DNA of 64,000 nucleotides from Streptococcus oralis (GTDB lineage: Bacteria > Bacillota > Bacilli > Lactobacillales > Streptococcaceae), in contig NZ_CP094226.1 in the NCBI RefSeq assembly GCF_022749195.1, forward strand, positions 1,390,001 to 1,454,000. Direction: 5' to 3'. Below the pieces are notes generated by a model. That model was given only the letters and a program-made list of their open reading frames with translations. It was not told the origin of the DNA and searched no databases. Positions within the stretch are counted from its first letter, which is position 1, and every line of letters starts with the position of its first letter. The position numbers were made by a program, and so were the translations under genes. This document shows, one piece after another, positions 1 to 64,000 of the stretch.

Positions 1-94
1 ATACTGACCTAGTATACCATGATTAAGACTCTGAAAAAAGTATCCAAAATTAATCATTGAATGTTTTCAATATTTTAAAAAATAAGAATTATCT

Positions 95-134
95 AAAAAC
101 AAAATCCCTCACTCAGTTGGAACCGAGCAAGGGA
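95..134 (-). terminator. Rho-independent terminator after the rhodanese gene
   Basis: Read on the minus strand, a hairpin with arms TCCCTTGCTC and GAGTGAGGGA (two G-T pairs) is followed by a T-rich run. It lies about 27 bases past the rhodanese stop and closes the nitroreductase-pepV-UDG-rhodanese group. Confidence 0.75.
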
Positions 135-160
135 AAATTAGGTTCTATCGCTATATAGCT

Positions 161-448
161 TTAAAGATTTTCAAAGGCTGTCATTCCACCTTGGACATTG
201 ACAACGTCATAACCCTGTTCAGCTAGAAATTGACAAGCACGCGCTGACCTCATCCCAGATTTGCAAATGACATAATGCAACTGGTCCTTGTCCAATTGAT
301 CATAGATATCAGCTAATTGACTAAGTGGTAGGTTCTGAGCACCTTCTAAATGAAGCGTCTCGAACTCTTCTACTTCTCTCACGTCCACTAGAAAAAGTTG
401 CTCATTTTGATAAAGCTGGTAAAATGCATCGAAGGCTATTTCTTTCAT
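161..448 (-). CDS. Single-domain rhodanese-like protein
   Basis: A 95-residue protein consisting of one rhodanese domain. The active-site loop is visible as CKSGMRS with the catalytic cysteine at residue 62, and the early VDVRE motif (21-25) is typical of the fold. The family transfers sulfane sulfur between thiol acceptors; the physiological acceptor cannot be read from sequence. The start has an AGGAGA site, and its ATG overlaps the TGA of the upstream glycosylase-like gene by four bases, so the two are translationally coupled. It is the last gene of a four-gene minus-strand group. Confidence 0.85.
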   Translation of the reverse strand: MKEIAFDAFYQLYQNEQLFLVDVREVEEFETLHLEGAQNLPLSQLADIYDQLDKDQLHYVICKSGMRSARACQFLAEQGYDVVNVQGGMTAFENL

Positions 449-1035
449 TCTTTTTCTCCTAAAATGGTTTTAATTCTTTTTTTCAACTCTGGCACCACTT
501 CTGACTCAAACCAAGGATTCTTAGCCATCCAGATTTGATTTCGTGGTGACGGGTGCACCAGAGGGAAAAATTCTGGTAAATAGTCTTTGTAGTGTTGCAC
601 CCGCTCTGTCACCTTGCCACTGACTTTCTCCTGTAAATAGTAAGCTTGGGCATATTGCCCAATCAAGAGAGTTAATTGGATATCGGGCAACTCTTGCAAG
701 AGTTGTGGGTGCCATTTTTCGGCAAAGCCTTTACGGGGGGGAAGGTCGCCCGATTTTCCATGTCCTGGGAAATAAAAGTCCATGGGCAGAACTGCAAAAT
801 AACCTGAATGGTAAAAGGTGTCTTCATCCACACCTAGCCACTCACGCAAGCGATCGCCACTCTTATCCTTCCAATAAATCCCAGCTTCTTGCGTTTTAAG
901 CCCAGGAGCCTGACCGACAATATTGATGCGAGCAGTTTTTGGCGCCGCAAAGAGAGGTTCGATTCCGCGTTCTGTATAGCTGGTATTCTGTGGATCTGCC
1001 ATAATGGCTTGCTCGATTCTTTCGATTTGAGACAT
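445..1035 (-). CDS. Uracil-DNA glycosylase superfamily protein
   Basis: A 196-residue protein of the uracil-DNA glycosylase superfamily. Near the N-terminus it has the loop GQAPG (41-45) followed by an aromatic-rich stretch with YWKDKSG, and near the C-terminus HPSPRN, matching the motif-2 loop that enters the DNA minor groove. These proteins excise damaged bases, but this subfamily is not the classical Ung and its substrate is unproven. I chose the start 12 codons inside the longest frame because GGAGGG sits seven bases before that ATG. It follows pepV by about 50 bases and overlaps the rhodanese gene. Confidence 0.8.
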   Translation of the reverse strand: MSQIERIEQAIMADPQNTSYTERGIEPLFAAPKTARINIVGQAPGLKTQEAGIYWKDKSGDRLREWLGVDEDTFYHSGYFAVLPMDFYFPGHGKSGDLPPRKGFAEKWHPQLLQELPDIQLTLLIGQYAQAYYLQEKVSGKVTERVQHYKDYLPEFFPLVHPSPRNQIWMAKNPWFESEVVPELKKRIKTILGEKE

Positions 1036-1088
1036 CTGTTTTCCCTCCAAAAAGAAGTCCAAGCATAACATCTCAGACTTCTATCGTT

Positions 1089-2489
1089 TTATTTGATCAA
1101 TTCATAAATAGCTTCGGCATAGATTGCTGCTGCTCGGAAGAGATCGTCCAAGGCGATAAATTCGTTGGCTTGGTGCATGGTATCGATTGAGTCCGGGAAC
1201 ATGGCACCGTAGGCAACTCCACGTTCCAGCAAGCGACCAAAGGTTCCACCACCAATGACTTGCTCGTGACCTTGGAGACCAGTTTGTTTTTCATAGACAT
1301 TCAACAAGGTTTGCACAAGCGGATCTTCCATTGGCACATAGTGAGGGGTGTGACCGTGTTCAGAAAGGCTAACAGAAGCAACTGGCAAGTTTTCAAGAAC
1401 TGACTTGATTTGCTCTGGGCTTGTTCCTTTTGGATAACGGAAGTTAAGAGCAATGGTATTGTCAGCACTTGTTGCATCAAAGCGGAAGACACCGGCATTC
1501 ATAGAAAGGGCACCCATCTTTTCATCCACATGAGCAACCTTGAGATTTGTACCCTCATGGTCGTTCAAGAGAATCTTACCAGCGATGTCGAGGTAGTCTT
1601 TTGCAGGTCCTGCAAAGTCAAACTGACTGAGGAAAAGGGCAAGGTAGGTCGCACCATTGACACCTGATGCAGGCATAGCACCATGAGCTGATTTACCAAT
1701 TACAGTCACCTTGTACCGACCGTTCTCTTCTTGAATTTCTCCTCTGAGTTTGTGTTCTGCAACAAAGGCATCTAGTTTAGCTTGCAAGTCAGCCAAGTCA
1801 CCTGAAACGACTGCTGTTGCCGATTCAGGTACCATGTTTTCACGCAATCCACCTGTGAAGCTGTGAAGACGAGCCGCACCTGTATTTTCACCTACAAAAT
1901 GGAGGTATTCCGTGATATTTCCTTTTTCACCATTGATGATAGGGAATTCAGCGTCTGGAGAGAAACCAAAGTCTGGTTTCGCAAGTCCTACGTGCTCAAA
2001 GTAGTAGTCCATGTCTGCCCAGCCTGATTCTTCGTCTGTTCCGACGATGAAACGAACTTTCTTAGAAGTTGGAAGGCCCAATTCTTTGATGATTTTCAAA
2101 CCATAGTAACAAGCTGTTGTAGGCCCCTTGTCGTCTGAAGCTCCACGCGCATAGAGACGACCGTCTTTGATAGTTGGTGTATAAGGGTCTGTATCCCAAC
2201 CGCTACCAGCTGGTACTACGTCCATATGGGCAAAGATTCCGAGAACTTCTTCTCCATGACCAAATTCGAAATGTCCAGCATAGTTATCGACATTTTTAGT
2301 TGGATAGCCATCACGGTCTGCGATTTCAAGGAATTTTTCCAAGGCTTTTACTGGCCCAGGTCCAAATGGATGCTCAGCATCGGCCTTGCTATCGTCACGT
2401 TCGGAGTTGATTTCCAAAAGGCTAAACAAGTCAGTCAAGAGGTCTTCTTTACGTTTTTCTACTTCTGCTGTAAAATCAATTGCTGTCAT
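1089..2489 (-). CDS. pepV: Dipeptidase PepV (M20 family)
   Basis: A 466-residue zinc aminopeptidase of family M20, the usual PepV length. Visible metal and catalytic elements are AHMDVVPAG (His88, Asp90), RGASDDKGP (Asp119/120) and TDEESGW (Glu153/154), with the lid domain in the middle. PepV is a cytoplasmic dipeptidase that finishes breakdown of imported oligopeptides and has broad specificity for hydrophobic dipeptides. The ribosome site is weak (AGAAG). It begins 12 bases after the nitroreductase stop, so the two are probably cotranscribed. Confidence 0.95.
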   Translation of the reverse strand: MTAIDFTAEVEKRKEDLLTDLFSLLEINSERDDSKADAEHPFGPGPVKALEKFLEIADRDGYPTKNVDNYAGHFEFGHGEEVLGIFAHMDVVPAGSGWDTDPYTPTIKDGRLYARGASDDKGPTTACYYGLKIIKELGLPTSKKVRFIVGTDEESGWADMDYYFEHVGLAKPDFGFSPDAEFPIINGEKGNITEYLHFVGENTGAARLHSFTGGLRENMVPESATAVVSGDLADLQAKLDAFVAEHKLRGEIQEENGRYKVTVIGKSAHGAMPASGVNGATYLALFLSQFDFAGPAKDYLDIAGKILLNDHEGTNLKVAHVDEKMGALSMNAGVFRFDATSADNTIALNFRYPKGTSPEQIKSVLENLPVASVSLSEHGHTPHYVPMEDPLVQTLLNVYEKQTGLQGHEQVIGGGTFGRLLERGVAYGAMFPDSIDTMHQANEFIALDDLFRAAAIYAEAIYELIK

Positions 2490-2501
2490 TTTTTCTTCTT
2501 T

Positions 2502-3106
2502 CTATCTTTTTTCGATAATTTCATCCACTGGCAAGCGGTAGCTTGGTTCCAATTTTTCGTCTGTGTAACCTACCGTAATCAAGAGTTCTGGACGGAAACG
2601 GTCTTCGATATCCAAAACTTCGTTGGCTTTTGATTTGTCAAATCCAAGGATAATGTTAGAACCGATTCCTTGGTCTGTAAGAGCCAAAACCAAGTTCATG
2701 GCAACCAAACCTGCATTGAGTGCTAGGTAGTCGCTGACCTGTTGTTCACTGTAACGCGCAAACTCAGCAGGCAAATTCTTCATAAAATATTGAAGTTGCT
2801 CTTCAGAAAAGTTATTAGCGCCGCCAACTCGGGCAATCTTACGGGCACGTTTAGCCAGGTCTGTATCTGTAAATAGGGCAATGGTTACAGGTGCTGCTGA
2901 TACCTGCTCAAAGTTCGAACCATAAGCCAATTTTGCCAATTCAGCATTTTTCTCACGAACAACCACAAACTTCCATGGCTGGCTGTTGTGGGCACTTGGG
3001 GCCAAGGTTGCGATTTCGATAGCCGTACGCACATCTTTGGGATCTACCGGTTTATCAATAAAATGCTTAGTTGCATGACGTTTTTTATTTAATCAAGAAA
3101 TTTCAT
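2502..3106 (-). pseudogene. Nitroreductase-family gene with a 5' frameshift
   Basis: The body encodes a flavin nitroreductase-like protein: the segment APSAHNSQPWKF is the family FMN-binding signature, and the C-terminus is complete. The only well-placed start is the ATG at 3106, preceded by AAAGGA seven bases away. It reads Met-Lys-Phe-Leu-Asp and then stops at TAA. One missing base near 3093 explains this: with one more A, the frame would continue as Glu-Leu-Asn-Lys-Lys-Arg-His-Ala-Thr-Lys-His, the expected basic FMN-contacting N-terminus. The intact frame resumes directly and has only a GTG at 3032 without a ribosome site, which would lose about 24 residues. Either the gene is inactivated or the base is a sequencing error. 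Confidence 0.75.
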
Positions 3107-3138
3107 AATCGATTTCCTTTTCTAATTCTACTGCATCC

Positions 3139-3144
3139 ATTCTA
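3139..3144 (-). promoter_or_regulatory. Candidate -10 box for the nitroreductase-pepV group
   Basis: TAGAAT on the minus strand lies about 32 bases before the nitroreductase ATG. The matching -35 region is poor (CTGCAA at about 17 bases), so this is a tentative call. Confidence 0.35.
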
Positions 3145-3215
3145 CCATAATTTGAAAGAGCTTGCAGAGATTTTTTATGATTAAGATTTTTTATCGTAGA
3201 CATAAAAAATATATA

Positions 3216-3245
3216 TTGGTTCAATAAAACAGTTTTTGATAGACT
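3216..3245 (+). promoter_or_regulatory. Candidate promoter for the amino-acid binding lipoprotein
   Basis: TTGGTT, an 18-base spacer and TAGACT preceded by an extended TGA. It points into the binding-protein gene and lies back to back with the nitroreductase promoter region. Confidence 0.4.
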
Positions 3246-3276
3246 GATAAGTAATTTACATTTGAAAGGAGACATT

Positions 3277-4077
3277 ATGAAAAAAATTGGCCTTTTACTA
3301 CTCATCATCCCATTTTTGATTGCCTGCGGGAACCGAGCAACAACAAAAGAAACAACATCTCCAAAGACAATCGTCGTAGCTACAGCTGGAGATGTACCAC
3401 CATTTGACTACGAAGAAAACGGAAATCTGACAGGCTTAGATATAGAAGTTTTGAAAGCAGTTGACGAAAAACTGAATGATTATGAGATTCAGTTTCAAAG
3501 AACTGCCTGGGAAAGCATCTTCCCAGGTCTCGATTCTGGTCACTATCAGGCTGCAGCCAATAACTTGAGTTACACAAAAGAAAGAGAAGAGAAATACCTC
3601 TACTCACTTCCAATTTCAAACAACCCCCTCGTCCTTGTCAGCACCAAGAAAAATCCTTTGACTTCTCTTGACCAAATTGCTGGCAAAACAACCCAAGAGG
3701 ATACTGGAACTTCCAATGCCCAATTTATTACTAACTGGAATCAGAAACACCCGGATAACCCTGCAACTATCCAATTTTCTGGAGAGGATATTGGCAAACG
3801 AATCCTTGACCTTGCTAACGGTGAATTTGATTTCCTTGTTTTTGACAAAGTTTCTGTTCAAAAAATTATCAAAGATCGTGGCTTAGATTTATCTGTCGTC
3901 GATCTACCTTCTGCTGACAATCCTAACAACTATATTATTTTCTCGAGCGACCAAAAAGAGTTCAAAGAACAGTTCGATAAAGTTCTCAAAGAACTCTATC
4001 AAGATGGAACCCTTGAAAAACTCAGCAACACTTATCTAGGTGGTTCCTACCTTCCAGATCAATCTGAATTGAAATAA
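3277..4077 (+). CDS. Amino-acid ABC transporter substrate-binding lipoprotein
   Basis: A 266-residue extracytoplasmic binding protein of the family-3 (polar amino acid) type. A lipoprotein signal ends in the lipobox LIAC (Cys17). The mature part starts with TIVVATAGDVPPFDY and has the GLDIEVLKAV and LANGEFDFLVFD segments typical of the clamshell fold. It should capture an amino acid outside the membrane and deliver it to an ABC permease. No permease or ATPase gene is adjacent, so it must work with a transporter encoded elsewhere or act as a receptor. The start was set at the ATG after AAAGGAGA rather than the upstream TTG. A terminator follows within a few bases. Confidence 0.88.
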   Translation: MKKIGLLLLIIPFLIACGNRATTKETTSPKTIVVATAGDVPPFDYEENGNLTGLDIEVLKAVDEKLNDYEIQFQRTAWESIFPGLDSGHYQAAANNLSYTKEREEKYLYSLPISNNPLVLVSTKKNPLTSLDQIAGKTTQEDTGTSNAQFITNWNQKHPDNPATIQFSGEDIGKRILDLANGEFDFLVFDKVSVQKIIKDRGLDLSVVDLPSADNPNNYIIFSSDQKEFKEQFDKVLKELYQDGTLEKLSNTYLGGSYLPDQSELK

Positions 4078-4108
4078 TAAAACGATTGGCTAAGCCAATC
4101 GTTTTATT
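4078..4108 (+). terminator. Terminator after the binding lipoprotein
   Basis: Perfect arms CGATTGGC and GCCAATCG around a TAA loop, extended by AAAA/TTTT and followed by a T-rich tail. An almost identical copy with its downstream sequence occurs near 5077-5130. Confidence 0.8.
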
Positions 4109-4216
4109 TAGTATTTGTTGGTTACTCCTCACGGAGATTATTAAAATGGAGAAGCCACAATGCAGTATTGACACTTTATTTTTCTTATCTATCTTCTATG
4201 AGGAGATAACGGCTTT

Positions 4217-4243
4217 CAAAAAAGCAGACGAATCTTCGTCTGC
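4217..4243 (-). terminator. Terminator after the Ser/Glu-rich lipoprotein
   Basis: On the minus strand the palindrome GCAGACGAAGATTCGTCTGC is followed directly by six T residues, 14 bases past the lipoprotein stop. Confidence 0.85.
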
Positions 4244-4256
4244 CTATTTTTTGTCA

Positions 4257-4805
4257 CTATTCAGCAACAAAACTGCTAGCTCCTTTGAGAGCTTGTTTTA
4301 ACGAATCACGTGCAGTCTTCAACTGTTGAAGAAATGGAGTACGCGCTTCTTCTGGCATAGCTGTGTCATCAGAGCCAGCACTTGAAAGTCCTTCGTTAAA
4401 AGCAGTTCTTGAAGATTCCATCGCTTCGAGAGCTGGTTCAACTTGATCCTTATAGCTTTCTTTTTGATCAGCTGGGATTTTATCTTCAACTTCTTTTACA
4501 TATTTCTTGTAACTATCAATCAACTTACCATAGAGAGTCTTCATATCTCCAATTGTTTTAGCTTTGTCAATTTCTTCATCAGTCAAAAGAGTAAAATCAG
4601 ATGTTGTTGAAGAATCTTTCTTTGAAGCTTCGTTATTTGAAGTTTCAGATTTTGAAGTCTCAGATTTCGAAGTTTCATTTTTTGAAGAGGATGTTTCTTT
4701 AGCAGTTGATTCTTTGGTAGCTGAGTTACTAGAATTATTTCCAGAACACGCTGCTAAAGTTACAACTGATAAAAGTAATAAGCTAGAAGTAAGAATTTTT
4801 TTCAT
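4257..4805 (-). CDS. Hypothetical lipoprotein with Ser/Glu/Lys/Thr repeats
   Basis: A 182-residue exported lipoprotein: signal peptide with lipobox LAAC (Cys20), then a low-complexity linker (about 24-65) rich in Ser, Glu, Lys, Thr and Asn with repeats of the type SETSK, then a mostly helical charged domain of about 115 residues. I do not recognise the C-terminal domain and assign no function. The linker suggests a spacer lifting the domain away from the membrane through the cell wall. It stands alone, with its own promoter (TTGACA-17-TAAAAT) and a strong terminator. AAGGAGA precedes the ATG. Confidence 0.8.
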   Translation of the reverse strand: MKKILTSSLLLLSVVTLAACSGNNSSNSATKESTAKETSSSKNETSKSETSKSETSNNEASKKDSSTTSDFTLLTDEEIDKAKTIGDMKTLYGKLIDSYKKYVKEVEDKIPADQKESYKDQVEPALEAMESSRTAFNEGLSSAGSDDTAMPEEARTPFLQQLKTARDSLKQALKGASSFVAE

Positions 4806-4837
4806 GACTTTCTCCTTAATATTTTATAATTAATTAC

Positions 4838-4866
4838 ATTTTATAATAAAATAATTTCATTGTCAA
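4838..4866 (-). promoter_or_regulatory. Promoter of the hypothetical lipoprotein
   Basis: On the minus strand TTGACA and TAAAAT are separated by exactly 17 bases and lie just before the lipoprotein ribosome site. The 210 bases from here to the next terminator near 5077 are AT-rich and show no gene or other signal. Confidence 0.65.
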
Positions 4867-5076
4867 ATATTTTCTGTGAAATTACAAAAACTTAAATCCG
4901 GTCCTTTGGTCCATATATCAACAGTTTATATCTGTCTCGAACTATAAATCGAATGCTACCCCAACTAATCATTATTCATATATTTTGAATAAATAAAAAA
5001 CGCAGAAATTACCTATTTCATTCAAACAGAGGTTTAAAAAATCAAAACTTGGATAAGGTTATCAGCCTCAAGTTAA

Positions 5077-5106
5077 TAAAACGATTGGCCAAGCCAATCG
5101 TTTTAT
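5077..5106 (-). terminator. Terminator after the uvrC-phosphoesterase pair
   Basis: Arms CGATTGGC and GCCAATCG with a three-base loop and A/T flanks, usable in both directions. It lies 27 bases past the phosphoesterase stop and is a near copy of the hairpin at 4078. Confidence 0.75.
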
Positions 5107-5132
5107 TTAGTATTTGTTAGTTAAATCAACTT

Positions 5133-5969
5133 TTACAAAAAATCAAAATAATCCTTCACATCTTCTGCATACCCATGCTTTTCAATTAAACTAGCTAAGA
5201 GTTCTAGATTGTGCCCCCGATAGTTGTCATCTCGGCGTAGTTCTTCATACATTTCGATAAAAGGAAGCCCCTTGGACTTGGCCAATTCTAACTCTGCTTC
5301 ATAGTCATAAGCAACTTTTCGGAATAGAATGTTTACTAATTCCCCATATTCTACTTCTATCACAGCATACTGAGCACGGTGATTTTTTAACGCCTCCCAA
5401 TTAAAATAGGGCATGCCAATCGACCCTGGATTGATGATTTGTTGCCCTTGACTGCCATAACGAAGCAACTGCTTGTGAACATGACCATAGACTGCCACAT
5501 CAACTTCATCATCTAGGAGTTGGTCAAATTTCTCTGTATCATTCTCAACTAGCAAGTCACCACCATAGTTCTTATTTGGCAAATTATGAGAAAGAGAAAA
5601 ACGCAGTCCGTCAACTTCTCTCTTTTCTAGCATAGGTAAGCTTCGTAGCCAGTCAATCGTTGCAGGATCCATTCGCTCCATCAAATACTGCGTCATACGC
5701 AAGAGCTGGACTTCCTGTGGGTCTTCCAAGCCATATTGCCCATCTAAAGCCTCAAGGACACAATCATCCCAATTGCCTCGAACACTTGTAGTGATAGAAA
5801 GTTCCTTTAACAGAGCGACCAAGTCATTTGCACCTGGACCAGGGAGGAAAATGTCTCCCATGAGCCAGTATTCACTGACTCCTTGTGCTTTAGCATCTGC
5901 AATCACTGCTTCTAAGGCAGTCACATTTCCATGAATATCTGATAAAATTGCGATTTTATGGTTCATCAT
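5133..5969 (-). CDS. Metallophosphoesterase, calcineurin-like (copy 1)
   Basis: A 278-residue calcineurin-like phosphoesterase. The metal-binding motifs appear in order: SDIHGN at the N-terminus, [14 protein letters not shown], and YGHVHKQ later. The family uses two metal ions to hydrolyse phosphomono- or diesters; the substrate is unknown. Tandem ATG codons follow AAGGAG; the second has the better spacing, so the true start may be one codon in. It overlaps the end of uvrC by 14 bases and is read from the same transcript. A clear paralogue of similar length occurs near 20.7-21.6 kb. Confidence 0.85.
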
Positions 5970-7803
5970 AATCTCCTTTTGTTTGGTAGTCCACTCTTTC
6001 TTCCGCCACTTGAGCCAATTCCACTTCTTCCTGAGGGTTCAACTTTCTTTTCACATCTTCTGCGACTGCTCTTGTCACACCCACTTCGACAATTTCATCC
6101 ACACTAGCTTCCTTGATTTTAGTGAGAGATTTAAAATGCTTCATGAGATTCTGTTTGCGTTTAGGTCCCAGACCGTCAATCCCATCCAGTTGTGAAGAAA
6201 AGGAATTTTTTGAGCGCAGTTGGCGGTGGAAGGTGATAGCAAAGCGGTGCACCTCATCCTGGATGCGTTGGAGGAGAAAGAATTCTTGAGAATTGCGAGA
6301 CAACTCCACCACTTCCAGTGGATCTCCAAAGAGCAGTTCATGGGTTTGGTGCTTGTCATTCTTTTGCAGACCTGCAATTGGGATATCCAAACCTAGCTCT
6401 TCTTGGATGACTTGCTTTGCGATATTGACTTGACCTTGTCCCCCATCAATCACAATCAAATCTGGCGGGGTTAAACCATCACGTTGAACTCGGCCATAAC
6501 GTCTGCGAATAACCTCTCGCATACTAGCATAGTCATCTGGGCCAACAACCGTTTTTATCTTGTACTTTCGGTAGTCTTTTTTACTCGGTTTGCCATTGAC
6601 AAAGACCACCATAGCTGAAACAGGACTGGTTCCCATGATATTAGAGTTATCAAAGGACTCGATACGGACTGGGGTCGGGATTTGGAGCAAGCGTCCCAGA
6701 TTTTCAATAGCTCCTTGGGTCTTTTCGACTGATTTTTCTAGCAGATTGAACTTCTGCTCCAGACTAACACGGGCATTTTTGATGGCTAGATTGACCAGTT
6801 GTTTTTTCTCTCCACGTTGGGGCTTGAAAATCTTGGTATCCACCAAAGCCTTAACGGCTTCTTCATCGATATCCTGCGGAATCAGCACCTCATTGGGAAC
6901 CAGGTGAGATTTTTCTTGATAGAATTGTCCCACATAGGTCAAGAAGTCCTCATCCGGATCATTGTAGTAGGGGAAGAGATTGACATCCCTCTCAATGAGC
7001 TTGCCTTGACGAACAAAGAAAACCTGGACACACATCCAACCCTTGTCCACATAGTAGCCAAAGACATCCCGATTTTGGAGATCCTTTGCCATAACCCGTT
7101 GCTTGGTCCGAAGTGTTCCAATAGCCTGAATCAGGTCACGGTATTCCGCCGCACGTTCAAATTCCATGGTCTGAGCTGCCGCAGCCATTTTCCCCTTGAG
7201 ATCATCGATGATTTTATCATCCTGCCCTTTTAGGAAATCAGAAACCTCCTGAGCCATGGACTTAAAATAGGACTCATCTTTTTTACAGATGGTATGTGCC
7301 ATACACTGGCCAATATGGTAGTAAAAACAAACCTTTGAAGGCGGGTTGGTACATTTCCGAAAAGGAAAAATCCGGTCCAGTAGTCGCTTGATTTCATTGG
7401 CTGCCCCCACATCAGGATAAGGTCCAAAATAAAGACCTCCATCCTTTTTGACCTGACGGGTGATAATCAAGCGAGGATAACGCTCATTGGTGATTTTGAT
7501 GAAGGGATAGGACTTGTCATCCTTGAGCATGATATTGTACTTGGGCTTATTTTCCTTGATGAGGTTGATTTCTAGGAGAAGCGCCTCAATATTGGACTCA
7601 GTGACGATAAATTCAAAATCCACAATCTCAGATACCAGAGCTTCTGTCTTGGTATCATGACTGCCACGGAAATAGGAGCGCACACGGTTGCGCAGATTTT
7701 TAGCCTTTCCTACATAAATGATAGTGCCGTTTTTATCTTTGTGAATGTAACAACCAGGGCTGGTCGGCAAGAGCTCTAGTTTTGATTTGATCAAGTTATT
7801 CAT
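5956..7803 (-). CDS. uvrC: Excinuclease ABC subunit C
   Basis: UvrC, the dual-incision nuclease of nucleotide excision repair, 615 residues. An N-terminal GIY-YIG domain ([10 protein letters not shown] then [13 protein letters not shown]) makes the 3' cut, a UVR motif ([12 protein letters not shown]) contacts UvrB, a RNase H-like part ([15 protein letters not shown]) makes the 5' cut, and a helix-hairpin-helix ([12 protein letters not shown]) binds DNA. The upstream extension of the frame was rejected because an extended -10 promoter lies inside it; initiation at this ATG gives the standard N-terminus. It overlaps the downstream phosphoesterase gene. Confidence 0.96.
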
Positions 7804-7809
7804 AGTTCC

Positions 7810-7818
7810 ATTATAGCA
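7810..7818 (-). promoter_or_regulatory. Extended -10 promoter of uvrC
   Basis: TGCTATAAT on the minus strand ends only six bases before the uvrC ATG. Transcription normally starts about seven bases past a -10 box, which here is the A of the start codon, so the main transcript may be leaderless. No good -35 is seen, as is usual for extended -10 promoters. Confidence 0.65.
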
Positions 7819-7840
7819 AAAAGGCCGTGACAGGACGAAC

Positions 7841-7875
7841 AAAAAGCCCCACCAATCACTTGTTGGAGGAGCTTT
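7841..7875 (-). terminator. Terminator after the matrixin-like protease
   Basis: On the minus strand arms AAGCTCCTCCAA and TTGGTGGGGCTT pair over 12 positions (three G-T pairs) and run into a T stretch. It separates the protease gene from the uvrC promoter. Confidence 0.8.
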
Positions 7876-7904
7876 GATTTCTTTTCAGATTGCACCGACT
7901 TCAT

Positions 7905-8606
7905 CTAGTCGCTACTGGAATAGAGTTCTTGAACAGCTGTCACATCCTGAGGCTGAATCCCATAATAGGAACCTGCTGGCTGCATGACAGAAGTCTCGTT
8001 GGTATGATCCAAACCGATGGCATGCCCCAGCTCGTGCTCCGCCGTGTGCACGATTCTGTCATAAGAATAACCATAGTTTGGATTGGATAGATAATAGTGA
8101 TTCAGGCGAACCGTTACAGATATAAATTGTTTGGTTAACAAATTGGTTTGACTCTCGGCTTGACCTGCTACAGCGGTCGAGCCATCATTCATCTCACTTG
8201 CCACAATATCTGCCTGACTAGGATCCGCAACCACCTCAAAGGTAAAAGCTCCCGTTTGATTCCAGTTTTTTATGGCTTCTGCATAGGCGCCTTGGAAGGT
8301 CTCATCCATTTGAGGCTCAATATAGATGCGAGCTGAGGCTTGAGCCCACTTGCCTTCTGCATGTTGGTGACTGTCTGTCTGAGACAAGACTTCCAGCGTT
8401 CCCGTCTCCCTCCATTGATTCCAGCCACCTTGACCAATCTTGCTCATTTTTTCAACCTGATTGACCGCAGAATGAAAATCACCTGTCAGATACCAAACCA
8501 CTCCAAAGGCAATGAGCAGTAGAATGACCACAGTCCAAACCAGACGCCAGAAGAAACGCCAAATTCCCAAAAGAAATCGGAACAATAATCGAATAATCCA
8601 GAACAT
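7905..8606 (-). CDS. Membrane-anchored matrixin-like (M10) metalloprotease
   Basis: A 233-residue protein with a short basic start, one long hydrophobic segment (about 10-42) and an extracellular domain ending in a zinc-protease signature, HELGHAIGLDH (191-201), with a Met-turn nearby (SVMQP). This is the HExxHxxGxxH arrangement of metzincins, family M10A. There is no recognisable cysteine-switch propeptide. It is presumably a cell-surface protease held by its N-terminal helix; the substrate is unknown. AAAGGTGGGG precedes the ATG. It has its own terminator, and estA lies just upstream in the same direction. Confidence 0.85.
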   Translation of the reverse strand: MFWIIRLLFRFLLGIWRFFWRLVWTVVILLLIAFGVVWYLTGDFHSAVNQVEKMSKIGQGGWNQWRETGTLEVLSQTDSHQHAEGKWAQASARIYIEPQMDETFQGAYAEAIKNWNQTGAFTFEVVADPSQADIVASEMNDGSTAVAGQAESQTNLLTKQFISVTVRLNHYYLSNPNYGYSYDRIVHTAEHELGHAIGLDHTNETSVMQPAGSYYGIQPQDVTAVQELYSSSD

Positions 8607-8710
8607 GACGCCCCACCTTTCATAAAAATAAGAACCTATCTCGAAATCACATTCTCCTTGATCAAGATAGATTCTCTATTTTACTGAAGAAAGCTGAAAG
8701 AAACCTAAAA

Positions 8711-9490
8711 CTAAGATAAGCGTTCTTCCAAGACAAAGTCAATTGGTAGAGTAGCCAAAAAACGTTCCAATTGTTTTTCCCAGTAGTACCACTCGTGCTT
8801 ACCTGGACTATGACTATAGGTCACCTCAAAACCAAGATTTTTGAGGTTTTTCACTGCGAGGTTATTGGCAGAGTAGAGATAGTCTTGCTCCCCACACCAA
8901 ACCCATAGTTTGGTCATTTTATCGGATTTTGCAGCCATGCTTTCAAGCGAATGAGGACTAGATGTCCAGTCTTTAATCTCTCCAAAAACTCCTCTCCAGT
9001 AGGCAAGTGACCCCAGATCCTGACTTTCAGGAGAAAATTCCTGAAAACTAAGCGCACCAGAAAAACTAGCCGCATGAGAAAAACGATTGGTTGCGAGAGC
9101 GAGTTTGAAGGAACCATAACCTCCCATGGAGAGGCCTGCTATGAAGGTCTTTTCTCGCTTGCTGGTCATATTGGGGAAGAAACGTTTCATGACTTGGGGG
9201 AGTTCTTCTGCTAGAGCTGTATAGTAGTTATAGCCATACTGAGTATCTGTGTACCAGCCATTATTTGTATTGGGCATGATAACAATGAGATTGGTTCCAC
9301 GCAACAAGCGTTCGACATTGGTACGTTTGAGCCAGCTATTTTGATTTCCTGACATTCCATGCAAAAGATAAAGAACAGGAATATCTGTGCAATCTGGTTC
9401 AATCACCCGACTAGCATCTGGATAGAGTACCGTAACGCCCCACTCCATATCCAAAACTTCTGAGTAATACTCAATATTCATAACTGCCAT
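8711..9490 (-). CDS. estA: Tributyrin esterase EstA
   Basis: A 259-residue alpha/beta hydrolase of the esterase D/S-formylglutathione hydrolase-like group. The oxyanion region [10 protein letters not shown] (44-53), the nucleophile elbow GLSMGG (Ser121) and the late histidine in [10 protein letters not shown] are visible. Pneumococcal EstA cleaves short-chain acyl esters and acetyl groups from sugars; the same role is inferred here. AAAGGAG lies eight bases before the first ATG. There is no signal peptide, so it is cytoplasmic or released without one. The rnjB terminator lies immediately upstream. Confidence 0.88.
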
Positions 9491-9516
9491 GGTTGTCTCC
9501 TTTTACTATTCTATAA

Positions 9517-9541
9517 GAAAAAGCCGAATTTCGACTTTTTC
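9517..9541 (-). terminator. Terminator after rnjB
   Basis: Short hairpin read on the minus strand, AAAAGTCG then CGGCTTTT around AAATT, flanked by A and T runs, in the 68-base gap between rnjB and estA. Confidence 0.65.
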
Positions 9542-9558
9542 TGTAGGTATTCTGCTTA

Positions 9559-11220
9559 TTATTTTGCTTCCATCACGACTGGCAAGATTGCTGGACGACG
9601 CTTGGTTTGATCAAAGAGGTACTTGGTCAGATTGTCACGAACCTTGCCTTTGAGATCTGCCCAGTCAAAGTCATCACCTTGAAGATACTCTTCTACCGTT
9701 TGGTTAATCAATTCTGAACTTTCACGGAGAATGTCACGACTCTTCTTGAGATAAACAAATCCACGCGTGTGAACTCGAGCCTTGGCGATGATTTTTTTCT
9801 CACGTCTATTTACAGTAATGGCAACGATGAAAATCCCGTCCTCTGACAAGACTTTACGGTCACGAAGGACAACATTTCCAACATCTCCGATGGCATTTCC
9901 GTCAATCAAGACATCACCTGCAGAAACTCCACCAGCAGGGACAAAGTCCCCGTGTTCGTAGGACATGGTTGTTCCCTTTTTCGGGATAAAAATACGCTCT
10001 GGCAACATCCCAACTGCCATGGCAGCCTTGGCATGCGCATCCAACTCACGGTATTCCCCTTGGATAGGGAAGAGGTAATTTGGTTGCAAAAGATTGATCA
10101 TCAACTGCAAATCACGCGCATTCCCGTGTCCGGATACTCGCAAGCTTTGGGTAATGAGTTTCACCACACCACCAGCTTGGTAGATCATGTTTTCAACACG
10201 CGCCATGACGGCTTCTTTGGCGATAGATGGAGTCGTTACGATATAAACCAAGTCCCCATCTTTGATTTCCACATAGCGGTGGCGACCAATGGACATCTTA
10301 CGAAGTCCATTGATAGGTTCACCCATACGGCCCGTCTCAAGGATAATCAACTCATGGTCTTCAAAACGAGACATTTCTTTTGGTTTAATCAAGAGACTTT
10401 CATTAGCTAGAGATAATTTTTTGAGTCGAATCGCAGTGCGGACGATATTTTCAATATCAAATCCAGTCAAAACAACTCGGCGACCTGTATCTGCTGCAGC
10501 ATCAAAAACCTGCTGGATACGAGAGAGGTTGCTGGCAACTGCTGCAACGATGATACGACCTTCCCAGTCTGCAATGGTCTGAGTAATTTCATCCCCAACT
10601 TCACTCTCGCTAGCTACCTGGATATTGCTATCAGCATTGGCTGAATCACTGAGGAGCGCCAAAACACCATCACGACCAATCTCTGCCAAACGAGCAAAAT
10701 CCGTCGCATAGGATTCACTAGCTGTCTGGTCAAACTTGAAGTCGCCTGTGTAAACAATGCTACCTTCAGCTGTTTTCAGGACTATTCCCAAACTTTCTGG
10801 GATAGAGTGAGTTGTACGGAAGAAGGAAACCACAGTTCCTCCAAAGTCGATCTCCGTATCTTCATCAATCACATGGAAGTCATTGAATTTCTTAACCGTA
10901 TCATTTCCTTTGACAAAGAGTTTGGCCAACTCAATGGTCAACTCAGAACCAAACACAGGCACCTTAGCCTCTGCCAAAAGATAAGGCAGGGCACCAATGG
11001 CATCCGCATGTCCGTGGGTCAAAAAGACCCCTGCGATACGATCGCTATTTTCAAAAAGGTAGTCCATATTTGGAATGACGACATCAACACCTAGTTGTTC
11101 ATTTTCAGGGTATTTAAGCCCCGCATCCAAAACAAAAATAGAACCATCGATTTCAGCGATGTACATATTTTTACCATTTTCTCGTACACCACCTAGTGTT
11201 GTTAAACTAATATTACTCAT
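9559..11220 (-). CDS. rnjB: Ribonuclease J2
   Basis: A 553-residue metallo-beta-lactamase/beta-CASP ribonuclease. The metal motif, normally HxHxDH, reads HGHADA, so the last histidine is replaced by alanine. That is characteristic of RNase J2, which is largely structural and works in a complex with catalytic RNase J1 in mRNA decay. Other landmarks are YTGDFKFD and the late SGHGN. AGGAGG-type spacing (CGGAGGAAAA) precedes the ATG. Two possible -10 boxes lie upstream, the distal with a good -35. A terminator follows. Confidence 0.9.
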   Translation of the reverse strand: MSNISLTTLGGVRENGKNMYIAEIDGSIFVLDAGLKYPENEQLGVDVVIPNMDYLFENSDRIAGVFLTHGHADAIGALPYLLAEAKVPVFGSELTIELAKLFVKGNDTVKKFNDFHVIDEDTEIDFGGTVVSFFRTTHSIPESLGIVLKTAEGSIVYTGDFKFDQTASESYATDFARLAEIGRDGVLALLSDSANADSNIQVASESEVGDEITQTIADWEGRIIVAAVASNLSRIQQVFDAAADTGRRVVLTGFDIENIVRTAIRLKKLSLANESLLIKPKEMSRFEDHELIILETGRMGEPINGLRKMSIGRHRYVEIKDGDLVYIVTTPSIAKEAVMARVENMIYQAGGVVKLITQSLRVSGHGNARDLQLMINLLQPNYLFPIQGEYRELDAHAKAAMAVGMLPERIFIPKKGTTMSYEHGDFVPAGGVSAGDVLIDGNAIGDVGNVVLRDRKVLSEDGIFIVAITVNRREKKIIAKARVHTRGFVYLKKSRDILRESSELINQTVEEYLQGDDFDWADLKGKVRDNLTKYLFDQTKRRPAILPVVMEAK

Positions 11221-11313
11221 TTTTCCTCCGAAACTTCATTTATCTTGATTATAGGGTGAATTTACCCTCTTATTCTAAAAGTTCTCAAACTCTCAGCCGA
11301 ATCTTTTCCTACC

Positions 11314-11341
11314 ATTATACCATTTTTTTGATTATTTTCAA
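11314..11341 (-). promoter_or_regulatory. Promoter of rnjB
   Basis: TTGAAA, a 16-base spacer and TATAAT preceded by an extended TGG on the minus strand, giving a leader of about 85 bases. A second TATAAT at 11248-11253 lies close to the gene, next to a small GGGTGAATTTACCC near-palindrome. From 11342 to 11683 no gene is supported: the open frames have no ribosome site and no recognisable product. Confidence 0.6.
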
Positions 11342-11683
11342 AATGAAGATCGGTTTTTAACTAGAGATTAGTCACTACTGTGAATCGAATCCTTTAACTT
11401 TGACTTCTCTTTTGGATGCTTCATCTAAGATAATGGAAGGATTGCACCATCAAAAATATGGGCTTTTTGAATCAATTTAATTTCAGATACCTTTCTCGAA
11501 CCCTAAATTTCTCTTTTAGTTCAAAAAAACTTGCTTTTACCTCTCGACTTGAGAACTATTTCCTACAAAGACATGGTTTATCTACATTCAAAAGCGAGAT
11601 TTTCCTGTTCGCTACAGAATCTAAAAATTTTTCAGCAATTATCCACCAAGATGGAGCTTAACGATAGGAAATTTCTTCAAAAA

Positions 11684-11714
11684 GAAAAAAGACTTAGAAA
11701 TTCTAAATCTTTTT
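11684..11714 (-). terminator. Terminator after the LysM-CHAP gene
   Basis: Minus-strand arms AAGATTTAGA and TCTAAGTCTT with one G-T pair, followed by six T residues, eight bases after the stop codon. Confidence 0.75.
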
Positions 11715-11721
11715 ATCATCT

Positions 11722-12369
11722 TTAGTTTGGATAGATATAAGTGACGTTTCCTAAAAATTCGTGTGGATTAAAGAAGCCACGATAATTTGCAATCTGCTTT
11801 TGACGTCTGTAGTTTGCTTCCAATACCTGGATAGAGTTTTCACTTTGAACATCTGTTACATAAGCAACGTGTCCATATTCACCACCGTCCCAAACGGCGA
11901 TTGCTCCTACTACTGGAACACTTCCTGTCTTATAGCCTTGAGCACTCGCGTAGATTGCCCACGTGTTGGCATTTCCCCACCAGTTGCTAGCCCAAGGCGC
12001 CAATTCTTTCACGCCCCATGTACACTGACCAACAGGATAAGAGTTTCCATAGTTTGTCGGAGTCTTTTCGACAACATCCTCTGTATCTGATACCACATTC
12101 GCAGTACTAGCTGGAGCACTGTAGGTAGAGCTAGCCTGAGCGGAACCACTCACTTGGAGAACATCTCCTGGGTGGATGGTATCAAAGATGGTTTTTCCAT
12201 TCAAAGCCGCTAAATCATAAGGATCCATACCATTGGCAGTAGCAATGGCATAAAATGAATCACCATCTTGAACAACGTAAGAGTTCGCATGAACCGTTTG
12301 AGCCCCAACTGTAGCCAAAATAGCGGTAGAAGTTAAACCAAGAGTCAGTTTCGTAACTGTTTTTTTCAT
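11722..12369 (-). CDS. Secreted LysM-CHAP cell-wall protein
   Basis: A 215-residue secreted protein. The signal peptide ends at VHA (about residue 28); a LysM peptidoglycan-binding domain follows (30-75, YVVQDGDSFYAIA), then a Ser/Thr/Ala linker, then a CHAP amidase/endopeptidase domain (about 106-215) with catalytic Cys116 in GQCTWGV and His167 in YGHVAYV. Such proteins cut peptidoglycan stem peptides or cross-bridges during growth and separation. I started 13 codons inside the longest frame, where AAGGGGAA precedes the ATG and the signal peptide begins cleanly. Whether it is a housekeeping PcsB-like hydrolase or a niche autolysin cannot be decided here. Confidence 0.87.
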   Translation of the reverse strand: MKKTVTKLTLGLTSTAILATVGAQTVHANSYVVQDGDSFYAIATANGMDPYDLAALNGKTIFDTIHPGDVLQVSGSAQASSTYSAPASTANVVSDTEDVVEKTPTNYGNSYPVGQCTWGVKELAPWASNWWGNANTWAIYASAQGYKTGSVPVVGAIAVWDGGEYGHVAYVTDVQSENSIQVLEANYRRQKQIANYRGFFNPHEFLGNVTYIYPN

Positions 12370-12612
12370 AACTAGATTCCCCTTATATTTTCTTGATAAG
12401 AAAATCATACTTGATTTACATGTCAGTTAGTTTAGAGTTATATTTTAGTCATGTTACAAAAATTTATACTTTTACTACATAAGGTTTAAAAGTAGACATC
12501 GTATAAAGTGATAGAAGAGAATAAAAAACGAAGCATTTCCCCAATCTTTATATCAGTAGACCACTCAAAAGACCGTCTTATCAACCACTCCCACATCAAG
12601 CATTTATCCGAC

Positions 12613-12646
12613 AAAAAGAGACCGAGATAGGTCATCTCAGTCCCTT
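12613..12646 (-). terminator. Terminator after recJ
   Basis: Minus-strand hairpin with arms GGGACTGAGAT and ATCTCGGTCTC and a T run, six bases beyond the recJ stop. The rest of the gap to the LysM-CHAP gene (12370-12612) holds no other convincing element. Confidence 0.75.
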
Positions 12647-12651
12647 TCCAT

Positions 12652-14871
12652 CTATAACTCCATTAAAAAATCATACATTTCCTGCACGGTACCCAGCGCC
12701 ATCATTTCTTGATTTTTTACAGTTTGTTTGAGATTTTGGTAAATCTGACTTTCAGCAATTTCCCTTTTCGGCGCTTCTTTATTGACTGTCATGACACCAT
12801 CTTTGATAGTTACAAAGCCCAGTTCCTCAAATACTTGGATCATCTTGACCAGCAAGATTTGTTGGATATTGAGATAAGCCGCCAAATCTTTGAGCTTGTA
12901 GCGAATATCAAACTCTGGGAACTGGTAAATAGTCTTGTACAATTTAGCAAACTGTTCTCTAGTCCCATAACCTGTCAGATAGTAGGCTTTATCGATGTCA
13001 TTTTTGAAATAGACAGCAGAGAAATGCTGTTCCTGAAAAATGGTCTTCAGCAAGGTAATATCCTCGGGAATGGTTTTCACAACCACAGCATCACTAGTCG
13101 CTAAATCTGGCACCTCTCCAGAGAAATCCAAGACTGGAACCCCTTCTGGCAGGGCTACGTTCTTCCCACGAATGTTAAAGAGTTGAACACCCTCCACACG
13201 AGCATCCACCATCATCAACTGGAGGGCAGTTTGCCCATTCCATTGATTGACAGACAGGGTGACTGCCAATTCTAGATTCTTGGTTTGAGCAAACTCTGTC
13301 GCCCATCTACCTTGTCCGAAGGCCACCACTTCAAAACTCGCCTCACCCTTGGAAATTTTTAGTTTGAGGTGGGCATTGCCTGCTCCCATGGTTCTAGCAC
13401 TTTCGACATGAAAATCCTTGATATAAAAAACAGGTTTCTGATTGTCCATTCCAAAGGGAGCTAAACGTTCAAAGCTTTTAACTGTTTCCAAGCTAAGCGT
13501 CTCCAAGTCTAGCTCTTCATCTAGATTTAACTTGTTCTTACCACTAGCATCTGCGCCTTTTTCACGGATATAATCTTCCAAAACCTGAGATAAATCTGTG
13601 AGTTTCTCCACTTCCAGCGTCATTCCAGCTGCACCAGCATGGCCGCCAAAGGCGATAAAGAGGTCGCGATGGGGATCTAAGGCTTCAAAAATATCGACCG
13701 CTTCCACACTACGAGCGCTACCCTTGGCACGATCTTCTTCTATATTAAGAACGATGACTGTCTGCCCTAGTTCTTCCAACAAACGACCAGCAACGATACC
13801 CAGAACGCCAGGATTCCAGCCTTCCTTGGCCAAAACCTGGACCTTCTTCTCAGGATCCACCATGGTCTTAGCTTCTTCATAGATTGACTGAACAATTTCC
13901 TTGCGCTCTTCGTTTTTCTGGTGAATCATGAGGGCAATCTCATGTGCTTCCTCATCGTCAAATCCAGTCAACAAATCAATAGCTGGATTAGGATCGTCCA
14001 AGCGCCCTAAGGCATTTAAACGAGGGGCAAGCTGAAAGCCAACCGTTTCTTCTGTCACTTCGTTAGCAGCAATCCCAGCCATGTCTAGCATTTCTTGCAG
14101 ACCGATGCGCTGGGTATGTCCCAACATTTCCAGACCATATTGAACCAAGATACGGTTTTCATCCGTCAGACTCACCATATCCGCAATAGTTCCGATAGCA
14201 ACCAAATCAAGCAATTCCACTTGCACTTCTTCTAAAAGAGCGCAAGCTAGCTTGAATGCCACTCCACAACCAGCTAGATATTTGAAAGGATAGTCCGCAT
14301 CCGGATGCTCAGGGTGAACAATCGCAAAGGCATCAGGAAGAGTTTCCGGCATGGAATGGTGGTCGGTCACAATGACATCCACTCCCATAGACTGGGCCAG
14401 TTCAATTGCTTCGTGACCTGCAACCCCATTATCCACCGTCACAATCAAGGAAATTCCCTCTTGCTCGATAAAGTATTTATAGACACTGGCATTGGGACCA
14501 TAGCCATCGGTAAAACGATTTGGCAGGTAAACACGGCACTCCGCTCCAAGCTGTTCCAAACTTTCCTTCACAATCGAAGCTGAAGTCATGCCATCCGCAT
14601 CATAGTCACCGTAAACGAGGATATTCTCCCCTTCTTCAATGGCCTGACGAATCCGCTCCACTGCCTTATCCATATCATGGAGCAGATAGGGGTCATGTAA
14701 GTCCTCCAAAGAAGGTTCTAAAAACTTCTTGAGACTTTCCTCATCCTGAATCCCTCTTTCAAATAATAACCGAGCCACCTCAGGACCCAGCCCAGCCTTC
14801 TTGGCTATCTTTGTAAAATCCGCATCTTCAACCTGCGGGGCAAACTGCCATTCATAAGTAGGAGTTATCAA
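12652..14871 (-). CDS. recJ: Single-stranded-DNA-specific exonuclease RecJ
   Basis: A 739-residue 5'-3' single-strand exonuclease of the DHH family, acting in recombination, mismatch and base-excision repair. Motifs include GDYDADG (88-94), the DHH triad at 170-172 (VTDHHSMPE), and the DHHA1 glycine-rich segment FGGHAGAAGM. The C-terminal extension is typical of streptococcal RecJ. I placed the start at a TTG (reading Met-Ile-Thr-Pro): the longer frame begins upstream of the visible extended -10 box at 14908, so its first codons would not be transcribed from that promoter. It is divergent from the amino-acid transporter operon. Confidence 0.93.
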   Translation of the reverse strand: MITPTYEWQFAPQVEDADFTKIAKKAGLGPEVARLLFERGIQDEESLKKFLEPSLEDLHDPYLLHDMDKAVERIRQAIEEGENILVYGDYDADGMTSASIVKESLEQLGAECRVYLPNRFTDGYGPNASVYKYFIEQEGISLIVTVDNGVAGHEAIELAQSMGVDVIVTDHHSMPETLPDAFAIVHPEHPDADYPFKYLAGCGVAFKLACALLEEVQVELLDLVAIGTIADMVSLTDENRILVQYGLEMLGHTQRIGLQEMLDMAGIAANEVTEETVGFQLAPRLNALGRLDDPNPAIDLLTGFDDEEAHEIALMIHQKNEERKEIVQSIYEEAKTMVDPEKKVQVLAKEGWNPGVLGIVAGRLLEELGQTVIVLNIEEDRAKGSARSVEAVDIFEALDPHRDLFIAFGGHAGAAGMTLEVEKLTDLSQVLEDYIREKGADASGKNKLNLDEELDLETLSLETVKSFERLAPFGMDNQKPVFYIKDFHVESARTMGAGNAHLKLKISKGEASFEVVAFGQGRWATEFAQTKNLELAVTLSVNQWNGQTALQLMMVDARVEGVQLFNIRGKNVALPEGVPVLDFSGEVPDLATSDAVVVKTIPEDITLLKTIFQEQHFSAVYFKNDIDKAYYLTGYGTREQFAKLYKTIYQFPEFDIRYKLKDLAAYLNIQQILLVKMIQVFEELGFVTIKDGVMTVNKEAPKREIAESQIYQNLKQTVKNQEMMALGTVQEMYDFLMEL

Positions 14872-14907
14872 AAAGACATCCACTCTTTCTAAGAATTCTA
14901 TCGTTTC

Positions 14908-14916
14908 ATTATAACA
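14908..14916 (-). promoter_or_regulatory. Extended -10 promoter of recJ
   Basis: TGTTATAAT on the minus strand, about 37 bases before the TTG start. The -35 is weak. It lies back to back with the transporter promoter. Confidence 0.6.
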
Positions 14917-14985
14917 TGATTTAGGCATTTTCTCTATTCAGATTGCTTTTTTATAACATTTTAGTGAATTTTTTTCAGATATGAT

Positions 14986-15014
14986 TTGACAAGAACATTC
15001 TTTTGGTGTAGAAT
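14986..15014 (+). promoter_or_regulatory. Promoter of the amino-acid ABC transporter operon
   Basis: A near-consensus promoter: TTGACA, exactly 17 bases, TAGAAT with TG two bases upstream. It drives the four-gene plus-strand operon that ends at the hairpin near 17980. Confidence 0.8.
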
Positions 15015-15048
15015 CATGTTATAAAATCTAACACAAAGGAGATCTCTC

Positions 15049-15807
15049 ATGGCTTTAGTAGAATTTAAAAACGTCGAAAAATATTACGGAGACTATCACG
15101 CACTCCGCGACATCAATCTCCGTTTTGAAAAAGGACAAGTTGTTGTCCTGCTTGGACCTTCTGGCTCTGGGAAGTCCACTCTTATCCGTACGATCAATGG
15201 TTTGGAGGCTGTTGACAAAGGAAGTCTCCTAGTCAATGGACACCAAGTAGCAGGTGCTAGTCAGAAAGATTTAGTTCCTCTTCGTAAGGAAGTCGGCATG
15301 GTTTTTCAACATTTTAATCTTTATACACACAAAACAGTGTTAGAAAACGTGACACTAGCGCCCATAAAAGTTCTAGGAATTGATAAAAAAGAAGCTGAAA
15401 AAACAGCCCAAAAATATCTGGAATTTGTAAACATGTGGGACAAGAAAGATTCCTATCCATCCATGCTATCTGGTGGACAAAAACAACGGATTGCCATCGC
15501 ACGCGGCCTCGCTATGCGTCCGGAACTCCTCCTCTTTGATGAGCCAACATCTGCTCTTGATCCTGAGACTATCGGTGATGTACTAGCAGTTATGCAAAAA
15601 CTAGCGCATGACGGGATGAACATGATCATCGTTACCCACGAAATGGGCTTTGCCCGTGAAGTTGCGGACCGCATTATCTTTATGGCTGACGGAGAAGTGT
15701 TGGTGGATACGACAGACGTCGATGACTTTTTCGACAATCCAAGCGAACCTCGTGCCCAACAATTCCTCAGCAAAATTATCAACCACGAAAGTGACAAAGT
15801 CAAATAA
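15049..15807 (+). CDS. Amino-acid ABC transporter ATP-binding protein (GlnQ type)
   Basis: A 252-residue ATPase of a polar-amino-acid importer. Walker A is GPSGSGKS (36-43), the signature is LSGGQKQR, Walker B is LLLFDEPTSALD, and the switch histidine is in IVTHEMGFA. The family energises uptake of glutamine, glutamate or related amino acids. AAGGAG precedes the start. The next gene, encoding the binding protein, begins 11 bases after the stop, so all four transporter genes form one operon. The exact substrate is not determined by sequence. Confidence 0.92.
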   Translation: MALVEFKNVEKYYGDYHALRDINLRFEKGQVVVLLGPSGSGKSTLIRTINGLEAVDKGSLLVNGHQVAGASQKDLVPLRKEVGMVFQHFNLYTHKTVLENVTLAPIKVLGIDKKEAEKTAQKYLEFVNMWDKKDSYPSMLSGGQKQRIAIARGLAMRPELLLFDEPTSALDPETIGDVLAVMQKLAHDGMNMIIVTHEMGFAREVADRIIFMADGEVLVDTTDVDDFFDNPSEPRAQQFLSKIINHESDKVK

Positions 15808-15817
15808 GGAGGCGCCT

Positions 15818-16612
15818 ATGAAAAAGAAATTCTTTTTATCAGCATTATTGATTATCCTTTTCGGCCTTGCTGCTGCCAAACCAGTCCAAGCCGATACCAG
15901 CGTCGCAGACATTCAAAAAAGAGGCGAACTAGTTGTCGGTGTCAAACAAGACGTTCCCAATTTTGGTTACAAGGACCCCAAGACAGGGACTTACTCTGGT
16001 ATCGAAACGGACCTGGCCAAGATGATTGCAGACGAACTCAAGGTCAAGATTCGCTACGTTCCTGTTACCGCTCAAACACGTGGACCACTCCTAGACAATG
16101 AACAGGTCGATTTGGATATCGCGACATTTACCATCACGGAAGAACGTAAAAAACTCTACAACTTCACCAGTCCCTACTATACGGACGCTTCTGGTTTTTT
16201 GGTCAATAAATCTGCCAATATCAAAAGCCTTGAAGACCTAAATGGCAAAACCATCGGGGTTGCCCAAGGCTCTATCACCCAACGCTTAATTACCGAACTG
16301 GGTAAAAAGAAAGGTCTAACCTTTAAATTCGTCGAACTTGGTTCCTACCCAGAATTGATTACTTCCCTTCACGCTCACCGTATTGATGCCTTTTCCGTGG
16401 ACCGCTCTATCCTGTCTGGCTACATCAGCAAACGGACAGAACTACTAGATGATAGTTTCAAACCATCTGACTACGGTATCGTCACCAAGAAATCAAATAC
16501 CGAGCTAAACGACTATCTTAATACCTTGGTCACTAAATGGAGCAAGGATGGTAGTTTGCAGAAACTCTATGACCGTTACAAGCTCAAACCATCTAGCCAT
16601 ACCGCAGATTAA
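15818..16612 (+). CDS. aatB: Amino-acid ABC transporter substrate-binding protein
   Basis: A 264-residue family-3 binding protein. It starts with a signal peptide, then VGVKQDVPNFGY and GIETDLAKMIADEL, typical of the polar-amino-acid clamshell fold. No lipobox cysteine is present: the signal ends with KPVQADT, so it would be released by signal peptidase I or stay anchored by its hydrophobic N-terminus. That is unusual for a Gram-positive binding protein. The start follows AAGGAGG and discards an upstream extension that overlaps the ATPase gene. It resembles pneumococcal AatB from memory; the symbol rests on that. Confidence 0.88.
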   Translation: MKKKFFLSALLIILFGLAAAKPVQADTSVADIQKRGELVVGVKQDVPNFGYKDPKTGTYSGIETDLAKMIADELKVKIRYVPVTAQTRGPLLDNEQVDLDIATFTITEERKKLYNFTSPYYTDASGFLVNKSANIKSLEDLNGKTIGVAQGSITQRLITELGKKKGLTFKFVELGSYPELITSLHAHRIDAFSVDRSILSGYISKRTELLDDSFKPSDYGIVTKKSNTELNDYLNTLVTKWSKDGSLQKLYDRYKLKPSSHTAD

Positions 16613-16624
16613 GGAGGACACCCC

Positions 16625-17302
16625 ATGACAGATTTATCATCTTGGACAGCCTATTTTCAGGATTTTGGACAATTTTTCAATGGTTTCCTCTTCACCCTTG
16701 CCCTAGCAATTGGATCCTTTATCCTAGCTATTGTCTTAGGAATCATCTTTGGAGTCCTATCAACTAGCAAACATCAAATTTTAAGGATTTTGGCTCGTAT
16801 CTTTGTCGAATTTTACCAAAACACTCCCCTATTGGTGCAGTTTGTCATCGTCTTTTATGGTTTGCCTCTTATCAGTGACCACACCATCATGATTCCGATT
16901 TATTGGACAGCTGTTCTCTGCGTGGGACTCTATCACGGCGCTTATATCGCTGAGGTTATTCGTTCAGGGATTCAATCTATCCCTAGCGGTCAGATGGAGG
17001 CCGCCCTGTCGCAAGGTTTTACTTATATCAGTGCCATGCGCTTGATTATCTTGCCTCAAGCCTTCCGTATCATTCTCCCTCCATTGACCAACCAAATCGT
17101 CAACCTCATCAAGAACACCTCTACCACTGCCATCATCTCTGGAGTAGACTTGATGTTTGTGACCAAATCTTGGTCGGCTCTCAACGGAAACTATATTCCA
17201 GCCTTTTTAGGCGCTGCTCTTCTCTACTTTGCCCTATGCTTCCCTGTTGCCCAGTTTGGTCGCAAGATGGAGCAAGCCAACAAAAAAGCCTATTCACTTT
17301 AG
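16625..17302 (+). CDS. Amino-acid ABC transporter permease (first)
   Basis: A 225-residue inner-membrane permease of the HisMQ type with about five membrane segments. The coupling-helix EAA motif is seen as EAALSQGFTYISAMRLIILPQA, split here as EAALSQGFTY then MRLIILPQA. It forms the channel with the next permease and couples to the ATPase. AAGGAGG precedes the ATG, and the gene follows the binding protein by 12 bases. Confidence 0.9.
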   Translation: MTDLSSWTAYFQDFGQFFNGFLFTLALAIGSFILAIVLGIIFGVLSTSKHQILRILARIFVEFYQNTPLLVQFVIVFYGLPLISDHTIMIPIYWTAVLCVGLYHGAYIAEVIRSGIQSIPSGQMEAALSQGFTYISAMRLIILPQAFRIILPPLTNQIVNLIKNTSTTAIISGVDLMFVTKSWSALNGNYIPAFLGAALLYFALCFPVAQFGRKMEQANKKAYSL

Positions 17303-17311
17303 GAGGTTACT

Positions 17312-17971
17312 ATGGAATCTATTTTAGAAGTTTTGACCCCAGATAACCTGGTCTTTATCTTTAAAGGATTTGGCTTAACTCTCTACATTTCTCTGATTGC
17401 TATCGTCCTCTCGACCCTTATCGGAACAGTACTAGCCGTCATGAGAAATGGGAAAAATCCTGTCTTACGGATCATCTCCAGCATTTATATCGAGTTTGTA
17501 CGTAACGTTCCCAACCTCCTCTGGATTTTCACCATCTTTTTGGTGTTCAAGATGAAGTCCACACCAGCTGGTATTACAGCCTTTACCCTCTTTACCTCAG
17601 CAGCCCTGGCTGAGATTATCCGGGGCGGCCTCAATGCCGTGGACAAGGGCCAGTACGAAGCAGGAATGTCGCAAGGATTCACCTCTGCGCAAATCCTCTA
17701 CTACATCATTCTCCCACAAGCGATCCGTAAAATGCTGCCAGCCATCATTTCTCAGTTTGTAACCGTGATTAAGGATACCAGTCTTCTCTACTCTGTTATC
17801 GCTCTACAAGAACTCTTTGGCGCTAGCCAAATTCTTATGGGACGCTATTTCGAACCAGAGCAGGTCTTCAGTCTTTATATCCTGATTGCCTTGATTTACT
17901 TTATCTTTAACTTTGCCATTTCTAGTCTGTCTCATAAGCTAGCAAAACGTTGGCAACAAGCCGCAGAATAA
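17312..17971 (+). CDS. Amino-acid ABC transporter permease (second)
   Basis: A 219-residue HisMQ-type permease, partner of the preceding gene, with about five membrane segments and the EAA-loop EAGMSQGFTS followed by ILPQAIRKMLP. It starts ten bases after the first permease behind AGGAGG and ends the operon; a hairpin terminator follows within ten bases. The two permeases differ enough to be a heterodimer. Confidence 0.9.
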   Translation: MESILEVLTPDNLVFIFKGFGLTLYISLIAIVLSTLIGTVLAVMRNGKNPVLRIISSIYIEFVRNVPNLLWIFTIFLVFKMKSTPAGITAFTLFTSAALAEIIRGGLNAVDKGQYEAGMSQGFTSAQILYYIILPQAIRKMLPAIISQFVTVIKDTSLLYSVIALQELFGASQILMGRYFEPEQVFSLYILIALIYFIFNFAISSLSHKLAKRWQQAAE

Positions 17972-17975
17972 AAAC

Positions 17976-18012
17976 GAAATGTGAACTCAAAACAAGGGTT
18001 CACATTTTTTGC
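17976..18012 (+). terminator. Terminator of the amino-acid transporter operon
   Basis: Arms AAATGTGAACTC and GGGTTCACATTT followed by a T run. A similar hairpin (AAATGTGAACCT...) closes the next gene at 18893, suggesting a shared origin. Confidence 0.8.
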
Positions 18013-18100
18013 TATAAATGAAAAAGAGCAACTCAATGCTATGCAAACGTTTTACTTTTTGGTAAAATGACTTTAAAACCATAAAGTAAGGAGAAAAATC

Positions 18101-18883
18101 ATGATCCACGAACTTTGCAAAGAATTCTCTCAACTGGAACAAGTAGAAGCTATAGCTCTTGGTGGTTCTCGTGCAGAACAAGCCTACGATCAAAATTCTG
18201 ACTATGATGTCTATGTCTATCTTAACTCACCTATTGATGAGAAAACTCGTCAAATCATTCTTAGCAACTATTGCTCCTATATGGAAATTGGAAACCAGTT
18301 TTGGGAGTTAGAGGATGACTGCGTACTAAACAACGGTATCGAAATCGAGTTGATTTATCGTTCGCTGGAGTCGTTTGAACAAGAATTGAACTCAACCGTT
18401 TTTCAGCATCAAGCCCAAAATGCCTATACAACTTGCATGTGGCATAATCTACTCCACAGCAAGATTCTATACGATCCAAATAGTCACTATGCTTCGCTCC
18501 AAAAGACTTACCAGATTCCCTATCCACAGGAACTCAAAAAACATATCATCGAAAGGCAACTCCTTTTGCTAGACCAGGCCATGCCTGCCTTCTCTCATCA
18601 AATTGAAAAAGCTATCAAGCGTCAAGATCTTCTCAGCATGAATCATCGTACGAGTGAGTTTTTTGCTTCCTACTTTGACTTGTTATTTGCGCTCAATGAG
18701 CAAACCCATCCTGGTGAAAAACGAATGTTGGATTACGCAAAGACCAATTGTACACTCCTCCCTAAGCAATTTGAAGAAACTATTCGCAAGTATTTCCAAA
18801 TACTCTACCAACCGCAACAAGGAGAACAAGCGGTTGTAACCTTACAAACCATCCTGAACCAACTAAAGGCCATTTTGCCATAA
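18101..18883 (+). CDS. Nucleotidyltransferase-fold protein with DUF4037-like C-terminus
   Basis: A 260-residue protein. The N-terminus has the nucleotidyltransferase signature GGSRAE (21-26) followed by SDYDVYVY with Asp34 and Asp36, the metal-binding pair of the polymerase-beta-like superfamily. The C-terminal helical half resembles DUF4037. Members include aminoglycoside adenylyltransferases and toxin-antitoxin MNT enzymes, but nothing here fixes a substrate and no HEPN partner gene is adjacent. AAGGAG precedes the ATG, and TGGTAAAAT about 40 bases upstream is a likely extended -10. It forms its own transcription unit between two similar terminators. Confidence 0.75.
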   Translation: MIHELCKEFSQLEQVEAIALGGSRAEQAYDQNSDYDVYVYLNSPIDEKTRQIILSNYCSYMEIGNQFWELEDDCVLNNGIEIELIYRSLESFEQELNSTVFQHQAQNAYTTCMWHNLLHSKILYDPNSHYASLQKTYQIPYPQELKKHIIERQLLLLDQAMPAFSHQIEKAIKRQDLLSMNHRTSEFFASYFDLLFALNEQTHPGEKRMLDYAKTNCTLLPKQFEETIRKYFQILYQPQQGEQAVVTLQTILNQLKAILP

Positions 18884-18892
18884 GTAAAAAAT

Positions 18893-18926
18893 GAAATGTG
18901 AACCTGAAACTGAGGCTCACATTTTT
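18893..18926 (+). terminator. Terminator after the nucleotidyltransferase-like gene
   Basis: Arms GAAATGTGAACCT and GAGGCTCACATTTTT with a few mismatches, followed by T residues. Confidence 0.7.
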
Positions 18927-19024
18927 CTTTATAGTTTACCGTAAAGCATCTAGTAGACTTTTCCACAATTCTTCTTGCCCAACTCATAAAAAAGCGGCAA
19001 TAGAAAAAGAGGAGCCTAGTCCTC

Positions 19025-19462
19025 TTACTTAGACAGTTTATTCTGAGCATCGGCTACAACCTGAGCCAGACTTGTCTGGCTCAGTTGATTTTCCATAGCT
19101 GCTTGAACATCGAACAACTTTTGGTCCAAAACTGCATGGATATTCGCACCAATTGGGCAATTAGGATTTGGATTGTCATGAAAACTAAAGAGCTTACCGG
19201 ATTTTCCTAAACACTCCACAGCTTGGTAGACATCCAACAAACTGATATCCTGAAGGTCTTTTATTATCTCAGTTCCTCCCGTACCACGAGCAACTGAAAT
19301 CAATCCTGCTTTTTTGAGTTGCGATAAAGTCTTTCGGATAATGACTGGATTGACTCCGACACTAGCCGCAAGAAAATCGCTGGTTACTTTACTTTCTGTA
19401 TCCTGCATTGCAATAATAATCATCATATGAGTCGCAATTGTAAATCGGCTTGAAATTTGCAT
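19025..19462 (-). CDS. Rrf2-family transcriptional regulator
   Basis: A 145-residue Rrf2-type repressor with an N-terminal winged helix (MQISSRFTIATHMM, recognition part VNPVIIRKTLSQLKKAGLI) and the glycine wing RGTGGTEI. Only one cysteine is present (NPNCPIG), so it is not an IscR-type three-cysteine cluster protein; a redox-sensing single cysteine (YwnA-like) is possible but unproven. GGAAGGAGAAG precedes the ATG. A perfect palindrome overlapping its -10 box suggests autoregulation. No obvious target gene is adjacent. Confidence 0.85.
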   Translation of the reverse strand: MQISSRFTIATHMMIIIAMQDTESKVTSDFLAASVGVNPVIIRKTLSQLKKAGLISVARGTGGTEIIKDLQDISLLDVYQAVECLGKSGKLFSFHDNPNPNCPIGANIHAVLDQKLFDVQAAMENQLSQTSLAQVVADAQNKLSK

Positions 19463-19501
19463 CTTCTTCTCCTTCCATTGATATTTTATTCATCTTTTCC
19501 C

Positions 19502-19537
19502 GTATAAACATTATACCGTTTTTGGTTTTCCTGTCAA
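19502..19537 (-). promoter_or_regulatory. Promoter and palindromic operator of the Rrf2 gene
   Basis: On the minus strand TTGACA and TATAAT are separated by 16 bases. The -10 box lies within a perfect 15-base palindrome, GTATAA-ACA-TTATAC (19502-19516), the position expected for an autorepressor operator. Confidence 0.65.
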
Positions 19538-19626
19538 ATATTAACGAATGATTACCTTCTCCATGCAAAAAGTCCTGTATCCCTCTTGACAACCAGAACG
19601 GTAGAGGGCATACAAAGACTTATTTT

Positions 19627-20568
19627 TTATGCAATTTTACGGACAATCCCTTTTGTTTTATGACTTGACCAGACTGAGCTGATAGACACCCCAGCACCAA
19701 CTAAGGTAAACACAGCTAACATAGCTAGATTATAAAAATAGTTATCTGGAAAATGACCGCTAAAGATTAAATCATTCACCACTCGGAAAGCAAAGGCAAA
19801 CTCAACCCCTAGTTTGGCAACGACTTCCATCGCCAAATCAATTTGATTCACTAGAAAGACAGTAATCACCATCCAAATAGAGGAAATCACAATCCCCTTT
19901 CGAGATACCTTTCTTCCAAGGATTTCATATCCTTTAATGGTACAAATCCCCAGAACAATACCCGCTACCATAGCTACATAACCTAGACGAGCGATAAATA
20001 GAGCAACTGCTCCACCAATCAAGGCTCCCAGCAAGGCACCAACTGCTCCAAGAATAACATTTTCCTTTTTATTTTGATAAGAATCCACCTCGATTTGAAG
20101 ATTGCTCTTCAGCAATTGATAGCTTTCCTCGTTGATAAGGAAAATTGAATCACCTAATTGATAGAGACCAACGGGACCCTCCTGACCGCTATAGGCACAC
20201 ACTTGGACGAAATGATGGGTTTCAAGGAATGCAACGAGGTCTGTTATGAGCGTCTGTAACTTTTCAATTGTTTTTGATTTGCGCATGGCACCTTTTACGA
20301 CAAAAGAAACAAGGTACTGATTGATAGACAAGGTCGACAAGTTTGGAAGAGATTCACTCTTAAACTCATCCCAAACCAATTCATTTTCTTCTGAATCCGC
20401 AGGATTACCATTCAAACTCACACTGACACAAAGTCGAAACTGATTTTTCACGTCAGTTTCTTGCAGGAAAAGTAAATAGCCTGACTGCGTGCCATAAATA
20501 CTACGCGAATCTTCGTCAAATTGCAAGCCCAACTCCGAGGCAATAGCGTGTAACTCTTCTGGTTTCAT
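19627..20568 (-). CDS. Hypothetical membrane protein
   Basis: A 313-residue protein of unknown function. The first about 180 residues are soluble and acidic to neutral; the C-terminal 130 contain about four membrane segments (ILGAVGALLGALIGGAVALF, then three more). I recognise no family. The start was moved 15 codons inward to the ATG behind AGGAGA. An imperfect inverted repeat (TTGAATATC...GAGATTCAA, 20587-20613) lies just upstream and could be a regulator site. It is not clearly in an operon. Confidence 0.75.
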   Translation of the reverse strand: MKPEELHAIASELGLQFDEDSRSIYGTQSGYLLFLQETDVKNQFRLCVSVSLNGNPADSEENELVWDEFKSESLPNLSTLSINQYLVSFVVKGAMRKSKTIEKLQTLITDLVAFLETHHFVQVCAYSGQEGPVGLYQLGDSIFLINEESYQLLKSNLQIEVDSYQNKKENVILGAVGALLGALIGGAVALFIARLGYVAMVAGIVLGICTIKGYEILGRKVSRKGIVISSIWMVITVFLVNQIDLAMEVVAKLGVEFAFAFRVVNDLIFSGHFPDNYFYNLAMLAVFTLVGAGVSISSVWSSHKTKGIVRKIA

Positions 20569-20719
20569 TATCTGTCTCCTCTTATTTTGAATATCAATTA
20601 GTATGAGATTCAAATTAGTTATATTCCGTTATTCTAACATAAATTTGAGAAGCCGTCAATTCGTATCCAGTTCGACTTATCGCAAAACAGCAGTCACTAG
20701 ACTATCTTATTTCTACCTC

Positions 20720-21571
20720 TTAAAACCAATCTTTCTTGTCTCTTTCCATCCAAAGCTCAACATCCCTGTCATAACCTTCTTGTTCACTAATCTGACCTAA
20801 CAATTCGTGGTTATGAGTATGGTGAATCCCATTTACCAAACTTTCATAGTAGACCTGGAAATAGGGAAGCTTCAAATCCTTAGCCAACTGCAATTCAGCT
20901 TCTACATCATAATCCACTCGACGAAAATCAACATCAGACAAACCTGCTTCATCAAACTCTAAAATCATATACTGGGCACGCAAGTCCTTACGCAACCACG
21001 CATCTAAAAAGAAGGGTTGCCCAATCGAACCTGGATTAAGAATCAACTGTCCATCACTTCCATAACGAAGCAACTGTTGGTGAATATGGCCATATACTGC
21101 GATAGAGGCGTGTGGATTCGTCACCAATCTATCAAAATCTTCTTGTTTTCCCGTATGAATCAACTCCCTACCCCAGTTTTTATCAGGGAGATGGTGAGTG
21201 ATTCCCACCATCAAATCACCAAACTGACGATGAACTTGCATGGGTTGATTATTGAGGTCTTCGATTTCTTCAGGGCTGACCTCCTCTAAGATGTACTGAC
21301 TTTGACGCAGGAGATAACGATGACTCGCTATTGTAGGATCTAACTTGCGATGCAGACCTCGCCAGAGACTATTCTCCCAATTTCCCAGAACTCTTACTGT
21401 AATAGGCAAGCTAGCTAAGAGGTCCAAGATCCTTCTACGTCCCGTTCCAGGCATGAGAATATCTCCCAAAAGCCAGTACTCGTCTACCTCCGCCATTCTT
21501 GCATCAGCCAGTACAGCTTCCAGAGCTGTCGTATTTCCATGTATATCTGAAAGAACTGCTATTTTAGTCAT
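20720..21571 (-). CDS. Metallophosphoesterase, calcineurin-like (copy 2)
   Basis: A 283-residue calcineurin-like phosphoesterase, paralogue of the one downstream of uvrC. Motifs match in order: SDIHGNTTALEAV, GDILMPG, GNWENS, YGHIHQQLLRYGS and NPGSIGQP. The shared C-terminal features (LAKDLKLPYF, HNHELL) show the two genes derive from one another rather than being generic family members. Substrate unknown. AAGGAG precedes the ATG, with a TGTTATAAT promoter at 21603-21611. Monocistronic. Confidence 0.85.
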   Translation of the reverse strand: MTKIAVLSDIHGNTTALEAVLADARMAEVDEYWLLGDILMPGTGRRRILDLLASLPITVRVLGNWENSLWRGLHRKLDPTIASHRYLLRQSQYILEEVSPEEIEDLNNQPMQVHRQFGDLMVGITHHLPDKNWGRELIHTGKQEDFDRLVTNPHASIAVYGHIHQQLLRYGSDGQLILNPGSIGQPFFLDAWLRKDLRAQYMILEFDEAGLSDVDFRRVDYDVEAELQLAKDLKLPYFQVYYESLVNGIHHTHNHELLGQISEQEGYDRDVELWMERDKKDWF

Positions 21572-21602
21572 TCTTTCTCCTTATTTTCCTTCTTTTGTTA
21601 GT

Positions 21603-21611
21603 ATTATAACA
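21603..21611 (-). promoter_or_regulatory. Extended -10 promoter of phosphoesterase copy 2
   Basis: TGTTATAAT on the minus strand, about 32 bases before the ATG; no strong -35. Confidence 0.55.
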
Positions 21612-21654
21612 GAAAACACTCGAAAAGATCACTATCACCGATTACTGGATTAAA

Positions 21655-21683
21655 TTGTAAGAGCTCCTAACTCGTGCTATAAT
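21655..21683 (+). promoter_or_regulatory. Promoter of the small membrane protein upstream of the first T-box
   Basis: TTGTAA, 17 bases, TATAAT with an extended TGC. Transcription runs into the 121-residue membrane-protein gene. Confidence 0.7.
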
Positions 21684-21764
21684 ATAAGTAGAGATTTCCC
21701 GATTATGTGGTCTACAATATCTCTCAAATATCTCTCCATTTTTGCAGATTGGAGGAATATTGCC

Positions 21765-22130
21765 ATGAAAAAATATCTTAAGTATATCCCATACTACCTT
21801 GTCATTCTCTTCTTTTACTGGCCTTTCTATGAGTTGCTTTTACTGCTGATATCTGACCCTTATACGCTAAAAGGACTTTACATTTATAACATCATCCTCT
21901 TTTCACCTTTGGTAACCTTCATCGTATCCCTTCTTTATAGCTACCGTTTCCATTTCTCACTCTGGTGGTTGCTGGGAATTGGACTGCTCTATTGCTTTAC
22001 CATCATCACTTTTGGTGAGTTCATTCTTCTTTATCTCGTAGCCTATGAAGTCTTCGCCCTTCTTGGTATGGCTTCAGGTAGAGGTCTTAGCCATCTTACA
22101 AACAAGCAGAAAAGTAAAAAAATAGGATAA
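21765..22130 (+). CDS. Small integral membrane protein
   Basis: A 121-residue protein with three to four hydrophobic segments and a basic C-terminal tail (NKQKSKKIG). I do not recognise the family. GGAGGAAT lies before the chosen ATG, which begins MKKYLKYIPYY. Its last about 65 codons fall within the block that is duplicated downstream, and its stop is followed at once by the promoter of the first T-box. A second, headless copy of its 3' end occurs after the next gene. Confidence 0.75.
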   Translation: MKKYLKYIPYYLVILFFYWPFYELLLLLISDPYTLKGLYIYNIILFSPLVTFIVSLLYSYRFHFSLWWLLGIGLLYCFTIITFGEFILLYLVAYEVFALLGMASGRGLSHLTNKQKSKKIG

Positions 22131-22135
22131 AAGCC

Positions 22136-22163
22136 TTGAAAAATCTCGCAATCATGCTATAAT
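22136..22163 (+). promoter_or_regulatory. Promoter of T-box leader A
   Basis: TTGAAA, 16 bases, TATAAT with an extended TGC. The same sequence precedes T-box B. Confidence 0.65.
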
Positions 22164-22169
22164 AATGCA

Positions 22170-22377
22170 TAGAGACAAGTCACTTAGTCCCTTTCTACTA
22201 GAGAGTGCGTGGTTGCTGGAAACGCATAGAAAGCCTAAACTGATACTACTCTACTGACTTTTATGAAAACATAAAACGGTGGCCACGTTAAAGCCAATCA
22301 GAGGTGTCCCTCTTTTTTGAGGAACATGAATGAAGGTGGAACCACGTTGCGACGTCCTTTTAGGATGTCGTTTTTTG
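22170..22377 (+). promoter_or_regulatory. T-box riboswitch A, threonine type
   Basis: A tRNA-sensing leader. The conserved T-box element AAGGTGGAACCACG (22333-22346) precedes a terminator with arms CGACGTCC and GGATGTCG and a T run; the T-box element can pair with the 5' arm region to form the antiterminator. Stem I spans the GTCA...TGAC region, and the specifier candidate is ACT in GATACTACT, a threonine codon, which fits thrS downstream. Here the first gene controlled is the 125-residue membrane protein. Uncharged tRNA-Thr should prevent termination. Confidence 0.85.
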
Positions 22378-22442
22378 TTTGGAGAATAGAGATATTGCCA
22401 GATTAAATGAAACATAGCTAAGAAAAGAAGATGGAGGTTGAT

Positions 22443-22820
22443 ATGAATAAATCATTGTCTTGGGTGATTCCCTGTGCCTTCCTTGTCGTCTATGTATGGC
22501 TAATGAAAACTCTCAGTCTATGGGGGTTAGAGTACATTGTTGTCTTTTCATTTTTTGCATTTGTTCCTCTTTTGCCATTTCTTGCTCCTTTTCTTGGCAT
22601 CTTAATGTTTTTTAAGAAAAAGAAACTCATCCTATCAGGATATTTTCTAAGTCTAACTGCTGGTATTTATTTAGTTAATGCTATAAGAAACTATCCACTA
22701 AGGATATACATGAGAGGTGAGATGACTGATGAACAATATCTGTCTCTAATCCTTTCCTTAGTATGCTATCTATTCATTTCTACGGCTTTCTTTATTTTCA
22801 GACTGAAAAAGTTAAAATGA
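22443..22820 (+). CDS. Small integral membrane protein between the two T-boxes
   Basis: A 125-residue protein with about four hydrophobic helices and a short basic end (RLKKLK). No family recognised; it is not a copy of the neighbouring 121-residue protein. The start follows GGAGG at good spacing. It is the only gene lying between the two direct repeats, so it sits downstream of T-box A and would be induced by threonine starvation. No terminator hairpin is visible after it, so read-through into the second repeat is likely. Confidence 0.7.
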   Translation: MNKSLSWVIPCAFLVVYVWLMKTLSLWGLEYIVVFSFFAFVPLLPFLAPFLGILMFFKKKKLILSGYFLSLTAGIYLVNAIRNYPLRIYMRGEMTDEQYLSLILSLVCYLFISTAFFIFRLKKLK

Positions 22821-22848
22821 AATTGATTTAGCAAATCAATTGTTATCA

Positions 22849-23048
22849 TTCTTTATAGCTACCGTTTCCATTTCTCACTTTGGTGGTTGCTGAGAATTGG
22901 ACTGCTCTATTGCTTTACCATCATCACCTTTGGTGAGTTCATTCTTCTTTATCTCGTAGCCTATGAAATCTTCGCCCTACTTGGTATGGCTTCAGGTAGA
23001 GGTCTTAGCTATCTTACAAACAAGCAGAAAAGTAAAAAAATAGGATAA
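22849..23048 (+). pseudogene. Headless 3' copy of the small membrane-protein gene
   Basis: The reading frame for the last about 65 residues of the 121-residue membrane protein is preserved to the same stop (KKIG then TAA), but there is no start or ribosome site: sequence upstream of 22849 is unrelated. It is a passive remnant of the duplication. Confidence 0.8.
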
Positions 23049-23053
23049 AAGCC

Positions 23054-23081
23054 TTGAAAAATCTCGCAATCATGCTATAAT
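23054..23081 (+). promoter_or_regulatory. Promoter of T-box leader B
   Basis: TTGAAA, 16 bases, TATAAT with extended TGC, identical to the promoter of copy A. Confidence 0.65.
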
Positions 23082-23087
23082 AATGCA

Positions 23088-23296
23088 TAGAGACAAGTCA
23101 CTTAGTCCCTTTCTACTAGAGAGTGCGTGGTTGCTGGAAACGCATAGAAAGCCTAAACTGATACTACTCTACTGACTTTTATGCAAACATAAAACGGTGG
23201 CTACGTTAAAGCCAATCAGAGGTGTCCCTCTTTTTTGAGGAACATAAATGAAGGTGGAACCACGTTGCGACGTCCTTTTATGGATGTCGTTTTTTG
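23088..23296 (+). promoter_or_regulatory. T-box riboswitch B, controlling thrS
   Basis: Near-identical second threonine T-box: AAGGTGGAACCACG at 23251-23264, then terminator arms CGACGTCC and GGATGTCG with T run (one extra base in the loop compared with copy A). It leads into the broken kinase-like gene and thrS. The specifier ACT region is unchanged. The differences from copy A, including A-to-C in the stem I distal part and C-to-T before ACGTTAAAG, do not touch the T-box element. Confidence 0.85.
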
Positions 23297-23315
23297 TTTG
23301 TCAGAAGGAGGTAGA

Positions 23316-23942
23316 ATGATGCTTTATATGATTGGCGGATCGCCTTGTAGTGGAAAATCAACAATTGCCTCACTTCTTGCTAGACGGTATCAACTACTTC
23401 ATATCAAACTGGATGATTTGATAGAAGAGATGATGAATCAAGCAAGTGCAGACTCACAGCCAATTTGCCTTCTTAGGCAGGATAGAAATCCAGAGCAAAT
23501 CTGGATGAGAAATCCAGAAGAGATGGCAGTTGAAGAATGGCGCTTTTATGAAGAGATTTTTCCTTATGTAAAATCTTACTTGATAAAAAACTAAGATAGA
23601 CCTCTCTTGGTGGAGGGGGCAGGACTTTTGCCTCACTTGGTAAAGGAGCTTGAATGCCCAGTATCCTCTTATCTATGCTTGACTCCGACAGCTGATTTTC
23701 AAAAAAAGCATTATATACAGAGAGAATGGGTTCCTTATGTCTTAGAGGGTACAACCAACCCTGAACAAGCTTTTAAAAACTGGATGCAACGAGACATTCT
23801 TTTTGCTCAAATGGTTCGTAAGGAAGCAGTGAGATTAGGCTATTCTAGCCTCATAACAGATGGTAGTCAATCAGAGAATCAAACTGCGGAAGAGGTTGCT
23901 CGGCTCTTAAAATTGTCCAACAAAAATAGAATAAATATTTAA
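23316..23942 (+). pseudogene. P-loop kinase-like gene interrupted by an in-frame stop
   Basis: Read through its internal TAA (23592-23594), the frame gives about 208 residues of a small P-loop kinase-like protein: Walker A GGSPCSGKST near the start, a charged LDDLIEEMM segment, and after the stop DRPLLVEGAGLLP, a Walker-B-like strand that ends as in nucleoside- or shikimate-kinase-like proteins. Both halves are in the same frame with nothing lost, so a single substitution (for example a Tyr codon to TAA) explains it. AAGGAGG precedes tandem ATGs. The second half has only a TTG at 23607 and no ribosome site. It lies between T-box B and thrS and shares their transcript. Substrate unknown. Confidence 0.75.
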
Positions 23943-23952
23943 GGAGAACATC

Positions 23953-25896
23953 ATGATTAACATTACTTTCCCAGATGGCGCTGTTCGTGAATTCGAATCT
24001 GGCGTTACAACTTTTGAAATTGCCCAATCAATCAGCAATTCTCTAGCTAAAAAGGCCTTAGCTGGTAAATTCAACGGCAAACTCATCGACACTACTCGTG
24101 CTATCACTGAAGATGGAAGCATCGAAATCGTGACACCAGATCACGAAGACGCCCTTCCAATCTTGCGTCACTCAGCTGCTCACTTGTTCGCCCAAGCAGC
24201 TCGTCGTCTTTTCCCAGACATTCACTTGGGAGTTGGTCCAGCTATCGAAGACGGCTTCTACTACGATACTGACAATACAGCTGGTCAAATCTCCAACGAA
24301 GACCTTCCTCGTATCGAAGAAGAAATGCAAAAAATCGTCAAAGAAAACTTCCCATCTATTCGTGAAGAAGTTACTAAAGATGAGGCCCGTGAAATCTTCA
24401 AGAACGACCCTTACAAGTTGGAATTGATTGAAGAACACTCTGAAGACGAGGGTGGTTTGACTATCTATCGTCAAGGTGAGTATGTTGACCTCTGCCGTGG
24501 TCCTCACGTTCCATCAACAGGTCGTATCCAAATCTTCCACCTTCTCCATGTAGCAGGTGCTTACTGGCGTGGAAATAGCGACAATGCTATGATGCAACGG
24601 ATCTACGGTACAGCTTGGTTCGACAAGAAAGACTTAAAGAACTACCTTCAAATGCGTGAAGAAGCTAAAGAACGTGACCACCGTAAACTTGGTAAAGAGC
24701 TTGACCTCTTCATGATTTCCCAAGAAGTCGGACAAGGTTTGCCATTCTGGTTGCCAAATGGTGCAACTATCCGTCGTGAATTGGAACGCTACATTGTCGA
24801 CAAGGAGTTAGCTTCTGGCTACCAACACGTCTACACTCCACCACTTGCTTCTGTTGAACTCTACAAGACTTCTGGTCACTGGGATCACTACCAAGAGGAC
24901 ATGTTCCCAACTATGGACATGGGGGACGGTGAAGAGTTTGTCCTTCGTCCAATGAACTGCCCACACCACATCCAAGTCTTTAAACACCATGTTCACTCTT
25001 ACCGTGAATTGCCAATCCGTATCGCTGAAATCGGTATGATGCACCGCTACGAAAAATCTGGTGCCCTTACTGGTCTTCAACGTGTGCGTGAAATGTCTCT
25101 CAACGACGGTCACCTCTTCGTTACTCCAGAACAAATCCAAGAAGAATTCCAACGTGCCCTTCAGTTGATTATCGATGTTTACGAAGACTTCAACTTGACT
25201 GAATACCGCTTCCGTCTCTCTCTTCGTGACCCTCAAGATACTCACAAGTACTTTGACAACGATGAGATGTGGGAAAATGCCCAAACCATGCTTCGTGCAG
25301 CCCTTGATGAAATGGGTGTTGACTACTTTGAAGCCGAAGGCGAAGCAGCCTTCTACGGACCAAAATTGGATATCCAAGTTAAGACAGCTCTCGGAAAAGA
25401 AGAAACCCTTTCGACTATTCAGCTTGACTTCTTGCTTCCAGAACGCTTTGACCTCAAATATATCGGAGCTGACGGTGAAGAACACCGTCCAGTCATGATC
25501 CACCGTGGGGTTATCTCAACTATGGAACGCTTTACAGCTATCTTGATTGAGAACTACAAGGGTGCCTTCCCAACATGGCTTGCACCACACCAAGTAACCC
25601 TCATCCCAGTTTCTAACGAAAAACACGTGGACTACGCATGGGAAGTGGCTAAGAAACTCCGTGACCATGGTGTCCGTGCTGATGTGGATGAGCGCAATGA
25701 AAAAATGCAGTTCAAGATCCGTGCTTCACAAACCAGCAAGATTCCTTACCAATTGATCGTTGGGGACAAGGAAATGGAAGACGGAACTGTCAACGTTCGT
25801 CGCTACGGACAAAAAGAAACACAAACTGTCTCAGTTGATGACTTTGTCCAAGCTATCCTTGCTGATATCGCCAACAAATCACGTGTTGAGGAATAA
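23953..25896 (+). CDS. thrS: Threonyl-tRNA synthetase
   Basis: A 647-residue class II synthetase that charges tRNA-Thr. An N-terminal TGS domain ([17 protein letters not shown]), the editing domain with [10 protein letters not shown], the class II catalytic core with MNCPHH (zinc-binding Cys and substrate pocket) and MIHRG, and a C-terminal anticodon-binding domain ([13 protein letters not shown]) are in the usual order. AAGGAG precedes the ATG, ten bases after the kinase-like pseudogene. Regulated by the T-box leader about 650 bases upstream. A bidirectional-looking terminator follows. Confidence 0.97.
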
Positions 25897-25907
25897 AAAA
25901 TTAGCAC

Positions 25908-25934
25908 AAAAGCCTCCGATTGGAGGCTTTTTCT
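25908..25934 (+). terminator. Terminator after thrS
   Basis: Perfect arms AAAGCCTCC and GGAGGCTTT, loop GATT, followed by T residues. On the other strand an A-rich flank makes it usable for the convergent histidine kinase gene too. Confidence 0.85.
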
Positions 25935-25943
25935 CATCTATGT

Positions 25944-26918
25944 TTACTCAATAACGAGCTTCATTTCAGCGAATTTGATCCGTACGGTTGTTCCTTTTCC
26001 GACCTCAGACTCGATGCGAATCTGGTGACCCAGTTCTTCAGAAATTTTCTTAGATAGATAGAGGCCCAGTCCAGATGACTGCTGGGTTAGACGACCATTA
26101 TAGCCTGAAAACCCACGTTCAAAGACTCGGAGCACATCGCTGTTTTTAATCCCGATTCCCGTATCCTTGATACAGAGCTCCTGACCTTCCATATAAATCT
26201 CTAACCCACCTTTCTTGGTGTACTTGAGACTGTTTGAGAGGATTTGTTCAACGACGACCAACAGCCATTTCTTATCAGTCACGATGATTTTGTCAAGGTC
26301 ATGGAGATTGAGCGTCAGTCCTTTTTGGATAAAGAAAAGGGCATACTTACGAACCACTTCCTTCACCAGATCCTCCACTTGAACCTTTTCAAATACCAAG
26401 TCATCGTGGAAGCTCTCCAAACGAAGATACTGCAACACCAGGTTGGTATAGGAGTCAATCTTAAAGATTTCCTGTTCAAGTTGCTGCTTGACCTCACGAT
26501 CAGAAACTTCTGATACCAAGAGACGACTAGCCGCAATGGGAGTCTTGATCTGGTGAACCCATAAGGTGTAGTAATCCAGCAAATCCGTCAGCTTACTCTG
26601 AGCTTCCGACTTCTTTTGATACAATTCAGACTCCCGCTCTTCGAGTTTCTCTGCTAGCGCACATTCCAAAGGAGACTTGGGGTCTCTCTCAGCATAGAGT
26701 ACTTCCTGCCGGTAAACCTGAGCTTCTGCAAATATATCCCAAGCCAAAAATAAGAAGGTCAAAAAACTACTGAGCAGAAAGAAATAAAGAAAATAAGTTC
26801 CTAGACTAGCAAATAAAAACTGAAAGAGAAAGACGAGAAAGCCTAATGAAAAAATATAGGTAAAAACGCGACTGCGAGAACGCAGATAGGCTAGAAAAAA
26901 TGGTTTCCAATCAAGCAT
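25944..26918 (-). CDS. Sensor histidine kinase, BceS-like (intramembrane sensing)
   Basis: A 324-residue kinase with two membrane helices at the N-terminus (about 17-38 and 40-62) and almost no extracellular loop, then an H-box with His122 in VHQIKTP, an N-box (LSNSLKYTKKG), and G-boxes (KDTGIGI, SSGLGLYL). This is the architecture of BceS-type kinases that sense antimicrobial peptides through a partner ABC transporter. No transporter is adjacent. Position next to thrS matches the pneumococcal system TCS01 (from memory). Its ATG overlaps the regulator stop by eight bases. Confidence 0.9.
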   Translation of the reverse strand: MLDWKPFFLAYLRSRSRVFTYIFSLGFLVFLFQFLFASLGTYFLYFFLLSSFLTFLFLAWDIFAEAQVYRQEVLYAERDPKSPLECALAEKLEERESELYQKKSEAQSKLTDLLDYYTLWVHQIKTPIAASRLLVSEVSDREVKQQLEQEIFKIDSYTNLVLQYLRLESFHDDLVFEKVQVEDLVKEVVRKYALFFIQKGLTLNLHDLDKIIVTDKKWLLVVVEQILSNSLKYTKKGGLEIYMEGQELCIKDTGIGIKNSDVLRVFERGFSGYNGRLTQQSSGLGLYLSKKISEELGHQIRIESEVGKGTTVRIKFAEMKLVIE

Positions 26919-27588
26919 GTTTCAGTCCGTATCCTATCCCTTTCTTGGTTTCGATAAAGGCAGCTAATCCTTGTTCCTCAAGCTTTTTGCGCAAACGAGC
27001 CACATTAACAGACAGGGTATTGTCGTCGATAAAAAAGTCGCTGTTCCAGAGTTCCCGCATCAGGTCATCACGGGCTACAATATTGCCCGCATGTTCAAAC
27101 AAAACTCGTAAAATTTGAAATTCATTCTTGGTTAAGCTCAGAATTTTACCCTGATAGTGCAGGTCCATAGACTTGGTATTGAGAATCACACCTGCATACT
27201 CTAGCAAACTTTCATCTCGTCCAAACTCATAGGAACGGCGCAACAAACCCTGAACCTTAGCCAAAAGAACCTGCTGGTCAAAAGGTTTGGTCACAAAGTC
27301 ATCCGCCCCCATATTGATCGCCATGACGATATCCATAGCCTGATCTCTCGAAGACAGAAACATGATAGGTACCTTGGAAATCTTGCGAATCTCCTGGCAC
27401 CAGTGATAACCATTAAAAAGAGGCAGACCAATATCCATGAGGACCAGATGAGGTTCCGACTGGACAAATAAACTCAACACTTCCATAAAGTCTTCTACCA
27501 AAACGACTTCAAATCCCCACTCAGAGAGCAATTTCCCAACTTGTTGCCGAATAACTTGGTCATCTTCCACTAGTAAAATCTTGTGCAT
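26911..27588 (-). CDS. Response regulator, OmpR family
   Basis: A 225-residue regulator paired with the overlapping kinase gene. Receiver domain: acidic pocket VEDD (7-10), phospho-acceptor Asp52 (LMDIGLP), Lys101 (TKPF). C-terminal winged-helix DNA-binding domain ends in VNVARLRKKL and KKGIGYGLK. AGGAGG is seen before the ATG. Likely promoter is upstream within the 416-base gap, but only weak boxes are visible. Confidence 0.92.
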   Translation of the reverse strand: MHKILLVEDDQVIRQQVGKLLSEWGFEVVLVEDFMEVLSLFVQSEPHLVLMDIGLPLFNGYHWCQEIRKISKVPIMFLSSRDQAMDIVMAINMGADDFVTKPFDQQVLLAKVQGLLRRSYEFGRDESLLEYAGVILNTKSMDLHYQGKILSLTKNEFQILRVLFEHAGNIVARDDLMRELWNSDFFIDDNTLSVNVARLRKKLEEQGLAAFIETKKGIGYGLKHA

Positions 27589-27922
27589 GCGCTCCTCCTT
27601 TGCTATTTTTCAAAGTATCAAAACCCTTCATATCAGATTTACGGATCAGTATCTCATACTGTTTAGAAGCCTATTTCCCAAATCCAGATAAGAAAACAGA
27701 TGCTAAATAGAGAATAATCCCATTGATATCATACCTTATTTTTAACTATAGTTCCAGCCTTATCCTATATTTCCCTTTTTTGTGCTCATTTGGTCCGCGT
27801 TTCTTTTACTTAAGGAATAGATTTAAAATGAGTAATCTCATTAAAATAAATGCCTTGTAAATTTATGTTACTCCTCTGTTGATAAAAGTAATCACTTTAA
27901 ACAACTAGATCTAGCTTTCTTA
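27589..27922. other. Intergenic gap with no gene
   Basis: About 330 AT-rich bases between the divergent response-regulator and TetR genes. Only short open frames without ribosome sites occur. It must contain the two-component promoter, for which I see no convincing -35/-10 pair. Confidence 0.5.
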
Positions 27923-27951
27923 TTGACAAGTCAGATAGGATTTGCTAGAAT
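27923..27951 (+). promoter_or_regulatory. Promoter of the TetR gene
   Basis: TTGACA, exactly 17 bases, TAGAAT. The inverted-repeat operator begins at the next base, so repressor binding would block RNA polymerase at the start site. Confidence 0.8.
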
Positions 27952-27981
27952 ATGAATGAACAGATTGATTTATTCATTCAT
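27952..27981 (+). promoter_or_regulatory. Operator candidate 1 for the TetR regulator
   Basis: Perfect nine-base arms ATGAATGAA and TTCATTCAT separated by 12 bases, immediately after the -10 box. The same motif recurs at 28601-28629 before the next gene, which supports it as the binding site of the regulator between them. Confidence 0.7.
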
Positions 27982-28004
27982 GAAACAAAGGAGGTTAAAT
28001 CATA

Positions 28005-28568
28005 TTGGACAAAAAACAATCTTTAAAAACAGCGGCCTATGAAGTTTTTTCGAAAAAAGGTTACAAGGCGACAGGGATTTCAGAAATTGCTAGACAAGCT
28101 GGTATGGCAGTAGGCTCTTTTTATAACTATTACGAGAGTAAAGAAGCCATTTTTCTAGACATCTATATTGATGAAAACAACCGTGTTCGCCAATCTATGA
28201 TCGAAGAACTGGATTGGGAAATTGACATGACCGACCTCATTAGTCAACTCTTTGCTCAGTCCAGAACTCTCGTTTCTTCTAATAAAATCCTTGCAGAATG
28301 GTACAATCCTGCCATCGCAGATGAGTTGCACAACTATTATTCTTCAGAAGAAGGCAAAGTCGCAAATCCATTTCATCAGTTTCTTGTTAAAACTTTTACA
28401 AATCGTATGCAGGCTGAAGGGTATTCTCCAGAAAAGATTCAAGAGATTTTACAAGTTTACAACCTATTTTACTACATGGATATGCATATCACAGAAAAAG
28501 ATTTTCCAGATATTGGCAAAACTGTCGAAATACTTGCAACCAACTTCATAAAAGGAGTTCTAAAATAA
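28005..28568 (+). CDS. TetR-family transcriptional regulator
   Basis: A 187-residue TetR repressor with an N-terminal helix-turn-helix (ATGISEIARQAGMAVGSFYNYYESKEAIF) seen as GISEIARQAGMAVGSFYNYY, and a helical ligand-binding domain whose inducer is not predictable. The start is a TTG: AAAGGAGG precedes it and no in-frame ATG lies nearby. Candidate operators with the motif ATGAATGAA...TTCATTCAT flank the gene, one after its own promoter and one before the flavin reductase-like gene, so autoregulation and control of that gene are inferred. A terminator hairpin follows the stop. Confidence 0.88.
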   Translation: MDKKQSLKTAAYEVFSKKGYKATGISEIARQAGMAVGSFYNYYESKEAIFLDIYIDENNRVRQSMIEELDWEIDMTDLISQLFAQSRTLVSSNKILAEWYNPAIADELHNYYSSEEGKVANPFHQFLVKTFTNRMQAEGYSPEKIQEILQVYNLFYYMDMHITEKDFPDIGKTVEILATNFIKGVLK

Positions 28569-28592
28569 AGAAGATGGACTTCTTTATTTTTT
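28567..28592 (+). terminator. Terminator after the TetR gene
   Basis: Arms AAAGAAG and CTTCTTT followed by a T-rich run, overlapping the stop codon. Confidence 0.7.
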
Positions 28593-28600
28593 GGAAATGT

Positions 28601-28629
28601 ATGAATGAATTTATTTTGCGTTCATTCAG
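28601..28629 (+). promoter_or_regulatory. Operator candidate 2 before the flavin reductase-like gene
   Basis: Arms ATGAATGAA and TTCATTCAG (eight of nine complementary) with an 11-base spacer, 25 bases before the next ATG. A TAAAAT at 28634 could be a -10 box; the promoter is not certain. Confidence 0.6.
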
Positions 28630-28654
28630 CAATTAAAATTAGGAGTCATAAAAA

Positions 28655-29431
28655 ATGAAAAGAGGTAAAAAAATGTTTATTATCATTCTATCAACACTTG
28701 GATTACTAGCCCTTATAACTTGGGGTGCCATCGCCTATCTTGGACGAAGTCAGACATTATCGATAAAATCCATCGAAAATCCCGGCGGAGATTTGTATTT
28801 AATTCACATCACAAAACCGAGTCATCAAACCTGGAAAGCTGGGGCTTATGCTCAGTTTAAGCTCCCTGATACGTCGTCCGCTGCTAGGAAAAACGAAGCT
28901 AAGGGAGAGCAGACCAGTCGATGGCTAACCATTGCCTCCACACCTGATGAAGATGAAATCCTCATTTTAACGCATAATAGTGGTAGCCACTTTAAGGAAA
29001 CCTTGACACATTTACCGGCTGGCAGTGAGATTGAGATGAGTTGGCTGGATTCCTCTTTGACTGTTAAAGATACGAATCAGCCACTAGTTTGCTTTGCATC
29101 TGATGTTGGTATTTCTGCTCTACGCCCCCTTATCAAAGAATGGGCTGGTAAAGCTCCAATTATTCTCAACCATTTTGACAAAGGAGTTACTATTTTCGAT
29201 AATGAGATGAAGGAACTAGCTCAAAACACATCGAATTTTACTTATAAAACTAGCGATGAATTTTCTCAAAGTCAAGCATTTTTAAAACGTGCTATTGATG
29301 AATACGGCAATCAAGCCAGCTATCTCATCACAGGTCAGCCTGATGATGTAAATGAGATGAAGAATTTTTTAAAGGAAAATGGGATTGATAGCAAAAACAT
29401 ACAAGTAAGCTCGTTTAGAGGTTTGAAATAG
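28655..29431 (+). CDS. Membrane-anchored ferredoxin-NADP-reductase-like protein
   Basis: A 258-residue protein with an N-terminal membrane helix (about 7-28), then a domain resembling the FAD/NAD module of ferredoxin reductases: AGAYAQFKL, RWLTIASTP (flavin-binding RxxS-like), and a degenerate nucleotide loop ASDVGISALRP, ending in a GQPDDV segment. It probably moves electrons at the inner membrane face or is an extracytoplasmic relative; donor and acceptor are unknown. The start follows AGGAG. Inferred target of the neighbouring TetR regulator. It lacks the heme-binding membrane domain found in the NOX-type protein farther right. Confidence 0.75.
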   Translation: MKRGKKMFIIILSTLGLLALITWGAIAYLGRSQTLSIKSIENPGGDLYLIHITKPSHQTWKAGAYAQFKLPDTSSAARKNEAKGEQTSRWLTIASTPDEDEILILTHNSGSHFKETLTHLPAGSEIEMSWLDSSLTVKDTNQPLVCFASDVGISALRPLIKEWAGKAPIILNHFDKGVTIFDNEMKELAQNTSNFTYKTSDEFSQSQAFLKRAIDEYGNQASYLITGQPDDVNEMKNFLKENGIDSKNIQVSSFRGLK

Positions 29432-29542
29432 GAGCAATCTATCTTCTATGTATTTCAATCAAACCCTACTAGGTCATTCGAACACGCCCACTAGCTAATT
29501 CTAGGTAAATGTGATAGGATAAACATAGAGAAAGGAGCTTTT

Positions 29543-30619
29543 ATGGCCAATATTTTTGACTATCTCAACGATGTAGTCTTTGATTCCTTTTATGACCTCC
29601 CCGTGAATGAGTTAGATGTTCTTGCCTTGACCGAATTAACCTACCTTGCTTTTGATGATGTAGTTACCCAAAAACCCCAGCGTCTCATAGATCTTGCACC
29701 TCAAATCCCTAGAGACACGACGATGTTGACCAATAAAAACCGTCTCCAGTTGTTGGATCAGCTCGCTCAACACAAACGCTTTAAAAATTGCAAGCTCTCA
29801 GACTTTATCAACGATATCGATCCTGAATTGCAAAAACAGTTTGCGGCTATGACTTATCGTATCAGTCTCGATACCTATTTGCTTGTTTTTCGTGGGACGG
29901 ATGATAGTATCATCGGTTGGAAAGAAGATTTCCATATGACCTATATGAAGGAAATCCCTGCTCAAAAACATGCCCTCCAGTATTTAGAGAATTTTTTTGC
30001 CCAACACCCCAACCAAAAGCTTATCTTAGCAGGACACTCAAAAGGGGGCAATCTAGCTGTCTATGCTGCCAGTCAACTTAATCCAAACTTGCAGAAAAAC
30101 ATTGTCGCTGTCTATACTTTTGATGCCCCTGGGCTTCACAAGGAACTAACCGAAACACCTGGCTATCAAAACATGATGGAAAGAACGAAAGTATTTATCC
30201 CACAAGGTTCTATCATCGGGACGATGCTGGAAATTCCGGATAAAAAGATCATCGTTCGAAGCAGAGCTTTAGGTGGCCTTGCTCAGCACGACACCTTTAG
30301 TTGGCAGGTTGAAGACAAACACTTTGTCCAACTGGACGAGACCAATAGTGACAGCCAGCAAGTCGATACAACCTTCAAGGAATGGGTTGAGACGGTCCCT
30401 GATACTGAACTGCAGCTCTACTTTGACCTCTTTTTTGGAATCATTCTCGATGCAGGCATCTCCTCTATCAACGATCTTTCTTCCTTCAAGGTCATTGAAC
30501 ACGTTCACCATCTCTTTGTCCAAGCTCAATCCCTCACTCCTGAAGAAAGAGAAACCATGGGACGACTAACCCAACTCTTGATTGATACCCGTTACCAAGC
30601 TTGGAAAAATCGAGAATAG
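29543..30619 (+). CDS. DUF2974-family alpha/beta hydrolase
   Basis: A 358-residue cytoplasmic protein of the DUF2974 (Mbeg1-like) lipase-fold family. The nucleophile elbow is GHSKGGN with serine in the centre, and the preceding strand reads LVFRGTDD as in class 3 lipases. Substrate and role are unknown; no signal peptide. GAAAGGAG precedes the ATG. A strong hairpin terminator follows. It is convergent with the giant surface-protein gene. Confidence 0.85.
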   Translation: MANIFDYLNDVVFDSFYDLPVNELDVLALTELTYLAFDDVVTQKPQRLIDLAPQIPRDTTMLTNKNRLQLLDQLAQHKRFKNCKLSDFINDIDPELQKQFAAMTYRISLDTYLLVFRGTDDSIIGWKEDFHMTYMKEIPAQKHALQYLENFFAQHPNQKLILAGHSKGGNLAVYAASQLNPNLQKNIVAVYTFDAPGLHKELTETPGYQNMMERTKVFIPQGSIIGTMLEIPDKKIIVRSRALGGLAQHDTFSWQVEDKHFVQLDETNSDSQQVDTTFKEWVETVPDTELQLYFDLFFGIILDAGISSINDLSSFKVIEHVHHLFVQAQSLTPEERETMGRLTQLLIDTRYQAWKNRE

Positions 30620-30621
30620 AC

Positions 30622-30657
30622 AAAAACCAACTAATCTAATGATTAGTTGGTTTTTTT
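30622..30657. terminator. Bidirectional terminator between DUF2974 and the LPXTG gene
   Basis: Arms AAAAACCAACTAATC and GATTAGTTGGTTTTT with a four-base loop; A-run on one side and T-run on the other make it work for both convergent genes. Confidence 0.9.
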
Positions 30658-30697
30658 AAGAAACTAAAGGATACTACTTAGAATCTCGAGTATAGAA

Positions 30698-33600
30698 TTA
30701 GTCTTCTTTTTTCTTGCGAGACACAAGTCCAAATCCGCTCATCAAACCAAGTACTCCTAGAGCTGCCAAAGCTGCATGATCTTCCATACCAGTATTAGGT
30801 AATTCTTTGGTTGCTTTAGTAGTTGGAGATTGCTCAGTCGGTTTTTGTTGAGGGGCAGTAACAACTTTCTCATAAACGTGTTCTGTGTCACCGTTTGGAA
30901 GTTTCTTGGTCTCTACGAAGCGGTAGCCTGGAATATCTTTCTTAGGTTGTTCACCGTCTTCGCTTGGATAACCTGGAATCTCATTCCCTTCCTTATCCTT
31001 GTGACTAGTCTTCACTTTTTCGTAGACATGCTCTGTGTCGCCGTTTGGAAGTTTCTTAGTCTCTACGAAGCGGTAACCTGGAATAGCCTTCTTAGGTTGT
31101 TCACCGTCTTCGCTTGGATAGCCTGGAATCTCGTTGCCTTCCTTATCCTTATGACTAGTCTTAACCTTCTCATAAACGTGTTCTGTGTCACCGTTTGGAA
31201 GTTTCTTAGTCTCTACGAAGCGGTAACCTGGAATATCTTTCTTAGGTTGTTCACCGTCTTCGCTTGGATAGCCTGGAATCTCGTTGCCTTCCTTATCCTT
31301 ATGACTAGTCTTAACCTTCTCATAAACGTGTTCTGTGTCACCGTTTGGAAGTTTCTTAGTCTCTACGAAACGGTAACCTGGAATTTCCTTCTTAGGTTGT
31401 TCGCCGTCTTCGCTTGGATAGCCTGGAATCTCGTTGCCTTCCTTATCCTTGTGACTTGTCTTCACTTTTTCGTAGACGTGTTCTGTGTCGCCGTTTGGAA
31501 GTTTCTTAGTCTCTACGAAGCGGTAGCCTGGAATATCTTTCTTAGGTTGTTCACCGTCTTCGCTTGGATAACCTGGAATGTCATTCCCTTCCTTATCCTT
31601 ATGACTAGTCTTAACCTTCTCATAAACGTGTTCTGTGTCGCCGTTTGGAAGTTTCTTAGTCTCTACGAAGCGGTAGCCTGGAATATCTTTCTTAGGTTGT
31701 TCACCGTCTTCGCTTGGATAACCTGGAATCTCATTCCCTTCCTTATCCTTGTGACTAGTCTTCACTTTTTCGTAGACATGCTCTGTGTCGCCGTTTGGAA
31801 GTTTCTTAGTCTCTACGAAGCGGTAACCTGGAATAGCCTTCTTAGGTTGTTCACCGTCTTCGCTTGGATAACCTGGAATCTCATTCCCTTCCTTATCCTT
31901 GTGACTAGTCTTCACTTTTTCGTAGACATGCTCTGTGTCACCGTTTGGAAGTTTCTTAGTCTCTACGAAACGGTAACCTGGAATTTCCTTCTTAGGTTGT
32001 TCTCCGTCTTCGCTTGGATAGCCTGGAATGTCATTGCCTTCCTTATCCTTATGACTAGTCTTAACCTTCTCATAAACGTGTTCTGTGTCGCCGTTTGGAA
32101 GTTTCTTAGTCTCTACGAAACGGTAACCTGGAATTTCCTTCTTAGGTTGTTCGCCGTCTTCGCTTGGATAGCCTGGAATGTCATTCCCTTCCTTATCCTT
32201 GTGACTAGTCTTCACTTTTTCGTAGACATGCTCTGTGTCGCCGTTTGGAAGTTTCTTAGTCTCTACGAAGCGGTAACCTGGAATATCCTTCTTAGGTTGT
32301 TCACCATCTTCGGTTGGATAACCTGGAATGTCATTCCCTTCCTTATCCTTATGACTGGTCTTAACCTTCTCATAAACGTGTTCTGTGTCGCCGTTTGGAA
32401 GTTTCTTAGTCTCTACGAAGCGGTAACCTGGAATATCCTTCTTAGGTTGTTCACCATCTTCGGTTGGATAACCTGGAATGTCATTCCCTTCCTTATCCTT
32501 ATGACTAGTCTTAACCTTCTCATAAACGTGTTCTGTGTCGCCGTTTGGAAGTTTCTTAGTCTCTACGAAGCGGTAACCTGGAATATCCTTCTTAGGTTGT
32601 TCACCGTCTTCGGTTGGGTGGCCTGGAATGTCATTGCCTTCCTTATCCTTATGACTAGTCTTAACCTTCTCATAAACGTGTTCTGTGTCGCCGTTTGGAA
32701 GTTTCTTAGTCTCTACGAAGCGGTAGCCTGGAATATCTTTCTTAGGTTGTTCGCCGTCTTCGCTTGGATAACCTGGAATGTCATTGCCTTCCTTATCCTT
32801 ATGACTAGTCTTAACCTTCTCATAAACGTGTTCTGTGTCACCGTTTGGAAGTTTCTTAGTCTCTACGAAGCGGTAGCCTGGAATATCTTTCTTAGGTTGT
32901 TCGCCGTCTTCGGTTGGATAACCTGGAATGTCATTCCCTTCCTTATCCTTATGACTGGTCTTAACCTTCTCATAAACGTGTTCTGTGTCACCGTTTGGAA
33001 GTTTCTTAGTCTCTACGAAGCGGTAGCCTGGAATATCTTTCTTAGGTTGTTCACCGTCTTCGCTTGGATAACCTGGAATGTCATTCCCTTCCTTATCCTT
33101 ATGACTAGTCTTAACCTTCTCATAAACGTGTTCTGTGTCACCGTTTGGAAGTTTCTTAGTCTCTACGAAGCGGTAACCTGGGATATCTTTCTTAGGTTGT
33201 TCACCGTCTTCGGTTGGAACTAATGTATTCCCCTTAGTATCTACAAATGAAGTAATTGGACGTACAGTTGGAGTGTATTTTGCAGTTATTTCTGTTCCGT
33301 TCTTATCAACTCGTTTGACTGTAACTCCTGAAGCCTTCCCAACAAAGTCTTTTTCTGGTGTGAAAGTTACCACACCATTTTCATCAATGGTATAAGTTCC
33401 TTCTCCCGGAACAACTTTCTTAGTTGTGCCATCATCAAAGGTTGGTTTAACACTTTCATCAATTTCAACAGTCTTCTCTACACCGTTTACTTCAACTTTA
33501 CCACCAGTAAAAGTTGGTGTACCGTTTTGTGTTTGTCCTTTAGGTCCTTCAGACTCATCATCTGTAGAAGTTGGTTTAACAGGTATTACAGTTGGAGTAT

Positions 33601-36600
33601 ACGTTGCTGTAGCAGTTGCTGTAATATCCGTATCATTAGCACCTTTTCCTAATTTTGCAGTAAGTGAAACTGTTACAGGTGTAGCTGTACCAGTAAATGT
33701 CTTCAATGGAACAAAAGTTACTTCGCCTGTTTCATTATCAATTGAGTAGGTACCCTGACCATCAATTGTTAGAGTATCAACAAACCCACCTGTTTTTGGA
33801 TCTACTAACTTAGAAGGCGAAGAAGCACTTGGTTTTACTGGTGATCCATCTCCAACAGATGTAAAGGTTGGAGTTTCTTTTTGAGTAGCACCTTGAATAT
33901 CAGTCGAAGTCACATTATGTCCTTCAATCGTATCAGTTACTGTAATATGGTAGGTTGTTGTAGCGGTTGATGAATCAACCCCATGATCAACTCCCGACTC
34001 AGTTCCACCGATTGTTGCTTCAGTAGTGTAATTTCCATTGCTATCAATGACATCAATCTTAACAGTATATACTCCTACTTCATTTAAGCTATATCCACTA
34101 GCAATATTATAGTTATTTGCATCTTGTTTAGTATCAAATACTTTTTGAACTCCTGAAGGCGATGTTACTGTGATTCGAGTAATATAAGTAGTTTTTCCAT
34201 ATTTAGTATCTTCAGAGTCTGAGATGCTTACTGCAGCTTTTGCTTCATTACGAAGGTCAACAGCTGTACCTTTTGTTGAAGTATAATCTTGTGAAGTTGC
34301 TGTTGGTTTTGTATTTACAACCGTTGCCACGTCCGTATTTGTGGCAATCGTCCCTCTAATAATACCACCAAATCCAGACTTAGTATGAACTTCCCAAGAG
34401 TCATTTCCTAGTTTAGTAGCGGTCACTTCTGTTCCATCAGACGACGCCCAGGTATTCGAATGTTTATCGTAAGTGACAGTTACTGACATTCCATCTCCTA
34501 CCTGATTAGTATTCTTAGAAACATAAATCGTTTCTGGACGAGTTGGCGTTTCTACACTTGTCACTTTCCCAGCACTATCCAGCTGTCGGATGTACTCGTA
34601 GATATAAAATTTCATACCACCGTCTTGCTGAGCTTCTGTGTACACTTGACGTTTAGTCCATCTTGTCGTACCATCACCATTCAGTGTTTTACTTTCAGCA
34701 TAGTCGCCAGGTAACTCCCAGTGTCCGGTAGCCTTATTAAAAGTAGCAGTATGTTTTTGCCCATCCGTTCCATTTAACTCAACTTGTTCACGTAAGAAAG
34801 TTCCCTTAACATTTTCAACAGATGCTTCCACTTTAATATTGTCCACACCAACTTTGGCAGTTGCCTCTGATGCCACAGGAATATTAAAGACTGTATCTGA
34901 ATCAACAGTACCTAATTCTTGATTCTCAGAAACAGCTGTGTTGGTTGAATCACTGTCTACGAGCCATTTGCCGTTAACTGCTTTTAGATTGGTTACAGTA
35001 CCATCCGGCATTGTTATCTTAGCACTTGATGCACCTTTAGAAATTTTAACTGGTACAACCGTTGAGTAAGTTTCAACGTTTTGAACCTCAACCTTTGGTT
35101 TCACCACTACTGTTACAGTAGCATGTGCTTCTTGTCCAGATTGGTTCCAGACATTATTATTAGCCAACTTATCATAATCTTTTGCAAATATAGAGACTGT
35201 GTAAATTCCTGCTTCAGTTAATTTTCCAGAAATGATTCCTCTCCCCATATTCGTTTGATCAGCAGCTTGCTCATCAGAAGTACTGTTTGCAACACTATAG
35301 CTAGTACCTGGAATTAGGACTTTAGAATCATCTAATTGTTCACCAATGGTGTTATATCCTGAAACTCCTGTCACTGCTCTAGAAAATCTTTGAGGCACTC
35401 TTACAACTTTTCCTTCAACCGTCGTGTAGTTATAAGTTCCTCGACTATTTGCTGGTGTTGCACTGGCACCTGATTCGTCATAGAATTGAATGTTTACATT
35501 AGCATCATCACCTACTTTACGATCATAACGCTCAGAGTCTGACTTTATTTTAGGAGGCGTGCTATCTTGCCACCCGACCCAACCAGCACGAAGATTCTGA
35601 ATTTGGAAAGTTACTGTTCGACCATCTGTATTGGTCGCAGTAATATTAAATCGTAAATCATAAACTCCATTTTCAATATCCGCTATAACTTTTCCTTGAA
35701 TTGTGTCTGTTTCTGAATCGTATGTCAATCCCGGTACAAGGTTAGTTGGTGTTACAGAGGTAAGACTCCAACCAGCTTGCTTAGCTTTTTCTGTAACTGC
35801 AATACGATCTTTCAGACCTTTAATATAAACTCTGTCAACTCCTTGTTCATACCCATAGCCATAAATTTCTGTAGCTAGGTATTCATAACCACCGTTAGCA
35901 GAGTATATTGAAGTCGCAGCGTTTGAAATTCTTGACCCATCCGCACGGATTTTATTTCTCCAAAGTGGTGCTTCTTCAGCTAACTTTTTAGCGGCATCAG
36001 GGGTTAATGGATAGTCTACACGTCCTTTGTTGTTATGACCAGTTTTTCCACCTTGTTCTGTATGCATCCCATTTCCAGCATTTGTATCATTGCCAACTCG
36101 CTGATTAGAATAGACCTCTATCTCTAACCCTGTAGCATCAGTACCCGTAATTAATTTAATTTCTTGGACTGGAATCGTATAGGTATCCTTACCTGTATGA
36201 TTTGAAGCATTTATTTCTGAGACACGAGAGACATTTGTCCCTTCTTCAGCATAGAAATCTTGAGCAGCCAAAGCTACTCCGAAGTTTCCGTCTTTTCCAA
36301 CTCCCGCTTTTTTCAGATCATTGTAGACAGCAAGAATGGAATCATTTAAGCGTGACAATTGATCATTGATTTGTTTAGCTGTAAGGGCATCATTCGCTAG
36401 GACTTTTTTAGTTTCTGCAATAACTTCTTTATTATTAGCTATCGCCGCCTCAATTGCCGCTTTGTTTTCAGCCTCAAGCTTATTTTTCCGGATTGCTTCA
36501 GTTGCTAAAACATTGGTTACCTCAGCTTCAGAGGTGACTTGTTCTAAGACTTTTTTAGCTTCTTGGACTGGTTTGACAGTTTCTTTTGTTTCTTTTGTTT

Positions 36601-37105
36601 CTTCTGCTTTTTCTGTAGATTCCGTTATTTTCCCAACTTCGACAGACTCAGCAAATACCGTAATTAAATCTTTAATCTTAGCAAGTTCAGTATCCACTTC
36701 CTCTTGCTCAACTATCTCTTTTGAGATGACAGATTTCGCAGAATCTAATAGTTCTTTAGCAGATGTTAGTACCACGTCATCTATATTCTTTGCAGTATTT
36801 ACTTTCTCTTCAAGTTCTGTAATTTTTTTAACTAAATCCGTTTTATCAACCGTCTTAAGGGCAACTTCTTTTTCTTTTTTTATCGAATTTTCGGGTGTTT
36901 TTGTTTCCGTAGAAGATTCCGTATTCAATGTCGATGTTGAAACAAGCGTAGTATCTGCTCCTTGAAGTTCCATCGCTGATACTGCTCCATTGCCCAAAAA
37001 CATCAAACCTGCTGAAATTGCTACTGATGCTACTCCTAAACTATACTTTCGAATCCCGTATCGAATGTATTTCTCCGTTCTAAAATCCTGTTGTTTACTC
37101 TTCAT
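30698..37105 (-). CDS. Giant LPXTG cell-wall surface protein with CshA-type and 50-residue repeats
   Basis: A 2135-residue surface protein. Order: YSIRK-type signal (YGIRKYSLGVAS, about 16-27), a helical Glu/Lys-rich stretch (about 50-270), a large beta-rich non-repetitive region (about 275-1065), two CshA-fibril-like repeats (about 1065-1290, each ending in TFTPEKDFVG- or TFVPLKTFTG-like and AKYTPTV), sixteen 50-residue repeats (about 1295-2083), then LPNTG (2102-2106), a hydrophobic helix and the basic tail SRKKKED. Sortase A would attach it to peptidoglycan. CshA-like proteins form adhesive fibrils, so a host- or partner-adhesion role is inferred. GGGAGG precedes the ATG, with TATAAT about 25 bases farther. 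The N-terminal binding region has no family I recognise. Confidence 0.93.
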   Translation of the reverse strand: MKSKQQDFRTEKYIRYGIRKYSLGVASVAISAGLMFLGNGAVSAMELQGADTTLVSTSTLNTESSTETKTPENSIKKEKEVALKTVDKTDLVKKITELEEKVNTAKNIDDVVLTSAKELLDSAKSVISKEIVEQEEVDTELAKIKDLITVFAESVEVGKITESTEKAEETKETKETVKPVQEAKKVLEQVTSEAEVTNVLATEAIRKNKLEAENKAAIEAAIANNKEVIAETKKVLANDALTAKQINDQLSRLNDSILAVYNDLKKAGVGKDGNFGVALAAQDFYAEEGTNVSRVSEINASNHTGKDTYTIPVQEIKLITGTDATGLEIEVYSNQRVGNDTNAGNGMHTEQGGKTGHNNKGRVDYPLTPDAAKKLAEEAPLWRNKIRADGSRISNAATSIYSANGGYEYLATEIYGYGYEQGVDRVYIKGLKDRIAVTEKAKQAGWSLTSVTPTNLVPGLTYDSETDTIQGKVIADIENGVYDLRFNITATNTDGRTVTFQIQNLRAGWVGWQDSTPPKIKSDSERYDRKVGDDANVNIQFYDESGASATPANSRGTYNYTTVEGKVVRVPQRFSRAVTGVSGYNTIGEQLDDSKVLIPGTSYSVANSTSDEQAADQTNMGRGIISGKLTEAGIYTVSIFAKDYDKLANNNVWNQSGQEAHATVTVVVKPKVEVQNVETYSTVVPVKISKGASSAKITMPDGTVTNLKAVNGKWLVDSDSTNTAVSENQELGTVDSDTVFNIPVASEATAKVGVDNIKVEASVENVKGTFLREQVELNGTDGQKHTATFNKATGHWELPGDYAESKTLNGDGTTRWTKRQVYTEAQQDGGMKFYIYEYIRQLDSAGKVTSVETPTRPETIYVSKNTNQVGDGMSVTVTYDKHSNTWASSDGTEVTATKLGNDSWEVHTKSGFGGIIRGTIATNTDVATVVNTKPTATSQDYTSTKGTAVDLRNEAKAAVSISDSEDTKYGKTTYITRITVTSPSGVQKVFDTKQDANNYNIASGYSLNEVGVYTVKIDVIDSNGNYTTEATIGGTESGVDHGVDSSTATTTYHITVTDTIEGHNVTSTDIQGATQKETPTFTSVGDGSPVKPSASSPSKLVDPKTGGFVDTLTIDGQGTYSIDNETGEVTFVPLKTFTGTATPVTVSLTAKLGKGANDTDITATATATYTPTVIPVKPTSTDDESEGPKGQTQNGTPTFTGGKVEVNGVEKTVEIDESVKPTFDDGTTKKVVPGEGTYTIDENGVVTFTPEKDFVGKASGVTVKRVDKNGTEITAKYTPTVRPITSFVDTKGNTLVPTEDGEQPKKDIPGYRFVETKKLPNGDTEHVYEKVKTSHKDKEGNDIPGYPSEDGEQPKKDIPGYRFVETKKLPNGDTEHVYEKVKTSHKDKEGNDIPGYPTEDGEQPKKDIPGYRFVETKKLPNGDTEHVYEKVKTSHKDKEGNDIPGYPSEDGEQPKKDIPGYRFVETKKLPNGDTEHVYEKVKTSHKDKEGNDIPGHPTEDGEQPKKDIPGYRFVETKKLPNGDTEHVYEKVKTSHKDKEGNDIPGYPTEDGEQPKKDIPGYRFVETKKLPNGDTEHVYEKVKTSHKDKEGNDIPGYPTEDGEQPKKDIPGYRFVETKKLPNGDTEHVYEKVKTSHKDKEGNDIPGYPSEDGEQPKKEIPGYRFVETKKLPNGDTEHVYEKVKTSHKDKEGNDIPGYPSEDGEQPKKEIPGYRFVETKKLPNGDTEHVYEKVKTSHKDKEGNEIPGYPSEDGEQPKKAIPGYRFVETKKLPNGDTEHVYEKVKTSHKDKEGNEIPGYPSEDGEQPKKDIPGYRFVETKKLPNGDTEHVYEKVKTSHKDKEGNDIPGYPSEDGEQPKKDIPGYRFVETKKLPNGDTEHVYEKVKTSHKDKEGNEIPGYPSEDGEQPKKEIPGYRFVETKKLPNGDTEHVYEKVKTSHKDKEGNEIPGYPSEDGEQPKKDIPGYRFVETKKLPNGDTEHVYEKVKTSHKDKEGNEIPGYPSEDGEQPKKAIPGYRFVETKKLPNGDTEHVYEKVKTSHKDKEGNEIPGYPSEDGEQPKKDIPGYRFVETKKLPNGDTEHVYEKVVTAPQQKPTEQSPTTKATKELPNTGMEDHAALAALGVLGLMSGFGLVSRKKKED
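30866..33217 (-). repeat. 16 tandem copies of a 150-bp coding repeat
   Basis: The core FVETKKLPNGDTEHVYEKV recurs with an exact 150-base period (for instance the codons for Glu-Thr-Lys-Lys start at 30901, 31051, 31201 and so on to 33151). There are 16 copies, 15 complete plus a partial end. Variation is confined to a few sites: KKDIPG/KKEIPG/KKAIPG, GNDIPG/GNEIPG, and PSEDG/PTEDG (one GHPTEDG). Identity between neighbouring units is very high at the DNA level, as expected for slippage or unequal exchange. Confidence 0.97.
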
Positions 37106-37129
37106 AAGAAAAACAACCTCCCTATTTTT

Positions 37130-37135
37130 ATTATA
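37130..37135 (-). promoter_or_regulatory. Candidate -10 box of the LPXTG gene
   Basis: TATAAT on the minus strand with a TTGTTT-like -35 at a long spacing (19 bases). From 37136 to 37574 the DNA is very AT-rich and I see no gene. Confidence 0.45.
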
Positions 37136-37574
37136 TCGATATTGAAATATAGAAAAACAAAATTTCTTTCTCTCTTAAAAAAGGCTTTTAAATTTTGATA
37201 TTTCAAAAGGATTATATCCTCATATTCAATATGCATATTCATACTAACATTTTCTGTTCTCTTTTTCAATATTTTTAATAATTTTATTTTAGAAAAATAC
37301 AAAAATAATTTAATGGTAAATACTTTAAAAAACCAATATATATGTAGGTTTACAGCGTGTAAATTCCCGAAACAATTTATCTTATAATTAAATAAAATAC
37401 AATTTAATGTATCAATTTATTTTTTAGAGTCTTGTAGAAGTTAAATTTTCCCAAGCCTTACATTGTTATAACAAAAAATTTTCTATAAGAAGTGCATAAA
37501 TTTAACAGTATATTTCTTAGCCATTATTTATAGATTATCATGAAGATTTGACTTAGAGGCCTAGAACCTAAACC

Positions 37575-37603
37575 TTGACGACAGATTCTTTTTTTGTTAA
37601 AAT
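37575..37603 (+). promoter_or_regulatory. Promoter of the NOX-type oxidase gene
   Basis: TTGACG, exactly 17 bases, TAAAAT. An inverted repeat begins within its last bases. Confidence 0.7.
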
Positions 37604-37622
37604 GTAACAAATCTTATTACAT
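37602..37622 (+). promoter_or_regulatory. Inverted repeat at the oxidase transcription start
   Basis: Arms ATGTAA and TTACAT around nine bases, overlapping the -10 end and likely start site, the usual place for a repressor operator. It does not match the PerR, Fur or PsaR consensus that I know. Confidence 0.4.
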
Positions 37623-37657
37623 CTAATATAAGATAAATCTATGAAAGGACTTCTACC

Positions 37658-38851
37658 ATGAAATCATTAAAAGGTATTTTATTTATCGGACTTAGTATGC
37701 TTCTGACCATTCTAGCTTGGCTCAGTTCAGGTGCTAGTCAGTTTCTAATCCCTGGTTTGGCTCTCACTACCCTCTCTCTTACTTTTATACTAGCTAGCCG
37801 TATACCCCTGCTTGAGGCTTGGTTTAACGGACTTGAAAAGATGTATCTAGCTCATAAATTCACGGCTTTTCTATCCATTCTCCTACTAACCTTACACAAC
37901 TTTAGCATGGGCGGTCTCTGGGGTTCGCATTTGGCCGCCCAGTTTGGAAATATCGCTATCTATATCTTTATCAGCATTGTTCTGGTTGCCTATCTGGGAC
38001 AATATATCCAGTATGAAGCATGGAGATGGATTCATCGATTGGTTTATCTAGCCTATATCTTTGGTCTCTTTCATGTTTTGATGATTATGGGAAATCGCCT
38101 CCTCTCCTTTAGTTTCCTAGGTCTTATCTTTGGAATCTATGCTATTTTAGGCTTGCTTGCAGGTTTTTATATTATTTTCCTTTATCAAAAGATCGGTTTC
38201 ACCTATCTTGGAAAAATCGTAGGAATCAAACGCCTCAACCACGATACGACTGAAATTGCAATAGAGCTCAGTCATCCTTTCACCTACGAATATGGACAAT
38301 TTGCCTTTCTAAAAATTTTCCAAAAAGGTTTTGAGTCTGCTCCACACCCTTTCACCATCTCAGGAGGGCAAGGACGAACACTTTATTTTACGATTAAAAA
38401 CTCTGGCGACCACACTAAGAATATCTATGACAATCTTCAAGTTGGTAGCAAGGTTGCGGTTGATCGCGCCTATGGACATATGACTATGAAACATGGTCCA
38501 AAGCAGCAAATCTGGATCGCAGGTGGAATTGGAATGACTCCTTTCATCTCTTATATCCGAGAACACCCTATCCTAGACAGAAACGTCCGCTTCTACTATA
38601 GTTTCCGTGGAAAGGAAAATGCTGTCTACCTAGATCTACTTCGTGACTACGCCCGTCAAAATGCTAACTTTGACCTGCAGCTGGTCGATAGCAATGAAAA
38701 AGGATACCTGACTTTGGATCAAGAAGAAATCCCTGACCAGACTACAGTCTATATGTGTGGACCTCTTCCTATGATGAAGGCCCTTGCCAAGCAAATCAAG
38801 AAAAAGAATCCCAAAGCAAAACTCATTTACGAAGGTTTCAAGTTTAAATAA
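37658..38851 (+). CDS. NOX-type NADPH oxidase / ferric reductase-like transmembrane protein
   Basis: A 397-residue membrane flavocytochrome. Six membrane helices carry two histidine pairs that fit bis-heme coordination: His66/His80 and His126/His139. The cytoplasmic part has the FAD-binding HPFTIS segment and NADPH-binding GGIGMTPF and MCGPLPMMKAL. Sequence landmarks (KFTAFLSI, NFSMGGLWG, EAWRWIHRLVYLAY) match the pneumococcal NOX homologue SpNOX as I remember it, an enzyme shown to make superoxide from NADPH. Good promoter, AAAGGA-type ribosome site (GAAAGGACTT). A terminator follows. It is single-gene. Confidence 0.93.
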   Translation: MKSLKGILFIGLSMLLTILAWLSSGASQFLIPGLALTTLSLTFILASRIPLLEAWFNGLEKMYLAHKFTAFLSILLLTLHNFSMGGLWGSHLAAQFGNIAIYIFISIVLVAYLGQYIQYEAWRWIHRLVYLAYIFGLFHVLMIMGNRLLSFSFLGLIFGIYAILGLLAGFYIIFLYQKIGFTYLGKIVGIKRLNHDTTEIAIELSHPFTYEYGQFAFLKIFQKGFESAPHPFTISGGQGRTLYFTIKNSGDHTKNIYDNLQVGSKVAVDRAYGHMTMKHGPKQQIWIAGGIGMTPFISYIREHPILDRNVRFYYSFRGKENAVYLDLLRDYARQNANFDLQLVDSNEKGYLTLDQEEIPDQTTVYMCGPLPMMKALAKQIKKKNPKAKLIYEGFKFK

Positions 38852-38858
38852 GATCATT

Positions 38859-38890
38859 GTCCCTCTAACACAAAAGAGGGACTTTCTTTT
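38859..38890 (+). terminator. Terminator after the oxidase gene
   Basis: Arms GTCCCTCT and AGAGGGAC, then a T-rich run. Confidence 0.8.
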
Positions 38891-38910
38891 CACTTTATTT
38901 CCCTCTTCTA

Positions 38911-38919
38911 TGCTATACT
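38911..38919 (+). promoter_or_regulatory. Extended -10 promoter of the metallo-beta-lactamase-fold gene
   Basis: TGCTATACT about 35 bases before the ATG; no clear -35. Confidence 0.5.
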
Positions 38920-38952
38920 TAGTTTAGTACATTCTTTGAGATTGGAGCCAGT

Positions 38953-39582
38953 ATGAAAATCCATAAAACCGTGAATCCCGTTGCTTATGAAAACACTTAT
39001 TATCTGGAAGGAGACCAACACCTGATTGTGGTTGACCCAGGTAGCCATTGGGAAGCTATTCGCAAGACTATTGAGAAAACCAACAAACCAGTCTGTGCGA
39101 TTCTCCTGACCCACACCCACTACGACCATATTATGAGTCTGGACTTGGTGCGTAAGACTTTTGGAAATCCTCCAGTTTATGTCGCAGAGAGTGAAGCATC
39201 TTGGCTTTATACTCCAGTCGATAATCTCTCTGGTCTCCCTCGTCATGATGATATGGCAGATGTCGTCTGTAAACCAGCAGAACACACCTTTGTCTTTCAT
39301 GAGGAATACCAGCTTGAGGAATTTCATTTTACTGTTCTACCAACCCCAGGCCACTCTATTGGCGGTGTTTCCCTAGTCTTTCCTGACTCCCATCTAGTCT
39401 TGACCGGAGATGCCCTATTCCGTGAGACCATTGGACGGACAGACCTTCCTACAGGCAGCACGGAACAACTCCTCCATAGCATTCAGACGCAACTCTTCAC
39501 TCTTCCTAACTACGATGTCTATCCTGGGCATGGTCCAGCTACGACCATCGCTCACGAAAAGACCTTTAATCCCTTTTTCTAG
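38953..39582 (+). CDS. Metallo-beta-lactamase-fold hydrolase (glyoxalase II-like)
   Basis: A 209-residue hydrolase with the zinc signature THTHYDH, later PTPGHSIGG, TGDALF and YPGHGP, the four histidine/aspartate positions of glyoxalase II-type enzymes. It likely hydrolyses a thioester or related bond in the cytoplasm; the natural substrate is unproven. GGAG precedes the ATG. Own promoter and terminator. Confidence 0.88.
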   Translation: MKIHKTVNPVAYENTYYLEGDQHLIVVDPGSHWEAIRKTIEKTNKPVCAILLTHTHYDHIMSLDLVRKTFGNPPVYVAESEASWLYTPVDNLSGLPRHDDMADVVCKPAEHTFVFHEEYQLEEFHFTVLPTPGHSIGGVSLVFPDSHLVLTGDALFRETIGRTDLPTGSTEQLLHSIQTQLFTLPNYDVYPGHGPATTIAHEKTFNPFF

Positions 39583-39586
39583 CAAG

Positions 39587-39619
39587 CAAAAAACCAAGGA
39601 TAATTTCCTCGGTTTTTTT
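39587..39619 (+). terminator. Terminator after the metallo-beta-lactamase-fold gene
   Basis: Arms AAAAACCAAGGA and TCCTCGGTTTTT with one mismatch, then T run. It could also serve the convergent lipoprotein gene. Confidence 0.75.
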
Positions 39620-39686
39620 GTAGCTTCTATTTTTATGTTAATATTTGCTCAGAAGAATCAATATTGACTAGAAAAGTAATTCAAAA

Positions 39687-40451
39687 CTAATTAGCCGGAT
39701 TCAATTCTTTCCAACCAATGTTAGACAAATCAAGCTTTTCAGAAGAAATATCTAAAACTTGCTCTGCTTTTTCGTTGCCACCGATTTGAATAGTTGCTTC
39801 TTTAATCTTCTGCACTCCATTTTTATCAAACGAATATAGAGCCAGATTCATTTCTGGACGAGTTGACTGCCAGTCTGCATAAGAGACTTGACCATTTTCA
39901 TAAATATCAAATCCTGAGCGAAAACCACCTGCAGAAGCTATATATGCTGTGTGAAGTAAGCTAGGTTTTTGATTTTCCAAATAATAAATGGCTGAAACAA
40001 ATTTTTCATCACCAATAAGCAACTCATCTTGACCATCCTTATTCAAATCAACAATTGCGTATTTCCAATCGGGTGCATTTTGATAACCCATTCGAGAGAA
40101 AACTAGGCCATATTCTTCTGAAGTAATCTTATCTTGTTTATTTTCCTTGTATAAATCTTCTCTATTACCTTGTTTTAAAAGGTCTGTAAAGTGACTATAG
40201 CGTTCAATCACTTCTTTATATAAATCTTGTCTAGTTTCTTTCTTATTTTCAGCAGTCGATTGCGATTCCTTGGTTGACGAGTCACTAGTATTTTCAACCT
40301 TTGCTTCTGTTGATACACTAGTCTTATCGTCTTCAGAGACAGATGATAGTGCAGATGAAGGTTCTGTATTGTTCCTATTTTTATTGAGACCACAAGATGC
40401 TAGAACTGAAATCGAAAAAATAGCTGATAGCATCATTAAAAATTTCTTCAT
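39687..40451 (-). CDS. Hypothetical lipoprotein with an EF-hand-like loop
   Basis: A 254-residue exported lipoprotein: lipobox LASC with Cys20, a Ser/Thr/Glu-rich linker (about 25-75), then a folded domain. A calcium-loop-like motif DLNKDGQDELLIGDE occurs in the middle, the pattern DxNxDGxxE seen in dockerin/FG-GAP-like or EF-hand-like loops. I do not recognise the family. It lies 88 bases downstream of pepO in the same direction with no terminator visible between them, so read-through from pepO is possible. Confidence 0.78.
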   Translation of the reverse strand: MKKFLMMLSAIFSISVLASCGLNKNRNNTEPSSALSSVSEDDKTSVSTEAKVENTSDSSTKESQSTAENKKETRQDLYKEVIERYSHFTDLLKQGNREDLYKENKQDKITSEEYGLVFSRMGYQNAPDWKYAIVDLNKDGQDELLIGDEKFVSAIYYLENQKPSLLHTAYIASAGGFRSGFDIYENGQVSYADWQSTRPEMNLALYSFDKNGVQKIKEATIQIGGNEKAEQVLDISSEKLDLSNIGWKELNPAN

Positions 40452-40539
40452 GTTAACCTCGATAGCATTGCATTTTCAGATTGATAAACTTCAAAAATGA
40501 ACCATCAATTTCAAGATGATACTTGGTTAGGGACTTACT

Positions 40540-42432
40540 TTACCAAATAATCACACGGTCCTCTGGTGAACGCCACATACCATCGCCTTCTTTGACATCA
40601 TAGGTTGTAAAGAAGTCATCAAAGTTTGGCACTTGGACATTGACACGGAGCTTAGCTGGCGCGTGCACATCGACACTGGCCATGAGTTTCATCAACTCTG
40701 GACGGCCTTTCATCCGCCAGATACGAGCAAAGTTGTGGAAGAATTCTTCAGCAGAGAAGTCTGCTTCTCTCTTGGCAGCTTCAAGGGCTGCAGCAATTCC
40801 TCCTAGGTCGGCAACATTTTCTGATACGGTCAGTTTCCCATTGATAGTGGCACCGTAAGACTCTTGCCCGTCAAACTGGTCAATGACCTTCTGCGTTTTT
40901 TCTTTAAAGGCTGCATAGTCGCTTTCTGTCCACCAGTCTTTGAGACTACCATTTTCATCAAAGGACGCACCATTTGTGTCAAATGCGTGAGAGATTTCAT
41001 GGGCAATAACAGCACCAATACCACCGTAGTTAGCAGAAGACGACTGATGCAAGTCATAGAATGGAGCCTGTAAAATAGCAGCTGGGAAGACAATCAAGTT
41101 CTTCTGAGGATTGTAGTAAGCATTGACCATATGAGCTGGCATGCCCCATTCCTTGTAATCAACAGGCTGGTTCCACTTGCTCCAGCTGTGCTTGATTTCC
41201 ACACGCGCAAAGGCTAGAGCATTCTCAAAGAGAATGGCAGTTTCGTTCACGACTTTGTCCTTGTAGCGTTCTGGCAATTCCTCTGGATAACCGATATAAG
41301 GTTTGATGACATTGAGTTTGACAATGGCCTTGTCACGCGTTTCAGGCGTGAGCCAGTCGTTCTTAGCCAAGCGTTCCTTATAAACGTCAATCATAGTAGC
41401 TACTTTTTTCTCTACGTCAGCCTTAGCTTCTGGAGAGAATTTTTCATGCGCGTACCAGAGACCCAGAGCTTGCTTGAAAGGTCCTTGGGCCAAGTGATAG
41501 GCTGCCTTAACCTTGTCCTGAGCTTCTGGAACACCTGAAAGAGCACGTCCGTAGGCACCTGACAAGACACGAATCTCGTCTGTGAGATAGCTTGTTGAGA
41601 GATTGACCACACCCAAAATCAAGGTTGCTTTGAGTAGAGGCCACGCTTCATCACTATAAAATTGATCTGCTGCTTGCCAGAAACGTTCCTCGTCTACGAT
41701 AACCTTATCTGGAGTTTGTCCAAGAACTACTTGGAAGAAGTCATCTAGAGGTAGGGCAGGGGCAAACTTTTTGAAATCTTCATAGGCATATGGATGGTAA
41801 AGTTTGGCATATTCTGAACTTTCTTCGTTAGAAAGCACCACAGCTGCGATACGACGGTCCAATTCCAATCGTTTCTCTAGTAAGTCTGCGATTTCCTCAT
41901 CTGAAAAATCATAGGCTTTGAGTAGATTCGTAGTACTTTCCTTCCAAAGAGTCAAGAGTTCCTCGCGCTGAGGATGGTCTTCGGCGTAATAAGTTGTATC
42001 TGGTAAAATCGTCCCTGGTGCACTTGCCCAGAGAACATTGGTTCTGGCATCCATAAAGTCTGGTGATACACCAAATGGAAGGAAGTTTGGCTTCCCTGCT
42101 AGTTCAAACTCTGCCAGTTTGCTGGTGAAATCTGCAAAACTCTCCAAATCTTGGTATTCCTTGAGCATTGGCAAAACAGGCTTGATCCCATCTGCTTCTC
42201 TCTTGTCAAAATCACGTACCATACGATGGTACTTAACAAAGTTTGCGAGGATGGCATCCTCTGGAACATCCTCACCTGCCAACCACTTGTCCGTAGTCGC
42301 CAGCATCAACTCTTCAATTTCCTCGTCAAGGTCAATAAAACCACCTGTTCGAGATTTGTCAGCTGGAATGACAGCTGTTTTTTCCCATTCGCCATTGATT
42401 GCATCATAAAAATCGTCTTGATAACGTGTCAT
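40540..42432 (-). CDS. pepO: Endopeptidase O (M13 family)
   Basis: A 630-residue zinc metalloendopeptidase of the neprilysin family. HEISH (about residues 479-483) is the HExxH zinc site, and NAYYNPQKN upstream and the late ENVADLGG (third zinc ligand) complete it. Pneumococcal PepO cleaves peptides and is also found outside the cell where it binds host plasminogen and fibronectin, though it has no signal peptide; the same is true here. The ribosome site is weak (GAGAAC), and a CRE-like sequence lies over it. Confidence 0.95.
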   Translation of the reverse strand: MTRYQDDFYDAINGEWEKTAVIPADKSRTGGFIDLDEEIEELMLATTDKWLAGEDVPEDAILANFVKYHRMVRDFDKREADGIKPVLPMLKEYQDLESFADFTSKLAEFELAGKPNFLPFGVSPDFMDARTNVLWASAPGTILPDTTYYAEDHPQREELLTLWKESTTNLLKAYDFSDEEIADLLEKRLELDRRIAAVVLSNEESSEYAKLYHPYAYEDFKKFAPALPLDDFFQVVLGQTPDKVIVDEERFWQAADQFYSDEAWPLLKATLILGVVNLSTSYLTDEIRVLSGAYGRALSGVPEAQDKVKAAYHLAQGPFKQALGLWYAHEKFSPEAKADVEKKVATMIDVYKERLAKNDWLTPETRDKAIVKLNVIKPYIGYPEELPERYKDKVVNETAILFENALAFARVEIKHSWSKWNQPVDYKEWGMPAHMVNAYYNPQKNLIVFPAAILQAPFYDLHQSSSANYGGIGAVIAHEISHAFDTNGASFDENGSLKDWWTESDYAAFKEKTQKVIDQFDGQESYGATINGKLTVSENVADLGGIAAALEAAKREADFSAEEFFHNFARIWRMKGRPELMKLMASVDVHAPAKLRVNVQVPNFDDFFTTYDVKEGDGMWRSPEDRVIIW

Positions 42433-42434
42433 CT

Positions 42435-42449
42435 TGTTCTCGCTTTCAT
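42435..42449 (-). promoter_or_regulatory. Candidate cre (CcpA) site overlapping the pepO ribosome site
   Basis: On the minus strand ATGAAAGCGAGAACA matches the consensus WTGNAANCGNWNNCW at all but one fixed position, and sits just before the pepO start codon. Confidence 0.4.
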
Positions 42450-42549
42450 TTTTTCACTTATTCTTAGCTTAGCAAAAAACACTTGGGAATGCAATTAAAA
42501 ATGGTTTCTCTTTTTTCTTCATTTTTCAGTTATTATTTTAAATTTTTCA

Positions 42550-42587
42550 AAAATTAACTTGACTTAATTTTTTTTTTAAGGTATATT
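42550..42587 (+). promoter_or_regulatory. psa promoter with PsaR-type operator
   Basis: TTGACT, exactly 17 bases, TATATT. A perfect inverted repeat, arms AAAATTAA and TTAATTTT with a six-base centre (42550-42571), covers the -35 box. This is the arrangement and sequence of the published PsaR/manganese operator at pneumococcal psa, so the operon should be repressed when Mn(II) is plentiful. Confidence 0.88.
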
Positions 42588-42611
42588 AAAAGGCAGGAGG
42601 AATACAACTGT

Positions 42612-43334
42612 ATGATACGTATCGAAAACCTCAGTGTCTCCTACAAAGAAACGTTGGCACTAAAGGATATTTCACTAGTGCTCCAAGGACCAACTATTAC
42701 CGGAATTATTGGTCCAAACGGTGCTGGAAAATCAACTTTATTAAAAAGTATGTTGGGAATTATCCCACATGAAGGTCAGGCCTTTCTCGATGACAAAGAA
42801 GTCAAGAAATCTTTACATCGGGTTGCCTATGTCGAGCAAAAGATCCATATCGACTACAATTTCCCTATCAAGGTCAAGGAATGTGTTTCACTGGGACTCT
42901 ATCCATCCATACCGCTCTTTCACACCTTAAAAGCCAGCCACTGGAAAAAAGTGGCAGATGCACTTGAAATCGTTGGACTTTCAGACTATGCTGATCGCCA
43001 AATCAGCCAGCTCTCAGGCGGACAATTTCAACGTGTGTTGATTGCCCGTTGCTTAGTGCAGGAAGCTGACTACATCTTTCTAGATGAGCCATTTGTCGGG
43101 ATTGACTCGATCAGTGAAGAGATTATCATGAATACGCTGAGAGACCTTAAAAAAGCTGGTAAAACAGTTCTCATCGTCCATCATGACCTCAGCAAAGTCC
43201 CCCATTATTTCGACCAAGTTTTGCTTCTCAATCGAGAATTGGTAGCTATTGGTTCAACTGAAGAAACCTTTACCGAAGCCAATCTTAAGAAGGCCTACGG
43301 TAGCAAACTCTTTTTCAATGGAGGTGACCTATGA
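42612..43334 (+). CDS. psaB: Manganese ABC transporter ATP-binding protein
   Basis: A 240-residue ATPase that powers manganese import. Walker A GPNGAGKS (34-41), signature LSGGQFQR, Walker B YIFLDEPF. It overlaps psaC by four bases (ATGA), with AGGAGG about ten bases before its own start. First gene of psaBCA and under the PsaR-type operator. Confidence 0.95.
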
Positions 43335-44179
43335 TAGCAGAATTTATCGATGGATTGCAACATTTCCATTTCCTACAAAATGCCTTGATAACAGCTATTG
43401 TCATCGGGGTGGTTGCTGGTGCTGTGGGATGTTTTATCATCCTACGTGGTATGTCTCTCATGGGAGATGCCATCTCTCACGCAGTTTTGCCCGGCGTAGC
43501 CCTTTCCTTTATCCTGGGAATTGATTTCTTTATTGGAGCCATCATCTTTGGCTTGATGGCTTCCATCATCATTACCTACATCAAGGGTAACTCTATCATC
43601 AAGAGTGACACTGCCATTGGTATTACCTTTTCATCTTTCTTAGCCTTAGGTGTCATCTTGATTAGTGTTGCCAAGAGTTCGACAGACCTCTTCCATATCC
43701 TTTTTGGGAATATCCTCGCTGTCCAAGATACGGACATGTGGATCACCATTGGTGTGGGTGCATTGATTCTCTTGATTATCGGGATTTTCTTTAAACAACT
43801 ATTGATTACATCCTTTGACGAACTCCTGGCTAAAGCCATGGGAATGCCCGTCAATTTCTACCACTATCTGCTCATGGTGCTCTTGACCCTTGTGTCAGTC
43901 ACTGCCATGCAAAGTGTTGGAACGATTCTTATCGTGGCCATGTTGATTACCCCAGCTGCGACGGCTTACCTTTATGCGAATAGCCTAAAGAGCATGATTT
44001 TTCTTTCATCAACCCTAGGGGCAACCGCTTCTGTTTTGGGACTCTTTATCGGCTATAGCTTCAATCTCGCAGCAGGATCCAGCATCGTGCTCACATCTGC
44101 CAGCTTCTTTTTAATCAGTTTCTTTATCTCTCCAAAGCAACGATACTTGAAACTAAAAAATAAAAAAATCAATAAATAA
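43331..44179 (+). CDS. psaC: Manganese ABC transporter permease
   Basis: A 282-residue inner-membrane permease of the ABC-3 (metal) family with about eight to nine hydrophobic segments. The motif [11 protein letters not shown] near residue 55 and the later [15 protein letters not shown] segment are family landmarks. It overlaps psaB and carries Mn(II) across the membrane. Confidence 0.94.
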
Positions 44180-44204
44180 GGGGAAACCCTTCTGGAGGAA
44201 TCTA

Positions 44205-45137
44205 ATGAAAAAATTAGGTACATTGCTTGTTCTTTTTCTTGCTATCATTGGATTAGCTGCCTGTGCTAGCGGAAAAAAAGACACAGCATCTACAAACCAA
44301 AAACTAAAGGTTGTAGCAACTAACTCTATCATCGCTGATATTACAAAGAATATCGCTGGTGACAAGATTGATCTTCACAGTATCGTTCCTGTTGGTCAAG
44401 ACCCACACGAGTACGAACCACTTCCTGAAGACGTAAAGAAAACTTCTCAAGCTGATGTGATTTTCTATAACGGGATCAATCTTGAAACTGGTGGCAATGC
44501 TTGGTTTACCAAATTGGTCGAAAATGCCAAGAAAACTGAAAACAAGGATTACTTTTCAGTTAGTGACGGCGTAGATATCATCTACCTTGAAGGTCAAAAC
44601 GAGAAAGGCAAAGAAGACCCACACGCTTGGCTAAACCTTGAAAATGGGATAATTTATGCTAAAAATATCGCTAAACAGTTGATTGCAAAAGACCCTAGCA
44701 ACAAGGAATTCTACGAAAAAAATCTCAAAGACTATACTGAAAAACTAGACAAACTAGACAAGGAAGCCAAAGAGAAATTTAACAATATCCCTGCTGAGAA
44801 GAAACTCATCGTAACCAGCGAAGGATGCTTCAAATACTTCTCTAAAGCCTACGGAGTTCCAAGTGCCTACATCTGGGAAATCAACACAGAAGAAGAAGGA
44901 ACACCTGAACAAATTAAGACCTTGGTTGAAAAACTTCGCCAAACAAAAGTTCCATCACTCTTTGTTGAATCAAGTGTCGATGACCGTCCAATGAAGACTG
45001 TTTCACAAGACACAAACATCCCAATCTACGCACAAATCTTTACTGACTCAATTGCTGAAGAAGGGAAAGAAGGCGACAGCTACTACAGCATGATGAAATA
45101 CAACCTTGACAAGATCGCTGAAGGTTTGTCTAAGTAA
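44205..45137 (+). CDS. psaA: Manganese-binding lipoprotein PsaA
   Basis: A 310-residue metal-binding lipoprotein, lipobox LAAC (Cys20). The four known Mn ligands are conserved, numbered one higher than in the 309-residue pneumococcal protein: His68, His140, Glu206 and Asp281. It captures Mn(II) outside the cell and is a major surface antigen and manganese-uptake factor. GGAGG precedes the ATG. Confidence 0.96.
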
Positions 45138-45143
45138 TCCATT

Positions 45144-45178
45144 AAAAACGTCGTTCTCACATGAACAGGCGTTTTTTA
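45144..45178 (+). terminator. Terminator after psaA
   Basis: Arms AAAAACG and CGTTTTT enclose a smaller TTC/GAA stem; T run follows. Weaker than most here, so partial read-through into tpx is possible. Confidence 0.55.
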
Positions 45179-45258
45179 TCTCTTAATTTCCAGTCAAATC
45201 ATTGGAAAAATCTGACAATTCTCGGTAAAATAAAAGAAAAAAAGAATGGAGTAGTTTC

Positions 45259-45753
45259 ATGACCACTTTTCTCGGAAATCCTGTAACTTTTACAGGTAAA
45301 CAACTGCAAGTCGGAGACAAGGCACTTGACTTTTCTCTTACGACAACCGATCTCTCTAAAAAAACGCTAGCTGACTTTGATGGGAAGAAAAAAGTCTTGA
45401 GTGTTGTCCCTTCTATCGATACTGGTATCTGCTCAACGCAAACACGTCGATTCAACCAAGAACTAGCTAACCTTGACAATACCGTCGTTCTTACTGTTTC
45501 TATGGACCTACCATTTGCCCAAGGACGCTGGTGCGGGGCTGAAGGCCTTGACAATGCCATCATGCTTTCAGACTATTTTGACCATTCTTTCGGGCGCGAT
45601 TATGCCCTCTTGATCAACGAATGGCATCTCCTTGCACGTGCTGTCTTTGTTCTCGATACTGACAATGTCATCCGTTACGTAGAATACGTTGACAACATCA
45701 ACACGGAACCAGACTTTGAAGCTGCTATTGCTGCAGTGAAAGAACTGGACTAA
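45259..45753 (+). CDS. tpx: Thiol peroxidase (PsaD)
   Basis: A 164-residue atypical 2-Cys peroxiredoxin. The peroxidatic cysteine is Cys58 in [14 protein letters not shown] and the second is Cys93 in GRWCGAEGL. It reduces hydrogen peroxide and organic peroxides with thioredoxin. It is next to psaA, as in other Mitis-group streptococci, linking manganese and peroxide defence. GGAG precedes the ATG. Confidence 0.95.
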
Positions 45754-45775
45754 AATCAAAGCCATTAGGGCAGAA

Positions 45776-45799
45776 GGCTAGAGAAATCTAGCTTTTTTT
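45776..45799 (+). terminator. Terminator after tpx
   Basis: Arms GGCTAGA and TCTAGCT around GAAA with seven T residues; the next promoter begins at its end. Confidence 0.8.
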
Positions 45800-45807
45800 G
45801 ATATACT
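45799..45807 (+). promoter_or_regulatory. Extended -10 promoter of psaR
   Basis: TGATATACT directly behind the tpx terminator. Its position excludes an upstream ATG at 45810, which would lie before the transcript start. Confidence 0.6.
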
Positions 45808-45836
45808 AGATGGAGAGAAAAGACAAGAGGAAACGA

Positions 45837-46487
45837 ATGACGCCAAATAAAGAAGACTACCTAAAATGTATTTATGAAATCGGTACGGAGATGCAGAAAA
45901 TCACCAATAAGGAAATTGCTACCCGTATGCAAGTCTCTCCACCTGCCGTAACAGAGATGATCAAACGCATGAAAAGTGAAAATCTCATCCTCAAGGATAA
46001 GGAGAATGGCTATCTATTGACAGATATTGGGCTCAAACTAGTCTCCGAGCTCTATCGCAAACACCGGTTGATTGAGGTCTTTCTAGTTCACCATCTCGAC
46101 TATACCAGTGATCAGATCCACGAAGAAGCTGAGGTCCTAGAGCACACTGTATCTGACCTCTTCGTAGAGAGACTGGATAAACTCCTGGGCTTCCCTAAAA
46201 CCTGCCCCCACGGAGGAACCATCCCAGCCAAGGGAGAGCTCCTGGTCGAAATCAACAACCTACCTCTAGCAGATACCAAAGAAGCCGGTACCTATCTCCT
46301 GACTCGGGTTCACGATAGCTTTGATCTGCTCAAATACTTAGAAAAGCATGAGATTCATATCGGTGACCAAGTCCAAGTCAAGCAATTTGATAATTTTTCC
46401 AATACCTTTACACTGGTCAACAAAGGTGAAGACCTCCAAGTTAGCATCGATATCGCCAAACAACTCTATGTCGAAAAAATCAACTAA
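45837..46487 (+). CDS. psaR: Manganese-responsive DtxR/MntR-type repressor PsaR
   Basis: A 216-residue iron/manganese-dependent repressor. Winged helix at the N-terminus (NKEIATRMQVSPPAVTEMIKRM), dimer domain with the metal-binding region (HRLIEVFLVHHLDY), and a C-terminal SH3-like FeoA domain. It should bind the operator at the psa promoter when Mn(II) is high. I chose the internal ATG with AGAGGAAA upstream; a nine-codon longer start would precede the transcription start. Confidence 0.92.
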   Translation: MTPNKEDYLKCIYEIGTEMQKITNKEIATRMQVSPPAVTEMIKRMKSENLILKDKENGYLLTDIGLKLVSELYRKHRLIEVFLVHHLDYTSDQIHEEAEVLEHTVSDLFVERLDKLLGFPKTCPHGGTIPAKGELLVEINNLPLADTKEAGTYLLTRVHDSFDLLKYLEKHEIHIGDQVQVKQFDNFSNTFTLVNKGEDLQVSIDIAKQLYVEKIN

Positions 46488-46495
46488 GCCCTTAT

Positions 46496-46526
46496 TCCTG
46501 AAAGAAATTCCTTTCAGGGATTTTTT
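46496..46526 (+). terminator. Terminator after psaR
   Basis: Perfect arms CCTGAAAG and CTTTCAGG with T run. Confidence 0.85.
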
Positions 46527-46536
46527 ATTATTTTAG

Positions 46537-46565
46537 TTGTAAGTTCCATTCGTTTGGTGTAGAAT
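46537..46565 (+). promoter_or_regulatory. Promoter of the hypothetical membrane protein
   Basis: TTGTAA, exactly 17 bases, TAGAAT, with TG two bases upstream of the -10. Confidence 0.7.
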
Positions 46566-46595
46566 GAAGCTAGATAAAAGAGGGGAGGTCTTCCT

Positions 46596-47009
46596 ATGAA
46601 AAAGCTCTTTAGAATCCATTTTGCAGCCATTGTAGTCATCGATTTGCTACTGTTGGTAACTTTCAGACCCCGATACGAACTTTCTTTGGAGAGAGGTCTG
46701 ATCTTTTGCTTCATTTTCATCCTTGCTCAGGGACTACTGCTGTCTCGCTTACTCTTCCGACTCAAAAAACATTTCTCTGAGATTTATCCTCAGATGAACA
46801 AAAAAATTCGCTTCTACTATTTAGGAGTGCTCATCAGCGATTTTCTATTATTTGTCTTTTTAGCAATCACTGGCCCTCAATATTTCTACTCTCTTACTCC
46901 AGTCTTTACTTCCTGTCATTCTACTTTATATTATATGACGGCTAGCTACCTAGGAGAAAACTATCCCGACTTTTACAACAAACATACCTCTTTATGGGAG
47001 TGTCTATAA
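46596..47009 (+). CDS. Small hypothetical membrane protein
   Basis: A 137-residue protein with about four membrane segments and clusters of arginine/lysine at helix ends. Family not recognised. AGGGGAGG precedes the ATG. It has its own promoter and shares a bidirectional terminator with the convergent dtd gene. Confidence 0.75.
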   Translation: MKKLFRIHFAAIVVIDLLLLVTFRPRYELSLERGLIFCFIFILAQGLLLSRLLFRLKKHFSEIYPQMNKKIRFYYLGVLISDFLLFVFLAITGPQYFYSLTPVFTSCHSTLYYMTASYLGENYPDFYNKHTSLWECL

Positions 47010-47011
47010 AC

Positions 47012-47039
47012 AAAAACCAAGCCAGCTGGCTTGGTTTTC
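47012..47039. terminator. Bidirectional terminator between the membrane protein and dtd/relA
   Basis: Perfect arms AAAACCAAGCC and GGCTTGGTTTT. Confidence 0.85.
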
Positions 47040-47483
47040 TTATCTATTTTTAGTATCAAGGATAATGGTGACTGGTCCGTCATTGACCAGCTCCACCTGC
47101 ATATCCGCTCCAAAGATACCTGTCTGAACAGGTACTTCCTGTGCTAGCTTTTGATTGAGAGCATCATAGAAATCTGATGCCATATCTGGCTTGGCTGCAC
47201 CTGTAAAGGCGGGACGATTGCCTTTCTTGGTATCCGCAAAGAGGGTAAACTGGGAAATAGAAAGGATTTCCCCCTTGATATCCTTGACAGATAGGTTCAT
47301 CTTGCCTTCTTCGTCTGAAAAAATCCGCATGTTAACAAGCTTTCTCACAGCATAGTCCAGATCTTCCTCCTGGTCCTCTGGGCCAACACCGACCAACAAT
47401 AAGAGTCCTTGATTAATTTTTCCATGAACCTGACCTTCGATACTGACTTGGGCTTTTTTAACCCGTTGGATAATGATTTTCAT
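47040..47483 (-). CDS. dtd: D-aminoacyl-tRNA deacylase
   Basis: A 147-residue deacylase that frees tRNA from D-amino acids and glycine mischarged on Ala-tRNA. The SQFTLFADT and [11 protein letters not shown] motifs, which form the active-site pocket, are present. It lies 29 bases after relA in the same direction and is probably cotranscribed. AAAGGC precedes the ATG. Confidence 0.94.
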
Positions 47484-47512
47484 AATAGCCTTTCTAGTAA
47501 GAGCTAGGATAA

Positions 47513-49729
47513 TTAGCCATTAGTCCGTTTAACAGCGTAAACCTCTGGCACACTCTTAATCTTGTCCACGACTGTGGTCAGTGTAGAGAGGTTGGAAATA
47601 CCAAAGGAGACATGGATATTAGCAAATTTCATATCCTTGGTTGGTTGAGCATTAACGGTTGAGATATTCTTAGTTGTGTTTGAGAGAACTTGTAAAACAT
47701 CATTTAAGAGCCCTGTACGGTTGAGACCATAGATATCGATGTGGGCAGTGTATTCCTTGCTTGAGAATTGATCTTCCCACTCCACATCAAGGAGACGTTG
47801 CTCGTAGTTTTCTTGGGCACGGAGATTCATACAGTCCACACGGTGAATAGCCACACCGCGTCCCTTAGTAATGTAGCCGACAATGTCGTCACCCGGCACT
47901 GGATTGCAACACTTGGCAATCCGAACTAGGAGACCTGAAGCACCTTCAATGACCACGCCACCCTCATGCTTAACCTTGAGGGTTTCTTTGTTCTCAACCT
48001 TAACTTCGCCACCTTTGACAAGCTCTTCTGCCTCCGCCTTGGCCTTAGCGCGTTCTTCCTCACGACGTTCCTTTTCGGTCAAGCGGTTAAAGACGGTAAT
48101 AGCGCCAATTTCTCCAAAACCAATGGCTGCGTAGAGAGCCTCCTCTGTCTTGTAGCTGGTCTTTTGAAGAACCTCATCCATATGGCGCTTGTCCATGAAT
48201 TTATTGGCTACATAGCCGTTTTCTTGGAACTGGGCCATCAACATCTCACGGCCCTTGTTAACGGATAATTCCTTGTCTTGATTTTTAAAGAACTGACGAA
48301 TCTTGTTGCGCGCCTTGCTGGTCTTGACCATGTTGAGCCAGTCACGACTCGGACCAAAGGAGTTGGGGTTGGTGATAATTTCAACCTGATCCCCTGTCTT
48401 GAGCTTGGTTGTCAGCGGAACCATACGGCCATTGACCTTGGCACCAGTCGCTTTTTCACCGACTTTGGTATGGATTTCATAGGCAAAGTCAATCGGTCCT
48501 GAATCTTTTGGTAGGGAGCGAACCGCACCATCAGGAGTAAAGACGTAAATCTCCTCCGCCAGATAGTTTTCCTTAACAGAGTCCACAAATTCCTTGGCAT
48601 CATCAGCCTGGTCTTGGAGCTCCATCATCTCCTTGATCCAGTTCATTCCAATAGCAGATTCCTTGCTGTTGACCTGCCCTTTAATGCCTTTCTTATAAGC
48701 CCAGTGAGCCGCAACCCCATACTCAGCCACTTCGTGCATTTCCTTAGTCCGAATCTGGAATTCAATCGGCCCTTTTGGCCCATAAACAGTTGTATGGATA
48801 GACTGGTAACCATTGGCCTTACGATTGGCGATATAGTCTTTGAAGCGGCCTGGCATGGGTTTCCAAAGTTCATGCACATAACCCAGCATAGCATAGACAT
48901 CACTCTGGGTATCTAAGATACAGCGAATGGCAATCAGGTCATAAATTTCCTCAAAGCGTTTCTTCTTATCCTGCATCTTGCGGTAGATCGAATAGATATG
49001 CTTAGGACGACCATAGATTTTCCCTTTGAGATTGCGTTCGGTAGCATAGTCCTCCAACTTGGTTACGACTTCGTCGACCAGAGCCTCACGTTCTCTGCGC
49101 TTTTCCTTCATCATGTGGGTGATCTTGTAAAACTCAGTTGGATTGAGATAACGGAAAGATAGGTCTTCCAACTCCCACTTGACACTGGAAATCCCTAGAC
49201 GATGAGCAAGTGGTGCATAAATTTCCATGGTTTCTCTGGAGATACGCTCTTGCTTGTCCTTTCGAAGGTGTTTGAGAGTCCGCATATTGTGCAAACGGTC
49301 CGATAATTTAACCAAGATAACACGGATATCCTCTGACATGGCCATAAGCATCTTGCGGTGATTTTCAGCCAATTGTTCCTCGAGTGATTTGTACTCAACC
49401 TTACCAAGCTTGGTCACCCCATCAACGATAATCCGAACATCATGACCGAACTCTCTCTCCAAATCATCCAGTGTCGCATCTGTGTCTTCAACCACGTCAT
49501 GCAAAAAACCACAGGCAACGGTTACGGCATCCAGCTTGAGCTTAGCCAGAATGCCTGCTACCTGAATGGGATGGATAATATAGGGCTCACCTGATTTCCG
49601 AAACTGCCCACTATGACAATCAACTGCGTAAATCAATGCTTTTTGTACAAAAGCAACGTCTTCCTTTGTTAAATATTCTTTCGTTAAAGCGACTACCTGA
49701 TCGCCCGTCAAATTCACTTCTTTCGGCAT
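47513..49729 (-). CDS. relA: Bifunctional (p)ppGpp synthetase/hydrolase
   Basis: A 738-residue Rel/SpoT homologue that makes and degrades (p)ppGpp in the stringent response. The hydrolase HD domain is intact ([10 protein letters not shown] then [10 protein letters not shown]), the synthetase domain ([23 protein letters not shown]) follows, then a TGS domain ([20 protein letters not shown]), a zinc-finger-like [12 protein letters not shown] region and a C-terminal ACT domain. AGGAGAG-like site before the ATG. It shares a transcript with dtd. Confidence 0.95.
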
Positions 49730-49753
49730 CTATACTCTCCAATTCTTCCTACC

Positions 49754-49762
49754 ATTTTATCA
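49754..49762 (-). promoter_or_regulatory. Candidate extended -10 promoter of relA
   Basis: TGATAAAAT on the minus strand, 24 bases before the ATG; no strong -35. Confidence 0.4.
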
Positions 49763-49823
49763 CTTTTTTAAGGATATGAAAACTAGAAAAGCCTGTTTTT
49801 ATACCAATAACAAGCATTTAAAA

Positions 49824-49858
49824 GAAAAACACTGCCAGATTTCTCTAGCAGTGTTTTG
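49824..49858 (-). terminator. Terminator after msmK
   Basis: Minus-strand arms AAAACACTGC and GCAGTGTTTT with a 12-base loop and T-rich tail. Confidence 0.85.
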
Positions 49859-49871
49859 ACATTTCATTTGC

Positions 49872-51002
49872 TTAGTAGACTGTTTTTTCAGTTTCTACGT
49901 CGAAGAAGTGTGCTTTGTTCAAGTCAAATCCAAGTTCAACTGTTGCACCTGTTTGCAAGTAGTCACGAGCATCCACTTTTGCAACAAATTCGTCTTTACC
50001 AACTTGGCAGTAAAGGTGAGATTCTGAACCAAGCAATTCTGATACAGAGATAGTTGCTTTAACAACTGATTCTGGGAATGTTTCAAGGAAAGCAGGTTCT
50101 GCATTCACATCTTCTGGACGGATACCGAAGATCAATTCTTTTCCTTCGTAGCCTTTGTCACGAAGAACTTTCAAAGCACCTTCTGGCACTTTCAAGCGGA
50201 AACCGTCAGAAACAATTTCGCTACCAACCAATTTCACATTGATGAAGTTCATAGCTGGGCTTCCGATAAATCCTGCTACAAATTTGTTAACTGGGTTTTT
50301 GTAAACTTCTTGAGGGGTACCGATTTGTTCAACACGTCCGATAGTACCTGTACCAGCAGGGTTCTTAGTAGCTGACATGATAACAATACGGTCTGCAAGC
50401 GTCATTGCTTCTGTTTGGTCGTGGGTTACGTAGATAGTTGTAGCTCCGATACGACGGTGAATCTTCGCAATTTCAGCACGCATTGATACACGAAGTTTAG
50501 CATCCAAGTTTGACAAAGGTTCGTCCATCAAGAACACTTTTGCATCACGGACAATCGCACGACCCATGGCAACACGTTGACGTTGACCACCTGAAAGGTC
50601 AGCTGGTTTACGATCCAAGAATTCTTTCAAACCAAGGATTGCTGCAGCTTCTTGTACACGTTTGTCGATGTCTTCTTTGCTGTATTTACGTAATTTCAAA
50701 CCGAAAGCCATGTTGTCATATACAGTCATGTGTGGGTAAAGAGCGTAGTTTTGGAATACCATGGCGATGTCACGGTCTTTTGGAGCTACGTCGTTGACAA
50801 CCACACCATCGATAGATGCAGTACCTTCAGTAATGTCTTCAAGACCAGCAATCATACGAAGAGTTGTTGATTTACCACATCCTGAAGGACCTACGAAAAC
50901 GATAAATTCCTTGTCTTTGATGTCCAAGTTGAAGTCTTCAACTGAATAGTGTTCGCTGTTTGGATATTTTTTGTAAATGTTTTTAAGATTTAATTCTACC
51001 AT
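49872..51002 (-). CDS. msmK: Sugar ABC transporter ATP-binding protein MsmK
   Basis: A 376-residue MalK/UgpC-type ATPase. Walker A GPSGCGKS, signature LSGGQRQR, Walker [17 protein letters not shown], and the C-terminal regulatory TOBE/OB part (FGIRPEDV). In streptococci one MsmK powers several sugar importers encoded elsewhere, which agrees with no adjacent permease here. A CRE-like site near its promoter suggests carbon catabolite control. AAAGGAG precedes the ATG. Confidence 0.93.
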
Positions 51003-51035
51003 CGAGGTGAACTCCTTTTGTATTTTGATAGTTTT

Positions 51036-51058
51036 ATTATAGATGAAAACGCTTTACT
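51036..51058 (-). promoter_or_regulatory. msmK promoter with cre-like site
   Basis: TATAAT on the minus strand (51036-51041). Upstream of it TGAAAACGCTTTAC (51044-51057, read on plus) closely matches the CcpA consensus TGAAARCGYTTTCA, placed between the -35 and -10 boxes, so CcpA binding should repress. Confidence 0.6.
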
Positions 51059-51084
51059 TTTCTATGGCAAGGTGACCAAAAAAA

Positions 51085-51118
51085 TAAAAAAGTTCTGTGC
51101 AACTTGCACAAAACTTTA
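51085..51118 (-). terminator. Terminator after the PucR-like gene
   Basis: Minus-strand arms AAAGTTTTGTGCA and TGCACAGAACTTT followed by T-rich sequence, overlapping the last codons of the gene. Confidence 0.85.
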
Positions 51119-51985
51119 AAGAATATCTGGTAAAATCAACTGATAACACAAGGTAAGATCCGTTAACTCCTTCAACTGAAGCCCTGTCAATTCTTCCCAT
51201 CTATCAATCTTGTATTGGAGAGAGTTGCGGTGCAGATAGAGTTGCTGAGCTGTCTTAGTCAGAACAGCACTGTTTTCCCAGAGAGAAAGAATAATCTCCT
51301 GAATCTGATCTTGGTCCAGAATCAACTGACGAAGGCAGTCTTTGATAATTCTATGGTCAACCAGTCCTTCCCCAAGACTCCAGAGATAGAGCTGTGAAAA
51401 AGTATGAACACCTTGATGACCTTGACGCCACCAAGCCTTAAACAAGTCCCGCTCCGCTTTGATCAAGTCTGATAGGGCTTGAGGGCCTGTCTGAGACCAA
51501 ACCTGGCCTAACATGATAGACAGACGAAGGCCAAAGTCATACTCAACCGCTTCAATCGTATCAGATAAGATCGAGCGAACAGAGCTGTACTTATCTTGTT
51601 GAAGCACAAATACATAATCCTGAGCCCCAACCTGCAATACTGTCTGGCAGTTGGGAAAAAGAGTCCGCATCATGTCTAGCCAAGAGGATAGATTTTCCTG
51701 TTGGTAATAAGATAGATGGCAATAAACCAGCTGAAGCTTTTTGAAAGTTTGCGGTGCCCGCCCCTTCCCCTCAATCAGATAGGAATACCAAGGATTGAGC
51801 GAACGAGCCTGCTCCTGCTGGGTTAAAAGGGCAATTAACTGCTTTTCACGTTCGCTGAGCCCAGCTTCCTCCAGTAAAATCCACTGCTGAGAAGCTAAAG
51901 GGAGAGTAAGATAGCCTGGTTTCTCTACTGGCTGATCTGAAATCTGAGCTTCAGGAAACCAGTCCTGTAGTTCTTTTGCAATCAT
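51116..51985 (-). CDS. PucR-type helix-turn-helix regulator-like protein
   Basis: A 289-residue protein of unknown role. Its C-terminal 60 residues (LTKTAQQLYLHRNSLQYKIDR, split here as LTKTAQQLYLHRNSL and QYKIDRWEELTG) match the PucR-family helix-turn-helix, which binds DNA and is also found in CdaR regulators. The N-terminal 200 residues show no known sensory domain. No metabolic target gene is close. It lies four bases after mrnC, and a strong terminator overlaps its 3' end, so it is the last gene of the pnp operon. Confidence 0.7.
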   Translation of the reverse strand: MIAKELQDWFPEAQISDQPVEKPGYLTLPLASQQWILLEEAGLSEREKQLIALLTQQEQARSLNPWYSYLIEGKGRAPQTFKKLQLVYCHLSYYQQENLSSWLDMMRTLFPNCQTVLQVGAQDYVFVLQQDKYSSVRSILSDTIEAVEYDFGLRLSIMLGQVWSQTGPQALSDLIKAERDLFKAWWRQGHQGVHTFSQLYLWSLGEGLVDHRIIKDCLRQLILDQDQIQEIILSLWENSAVLTKTAQQLYLHRNSLQYKIDRWEELTGLQLKELTDLTLCYQLILPDIL

Positions 51986-51988
51986 ATT

Positions 51989-52375
51989 CTAGCCCTCCAC
52001 TTTTTGGATGCACCAAGAAATTATGGTCTCTAGACGCTCCAGATTTTCAGTCAGATGGAGATAGCCCATGACCGCCTCAAATCCCGTGGACATACGATAA
52101 GTCACGACATCTGCATTTTTAGCCTTTGTGTGACTATTGGTATTGCGGCCACGTTTGTAGATTTCTTCTTCTTTTTCCGTCAGGACTTGCTCCTCCAACA
52201 TGAGGGCAATCAGGCGAGCCTGAGCCTTGGCCGAGACATACTTGGTCGCCTCTTGGTGAAGTTTATTGGGTTTGGTCATGCCTTTGAGAATGAGATGGCG
52301 ACGGATATACATGGAATAAACCGCATCTCCCTCAAAAGCTAGCGCAATCCCGTTAATGAGATTGACATCAATCAC
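51989..52375 (-). CDS. mrnC: Mini-ribonuclease III
   Basis: A 128-residue stand-alone RNase III catalytic domain without the double-strand-binding part. GDAVYSMYIRRHL carries catalytic acidic residues, and GFEAVMGYLHL is the second motif. It matures 23S rRNA precursor. Its start overlaps cysS by eight bases, and it is in the conserved cysS-mrnC pairing of Firmicutes. Confidence 0.93.
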   Translation of the reverse strand: MIDVNLINGIALAFEGDAVYSMYIRRHLILKGMTKPNKLHQEATKYVSAKAQARLIALMLEEQVLTEKEEEIYKRGRNTNSHTKAKNADVVTYRMSTGFEAVMGYLHLTENLERLETIISWCIQKVEG

Positions 52376-53711
52376 GAGTCCACCTCACTCCATCCTTGGT
52401 GTCAAGGAGCTTAATTCCTTGAGCAGCCAATTGGTCACGGATTTGGTCCGCTGTCGCAAAGTCACGATTGGCACGCGCTTCTTGACGTTTTTGGATTAAG
52501 GCTTCAATGTCTGCATCCAAAACTTCCTCAACAAAGACAATCCCAAAGACTTCCAACATAGCCGCAAGAGCTTCCTTAACACTTGCATCATAGTTGCCGG
52601 AGTTTATCCACTTGGCCAGCTCGAAGACAACCGTGATACCGTTGGCCGCATTGAAATCTTCGTCCATAGCAGCGGTGAACTTGTCTAGAAAGGCCTGAAG
52701 CTGAGCCGAATCTGCCTGACCAGTAAAAGGTTGCTCATAGGTATTCTTCAAATACTTGAGATTGGTCGCTGCATCGCGGACAGCTTTTTCCGTGAAATTA
52801 ATCGGCTTACGATAATGCTGGGTAGCAAAGAAGAAACGCAGCACCTGACCATCAATGGTCTTGAGGGCATCATGAACGGTGATGAAATTACCTAGAGACT
52901 TGGACATCTTGACGTCATCAATGTTGACAAAGCCATTGTGCATCCAGTAGTTGGCAAAAGTTTTGCCTGTTTTTGCTTCTGACTGGGCAATTTCGTTGGT
53001 ATGGTGAGGAAACTCCAAATCAGCTCCACCACCGTGGATATCAATGGTATCTCCCAAAATCTCTGTCGACATGACTGAACATTCAATATGCCAACCCGGA
53101 CGACCAGGTCCCCAAGGACTGTCCCAAGAAATCTCGCCTGGTTTTGCAGCTTTCCAAAGAGCAAAGTCTACAGGATTTTCCTTGCGAGCCGTTTCTTCAT
53201 CGGTACGACCTGAAGCACCCAGCTCCAAATCTTCCAAGGTTTTATTGGCCAACTTAGCATAGTTATGTGATTTTTCTACACGGAAATAGACATCCCCTTG
53301 ACTCTCGTAGGCAAAGCCTTTTTCAATCAAGTCAGCGACAAAACGAATGATGTCCGCCATAAACTCCACTACACGCGGATGGCGAGTCGCAGGTTTCACG
53401 CCCAAAGCTGTCACATCCTCACGAAAGGCAGCGATGTACTTGTCCGCAACCTCCTGAGGCGTGATGCCTTCTTCCTTGGCACGGTTGATAATCTTATCAT
53501 CCACATCCGTAAAATTGGAAATATAGGCAACTTCGTAGCCACGGTATTCAAAATAACGACGAATGGTATCAAAAGCCACCGTCGAACGGGCATTGCCCAC
53601 GTGGATATAGTTGTAGACCGTAGGCCCACAGACATACATCTTAACCTTGCCGTCCTCAATAGGTACAAATTCTCGCAAATCACGAGACATGGTGTCATAA
53701 ATTTTAATCAT
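52368..53711 (-). CDS. cysS: Cysteinyl-tRNA synthetase
   Basis: A 447-residue class I synthetase. HVGNARS stands for the HIGH signature, and KMSKSLGN is the KMSKS loop. Cysteine and histidine residues that bind the active-site zinc (CGPTVYNYIH, CSVMSTE) are visible. The start was moved three codons inward to the ATG, since the upstream GTG lies inside the ribosome site GGGAG. Cotranscribed with mrnC and the upstream genes. Confidence 0.95.
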   Translation of the reverse strand: MIKIYDTMSRDLREFVPIEDGKVKMYVCGPTVYNYIHVGNARSTVAFDTIRRYFEYRGYEVAYISNFTDVDDKIINRAKEEGITPQEVADKYIAAFREDVTALGVKPATRHPRVVEFMADIIRFVADLIEKGFAYESQGDVYFRVEKSHNYAKLANKTLEDLELGASGRTDEETARKENPVDFALWKAAKPGEISWDSPWGPGRPGWHIECSVMSTEILGDTIDIHGGGADLEFPHHTNEIAQSEAKTGKTFANYWMHNGFVNIDDVKMSKSLGNFITVHDALKTIDGQVLRFFFATQHYRKPINFTEKAVRDAATNLKYLKNTYEQPFTGQADSAQLQAFLDKFTAAMDEDFNAANGITVVFELAKWINSGNYDASVKEALAAMLEVFGIVFVEEVLDADIEALIQKRQEARANRDFATADQIRDQLAAQGIKLLDTKDGVRWTRD

Positions 53712-53728
53712 GCGGTCCACTCCCTTCT

Positions 53729-54250
53729 CTATTTCTGACTTTTTCGGCTGAAAACCAGCTCTGCAAAAGGGCCAAATTGTCTGAGGCTATCCAGTTGGTA
53801 AAAGCGCTGCCCTTCCTCTTGGGTAAAGAGGGGAACCCCCTTTCCTAGGATAAGGGGCGCTATCTGAATAATGAGGTGGTCGAAAAGATCCGCATCCAAG
53901 AGCGGTCCTACCAAGGAATTACCACCAATCACAAAGACATTTTTGCCTTTGTCAATCTGCTGAACAAAGTCCACCACATCCCCAGCTACTGGCTGGTAAT
54001 TGCTGACAGGCAGGTGCCTATCATGCGTAAAGACATAGTTTTCCGTAGCTTGATAAAAACTTTCTACATCTTGCAAATCTTGGATTTCCTCAAAGGTCCG
54101 CTTGCCCATGATGGTAATATCCATTTGTCTGTAAAAGTCATCATAGCCTGTATCCTCTACAGAACCAAGCTGATACAGCCAGTCTATCCTGTGCTGGCTG
54201 TCTGCCAAGTAGCCATCCATGGTAATACAGCCGTAAAAATATACTGCCAT
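53729..54250 (-). CDS. Dihydrofolate reductase-like (RibD C-terminal fold) protein
   Basis: A 173-residue protein with the DHFR/RibD-C fold. MGKRTFEEI and GGNSLVGPLLDADLFDHL match the NADPH-binding and core strands of the YyaP/YwjB group. A reductase role is likely, but substrate is unknown and true folate reduction is not implied. It starts eight bases after the nucleoside-phosphorylase stop, so it is in the same operon. Confidence 0.82.
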   Translation of the reverse strand: MAVYFYGCITMDGYLADSQHRIDWLYQLGSVEDTGYDDFYRQMDITIMGKRTFEEIQDLQDVESFYQATENYVFTHDRHLPVSNYQPVAGDVVDFVQQIDKGKNVFVIGGNSLVGPLLDADLFDHLIIQIAPLILGKGVPLFTQEEGQRFYQLDSLRQFGPFAELVFSRKSQK

Positions 54251-54258
54251 TCTTGTAG

Positions 54259-55023
54259 TTACCTTTCTAGTTCCTTTGCTATTGTCAAAGCGATAGTAAA
54301 AAAGGTCATGACATCAGCTGTCCGCTCTTCATGCCGAGCATCCCAGGTTCGGTTATGATGATCCACATAGTCAGCTGTGTAGAAGAACTGATAGACCTTG
54401 GTCTTGCGAAATTGGCTCCAAGCTATGATAGCTGAAGCTTCCATGTCTACTACTTGAGCACCAGCAACCAAGCGACGCTTGACCTTATCAGGCGTTTCCC
54501 GATAAAAAGCATCAGTCGTCCAGGTCTTGGTGCGGATATGCTCTATATCGTGCTTATCAAAGATGGCTTCTAGCTTAACTAACAAAGACTCGTCATAAGC
54601 GACTTCGTCACCCGGTGGGGCATAGTGATAGCTAGTCCCTTCATCTCGCAAAGCAGCTGCAGGCAAGATAATCTTGTCAGCCTCAATTGAGCGGTCCAAA
54701 ACGCCACAGGAACCTAGAATGATGAAATTTTTGAAGCCTCTGGTCGCCAACTCCTCCAGCTGGCCGACTATCATGGGAGCCCCAATTGGAGCCAACATAA
54801 CTGCTAGCTTGCTAGGTCCTTGGCGGTAAATATACCATGGATGCTGTCCGTTGATGCTTTTCAAATAGCCTCCTTGATAGACTTCTTCTGACTCAATCAA
54901 TCGTTTCAGAATTTCGCCATTAAAGGACAGGATGATGGTTTCGCATACCTCACCCTTGTCATGGACTGGCTTTTCAGTTGGCTCAATAACTGCTGCTACA
55001 TCTTCAAATTCCTCTAATAGCAT
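54259..55023 (-). CDS. Nucleoside phosphorylase (uridine phosphorylase-like)
   Basis: A 254-residue PNP/UDP-family enzyme. GSCGVLDRSIEADKIILP, split as GSCGVLDRSI then ADKIILPAAALRDEGTS, and VVDMEASAI are the phosphate-, ribose- and base-binding motifs. It cleaves a nucleoside with phosphate; the base preference is not fixed by sequence. Located in the pnp-to-cysS run, 13 bases after the small YdeI-like gene. Confidence 0.85.
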   Translation of the reverse strand: MLLEEFEDVAAVIEPTEKPVHDKGEVCETIILSFNGEILKRLIESEEVYQGGYLKSINGQHPWYIYRQGPSKLAVMLAPIGAPMIVGQLEELATRGFKNFIILGSCGVLDRSIEADKIILPAAALRDEGTSYHYAPPGDEVAYDESLLVKLEAIFDKHDIEHIRTKTWTTDAFYRETPDKVKRRLVAGAQVVDMEASAIIAWSQFRKTKVYQFFYTADYVDHHNRTWDARHEERTADVMTFFTIALTIAKELER

Positions 55024-55036
55024 AACTTCTCTTTCT

Positions 55037-55237
55037 TTAAGGCTCCAGCAAATCCGCCTTCATTTTATTTAGACGGCGCAGTTTGGTCTCATCTTTTTTG
55101 GCTTCACTGATATAATGAGCCCATTCACGCTGGTGGCTAGGTGGCAATTTTATAAAGCGCTCCTTAGCAAGACCATCCAAGTGTTCTTGCAACTCAAGAA
55201 CTGCCTGGTTCAAAATTGCATCTGATAAATCTGACAT
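55037..55237 (-). CDS. Short YdeI/OmdA-like protein
   Basis: A 66-residue protein resembling the C-terminal part of the YdeI/OmdA family (bacteriocin-protection, YdeI). The core LPPSHQREWAHYISEAKKDE matches the LPPSHRREYxxWIxEAKRxET pattern. It lacks the N-terminal domain, so it is a natural short form or a remnant. Role unknown. It is spaced within the operon between cysE and the phosphorylase gene, with GGAGG upstream. Confidence 0.7.
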   Translation of the reverse strand: MSDLSDAILNQAVLELQEHLDGLAKERFIKLPPSHQREWAHYISEAKKDETKLRRLNKMKADLLEP

Positions 55238-55286
55238 AGTTCTTACCTCCTGTCATACTTCACCTCGCTAACTTTGCTACCCTATC

Positions 55287-55904
55287 CTACAGACTTGATG
55301 AATGGTGACTGGCTTCACGGGCATGCTCTAGCTTGTCTAGATAGTATTCTCGTTTTTCTTCAACTTCGTGGATCGTCGGCTCATCTTTCTGTCCATGAAC
55401 TCGGACGATCTTAGCTGGGATTCCGACAACTGTCACATCGCTCGGAACATCTGCCACAACCACTGCACCCGCCCCAACTTTGGCTTTCTCTCCAATTTCA
55501 ATAGGGCCAATCACCTGAGCGTGGGCCGAAATCAGCGCCCCTTTTCGAACAGTCGGATGGCGTTTGCCAACATCCTTCCCTGTTCCACCAAGAGTCACTC
55601 CGTGATAGAGAAGAACGCCTTTTTCAACAATCGCCGTCTCTCCAATCACCAGACCTGAACCATGGTCGATAAAAACACCTGATTCTATCTGGGCACCCGG
55701 ATGAATCTCAATCTGGGTCCAAAAGCGCCAAAACTGACTGTGCATCCGAGCCAGGAGTTTGAAGCCGTGCTTCCAGAGAAAATGCGAGAGACGGTGAGCC
55801 GCTAAGGCCTTTACACCTGGATAAGTCAGCAAAACTTCCAAACTGTTGCGTGCCGCTGGATCATTTTCTTTTACAATATCAATGGTTTCGCGCCACCATC
55901 CCAT
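55287..55904 (-). CDS. cysE: Serine O-acetyltransferase
   Basis: A 205-residue acetyltransferase that makes O-acetylserine, the first step of cysteine synthesis. The N-terminal helical cap is followed by a left-handed beta-helix of hexapeptide repeats (IDHGSGLVIGETAIVEKG, split as IDHGSGLVIGET and VEKGVLLYHGVTLG), and the active-site region HGVTLGGTG is complete. It starts 15 bases after pnp and lies upstream of cysS, giving a cysteine-supply link in one operon. Confidence 0.94.
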   Translation of the reverse strand: MGWWRETIDIVKENDPAARNSLEVLLTYPGVKALAAHRLSHFLWKHGFKLLARMHSQFWRFWTQIEIHPGAQIESGVFIDHGSGLVIGETAIVEKGVLLYHGVTLGGTGKDVGKRHPTVRKGALISAHAQVIGPIEIGEKAKVGAGAVVVADVPSDVTVVGIPAKIVRVHGQKDEPTIHEVEEKREYYLDKLEHAREASHHSSSL

Positions 55905-55919
55905 ACATTTCTCCTTTTC

Positions 55920-58133
55920 TTATTCTGAATCTTTTGGTGTTTCTGTAACTTCTTTCTTAGGTTTGTGGTCCTTATGATAACGTGGACGGTGAGGTCGCTC
56001 AGACTTTTCACCTTTTTCTTCATGCTCAGGTTTTGGCGGACGAGGAAGAAGAGCCTTCATAGAGGCATCGATACGACCTTTTTCATCAATCTTGATAACC
56101 TTAACATCGACTTCATCACCGATAGCTACCAAGTCCTCAACACGGTTGGTACGAGTCCAAGCCATTTCAGAAATGTGCACAAGTGCATCTGTCTTATCAA
56201 AGAGGTTGACAAAGGCACCAAATTTCTCGATACGAACAACCTTAGCATGGTAAACTTCATCCACTTTGGCTTCACGAACCAAACCAGCGATGATTTCTTT
56301 GGTACGGTTAATGGCATCTTGGTCACTAGAATAGATAGATACATTACCTTCTTCATCGATATCAATCTTAACGCCTGTTTCAGCGATAATCTTGTCAATA
56401 GTTTCCCCACCCTTACCGATGACAATCTTAATCTTGTCCACATCAATCTTGATGGTATCAATTTTCGGTGCAGTTGGAGCCAATTCTGGACGAACTTCTG
56501 GAATGGTTGCTTCAATCACATCAAGGATTTCAAAACGAGCTTTCTTGGCTTGAGCAAGGGCCTCAGTCAAGATTTCTGCAGTAATTCCTTGAATCTTGAT
56601 ATCCATTTGAAGAGCTGTAATCCCGTCACGAGTACCAGCAACCTTGAAGTCCATATCTCCAAAGTGGTCTTCCAATCCTTGGATATCGGTCAATACTGTG
56701 TAGTTATTACCATCTGAGATGAGACCCATGGCAATACCAGCTACTGGCGCCTTGATTGGCACACCACCAGCCATAAGGGCAAGCGTTCCCGCACAGATAG
56801 AAGCTTGAGAAGAAGAACCATTTGATTCCAAGACCTCAGCTACCAAGCGGATAGCGTATGGGAATTCTTCCAAGCTTGGCAAGACTTGAGCAAGAGCACG
56901 TTCACCGAGAGCCCCATGACCAATTTCACGACGACCAGGCGCACCGTAACGACCTGTTTCCCCTACAGAGTATTGAGGGAAGTTATAGTGGTGCATAAAG
57001 CGTTTCTTGTACTCTGGATCCAAACCATCGATGATTTGAGTTTCTCCCATCGGAGCCAAGGTCAAGACTGAAAGGGCTTGAGTTTGGCCACGAGTAAAGA
57101 GACCTGAACCGTGCACACGAGGAAGAAAGTCAACAACCGCATCCAAAGGACGGATTTCATCAACCTTACGACCGTCAGGACGCACCTTGTCTTCTGTAAT
57201 CAAACGGCGCACTTCAGCGTGTTCCATTTGTTCCAAGATTTCAGCCACATCACGCATAATACGGTCAAATTCTTCGTGGTCTGCATATTTTTCTTCATAC
57301 ACCGCAGTCACTTGGTCTTTAACTGCTTGAGTCGCAGCTTCACGAGCTAATTTTTCTTCTACTTGAACCGCTTTTTGAAGGTCACTGTTGTAGGCTGCGA
57401 TGATTTCAGCCTGTAATTCAGCGTCTACATGAAGCAATTCCACTTCTGCTTTTTCCTTACCGACCGCAGCAACGATTTCTTCTTGGAAGGCAATCAATTC
57501 TTTGACTGCTTCATGCCCTTTGAGAAGGGCTTCCAACATGATTTCTTCTGACAATTCTTTGGCACCAGACTCAACCATGTTGATAGCGTGTTTGGTCCCA
57601 GCTACTGTCAATTCAAGAAGCGATTGCTCTGCCTGTTCTTGAGTAGGGTTGATAATGATTTGACCATCTACATAACCCACTTGTACCCCAGCGATTGGTC
57701 CGTCAAACGGGATGTCTGAAATAGAAAGTGCCAAGGATGAACCAAACATAGCTGCCATTGGTGCAGATGCATTTTCATCGTAAGAAAGAACTGTGTTGAT
57801 GACTTGGACTTCATTACGGAACCCCTCCGCAAACATAGGACGGATTGGACGGTCAATCAAACGCGCTGTCAAAGTCGCATCTGTTGAAGGACGTCCTTCA
57901 CGTTTCATAAAGCCACCAGGAAACTTCCCAGCCGCATACATTTTTTCTTCGTAGTTGACTTGAAGAGGGAAGAAATCCCCAGTTGCCATCTTCTTAGACA
58001 TAACGGCCGCAGTCAAGACAGTTGACTCACCGTAACGCACAACAACCGAGCCATTTGCTTGCTTAGCAACCTGACCAGTCTCTACGATTAACTCACGACC
58101 CGCAAAAGTCGTTTGAAACACTTGTTTTGTCAT
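55920..58133 (-). CDS. pnp: Polynucleotide phosphorylase
   Basis: A 737-residue 3'-5' phosphorolytic exoribonuclease for mRNA turnover. Two RNase PH-like domains, a KH domain ([11 protein letters not shown]), and an S1 domain ([14 protein letters not shown]) are in the usual order. The C-terminal tail is rich in Glu/Lys/Arg. The start with AAGGGGATT before the ATG was chosen over a 38-codon upstream extension. First gene of the long operon; a structured leader lies upstream. Confidence 0.96.
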
Positions 58134-58157
58134 TTTAATCCCCTTTGGATTGATGAA

Positions 58158-58163
58158 ATTATA
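58158..58163 (-). promoter_or_regulatory. Candidate proximal -10 box of pnp
   Basis: TATAAT on the minus strand 24 bases before the ATG. The -35 is poor. Confidence 0.4.
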
Positions 58164-58210
58164 CGCCTTGCCTACAAAGATCAAGATACTAAGGTCGCAA
58201 AAAGCAAAGT

Positions 58211-58255
58211 AAAAATAGGAAACTGGCGAAGTCTTCGATGAAGACAAGACAGTTT
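58211..58255 (-). terminator. Attenuator-like hairpin in the pnp leader
   Basis: Arms AAACTG and CAGTTT with an inner GTCTTC/GAAGAC stem; minus-strand T-rich sequence follows. It lies between a distal promoter and pnp, so it may act as an attenuator or close a small RNA. Confidence 0.5.
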
Positions 58256-58310
58256 ATCTTTTTTTCACAGCTTTTCGGCCGAGTTCAATTTTCAAGATAC
58301 AAATCATTAG

Positions 58311-58411
58311 AAAGGTTTGATGCTAAAGCATCTAATCCTTTCACGCTAATCGCTATTAGGCGATTAGCTAAATGCTTTACTAACTCTCTCGTCAAATAAC
58401 ATCGATTTGAC
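58311..58411 (-). promoter_or_regulatory. Three consecutive inverted repeats in the pnp leader
   Basis: Three hairpins in a row: GATGCT/AGCATC with AAAGG ends (58311-58341), a perfect GCTAATCGC/GCGATTAGC (58345-58368), and GTCAAA/TTTGAC (58391-58411). They precede the attenuator-like hairpin. A 17-codon open frame (58307-58254, starting Met-Ile-Cys-Ile) lies between them. No known riboswitch recognised. Confidence 0.5.
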
Positions 58412-58541
58412 TCGTTCGTGTCGCTCAAACTAAATACTGAAAAGAACAAATTATGAAAAAATTTCTATCATAAAATTGAGAATCGACAAAGCCTTTAACA
58501 CTTTTATACCCTCATCTTTGTATCAAGTACGTACAGAGTCT

Positions 58542-58550
58542 ATTTTATCA
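58542..58550 (-). promoter_or_regulatory. Candidate distal promoter of the pnp leader
   Basis: Extended -10 TGATAAAAT on the minus strand, giving a leader of about 400 bases to the pnp start; no strong -35. Confidence 0.4.
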
Positions 58551-58582
58551 TATTTTTCTTAAAAAGTGCGGGCTTTTCTATT

Positions 58583-58620
58583 AAAAAGGAACCATTCCCC
58601 TCACCTGAGAAGAATGGTTT
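58583..58620 (-). terminator. Terminator of the metE-metF operon
   Basis: Minus-strand arms AACCATTC and GAATGGTT with a 14-base loop, then T-rich sequence. Confidence 0.8.
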
Positions 58621-58628
58621 GCTTTTTA

Positions 58629-59495
58629 TTATCCTAAAGACTGATGGTTAAACAAGGCATGGGTTGCTTGGTGGATGTATTTTGCTGTTTCAGCATTGTT
58701 CATAGTGTAGAGATGCACACCTGCGACATCCTGAGTTACCAAGTCCACGATCTGATCCACGGCATAGGCAAGTCCTGCTGCTCTGAGCGACTCAGGGTCA
58801 TGCTCATACTTGTCTAAGATGGCCTTAAATTTACGTGGAAGATGGATATTCTCACAAGTCTTCAAGAGACGAAGCGCTTGATTACGGTTAAGAATGGGCA
58901 TGATCCCCGCATGAATAGGAACATCAATCCCTGCCAAGGTACACTTGTCTTGGAAATCGTAGAAACGCTCATTGTCAAAGAAAAGTTGCGTTACGAGGCT
59001 GGAACAGCCTGCATCCACTTTCTTCTTGAGATTTTGAATATCTGAGATTTGGTTTGGCGAGTCAGGATGCCCCTCTGGGTAGCAAGCGCCAATAATATCA
59101 AAGTGAGGAGCTTGTTCCTTGATGAACTCGATCAAATCTGTTGCGTAGCGGAAATCCTTTTGCGGTTCCACATCAGGGATAATATCCCCACGCAAGGCCA
59201 AGATTTTCTGTACCCCAACCTTATCCAAGTCTGTAATGGTTTCAGCAACCTTTTCCTTGGTCAGATAGATAGCTGGCAAGTGGGCAATGGTTGGAATCGC
59301 CAAGTCATTCTGGATAAAGTCAGCCAAACGAACCGTTGTTTCCTTGATATTAAATTTATTATTGCTGGCAGTCACACTGATAAAGTGCGGTGTCAGCTCC
59401 CGCATATCCTGCAAGGCTGAAATAATTTTATCATTACCTACAGCTGGGTTTGGAGGGAACACTTCAAATGAAAGTGACGGAGTTTGGCGTGACAT
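58629..59495 (-). CDS. metF: 5,10-methylenetetrahydrofolate reductase
   Basis: A 288-residue FAD enzyme that makes 5-methyltetrahydrofolate, the methyl donor for MetE. SFEVFPP at the N-terminus (catalytic Glu), ALRGDIIPD and the late HAGIMPI segment are typical. Tandem ATG codons two apart occur; the second has the better spacing to AAGGATA and gives the usual N-terminus. It follows metE by 94 bases, and both should be induced by the MET-box regulator. Confidence 0.94.
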   Translation of the reverse strand: MSRQTPSLSFEVFPPNPAVGNDKIISALQDMRELTPHFISVTASNNKFNIKETTVRLADFIQNDLAIPTIAHLPAIYLTKEKVAETITDLDKVGVQKILALRGDIIPDVEPQKDFRYATDLIEFIKEQAPHFDIIGACYPEGHPDSPNQISDIQNLKKKVDAGCSSLVTQLFFDNERFYDFQDKCTLAGIDVPIHAGIMPILNRNQALRLLKTCENIHLPRKFKAILDKYEHDPESLRAAGLAYAVDQIVDLVTQDVAGVHLYTMNNAETAKYIHQATHALFNHQSLG

Positions 59496-59589
59496 AGTCA
59501 TTATCCTTTTCTTTTTGATTTCATGATTGCTAAGCCGGCTTGGGCCAAGCAGTTCCTTGATCAGTCAGTGTCACGAGAGAAATCTTATC

Positions 59590-61839
59590 TTATAATTTCT
59601 CACGCGCAGCTTTTGCTGCTTCGACAAGGCGGATCAAGCTTTCTTTTGTTTCTGGAATACCACGTGTTTTCAAACCACAGTCAGGGTTGATCCAAACTTT
59701 CTTGCTTGGAACTTTGGCAAGAATAGCATCGATTGTGTGGTCAATTTCGCCTTCATTTGGCACACGAGGTGAGTGGATATCGTAAACCCCAGGTCCCACT
59801 TCTGTTTGGAAGTTTTTCGCTTTGAGTTCGTCTAAGATTTCAAGGTTTGAACGGCTTGCTTCAAAGGAAATAACGTCCGCATCCATGTTGTCAATAGCTG
59901 GGATGATATCTGTAAATTCTGAGTAACACATGTGAGTGTGGATTTGAGTGTCTGGCGCTACTGTTGAGTGTACCAAGCGGAAGGCTGGAATAGCCCAGTC
60001 AAGGTAGTCTTCGTACCAGTCGCTACGACGGAGTGGCAATTTCTCACGAAGAGCAGCCTCGTCGATTTGGATGATTTTCACACCTGCAGCTTCAAGGTCA
60101 AGAACTTCATCCTTGATAGCAAGAGCGATTTGGAGAGTAGAATCCTTGATAGAGATGTCTTCACGTGGGAATGACCAGTTAAGGATGGTAACAGGTCCTG
60201 TCAACATACCTTTAACAGGTTTGTCAGTACGGCTTTGTGCGTAGCTAGACCATTTGACAGTGATAGGGTTAAGACGAGTCACATCACCCCAGATGATTGG
60301 TGGTTTCACCCCACGCATACCGTATGATTGTACCCAACCATTCTTAGAGAAGAGGTAACCTGACAAGTTTTGACCGAAATACTCAACCATGTCGTTACGC
60401 TCGAATTCACCGTGAACAAGCACGTCAAATCCAACTTCTTCTTGCCATTTGATCCATTCGTCGATGGTTTCAGCAAGAAAGGCATCATATTCTTCTTGTG
60501 ACAATTCACCCTTACGGAAGGCCAAACGTTTGGCACGGACTTCCTTAGTTTGAGGGAATGAACCGATGGTTGTTGTTGGAAGGGCTGGAAGTTTAAAGGC
60601 TTCTTCTTGGATGGCTTCACGTTCTGCAAAGGCTGGCAAACGAGTGTAGTCTGCGTCTGTCAATCCAGCGATGCGCGCACGAAGTTCTGCGTTTTCACCC
60701 ACACGTTCAGTCGCAAAGAGTTCTTTGTTAGCTGCAAGTGCTTCTGCACCTTGACCATTGCGGATAGCATCCAAGTCACGAATCTCATCCAATTTTTCAA
60801 CTGCAAAGGCAAAGTGGTTCAAGATAGCTGGTTCAAATTCTTCGTTAGCTGTTGTAAATGGCACATGAAGAAGTGAGCATGAGCTAGTCAAAACGATGTT
60901 TTCAGCTGGGATTTGCTCAAGAACAGCCAAGCTCTTTTCATAGTTGTTACGCCAGATGTTTTTACCATTGACAATACCTGCATAGAGAGTCTTGTCAGCT
61001 GGAAAACCACCTTTAACGAGTTCAAGAGTTTTCTTACCTTCAACGAAGTCCAAACCGATGGCATCAACTGGCAAGTTCACAAGATCAGAGTAGACGTCAC
61101 GAACGTCACCGAAGTAAGTTTGAAGCAAGACTTCAAGACCTTTTTTATCAGCCAAAAGTTTGTTGTAGAGGTTCAAGAAGAGAGCTTTTTCTTCAGCTGT
61201 CAAATCTTTTACAAGAGCAGCTTCGTCGAGTTGGATGCGAGTTGCACCAAGTTCAGCTAATTTAGCAAAAACTTCTTGGTATGCAGCTACTAAGCTATCT
61301 ACGAAGTCTTCAGCTTTCACGCCTTCTTCAAAGTCTGACAATTGAAGGAAAGTGAATGGACCTACAAGAACAGGACGAGTGTTGAGACCAAGTTCTTTAG
61401 CTTCTTGGAACTCATCGAAAATCTTGTGACCTGCAAGTTTAACTTGAGTGTCTTTTTCAAATTTAGGCACGATGTAGTGGTAGTTGGTGTTAAACCATTT
61501 CTTCATCGGAAGGGCACGAACATCACCTTTTTCTCCCTGGTAACCACGACCCAAAGCAAAGTAACGCTCAAGGTCAGACAAGTCCAAGTTTTGAACTGAA
61601 GCAGGTACCACGTTGAAAAGGAAAGCTGCATCTAGGAAGTTGTCATAGTGAGAAAAGTCATTTGATGGGATTTCAGTGATGCCTTTTTCTTTGACAATGT
61701 TCCAGTGTTTTGCACGCAATTCTTTAGCCGCAGCCAAGAGTTCTTCTTCTGAGATTTCTTTTCTAAAGTATTTTTCAGTTGTAAATTTTAATTCGCGGAA
61801 TTCGCCCAAACGAGGGAAACCGATGATCGTAGTTGACAT
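59590..61839 (-). CDS. metE: Cobalamin-independent methionine synthase
   Basis: A 749-residue two-barrel enzyme that transfers the methyl group from 5-methyltetrahydropteroyl-triglutamate to homocysteine. The zinc ligands are seen in HTHMCYSEF (His and Cys) and [10 protein letters not shown] (Cys). N-terminal [15 protein letters not shown] is the folate-binding start. TTGGAGG precedes the ATG. A perfect MET-box lies about 80 bases upstream. Confidence 0.96.
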
Positions 61840-61919
61840 GATGTGTCCTCCAAAATTTGTTGTTGAAACTATCTTAACAGAAAAGAAAGGGTCTGTATAA
61901 TTGTAAAAAATTAGGCTTT

Positions 61920-61940
61920 GATATAGTTTGAAACTATATC
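61920..61940 (-). promoter_or_regulatory. MET-box upstream of metE
   Basis: A 21-base perfect palindrome, GATATAGTTT-G-AAACTATATC, matching the streptococcal MET-box consensus TATAGTTTnAAACTATA, bound by the LysR-type regulator MtaR/MetR. A degenerate half-site (TTGTTGAAACTATCT, 61859-61873) lies nearer the start. Confidence 0.85.
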
Positions 61941-61956
61941 ACTCTTTTGGACAAAA

Positions 61957-61989
61957 GAAAAAGACTTGAGACCAGTGTCTCAAATCCTT
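61957..61989 (-). terminator. Terminator after the Pyr_excise-like gene
   Basis: Minus-strand arms GATTTGAGAC and GTCTCAAGTC with a four-base loop and T run, between the MET-box and the upstream gene. The stretch 61990-62083 has an additional imperfect inverted repeat (AGCCATTGATG/ATGGCT) without a T run. Confidence 0.75.
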
Positions 61990-62083
61990 TGTATTGCTCG
62001 TTTTATTGCTGTATTTTAGTTGGAAAGCTCAAACGAGCCATTGATGATTCTCATCAGTGACTATGGCTTGTTATTAGAAAAGA

Positions 62084-62446
62084 CTATAGGTTGATCCCCT
62101 TCTCACGGAGATTAGCCAGACACTCCTCATAGTATTCTGCATCATGTTCACTATAGATGGGCTTGCCTAGCTTCTCCTCGAGTAAGTCTTGATACGGAGG
62201 ACAGGTCTTACCACGGTAGTTCTTGTCCAGCCACTCTGGACTGACATTGTAGCCACGGATTGCCATCTCCTCCATGATCAAGCGATGATAAGCATAGAGT
62301 TGATAGGGCGAGTGAGTAAAGACATAGTCCACCGTCGCATGCTTTCTCCCCCAGCCATTGCCACGCAATGCGCAACACTCTCGATGCTGCCCCAAAAGTT
62401 GCGGACGGGGAAGTTGTGAAATCAAATCCTCATGCCAAAGTCTCAT
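62084..62446 (-). CDS. Pyrimidine-dimer excision (DenV-like) family protein
   Basis: A 120-residue protein of the TIGR02328/Pyr_excise-like group. MRLWHEDLISQLPRPQLLGQ and HRECCALRGNGWGRKHATVDYV, given here in parts, are its hallmark N-terminal region, related to T4 endonuclease V, a glycosylase for UV pyrimidine dimers. The activity here is inferred; the catalytic first-residue mechanism needs Met removal to expose a Thr or similar, and here residue 2 is Arg, so it may not work the same way. Overlaps the upstream YbgA-like gene by 17 bases. Confidence 0.65.
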   Translation of the reverse strand: MRLWHEDLISQLPRPQLLGQHRECCALRGNGWGRKHATVDYVFTHSPYQLYAYHRLIMEEMAIRGYNVSPEWLDKNYRGKTCPPYQDLLEEKLGKPIYSEHDAEYYEECLANLREKGINL

Positions 62447-62834
62447 GGGAGTCTCCTTTCAGTAAAGTCGAATGTTGCAAGTAACTATTTGGATAGCGAT
62501 CAAGCAAGTCTAGAGTTTTAGCGATCAAGTCTTCCTTGGAAGCCTGACCAAAGCGGTAGCGATCCAGTAAGAGCATATAGTCTTTGCGCTCAGCATCTGT
62601 CGCTTTCTTTTTGAAATAGCCCCAAACATGCTGAAAGGCATTGCAAACCTGACCCCTGTGTTCTGGGATTTGACAGGCACGATCAATCATCTCTTGAACC
62701 TGACTCAGCTCCACCTCTTCATTCTTCAAGTATTGGCGAATCTCATTGTAAATATTACTGGAATGGCTCAAAACGAGATATTTGTTTCTAGCCCATAGTT
62801 GTTGGCACTGGGATTTTTGATTAGTTTGTTCCAT
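62430..62834 (-). CDS. YbgA/DUF1722-family protein
   Basis: A 134-residue protein of DUF1722 (YbgA-like). LWARNKYLVLSHSSNIYNEI and a lysine-rich helix with RQYLKNEE form the fold. In many bacteria this domain lies beside or fused to photolyase genes, suggesting a DNA-damage link. Here it is translationally coupled to the dimer-excision-like gene. AAGGAG precedes the ATG. Biochemical function unknown. Confidence 0.75.
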   Translation of the reverse strand: MEQTNQKSQCQQLWARNKYLVLSHSSNIYNEIRQYLKNEEVELSQVQEMIDRACQIPEHRGQVCNAFQHVWGYFKKKATDAERKDYMLLLDRYRFGQASKEDLIAKTLDLLDRYPNSYLQHSTLLKGDSHETLA

Positions 62835-62938
62835 GTTTCTCCTTACTTTCTATCAGTTTCCAGGAAATATGGAAACAAAGTTTTGTCTAAACCTCTTTCA
62901 AAAAATGTATTATTATTTCTATTTTATCATAATTCTAT

Positions 62939-62968
62939 AAAAATCACTCGACCTGAATAGATCGAGTG
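62939..62968 (-). terminator. Terminator after the AbiH-like gene
   Basis: Arms CACTCGA and TCGAGTG around ten bases, followed on the minus strand by ATTTTTA. Confidence 0.7.
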
Positions 62969-63035
62969 GGGTAGAATTATTTTTAAATAAGATTTTATAA
63001 TAGTATTCTATAACTTCAATTACTTTGTGACTATA

Positions 63036-64000
63036 TTAAGGTAGTAGCACTTTTTCCATGCCAATCTTGTCATCACTTTTTACAAATACAACATTTCGTT
63101 TCCCTGTTAATTCTACTAGTTTTTCTTTACCAAGGATGATTGCGAGATTCTTAATAATTGAACGTTTAGCTACATCATCGTAATAAGTAAAAATAAATCG
63201 ATAAGGATACTCACCTTTCTTTGCTAATTCAAAACATTTTTGAAATATTTCTTTATCCAAAGGGTCTACTGAGTGACCAAAAATAACAATGTTTTTCGAA
63301 ACTGGAACTCTAGTCGGAACAGCACGCCCTAAAACAGAAGTATTTTTTACAGTATAATTTCTCTTAATAAAAAATTCTTCAAATTTATTTCCTGTTTCTT
63401 TGACAACTCGTTGATAATATTTCTGATAAGGTATCAAATCACTGTTGACATCATTTTCCTTATCCTCAATTCCAAAGACCATGGTATTGATCCTATTAGG
63501 TTGTCTATCTAAATCAATTCGCCCATGTATAAAATGAGTTTTCTCCTCAAAAGTTCCAAAGAGATGGCTCGATGTGTTGGTATAATTAAAGTTTAGGACA
63601 GAAGAATTTGACAAATCCGATATTGCATCTAGGGCTGTTGGTCTTACTTCAATTTTTCGAACTTCAAAGTCTAAATAATCCAAATATGACAGATAGATTT
63701 CTAATAGTTCAATTAATAAATCAAGTTCCTTGATGAAGATATTGTTAAGTGCCTCTATTAGCAGCTCTTTTTCGTTGTTGTCGAATGCTAGCGTATCGTT
63801 TTTTTCTTCAGCTATTTTAACTATGTAATGTTTTGCATTGTAATTACTAATATCTAGTAAGTGATTATCAAATTCAGGTTTATCAGCAAGGCCATAACAC
63901 TCAAAGAACACTTTACTATTTTCTTTGAAATACATCATTCCATCCGCAAGTCGAGAAATCATGATTTCAAGGTTAGACCAGTTTTCTCCCAGAGTATCTT
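63036..64000 (-). CDS. AbiH-like abortive-infection protein (5' end beyond window)
   Basis: The frame is open to the window edge. An ATG at 63962 gives 308 residues, but the frame continues upstream through ENWSNLE, a segment typical of AbiH proteins, so the true start lies outside. Landmarks: LNFNYTNTSSHLFG (FNYT), HGRID, MVFGIEDK, and late NIVIFGHSVDPLD. This is the AbiH family (PF14253), first known from a lactococcal phage-abortive-infection system; the mechanism is unknown. It has its own terminator. The other genes of the possible defence island would be to the right. Confidence 0.82.
   Translation of the reverse strand, partial: DTLGENWSNLEIMISRLADGMMYFKENSKVFFECYGLADKPEFDNHLLDISNYNAKHYIVKIAEEKNDTLAFDNNEKELLIEALNNIFIKELDLLIELLEIYLSYLDYLDFEVRKIEVRPTALDAISDLSNSSVLNFNYTNTSSHLFGTFEEKTHFIHGRIDLDRQPNRINTMVFGIEDKENDVNSDLIPYQKYYQRVVKETGNKFEEFFIKRNYTVKNTSVLGRAVPTRVPVSKNIVIFGHSVDPLDKEIFQKCFELAKKGEYPYRFIFTYYDDVAKRSIIKNLAIILGKEKLVELTGKRNVVFVKSDDKIGMEKVLLP

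Follow-up and report, generated by a model that had tools for sequence, protein, structure and literature searches.

Two threonine T-boxes with a gene between them upstream of thrS in Streptococcus oralis: a probable fusion of two leader alleles

Why should a single thrS gene be preceded by two nearly identical threonine T-boxes, with another gene between them? The question is raised by a stretch of 64,000 nucleotides from Streptococcus oralis (the window in what follows; assembly GCF_022749195.1, contig NZ_CP094226.1, positions 1,390,001 to 1,454,000). An earlier note, made from the sequence alone, had described a block of about 450 bases with promoter and T-box as occurring twice upstream of thrS, and had proposed that the pair acts as a two-stage or graded response to uncharged tRNA-Thr.

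Architecture of the repeated leader

On the plus strand memb1 is followed by T-box A, memb2, a 3' fragment of a second memb1 copy, T-box B, a broken kinase-like gene and thrS, with the following features (window coordinates):

21765..22130, plus strand: memb1, a 121-aa hydrophobic membrane protein 5' of T-box A (open reading frame, listed from 21705; hydropathy)
21931..22375, plus strand: repeat block A (sequence self-comparison, alignment)
22136..22163, plus strand: promoter-like site PA, TTGAAA-16-TATAAT with TG before the -10 hexamer (consensus match only)
22162..22362, plus strand: T-box A (RF00230; Rfam, 82.0 bits, E 1.2e-17)
22245..22247, plus strand: specifier ACU (Thr) of T-box A (Rfam alignment register and fold)
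22337..22340, plus strand: antiterminator bulge UGGA of T-box A (sequence, Rfam alignment)
22349..22371, plus strand: terminator of T-box A (terminator scan; fold of 22327-22376 at -17.4 kcal/mol, z -3.06)
22443..22820, plus strand: memb2, a 125-aa membrane protein expected to be under T-box A control (open reading frame, occurrence in relatives)
22849..22856, plus strand: putative fusion junction, 8 bases common to the memb2-thrS spacer of the L079/L080 type and to memb1 (comparison with relatives)
22849..23048, plus strand: second memb1 copy, a 3' fragment (tblastn, residues 53-121 of memb1, 93%)
22849..23294, plus strand: repeat block B (sequence self-comparison, alignment)
23054..23081, plus strand: promoter-like site PB, hexamers identical to those of PA (consensus match only)
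23080..23280, plus strand: T-box B (RF00230; Rfam, 81.4 bits, E 1.7e-17)
23163..23165, plus strand: specifier ACU (Thr) of T-box B (Rfam alignment and fold)
23255..23258, plus strand: antiterminator bulge UGGA of T-box B (sequence, Rfam alignment)
23267..23290, plus strand: terminator of T-box B (terminator scan; fold of 23245-23295 at -17.9 kcal/mol, z -3.85)
23319..23942, plus strand: P-loop kinase-like gene with an in-frame stop after 91 residues (open reading frames, Pfam, relatives)
23953..25896, plus strand: thrS, threonyl-tRNA synthetase, 647 aa (TIGR00418, 764 bits against a cut-off of 383.65; Pfam)

The near-identical direct repeat with promoter-like site and T-box is present as described: 21931-22375 recurs at 22849-23294 at a spacing of 918, with 98% identity across the first 300 bases and 10 differences over 446 aligned columns (9 substitutions and one indel, the latter in the terminator loop). 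The block itself needs redrawing, since it starts inside the upstream membrane-protein gene and not at the promoter; each copy consists of the 3' part of a memb1-type gene, a promoter-like site, a full T-box and its terminator. A separate membrane-protein gene, memb2, does lie between the two T-boxes. Both T-boxes do lie in series 5' of thrS; B is, however, not directly 5' of it, because the broken kinase gene stands in between.

For memb1, which precedes the T-box in many related loci, searches at E 0.1 gave no Pfam or NCBIfam family. The sole hit for memb2 was a weak one in NCBIfam, at 15.3 bits where the cut-off is 417; the predicted structure of memb2 (mean pLDDT 60.3) was too poor for a fold search. 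A search of 197 genomes found memb2 relatives in 18; identity reached 74% or more in 11, a count that includes the window's own. The four named loci belong to S. infantis, S. peroris, S. pseudopneumoniae and S. cristatus; together with a Streptococcus sRNA match they mark the window as streptococcal, probably of the mitis group. The N-terminal piece of the kinase-like gene gives weak matches to P-loop families (best Pfam E 9.5e-06), and its C-terminal piece has no Pfam match. Of 23 related loci, 21 have a kinase frame that stays open for 193-213 codons; it is broken in the other two (G261, G263) and in the window. A count of frames ending within the slot had suggested breakage in two further genomes (G008, G184), a suggestion rejected on finding 213-codon frames open from the kinase start.

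Both T-boxes cover model positions 1-219 of 219 of RF00230. Their scores fall short of its curated gathering score of 93, and for that reason they were missing from the default Rfam scan, in which the window gave the Streptococcus sRNA match; a lax Rfam scan of 21640-23960 recovered both. The Stem I sequence, the specifier and the bulge are identical between A and B. A purine follows the specifier in T-boxes, and this rule was used for the register. The earlier note had pointed to different codons in the two specifier loops as a finding that would speak against its reading; both are ACU, in agreement with thrS downstream, and the genome has a tRNA-Thr(GGU) gene. Antiterminator pairing is present in the Rfam alignment of both elements. 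Stem I alone folds no better than shuffles (z -0.17), nor do the short pieces taken for the antiterminator (z 0.10 and 0.55), and in those short pieces the antiterminator on its own is not the minimum-energy fold.

That each T-box has its own promoter and terminator is borne out to the extent that each has a promoter-like site, by consensus match only, and a well-folding terminator. PA and PB each agree with the consensus at 11 of 12 positions; a promoter scan of the whole region found no excess of sites over shuffles (5 against a shuffle mean of 6.7), so the case for them is made by position and closeness to consensus only. From the sequence, A and B should be ordinary transcriptional T-boxes that read uncharged tRNA-Thr, and we infer from it, too, that both switches and both promoters function and that the locus is co-transcribed.

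The tRNA side of the interaction has one odd feature. The UGGN bulge is described as pairing with the NCCA acceptor end of the tRNA (PMC4695836). Four tRNA-Thr genes were found among the 50 tRNA matches listed (anticodons TGT twice, CGT and GGT), a list that is probably incomplete because tRNA-His and tRNA-Trp are absent from it. All four carry A at discriminator position 73, and A opposite the last base of UGGA should not pair; the UGGA bulge is kept in 61 of the 61 thrS T-box loci examined. The tRNA-Thr with GGT could decode ACU through wobble.

Leaders in related streptococci and the origin of the arrangement

The earlier note called for a search of related genomes for the duplication. With the T-box block as query, 280 of 284 Streptococcus genomes gave a match; two candidates per genome were scored, so that a very divergent second copy may be missed, and matches were listed for all 42 genomes, the window's own apart, with two or more. 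By this count thrS has, in nearly all the relatives, one T-box: tandem thrS T-boxes were found in 2 of 284 genomes, the window's and one other (G112), and the form containing memb2 in the window's alone. The second tandem has the order memb1, T-box, second memb1, T-box, thrS, and neither memb2 nor the kinase gene was matched in its thrS leader. Its downstream T-box scores 80.0 bits; its upstream one, at

L075:3353-3555: decayed upstream T-box of the G112 tandem

scores 39.2 bits with a bulge motif that is no longer recognisable, so the upstream member of a tandem can decay.

What lies between T-box and thrS is itself variable. In 61 loci from 60 genomes, picked from the best matches and from the memb2 relatives and hence not a random sample, the slot is short (35-132 bases) in 13, holds the kinase gene in 23 and memb2 in 14, and holds something else in 11, one of them with no 60-codon frame. 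In no other locus of this set do memb2 and the kinase gene occur together. Two further observations concern thrS itself. One genome (G031; L087, L088) has two thrS loci about 1.1 Mb apart, with different leaders and one T-box each; its assembly has 5% contamination, and the second thrS is either a true copy or a product of mixed assembly. In another (G132; L085:1963-2473) about 510 bases separate the two parts of the thrS match, whose ends overlap at residues 66-74, as after an insertion.

The window appears to combine the two occupied forms of the slot. Downstream of memb2, the sequence tracks the memb2-thrS spacer of two related loci (L079, L080) up to TTCTTTAT and then enters memb1. Among the compared loci, taken in 300-base steps, the nearest over 21900-23249, a span that includes the first part of B, is of memb2 type (G285); at 23100-24149 the nearest loci are of kinase type, and inside thrS they belong to other lineages, as in a mosaic. 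This shift from memb2-type to kinase-type neighbours indicates that two leader alleles contributed, and the missing memb2-type spacer before thrS and the truncated second memb1 make the window's state look derived. The 3' end of memb2 differs between the window and its otherwise nearest relative, G285.

Our preferred explanation, which we regard as probable, is that the window is a fusion of a memb2-type and a kinase-type thrS leader, made by recombination, probably via transformation, with one end at an 8-base microhomology. Two alleles that are separate in related streptococci, one with a T-box followed by memb2 and the other with a T-box followed by the kinase gene, would have been joined head to tail, probably during natural transformation, one end of the joint falling inside memb1. 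The pneumococcus is among the species with homology-facilitated illegitimate recombination. That process is described as having one homologous and one illegitimate end (PMC3240628); here the 8-base junction was found, and the homologous end is not placeable in the mosaic region. We infer transformation as the route, and in S. pneumoniae transformation is described as yielding tandem duplications through unequal crossing-over (PMC3784515). In that work, as in our proposal for the window, unequal recombination of taken-up DNA leaves direct repeats around a gene; the duplication described there spans 107.4 kb and has IS repeats at its borders, whereas the window's is on a scale of 0.9 kb with an 8-base junction.

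Another possibility is that memb1' and the T-box were copied in place, within one lineage, and that the cargo was exchanged later. A tree of 38 blocks was meant to separate this from fusion and did not decide: A and B group with G285 (89/91) with no internal resolution, A does not fall with memb2 leaders or B with kinase leaders, and cargo type shows no clustering across the tree (a value as low came up in 204 or 205 of 500 shuffles). Such an unresolved group fits a fusion of alleles from one population. The pairwise differences (10 for A-B, 13 for A-G285, 11 for B-G285) would also fit an older duplication in one lineage followed by cargo exchange, a history with which the near neighbourhood of A, B and G285, and of the first part of B to G285 in particular, agrees. 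It is nevertheless unlikely: that slot is occupied by memb2 in 14 further loci and by the kinase gene in 23, so that two different alleles must have contributed, and the A-B distance is about equal to the distances of A and B from G285.

Finally, near-identical repeats are a frequent cause of misassembly, and the repeat could be an artefact of that kind. We consider this very improbable, given that the assembly consists of a single contig of 1,876,737 bases, that the copies differ at 10 positions and meet at a junction with microhomology, and that different genes flank each copy.

Expected regulation by A and B

If the switches work as their sequences suggest, charged tRNA-Thr would lead to termination and uncharged tRNA-Thr to antitermination at each T-box. 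T-box A would gate memb2, and T-box B would gate the kinase remnant together with thrS; the division of labour first proposed, A for the membrane protein and B for thrS, is thus the one expected from gene order, with the amendment that B has the kinase remnant under it as well. The plus strand between memb2 and PB contains a single terminator-like site, a weak five-pair hairpin (22924-22936) inside the memb1 fragment, so transcripts through A should run into B, and the claim that read-through of A must also pass B holds to that extent. Transcripts that had passed A and memb2 would then meet B, for a thrS output of PB*r + PA*r*r, and the added flux from PA would raise the maximum and modestly steepen induction.

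Is this what the arrangement is for? One possibility is that selection favoured the tandem for a broader or steeper thrS response to threonine starvation. In the elements examined neither T-box is damaged, and in a flux model with equal promoters and the same r, a rise of r from 0.05 to 0.8 gives 27-fold rather than 16-fold induction (model numbers); trp in this genome has, in addition, a conserved order of T-box, gene, T-box. In the same model thrS receives r + r*r in place of r, at most a two-fold gain, and since the tRNA-reading parts are alike in A and B the two should share a threshold, a second one not being expected. The form seen here was found in just one of the 284 genomes of the genus, the only other tandem found has a decayed upstream T-box, and fusion of alleles explains the arrangement as it stands. 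On these grounds the evolved two-stage or graded response of the earlier note is not supported, and we judge it improbable.

The trp locus, known tandems and wider meaning

The genome holds 11 listed T-box matches, two of which form a second pair of like specificity with a gene between:

432238-432463 and 433705-433930 (L150:1739-3431; G000:C1:432238-433930): two Trp T-boxes (Rfam matches)

At this locus (L150, L151) the order is Trp T-box, a 392-aa trpB, Trp T-box, and trpE with the rest of the operon (trpEGDCFBA). The likeness to the window lies in the two T-boxes of one specificity on either side of a gene; the T-boxes at trp are, however, unlike each other and their pairing is conserved, whereas A and B are near-identical and their arrangement is rare. 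The extra trpB is 57% identical to the operon trpB, and at the threshold used a single stretch of 21 bases is identical between the two Trp T-boxes, so the Trp pair looks old. Elsewhere in the genome there is a weak T-box match of 41.3 bits (L149; G000:C1:369055-369335), and the longest frame 3' of its motif resembles, by eye, another small P-loop protein.

At least 48 of 147 genomes have a pair of Trp T-boxes within 2 kb; the interval is 1460-1598 bases in at least 39 of them and 337-735 in at least 9. All 38 of the long-interval genomes fetched match the whole of trpB, which with the window's own genome makes 39 with a full trpB. Among the nine short intervals, clear trpB remnants are present in five (G139, G118, G167, G116, G068) and a weak one, 34% over 68 residues, in a sixth (G062); in the other three (G090, G019, G025) no trpB remnant was found. 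Both Trp T-boxes were matched in all 47 other genomes fetched. T-box, gene, T-box is thus a conserved order at trp and a rare one at thrS, and trp loci can shed the intervening gene and keep both T-boxes.

Tandem T-boxes upstream of thrS are already known, and what the window adds is a new layout of a familiar switch, not a novel type of switch. A 2025 survey names ThrS as the only aminoacyl-tRNA synthetase under tandem T-boxes, two in 87% of cases and three in 13%, and defines tandem riboswitches as sharing an intergenic region and a regulated gene (PMC12452182); the arrangement in the window falls outside this definition, because memb2 (22443-22820) lies between A and B. According to a 2008 survey, thrZ and trpE in bacilli are preceded by two or three adjacent T-boxes, and in S. 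pneumoniae a Thr T-box precedes spr1471, a “Thr-tRNA ligase related hypothetical” (PMC2494555); our guess is that spr1471 is the kinase gene. The thrS and thrZ tandems of Bacillota in these two surveys resemble the window in placing several T-boxes before a threonyl-tRNA synthetase gene and differ, by the definition of the 2025 survey, in occupying one intergenic region, where the window has a gene and a second promoter-like site in between. The single thrS T-box of other streptococci is of the same family and specificity, with an accessory gene before thrS in many loci, and differs from the window, which has two. In the literature searched (supplementary tables lay outside the search) no report of the window's thrS T-box-gene-T-box arrangement was found.

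A tentative reading, possible if on the whole doubtful, is that loci of the form T-box, gene, T-box are intermediates on the way to classic tandem arrays: allele fusion would trap a cargo gene whose later loss leaves two T-boxes in one leader, the thrS leader of the window representing the first step and trp in the same genus a later one. The fusion explanation, if right, would offer a specific way, its junction still visible, for riboswitch repeats to form in bacteria capable of natural transformation, and would make the site between thrS and its T-box one of exchangeable cargo. It would also caution against assuming that a tandem riboswitch found in a single genome is adaptive.
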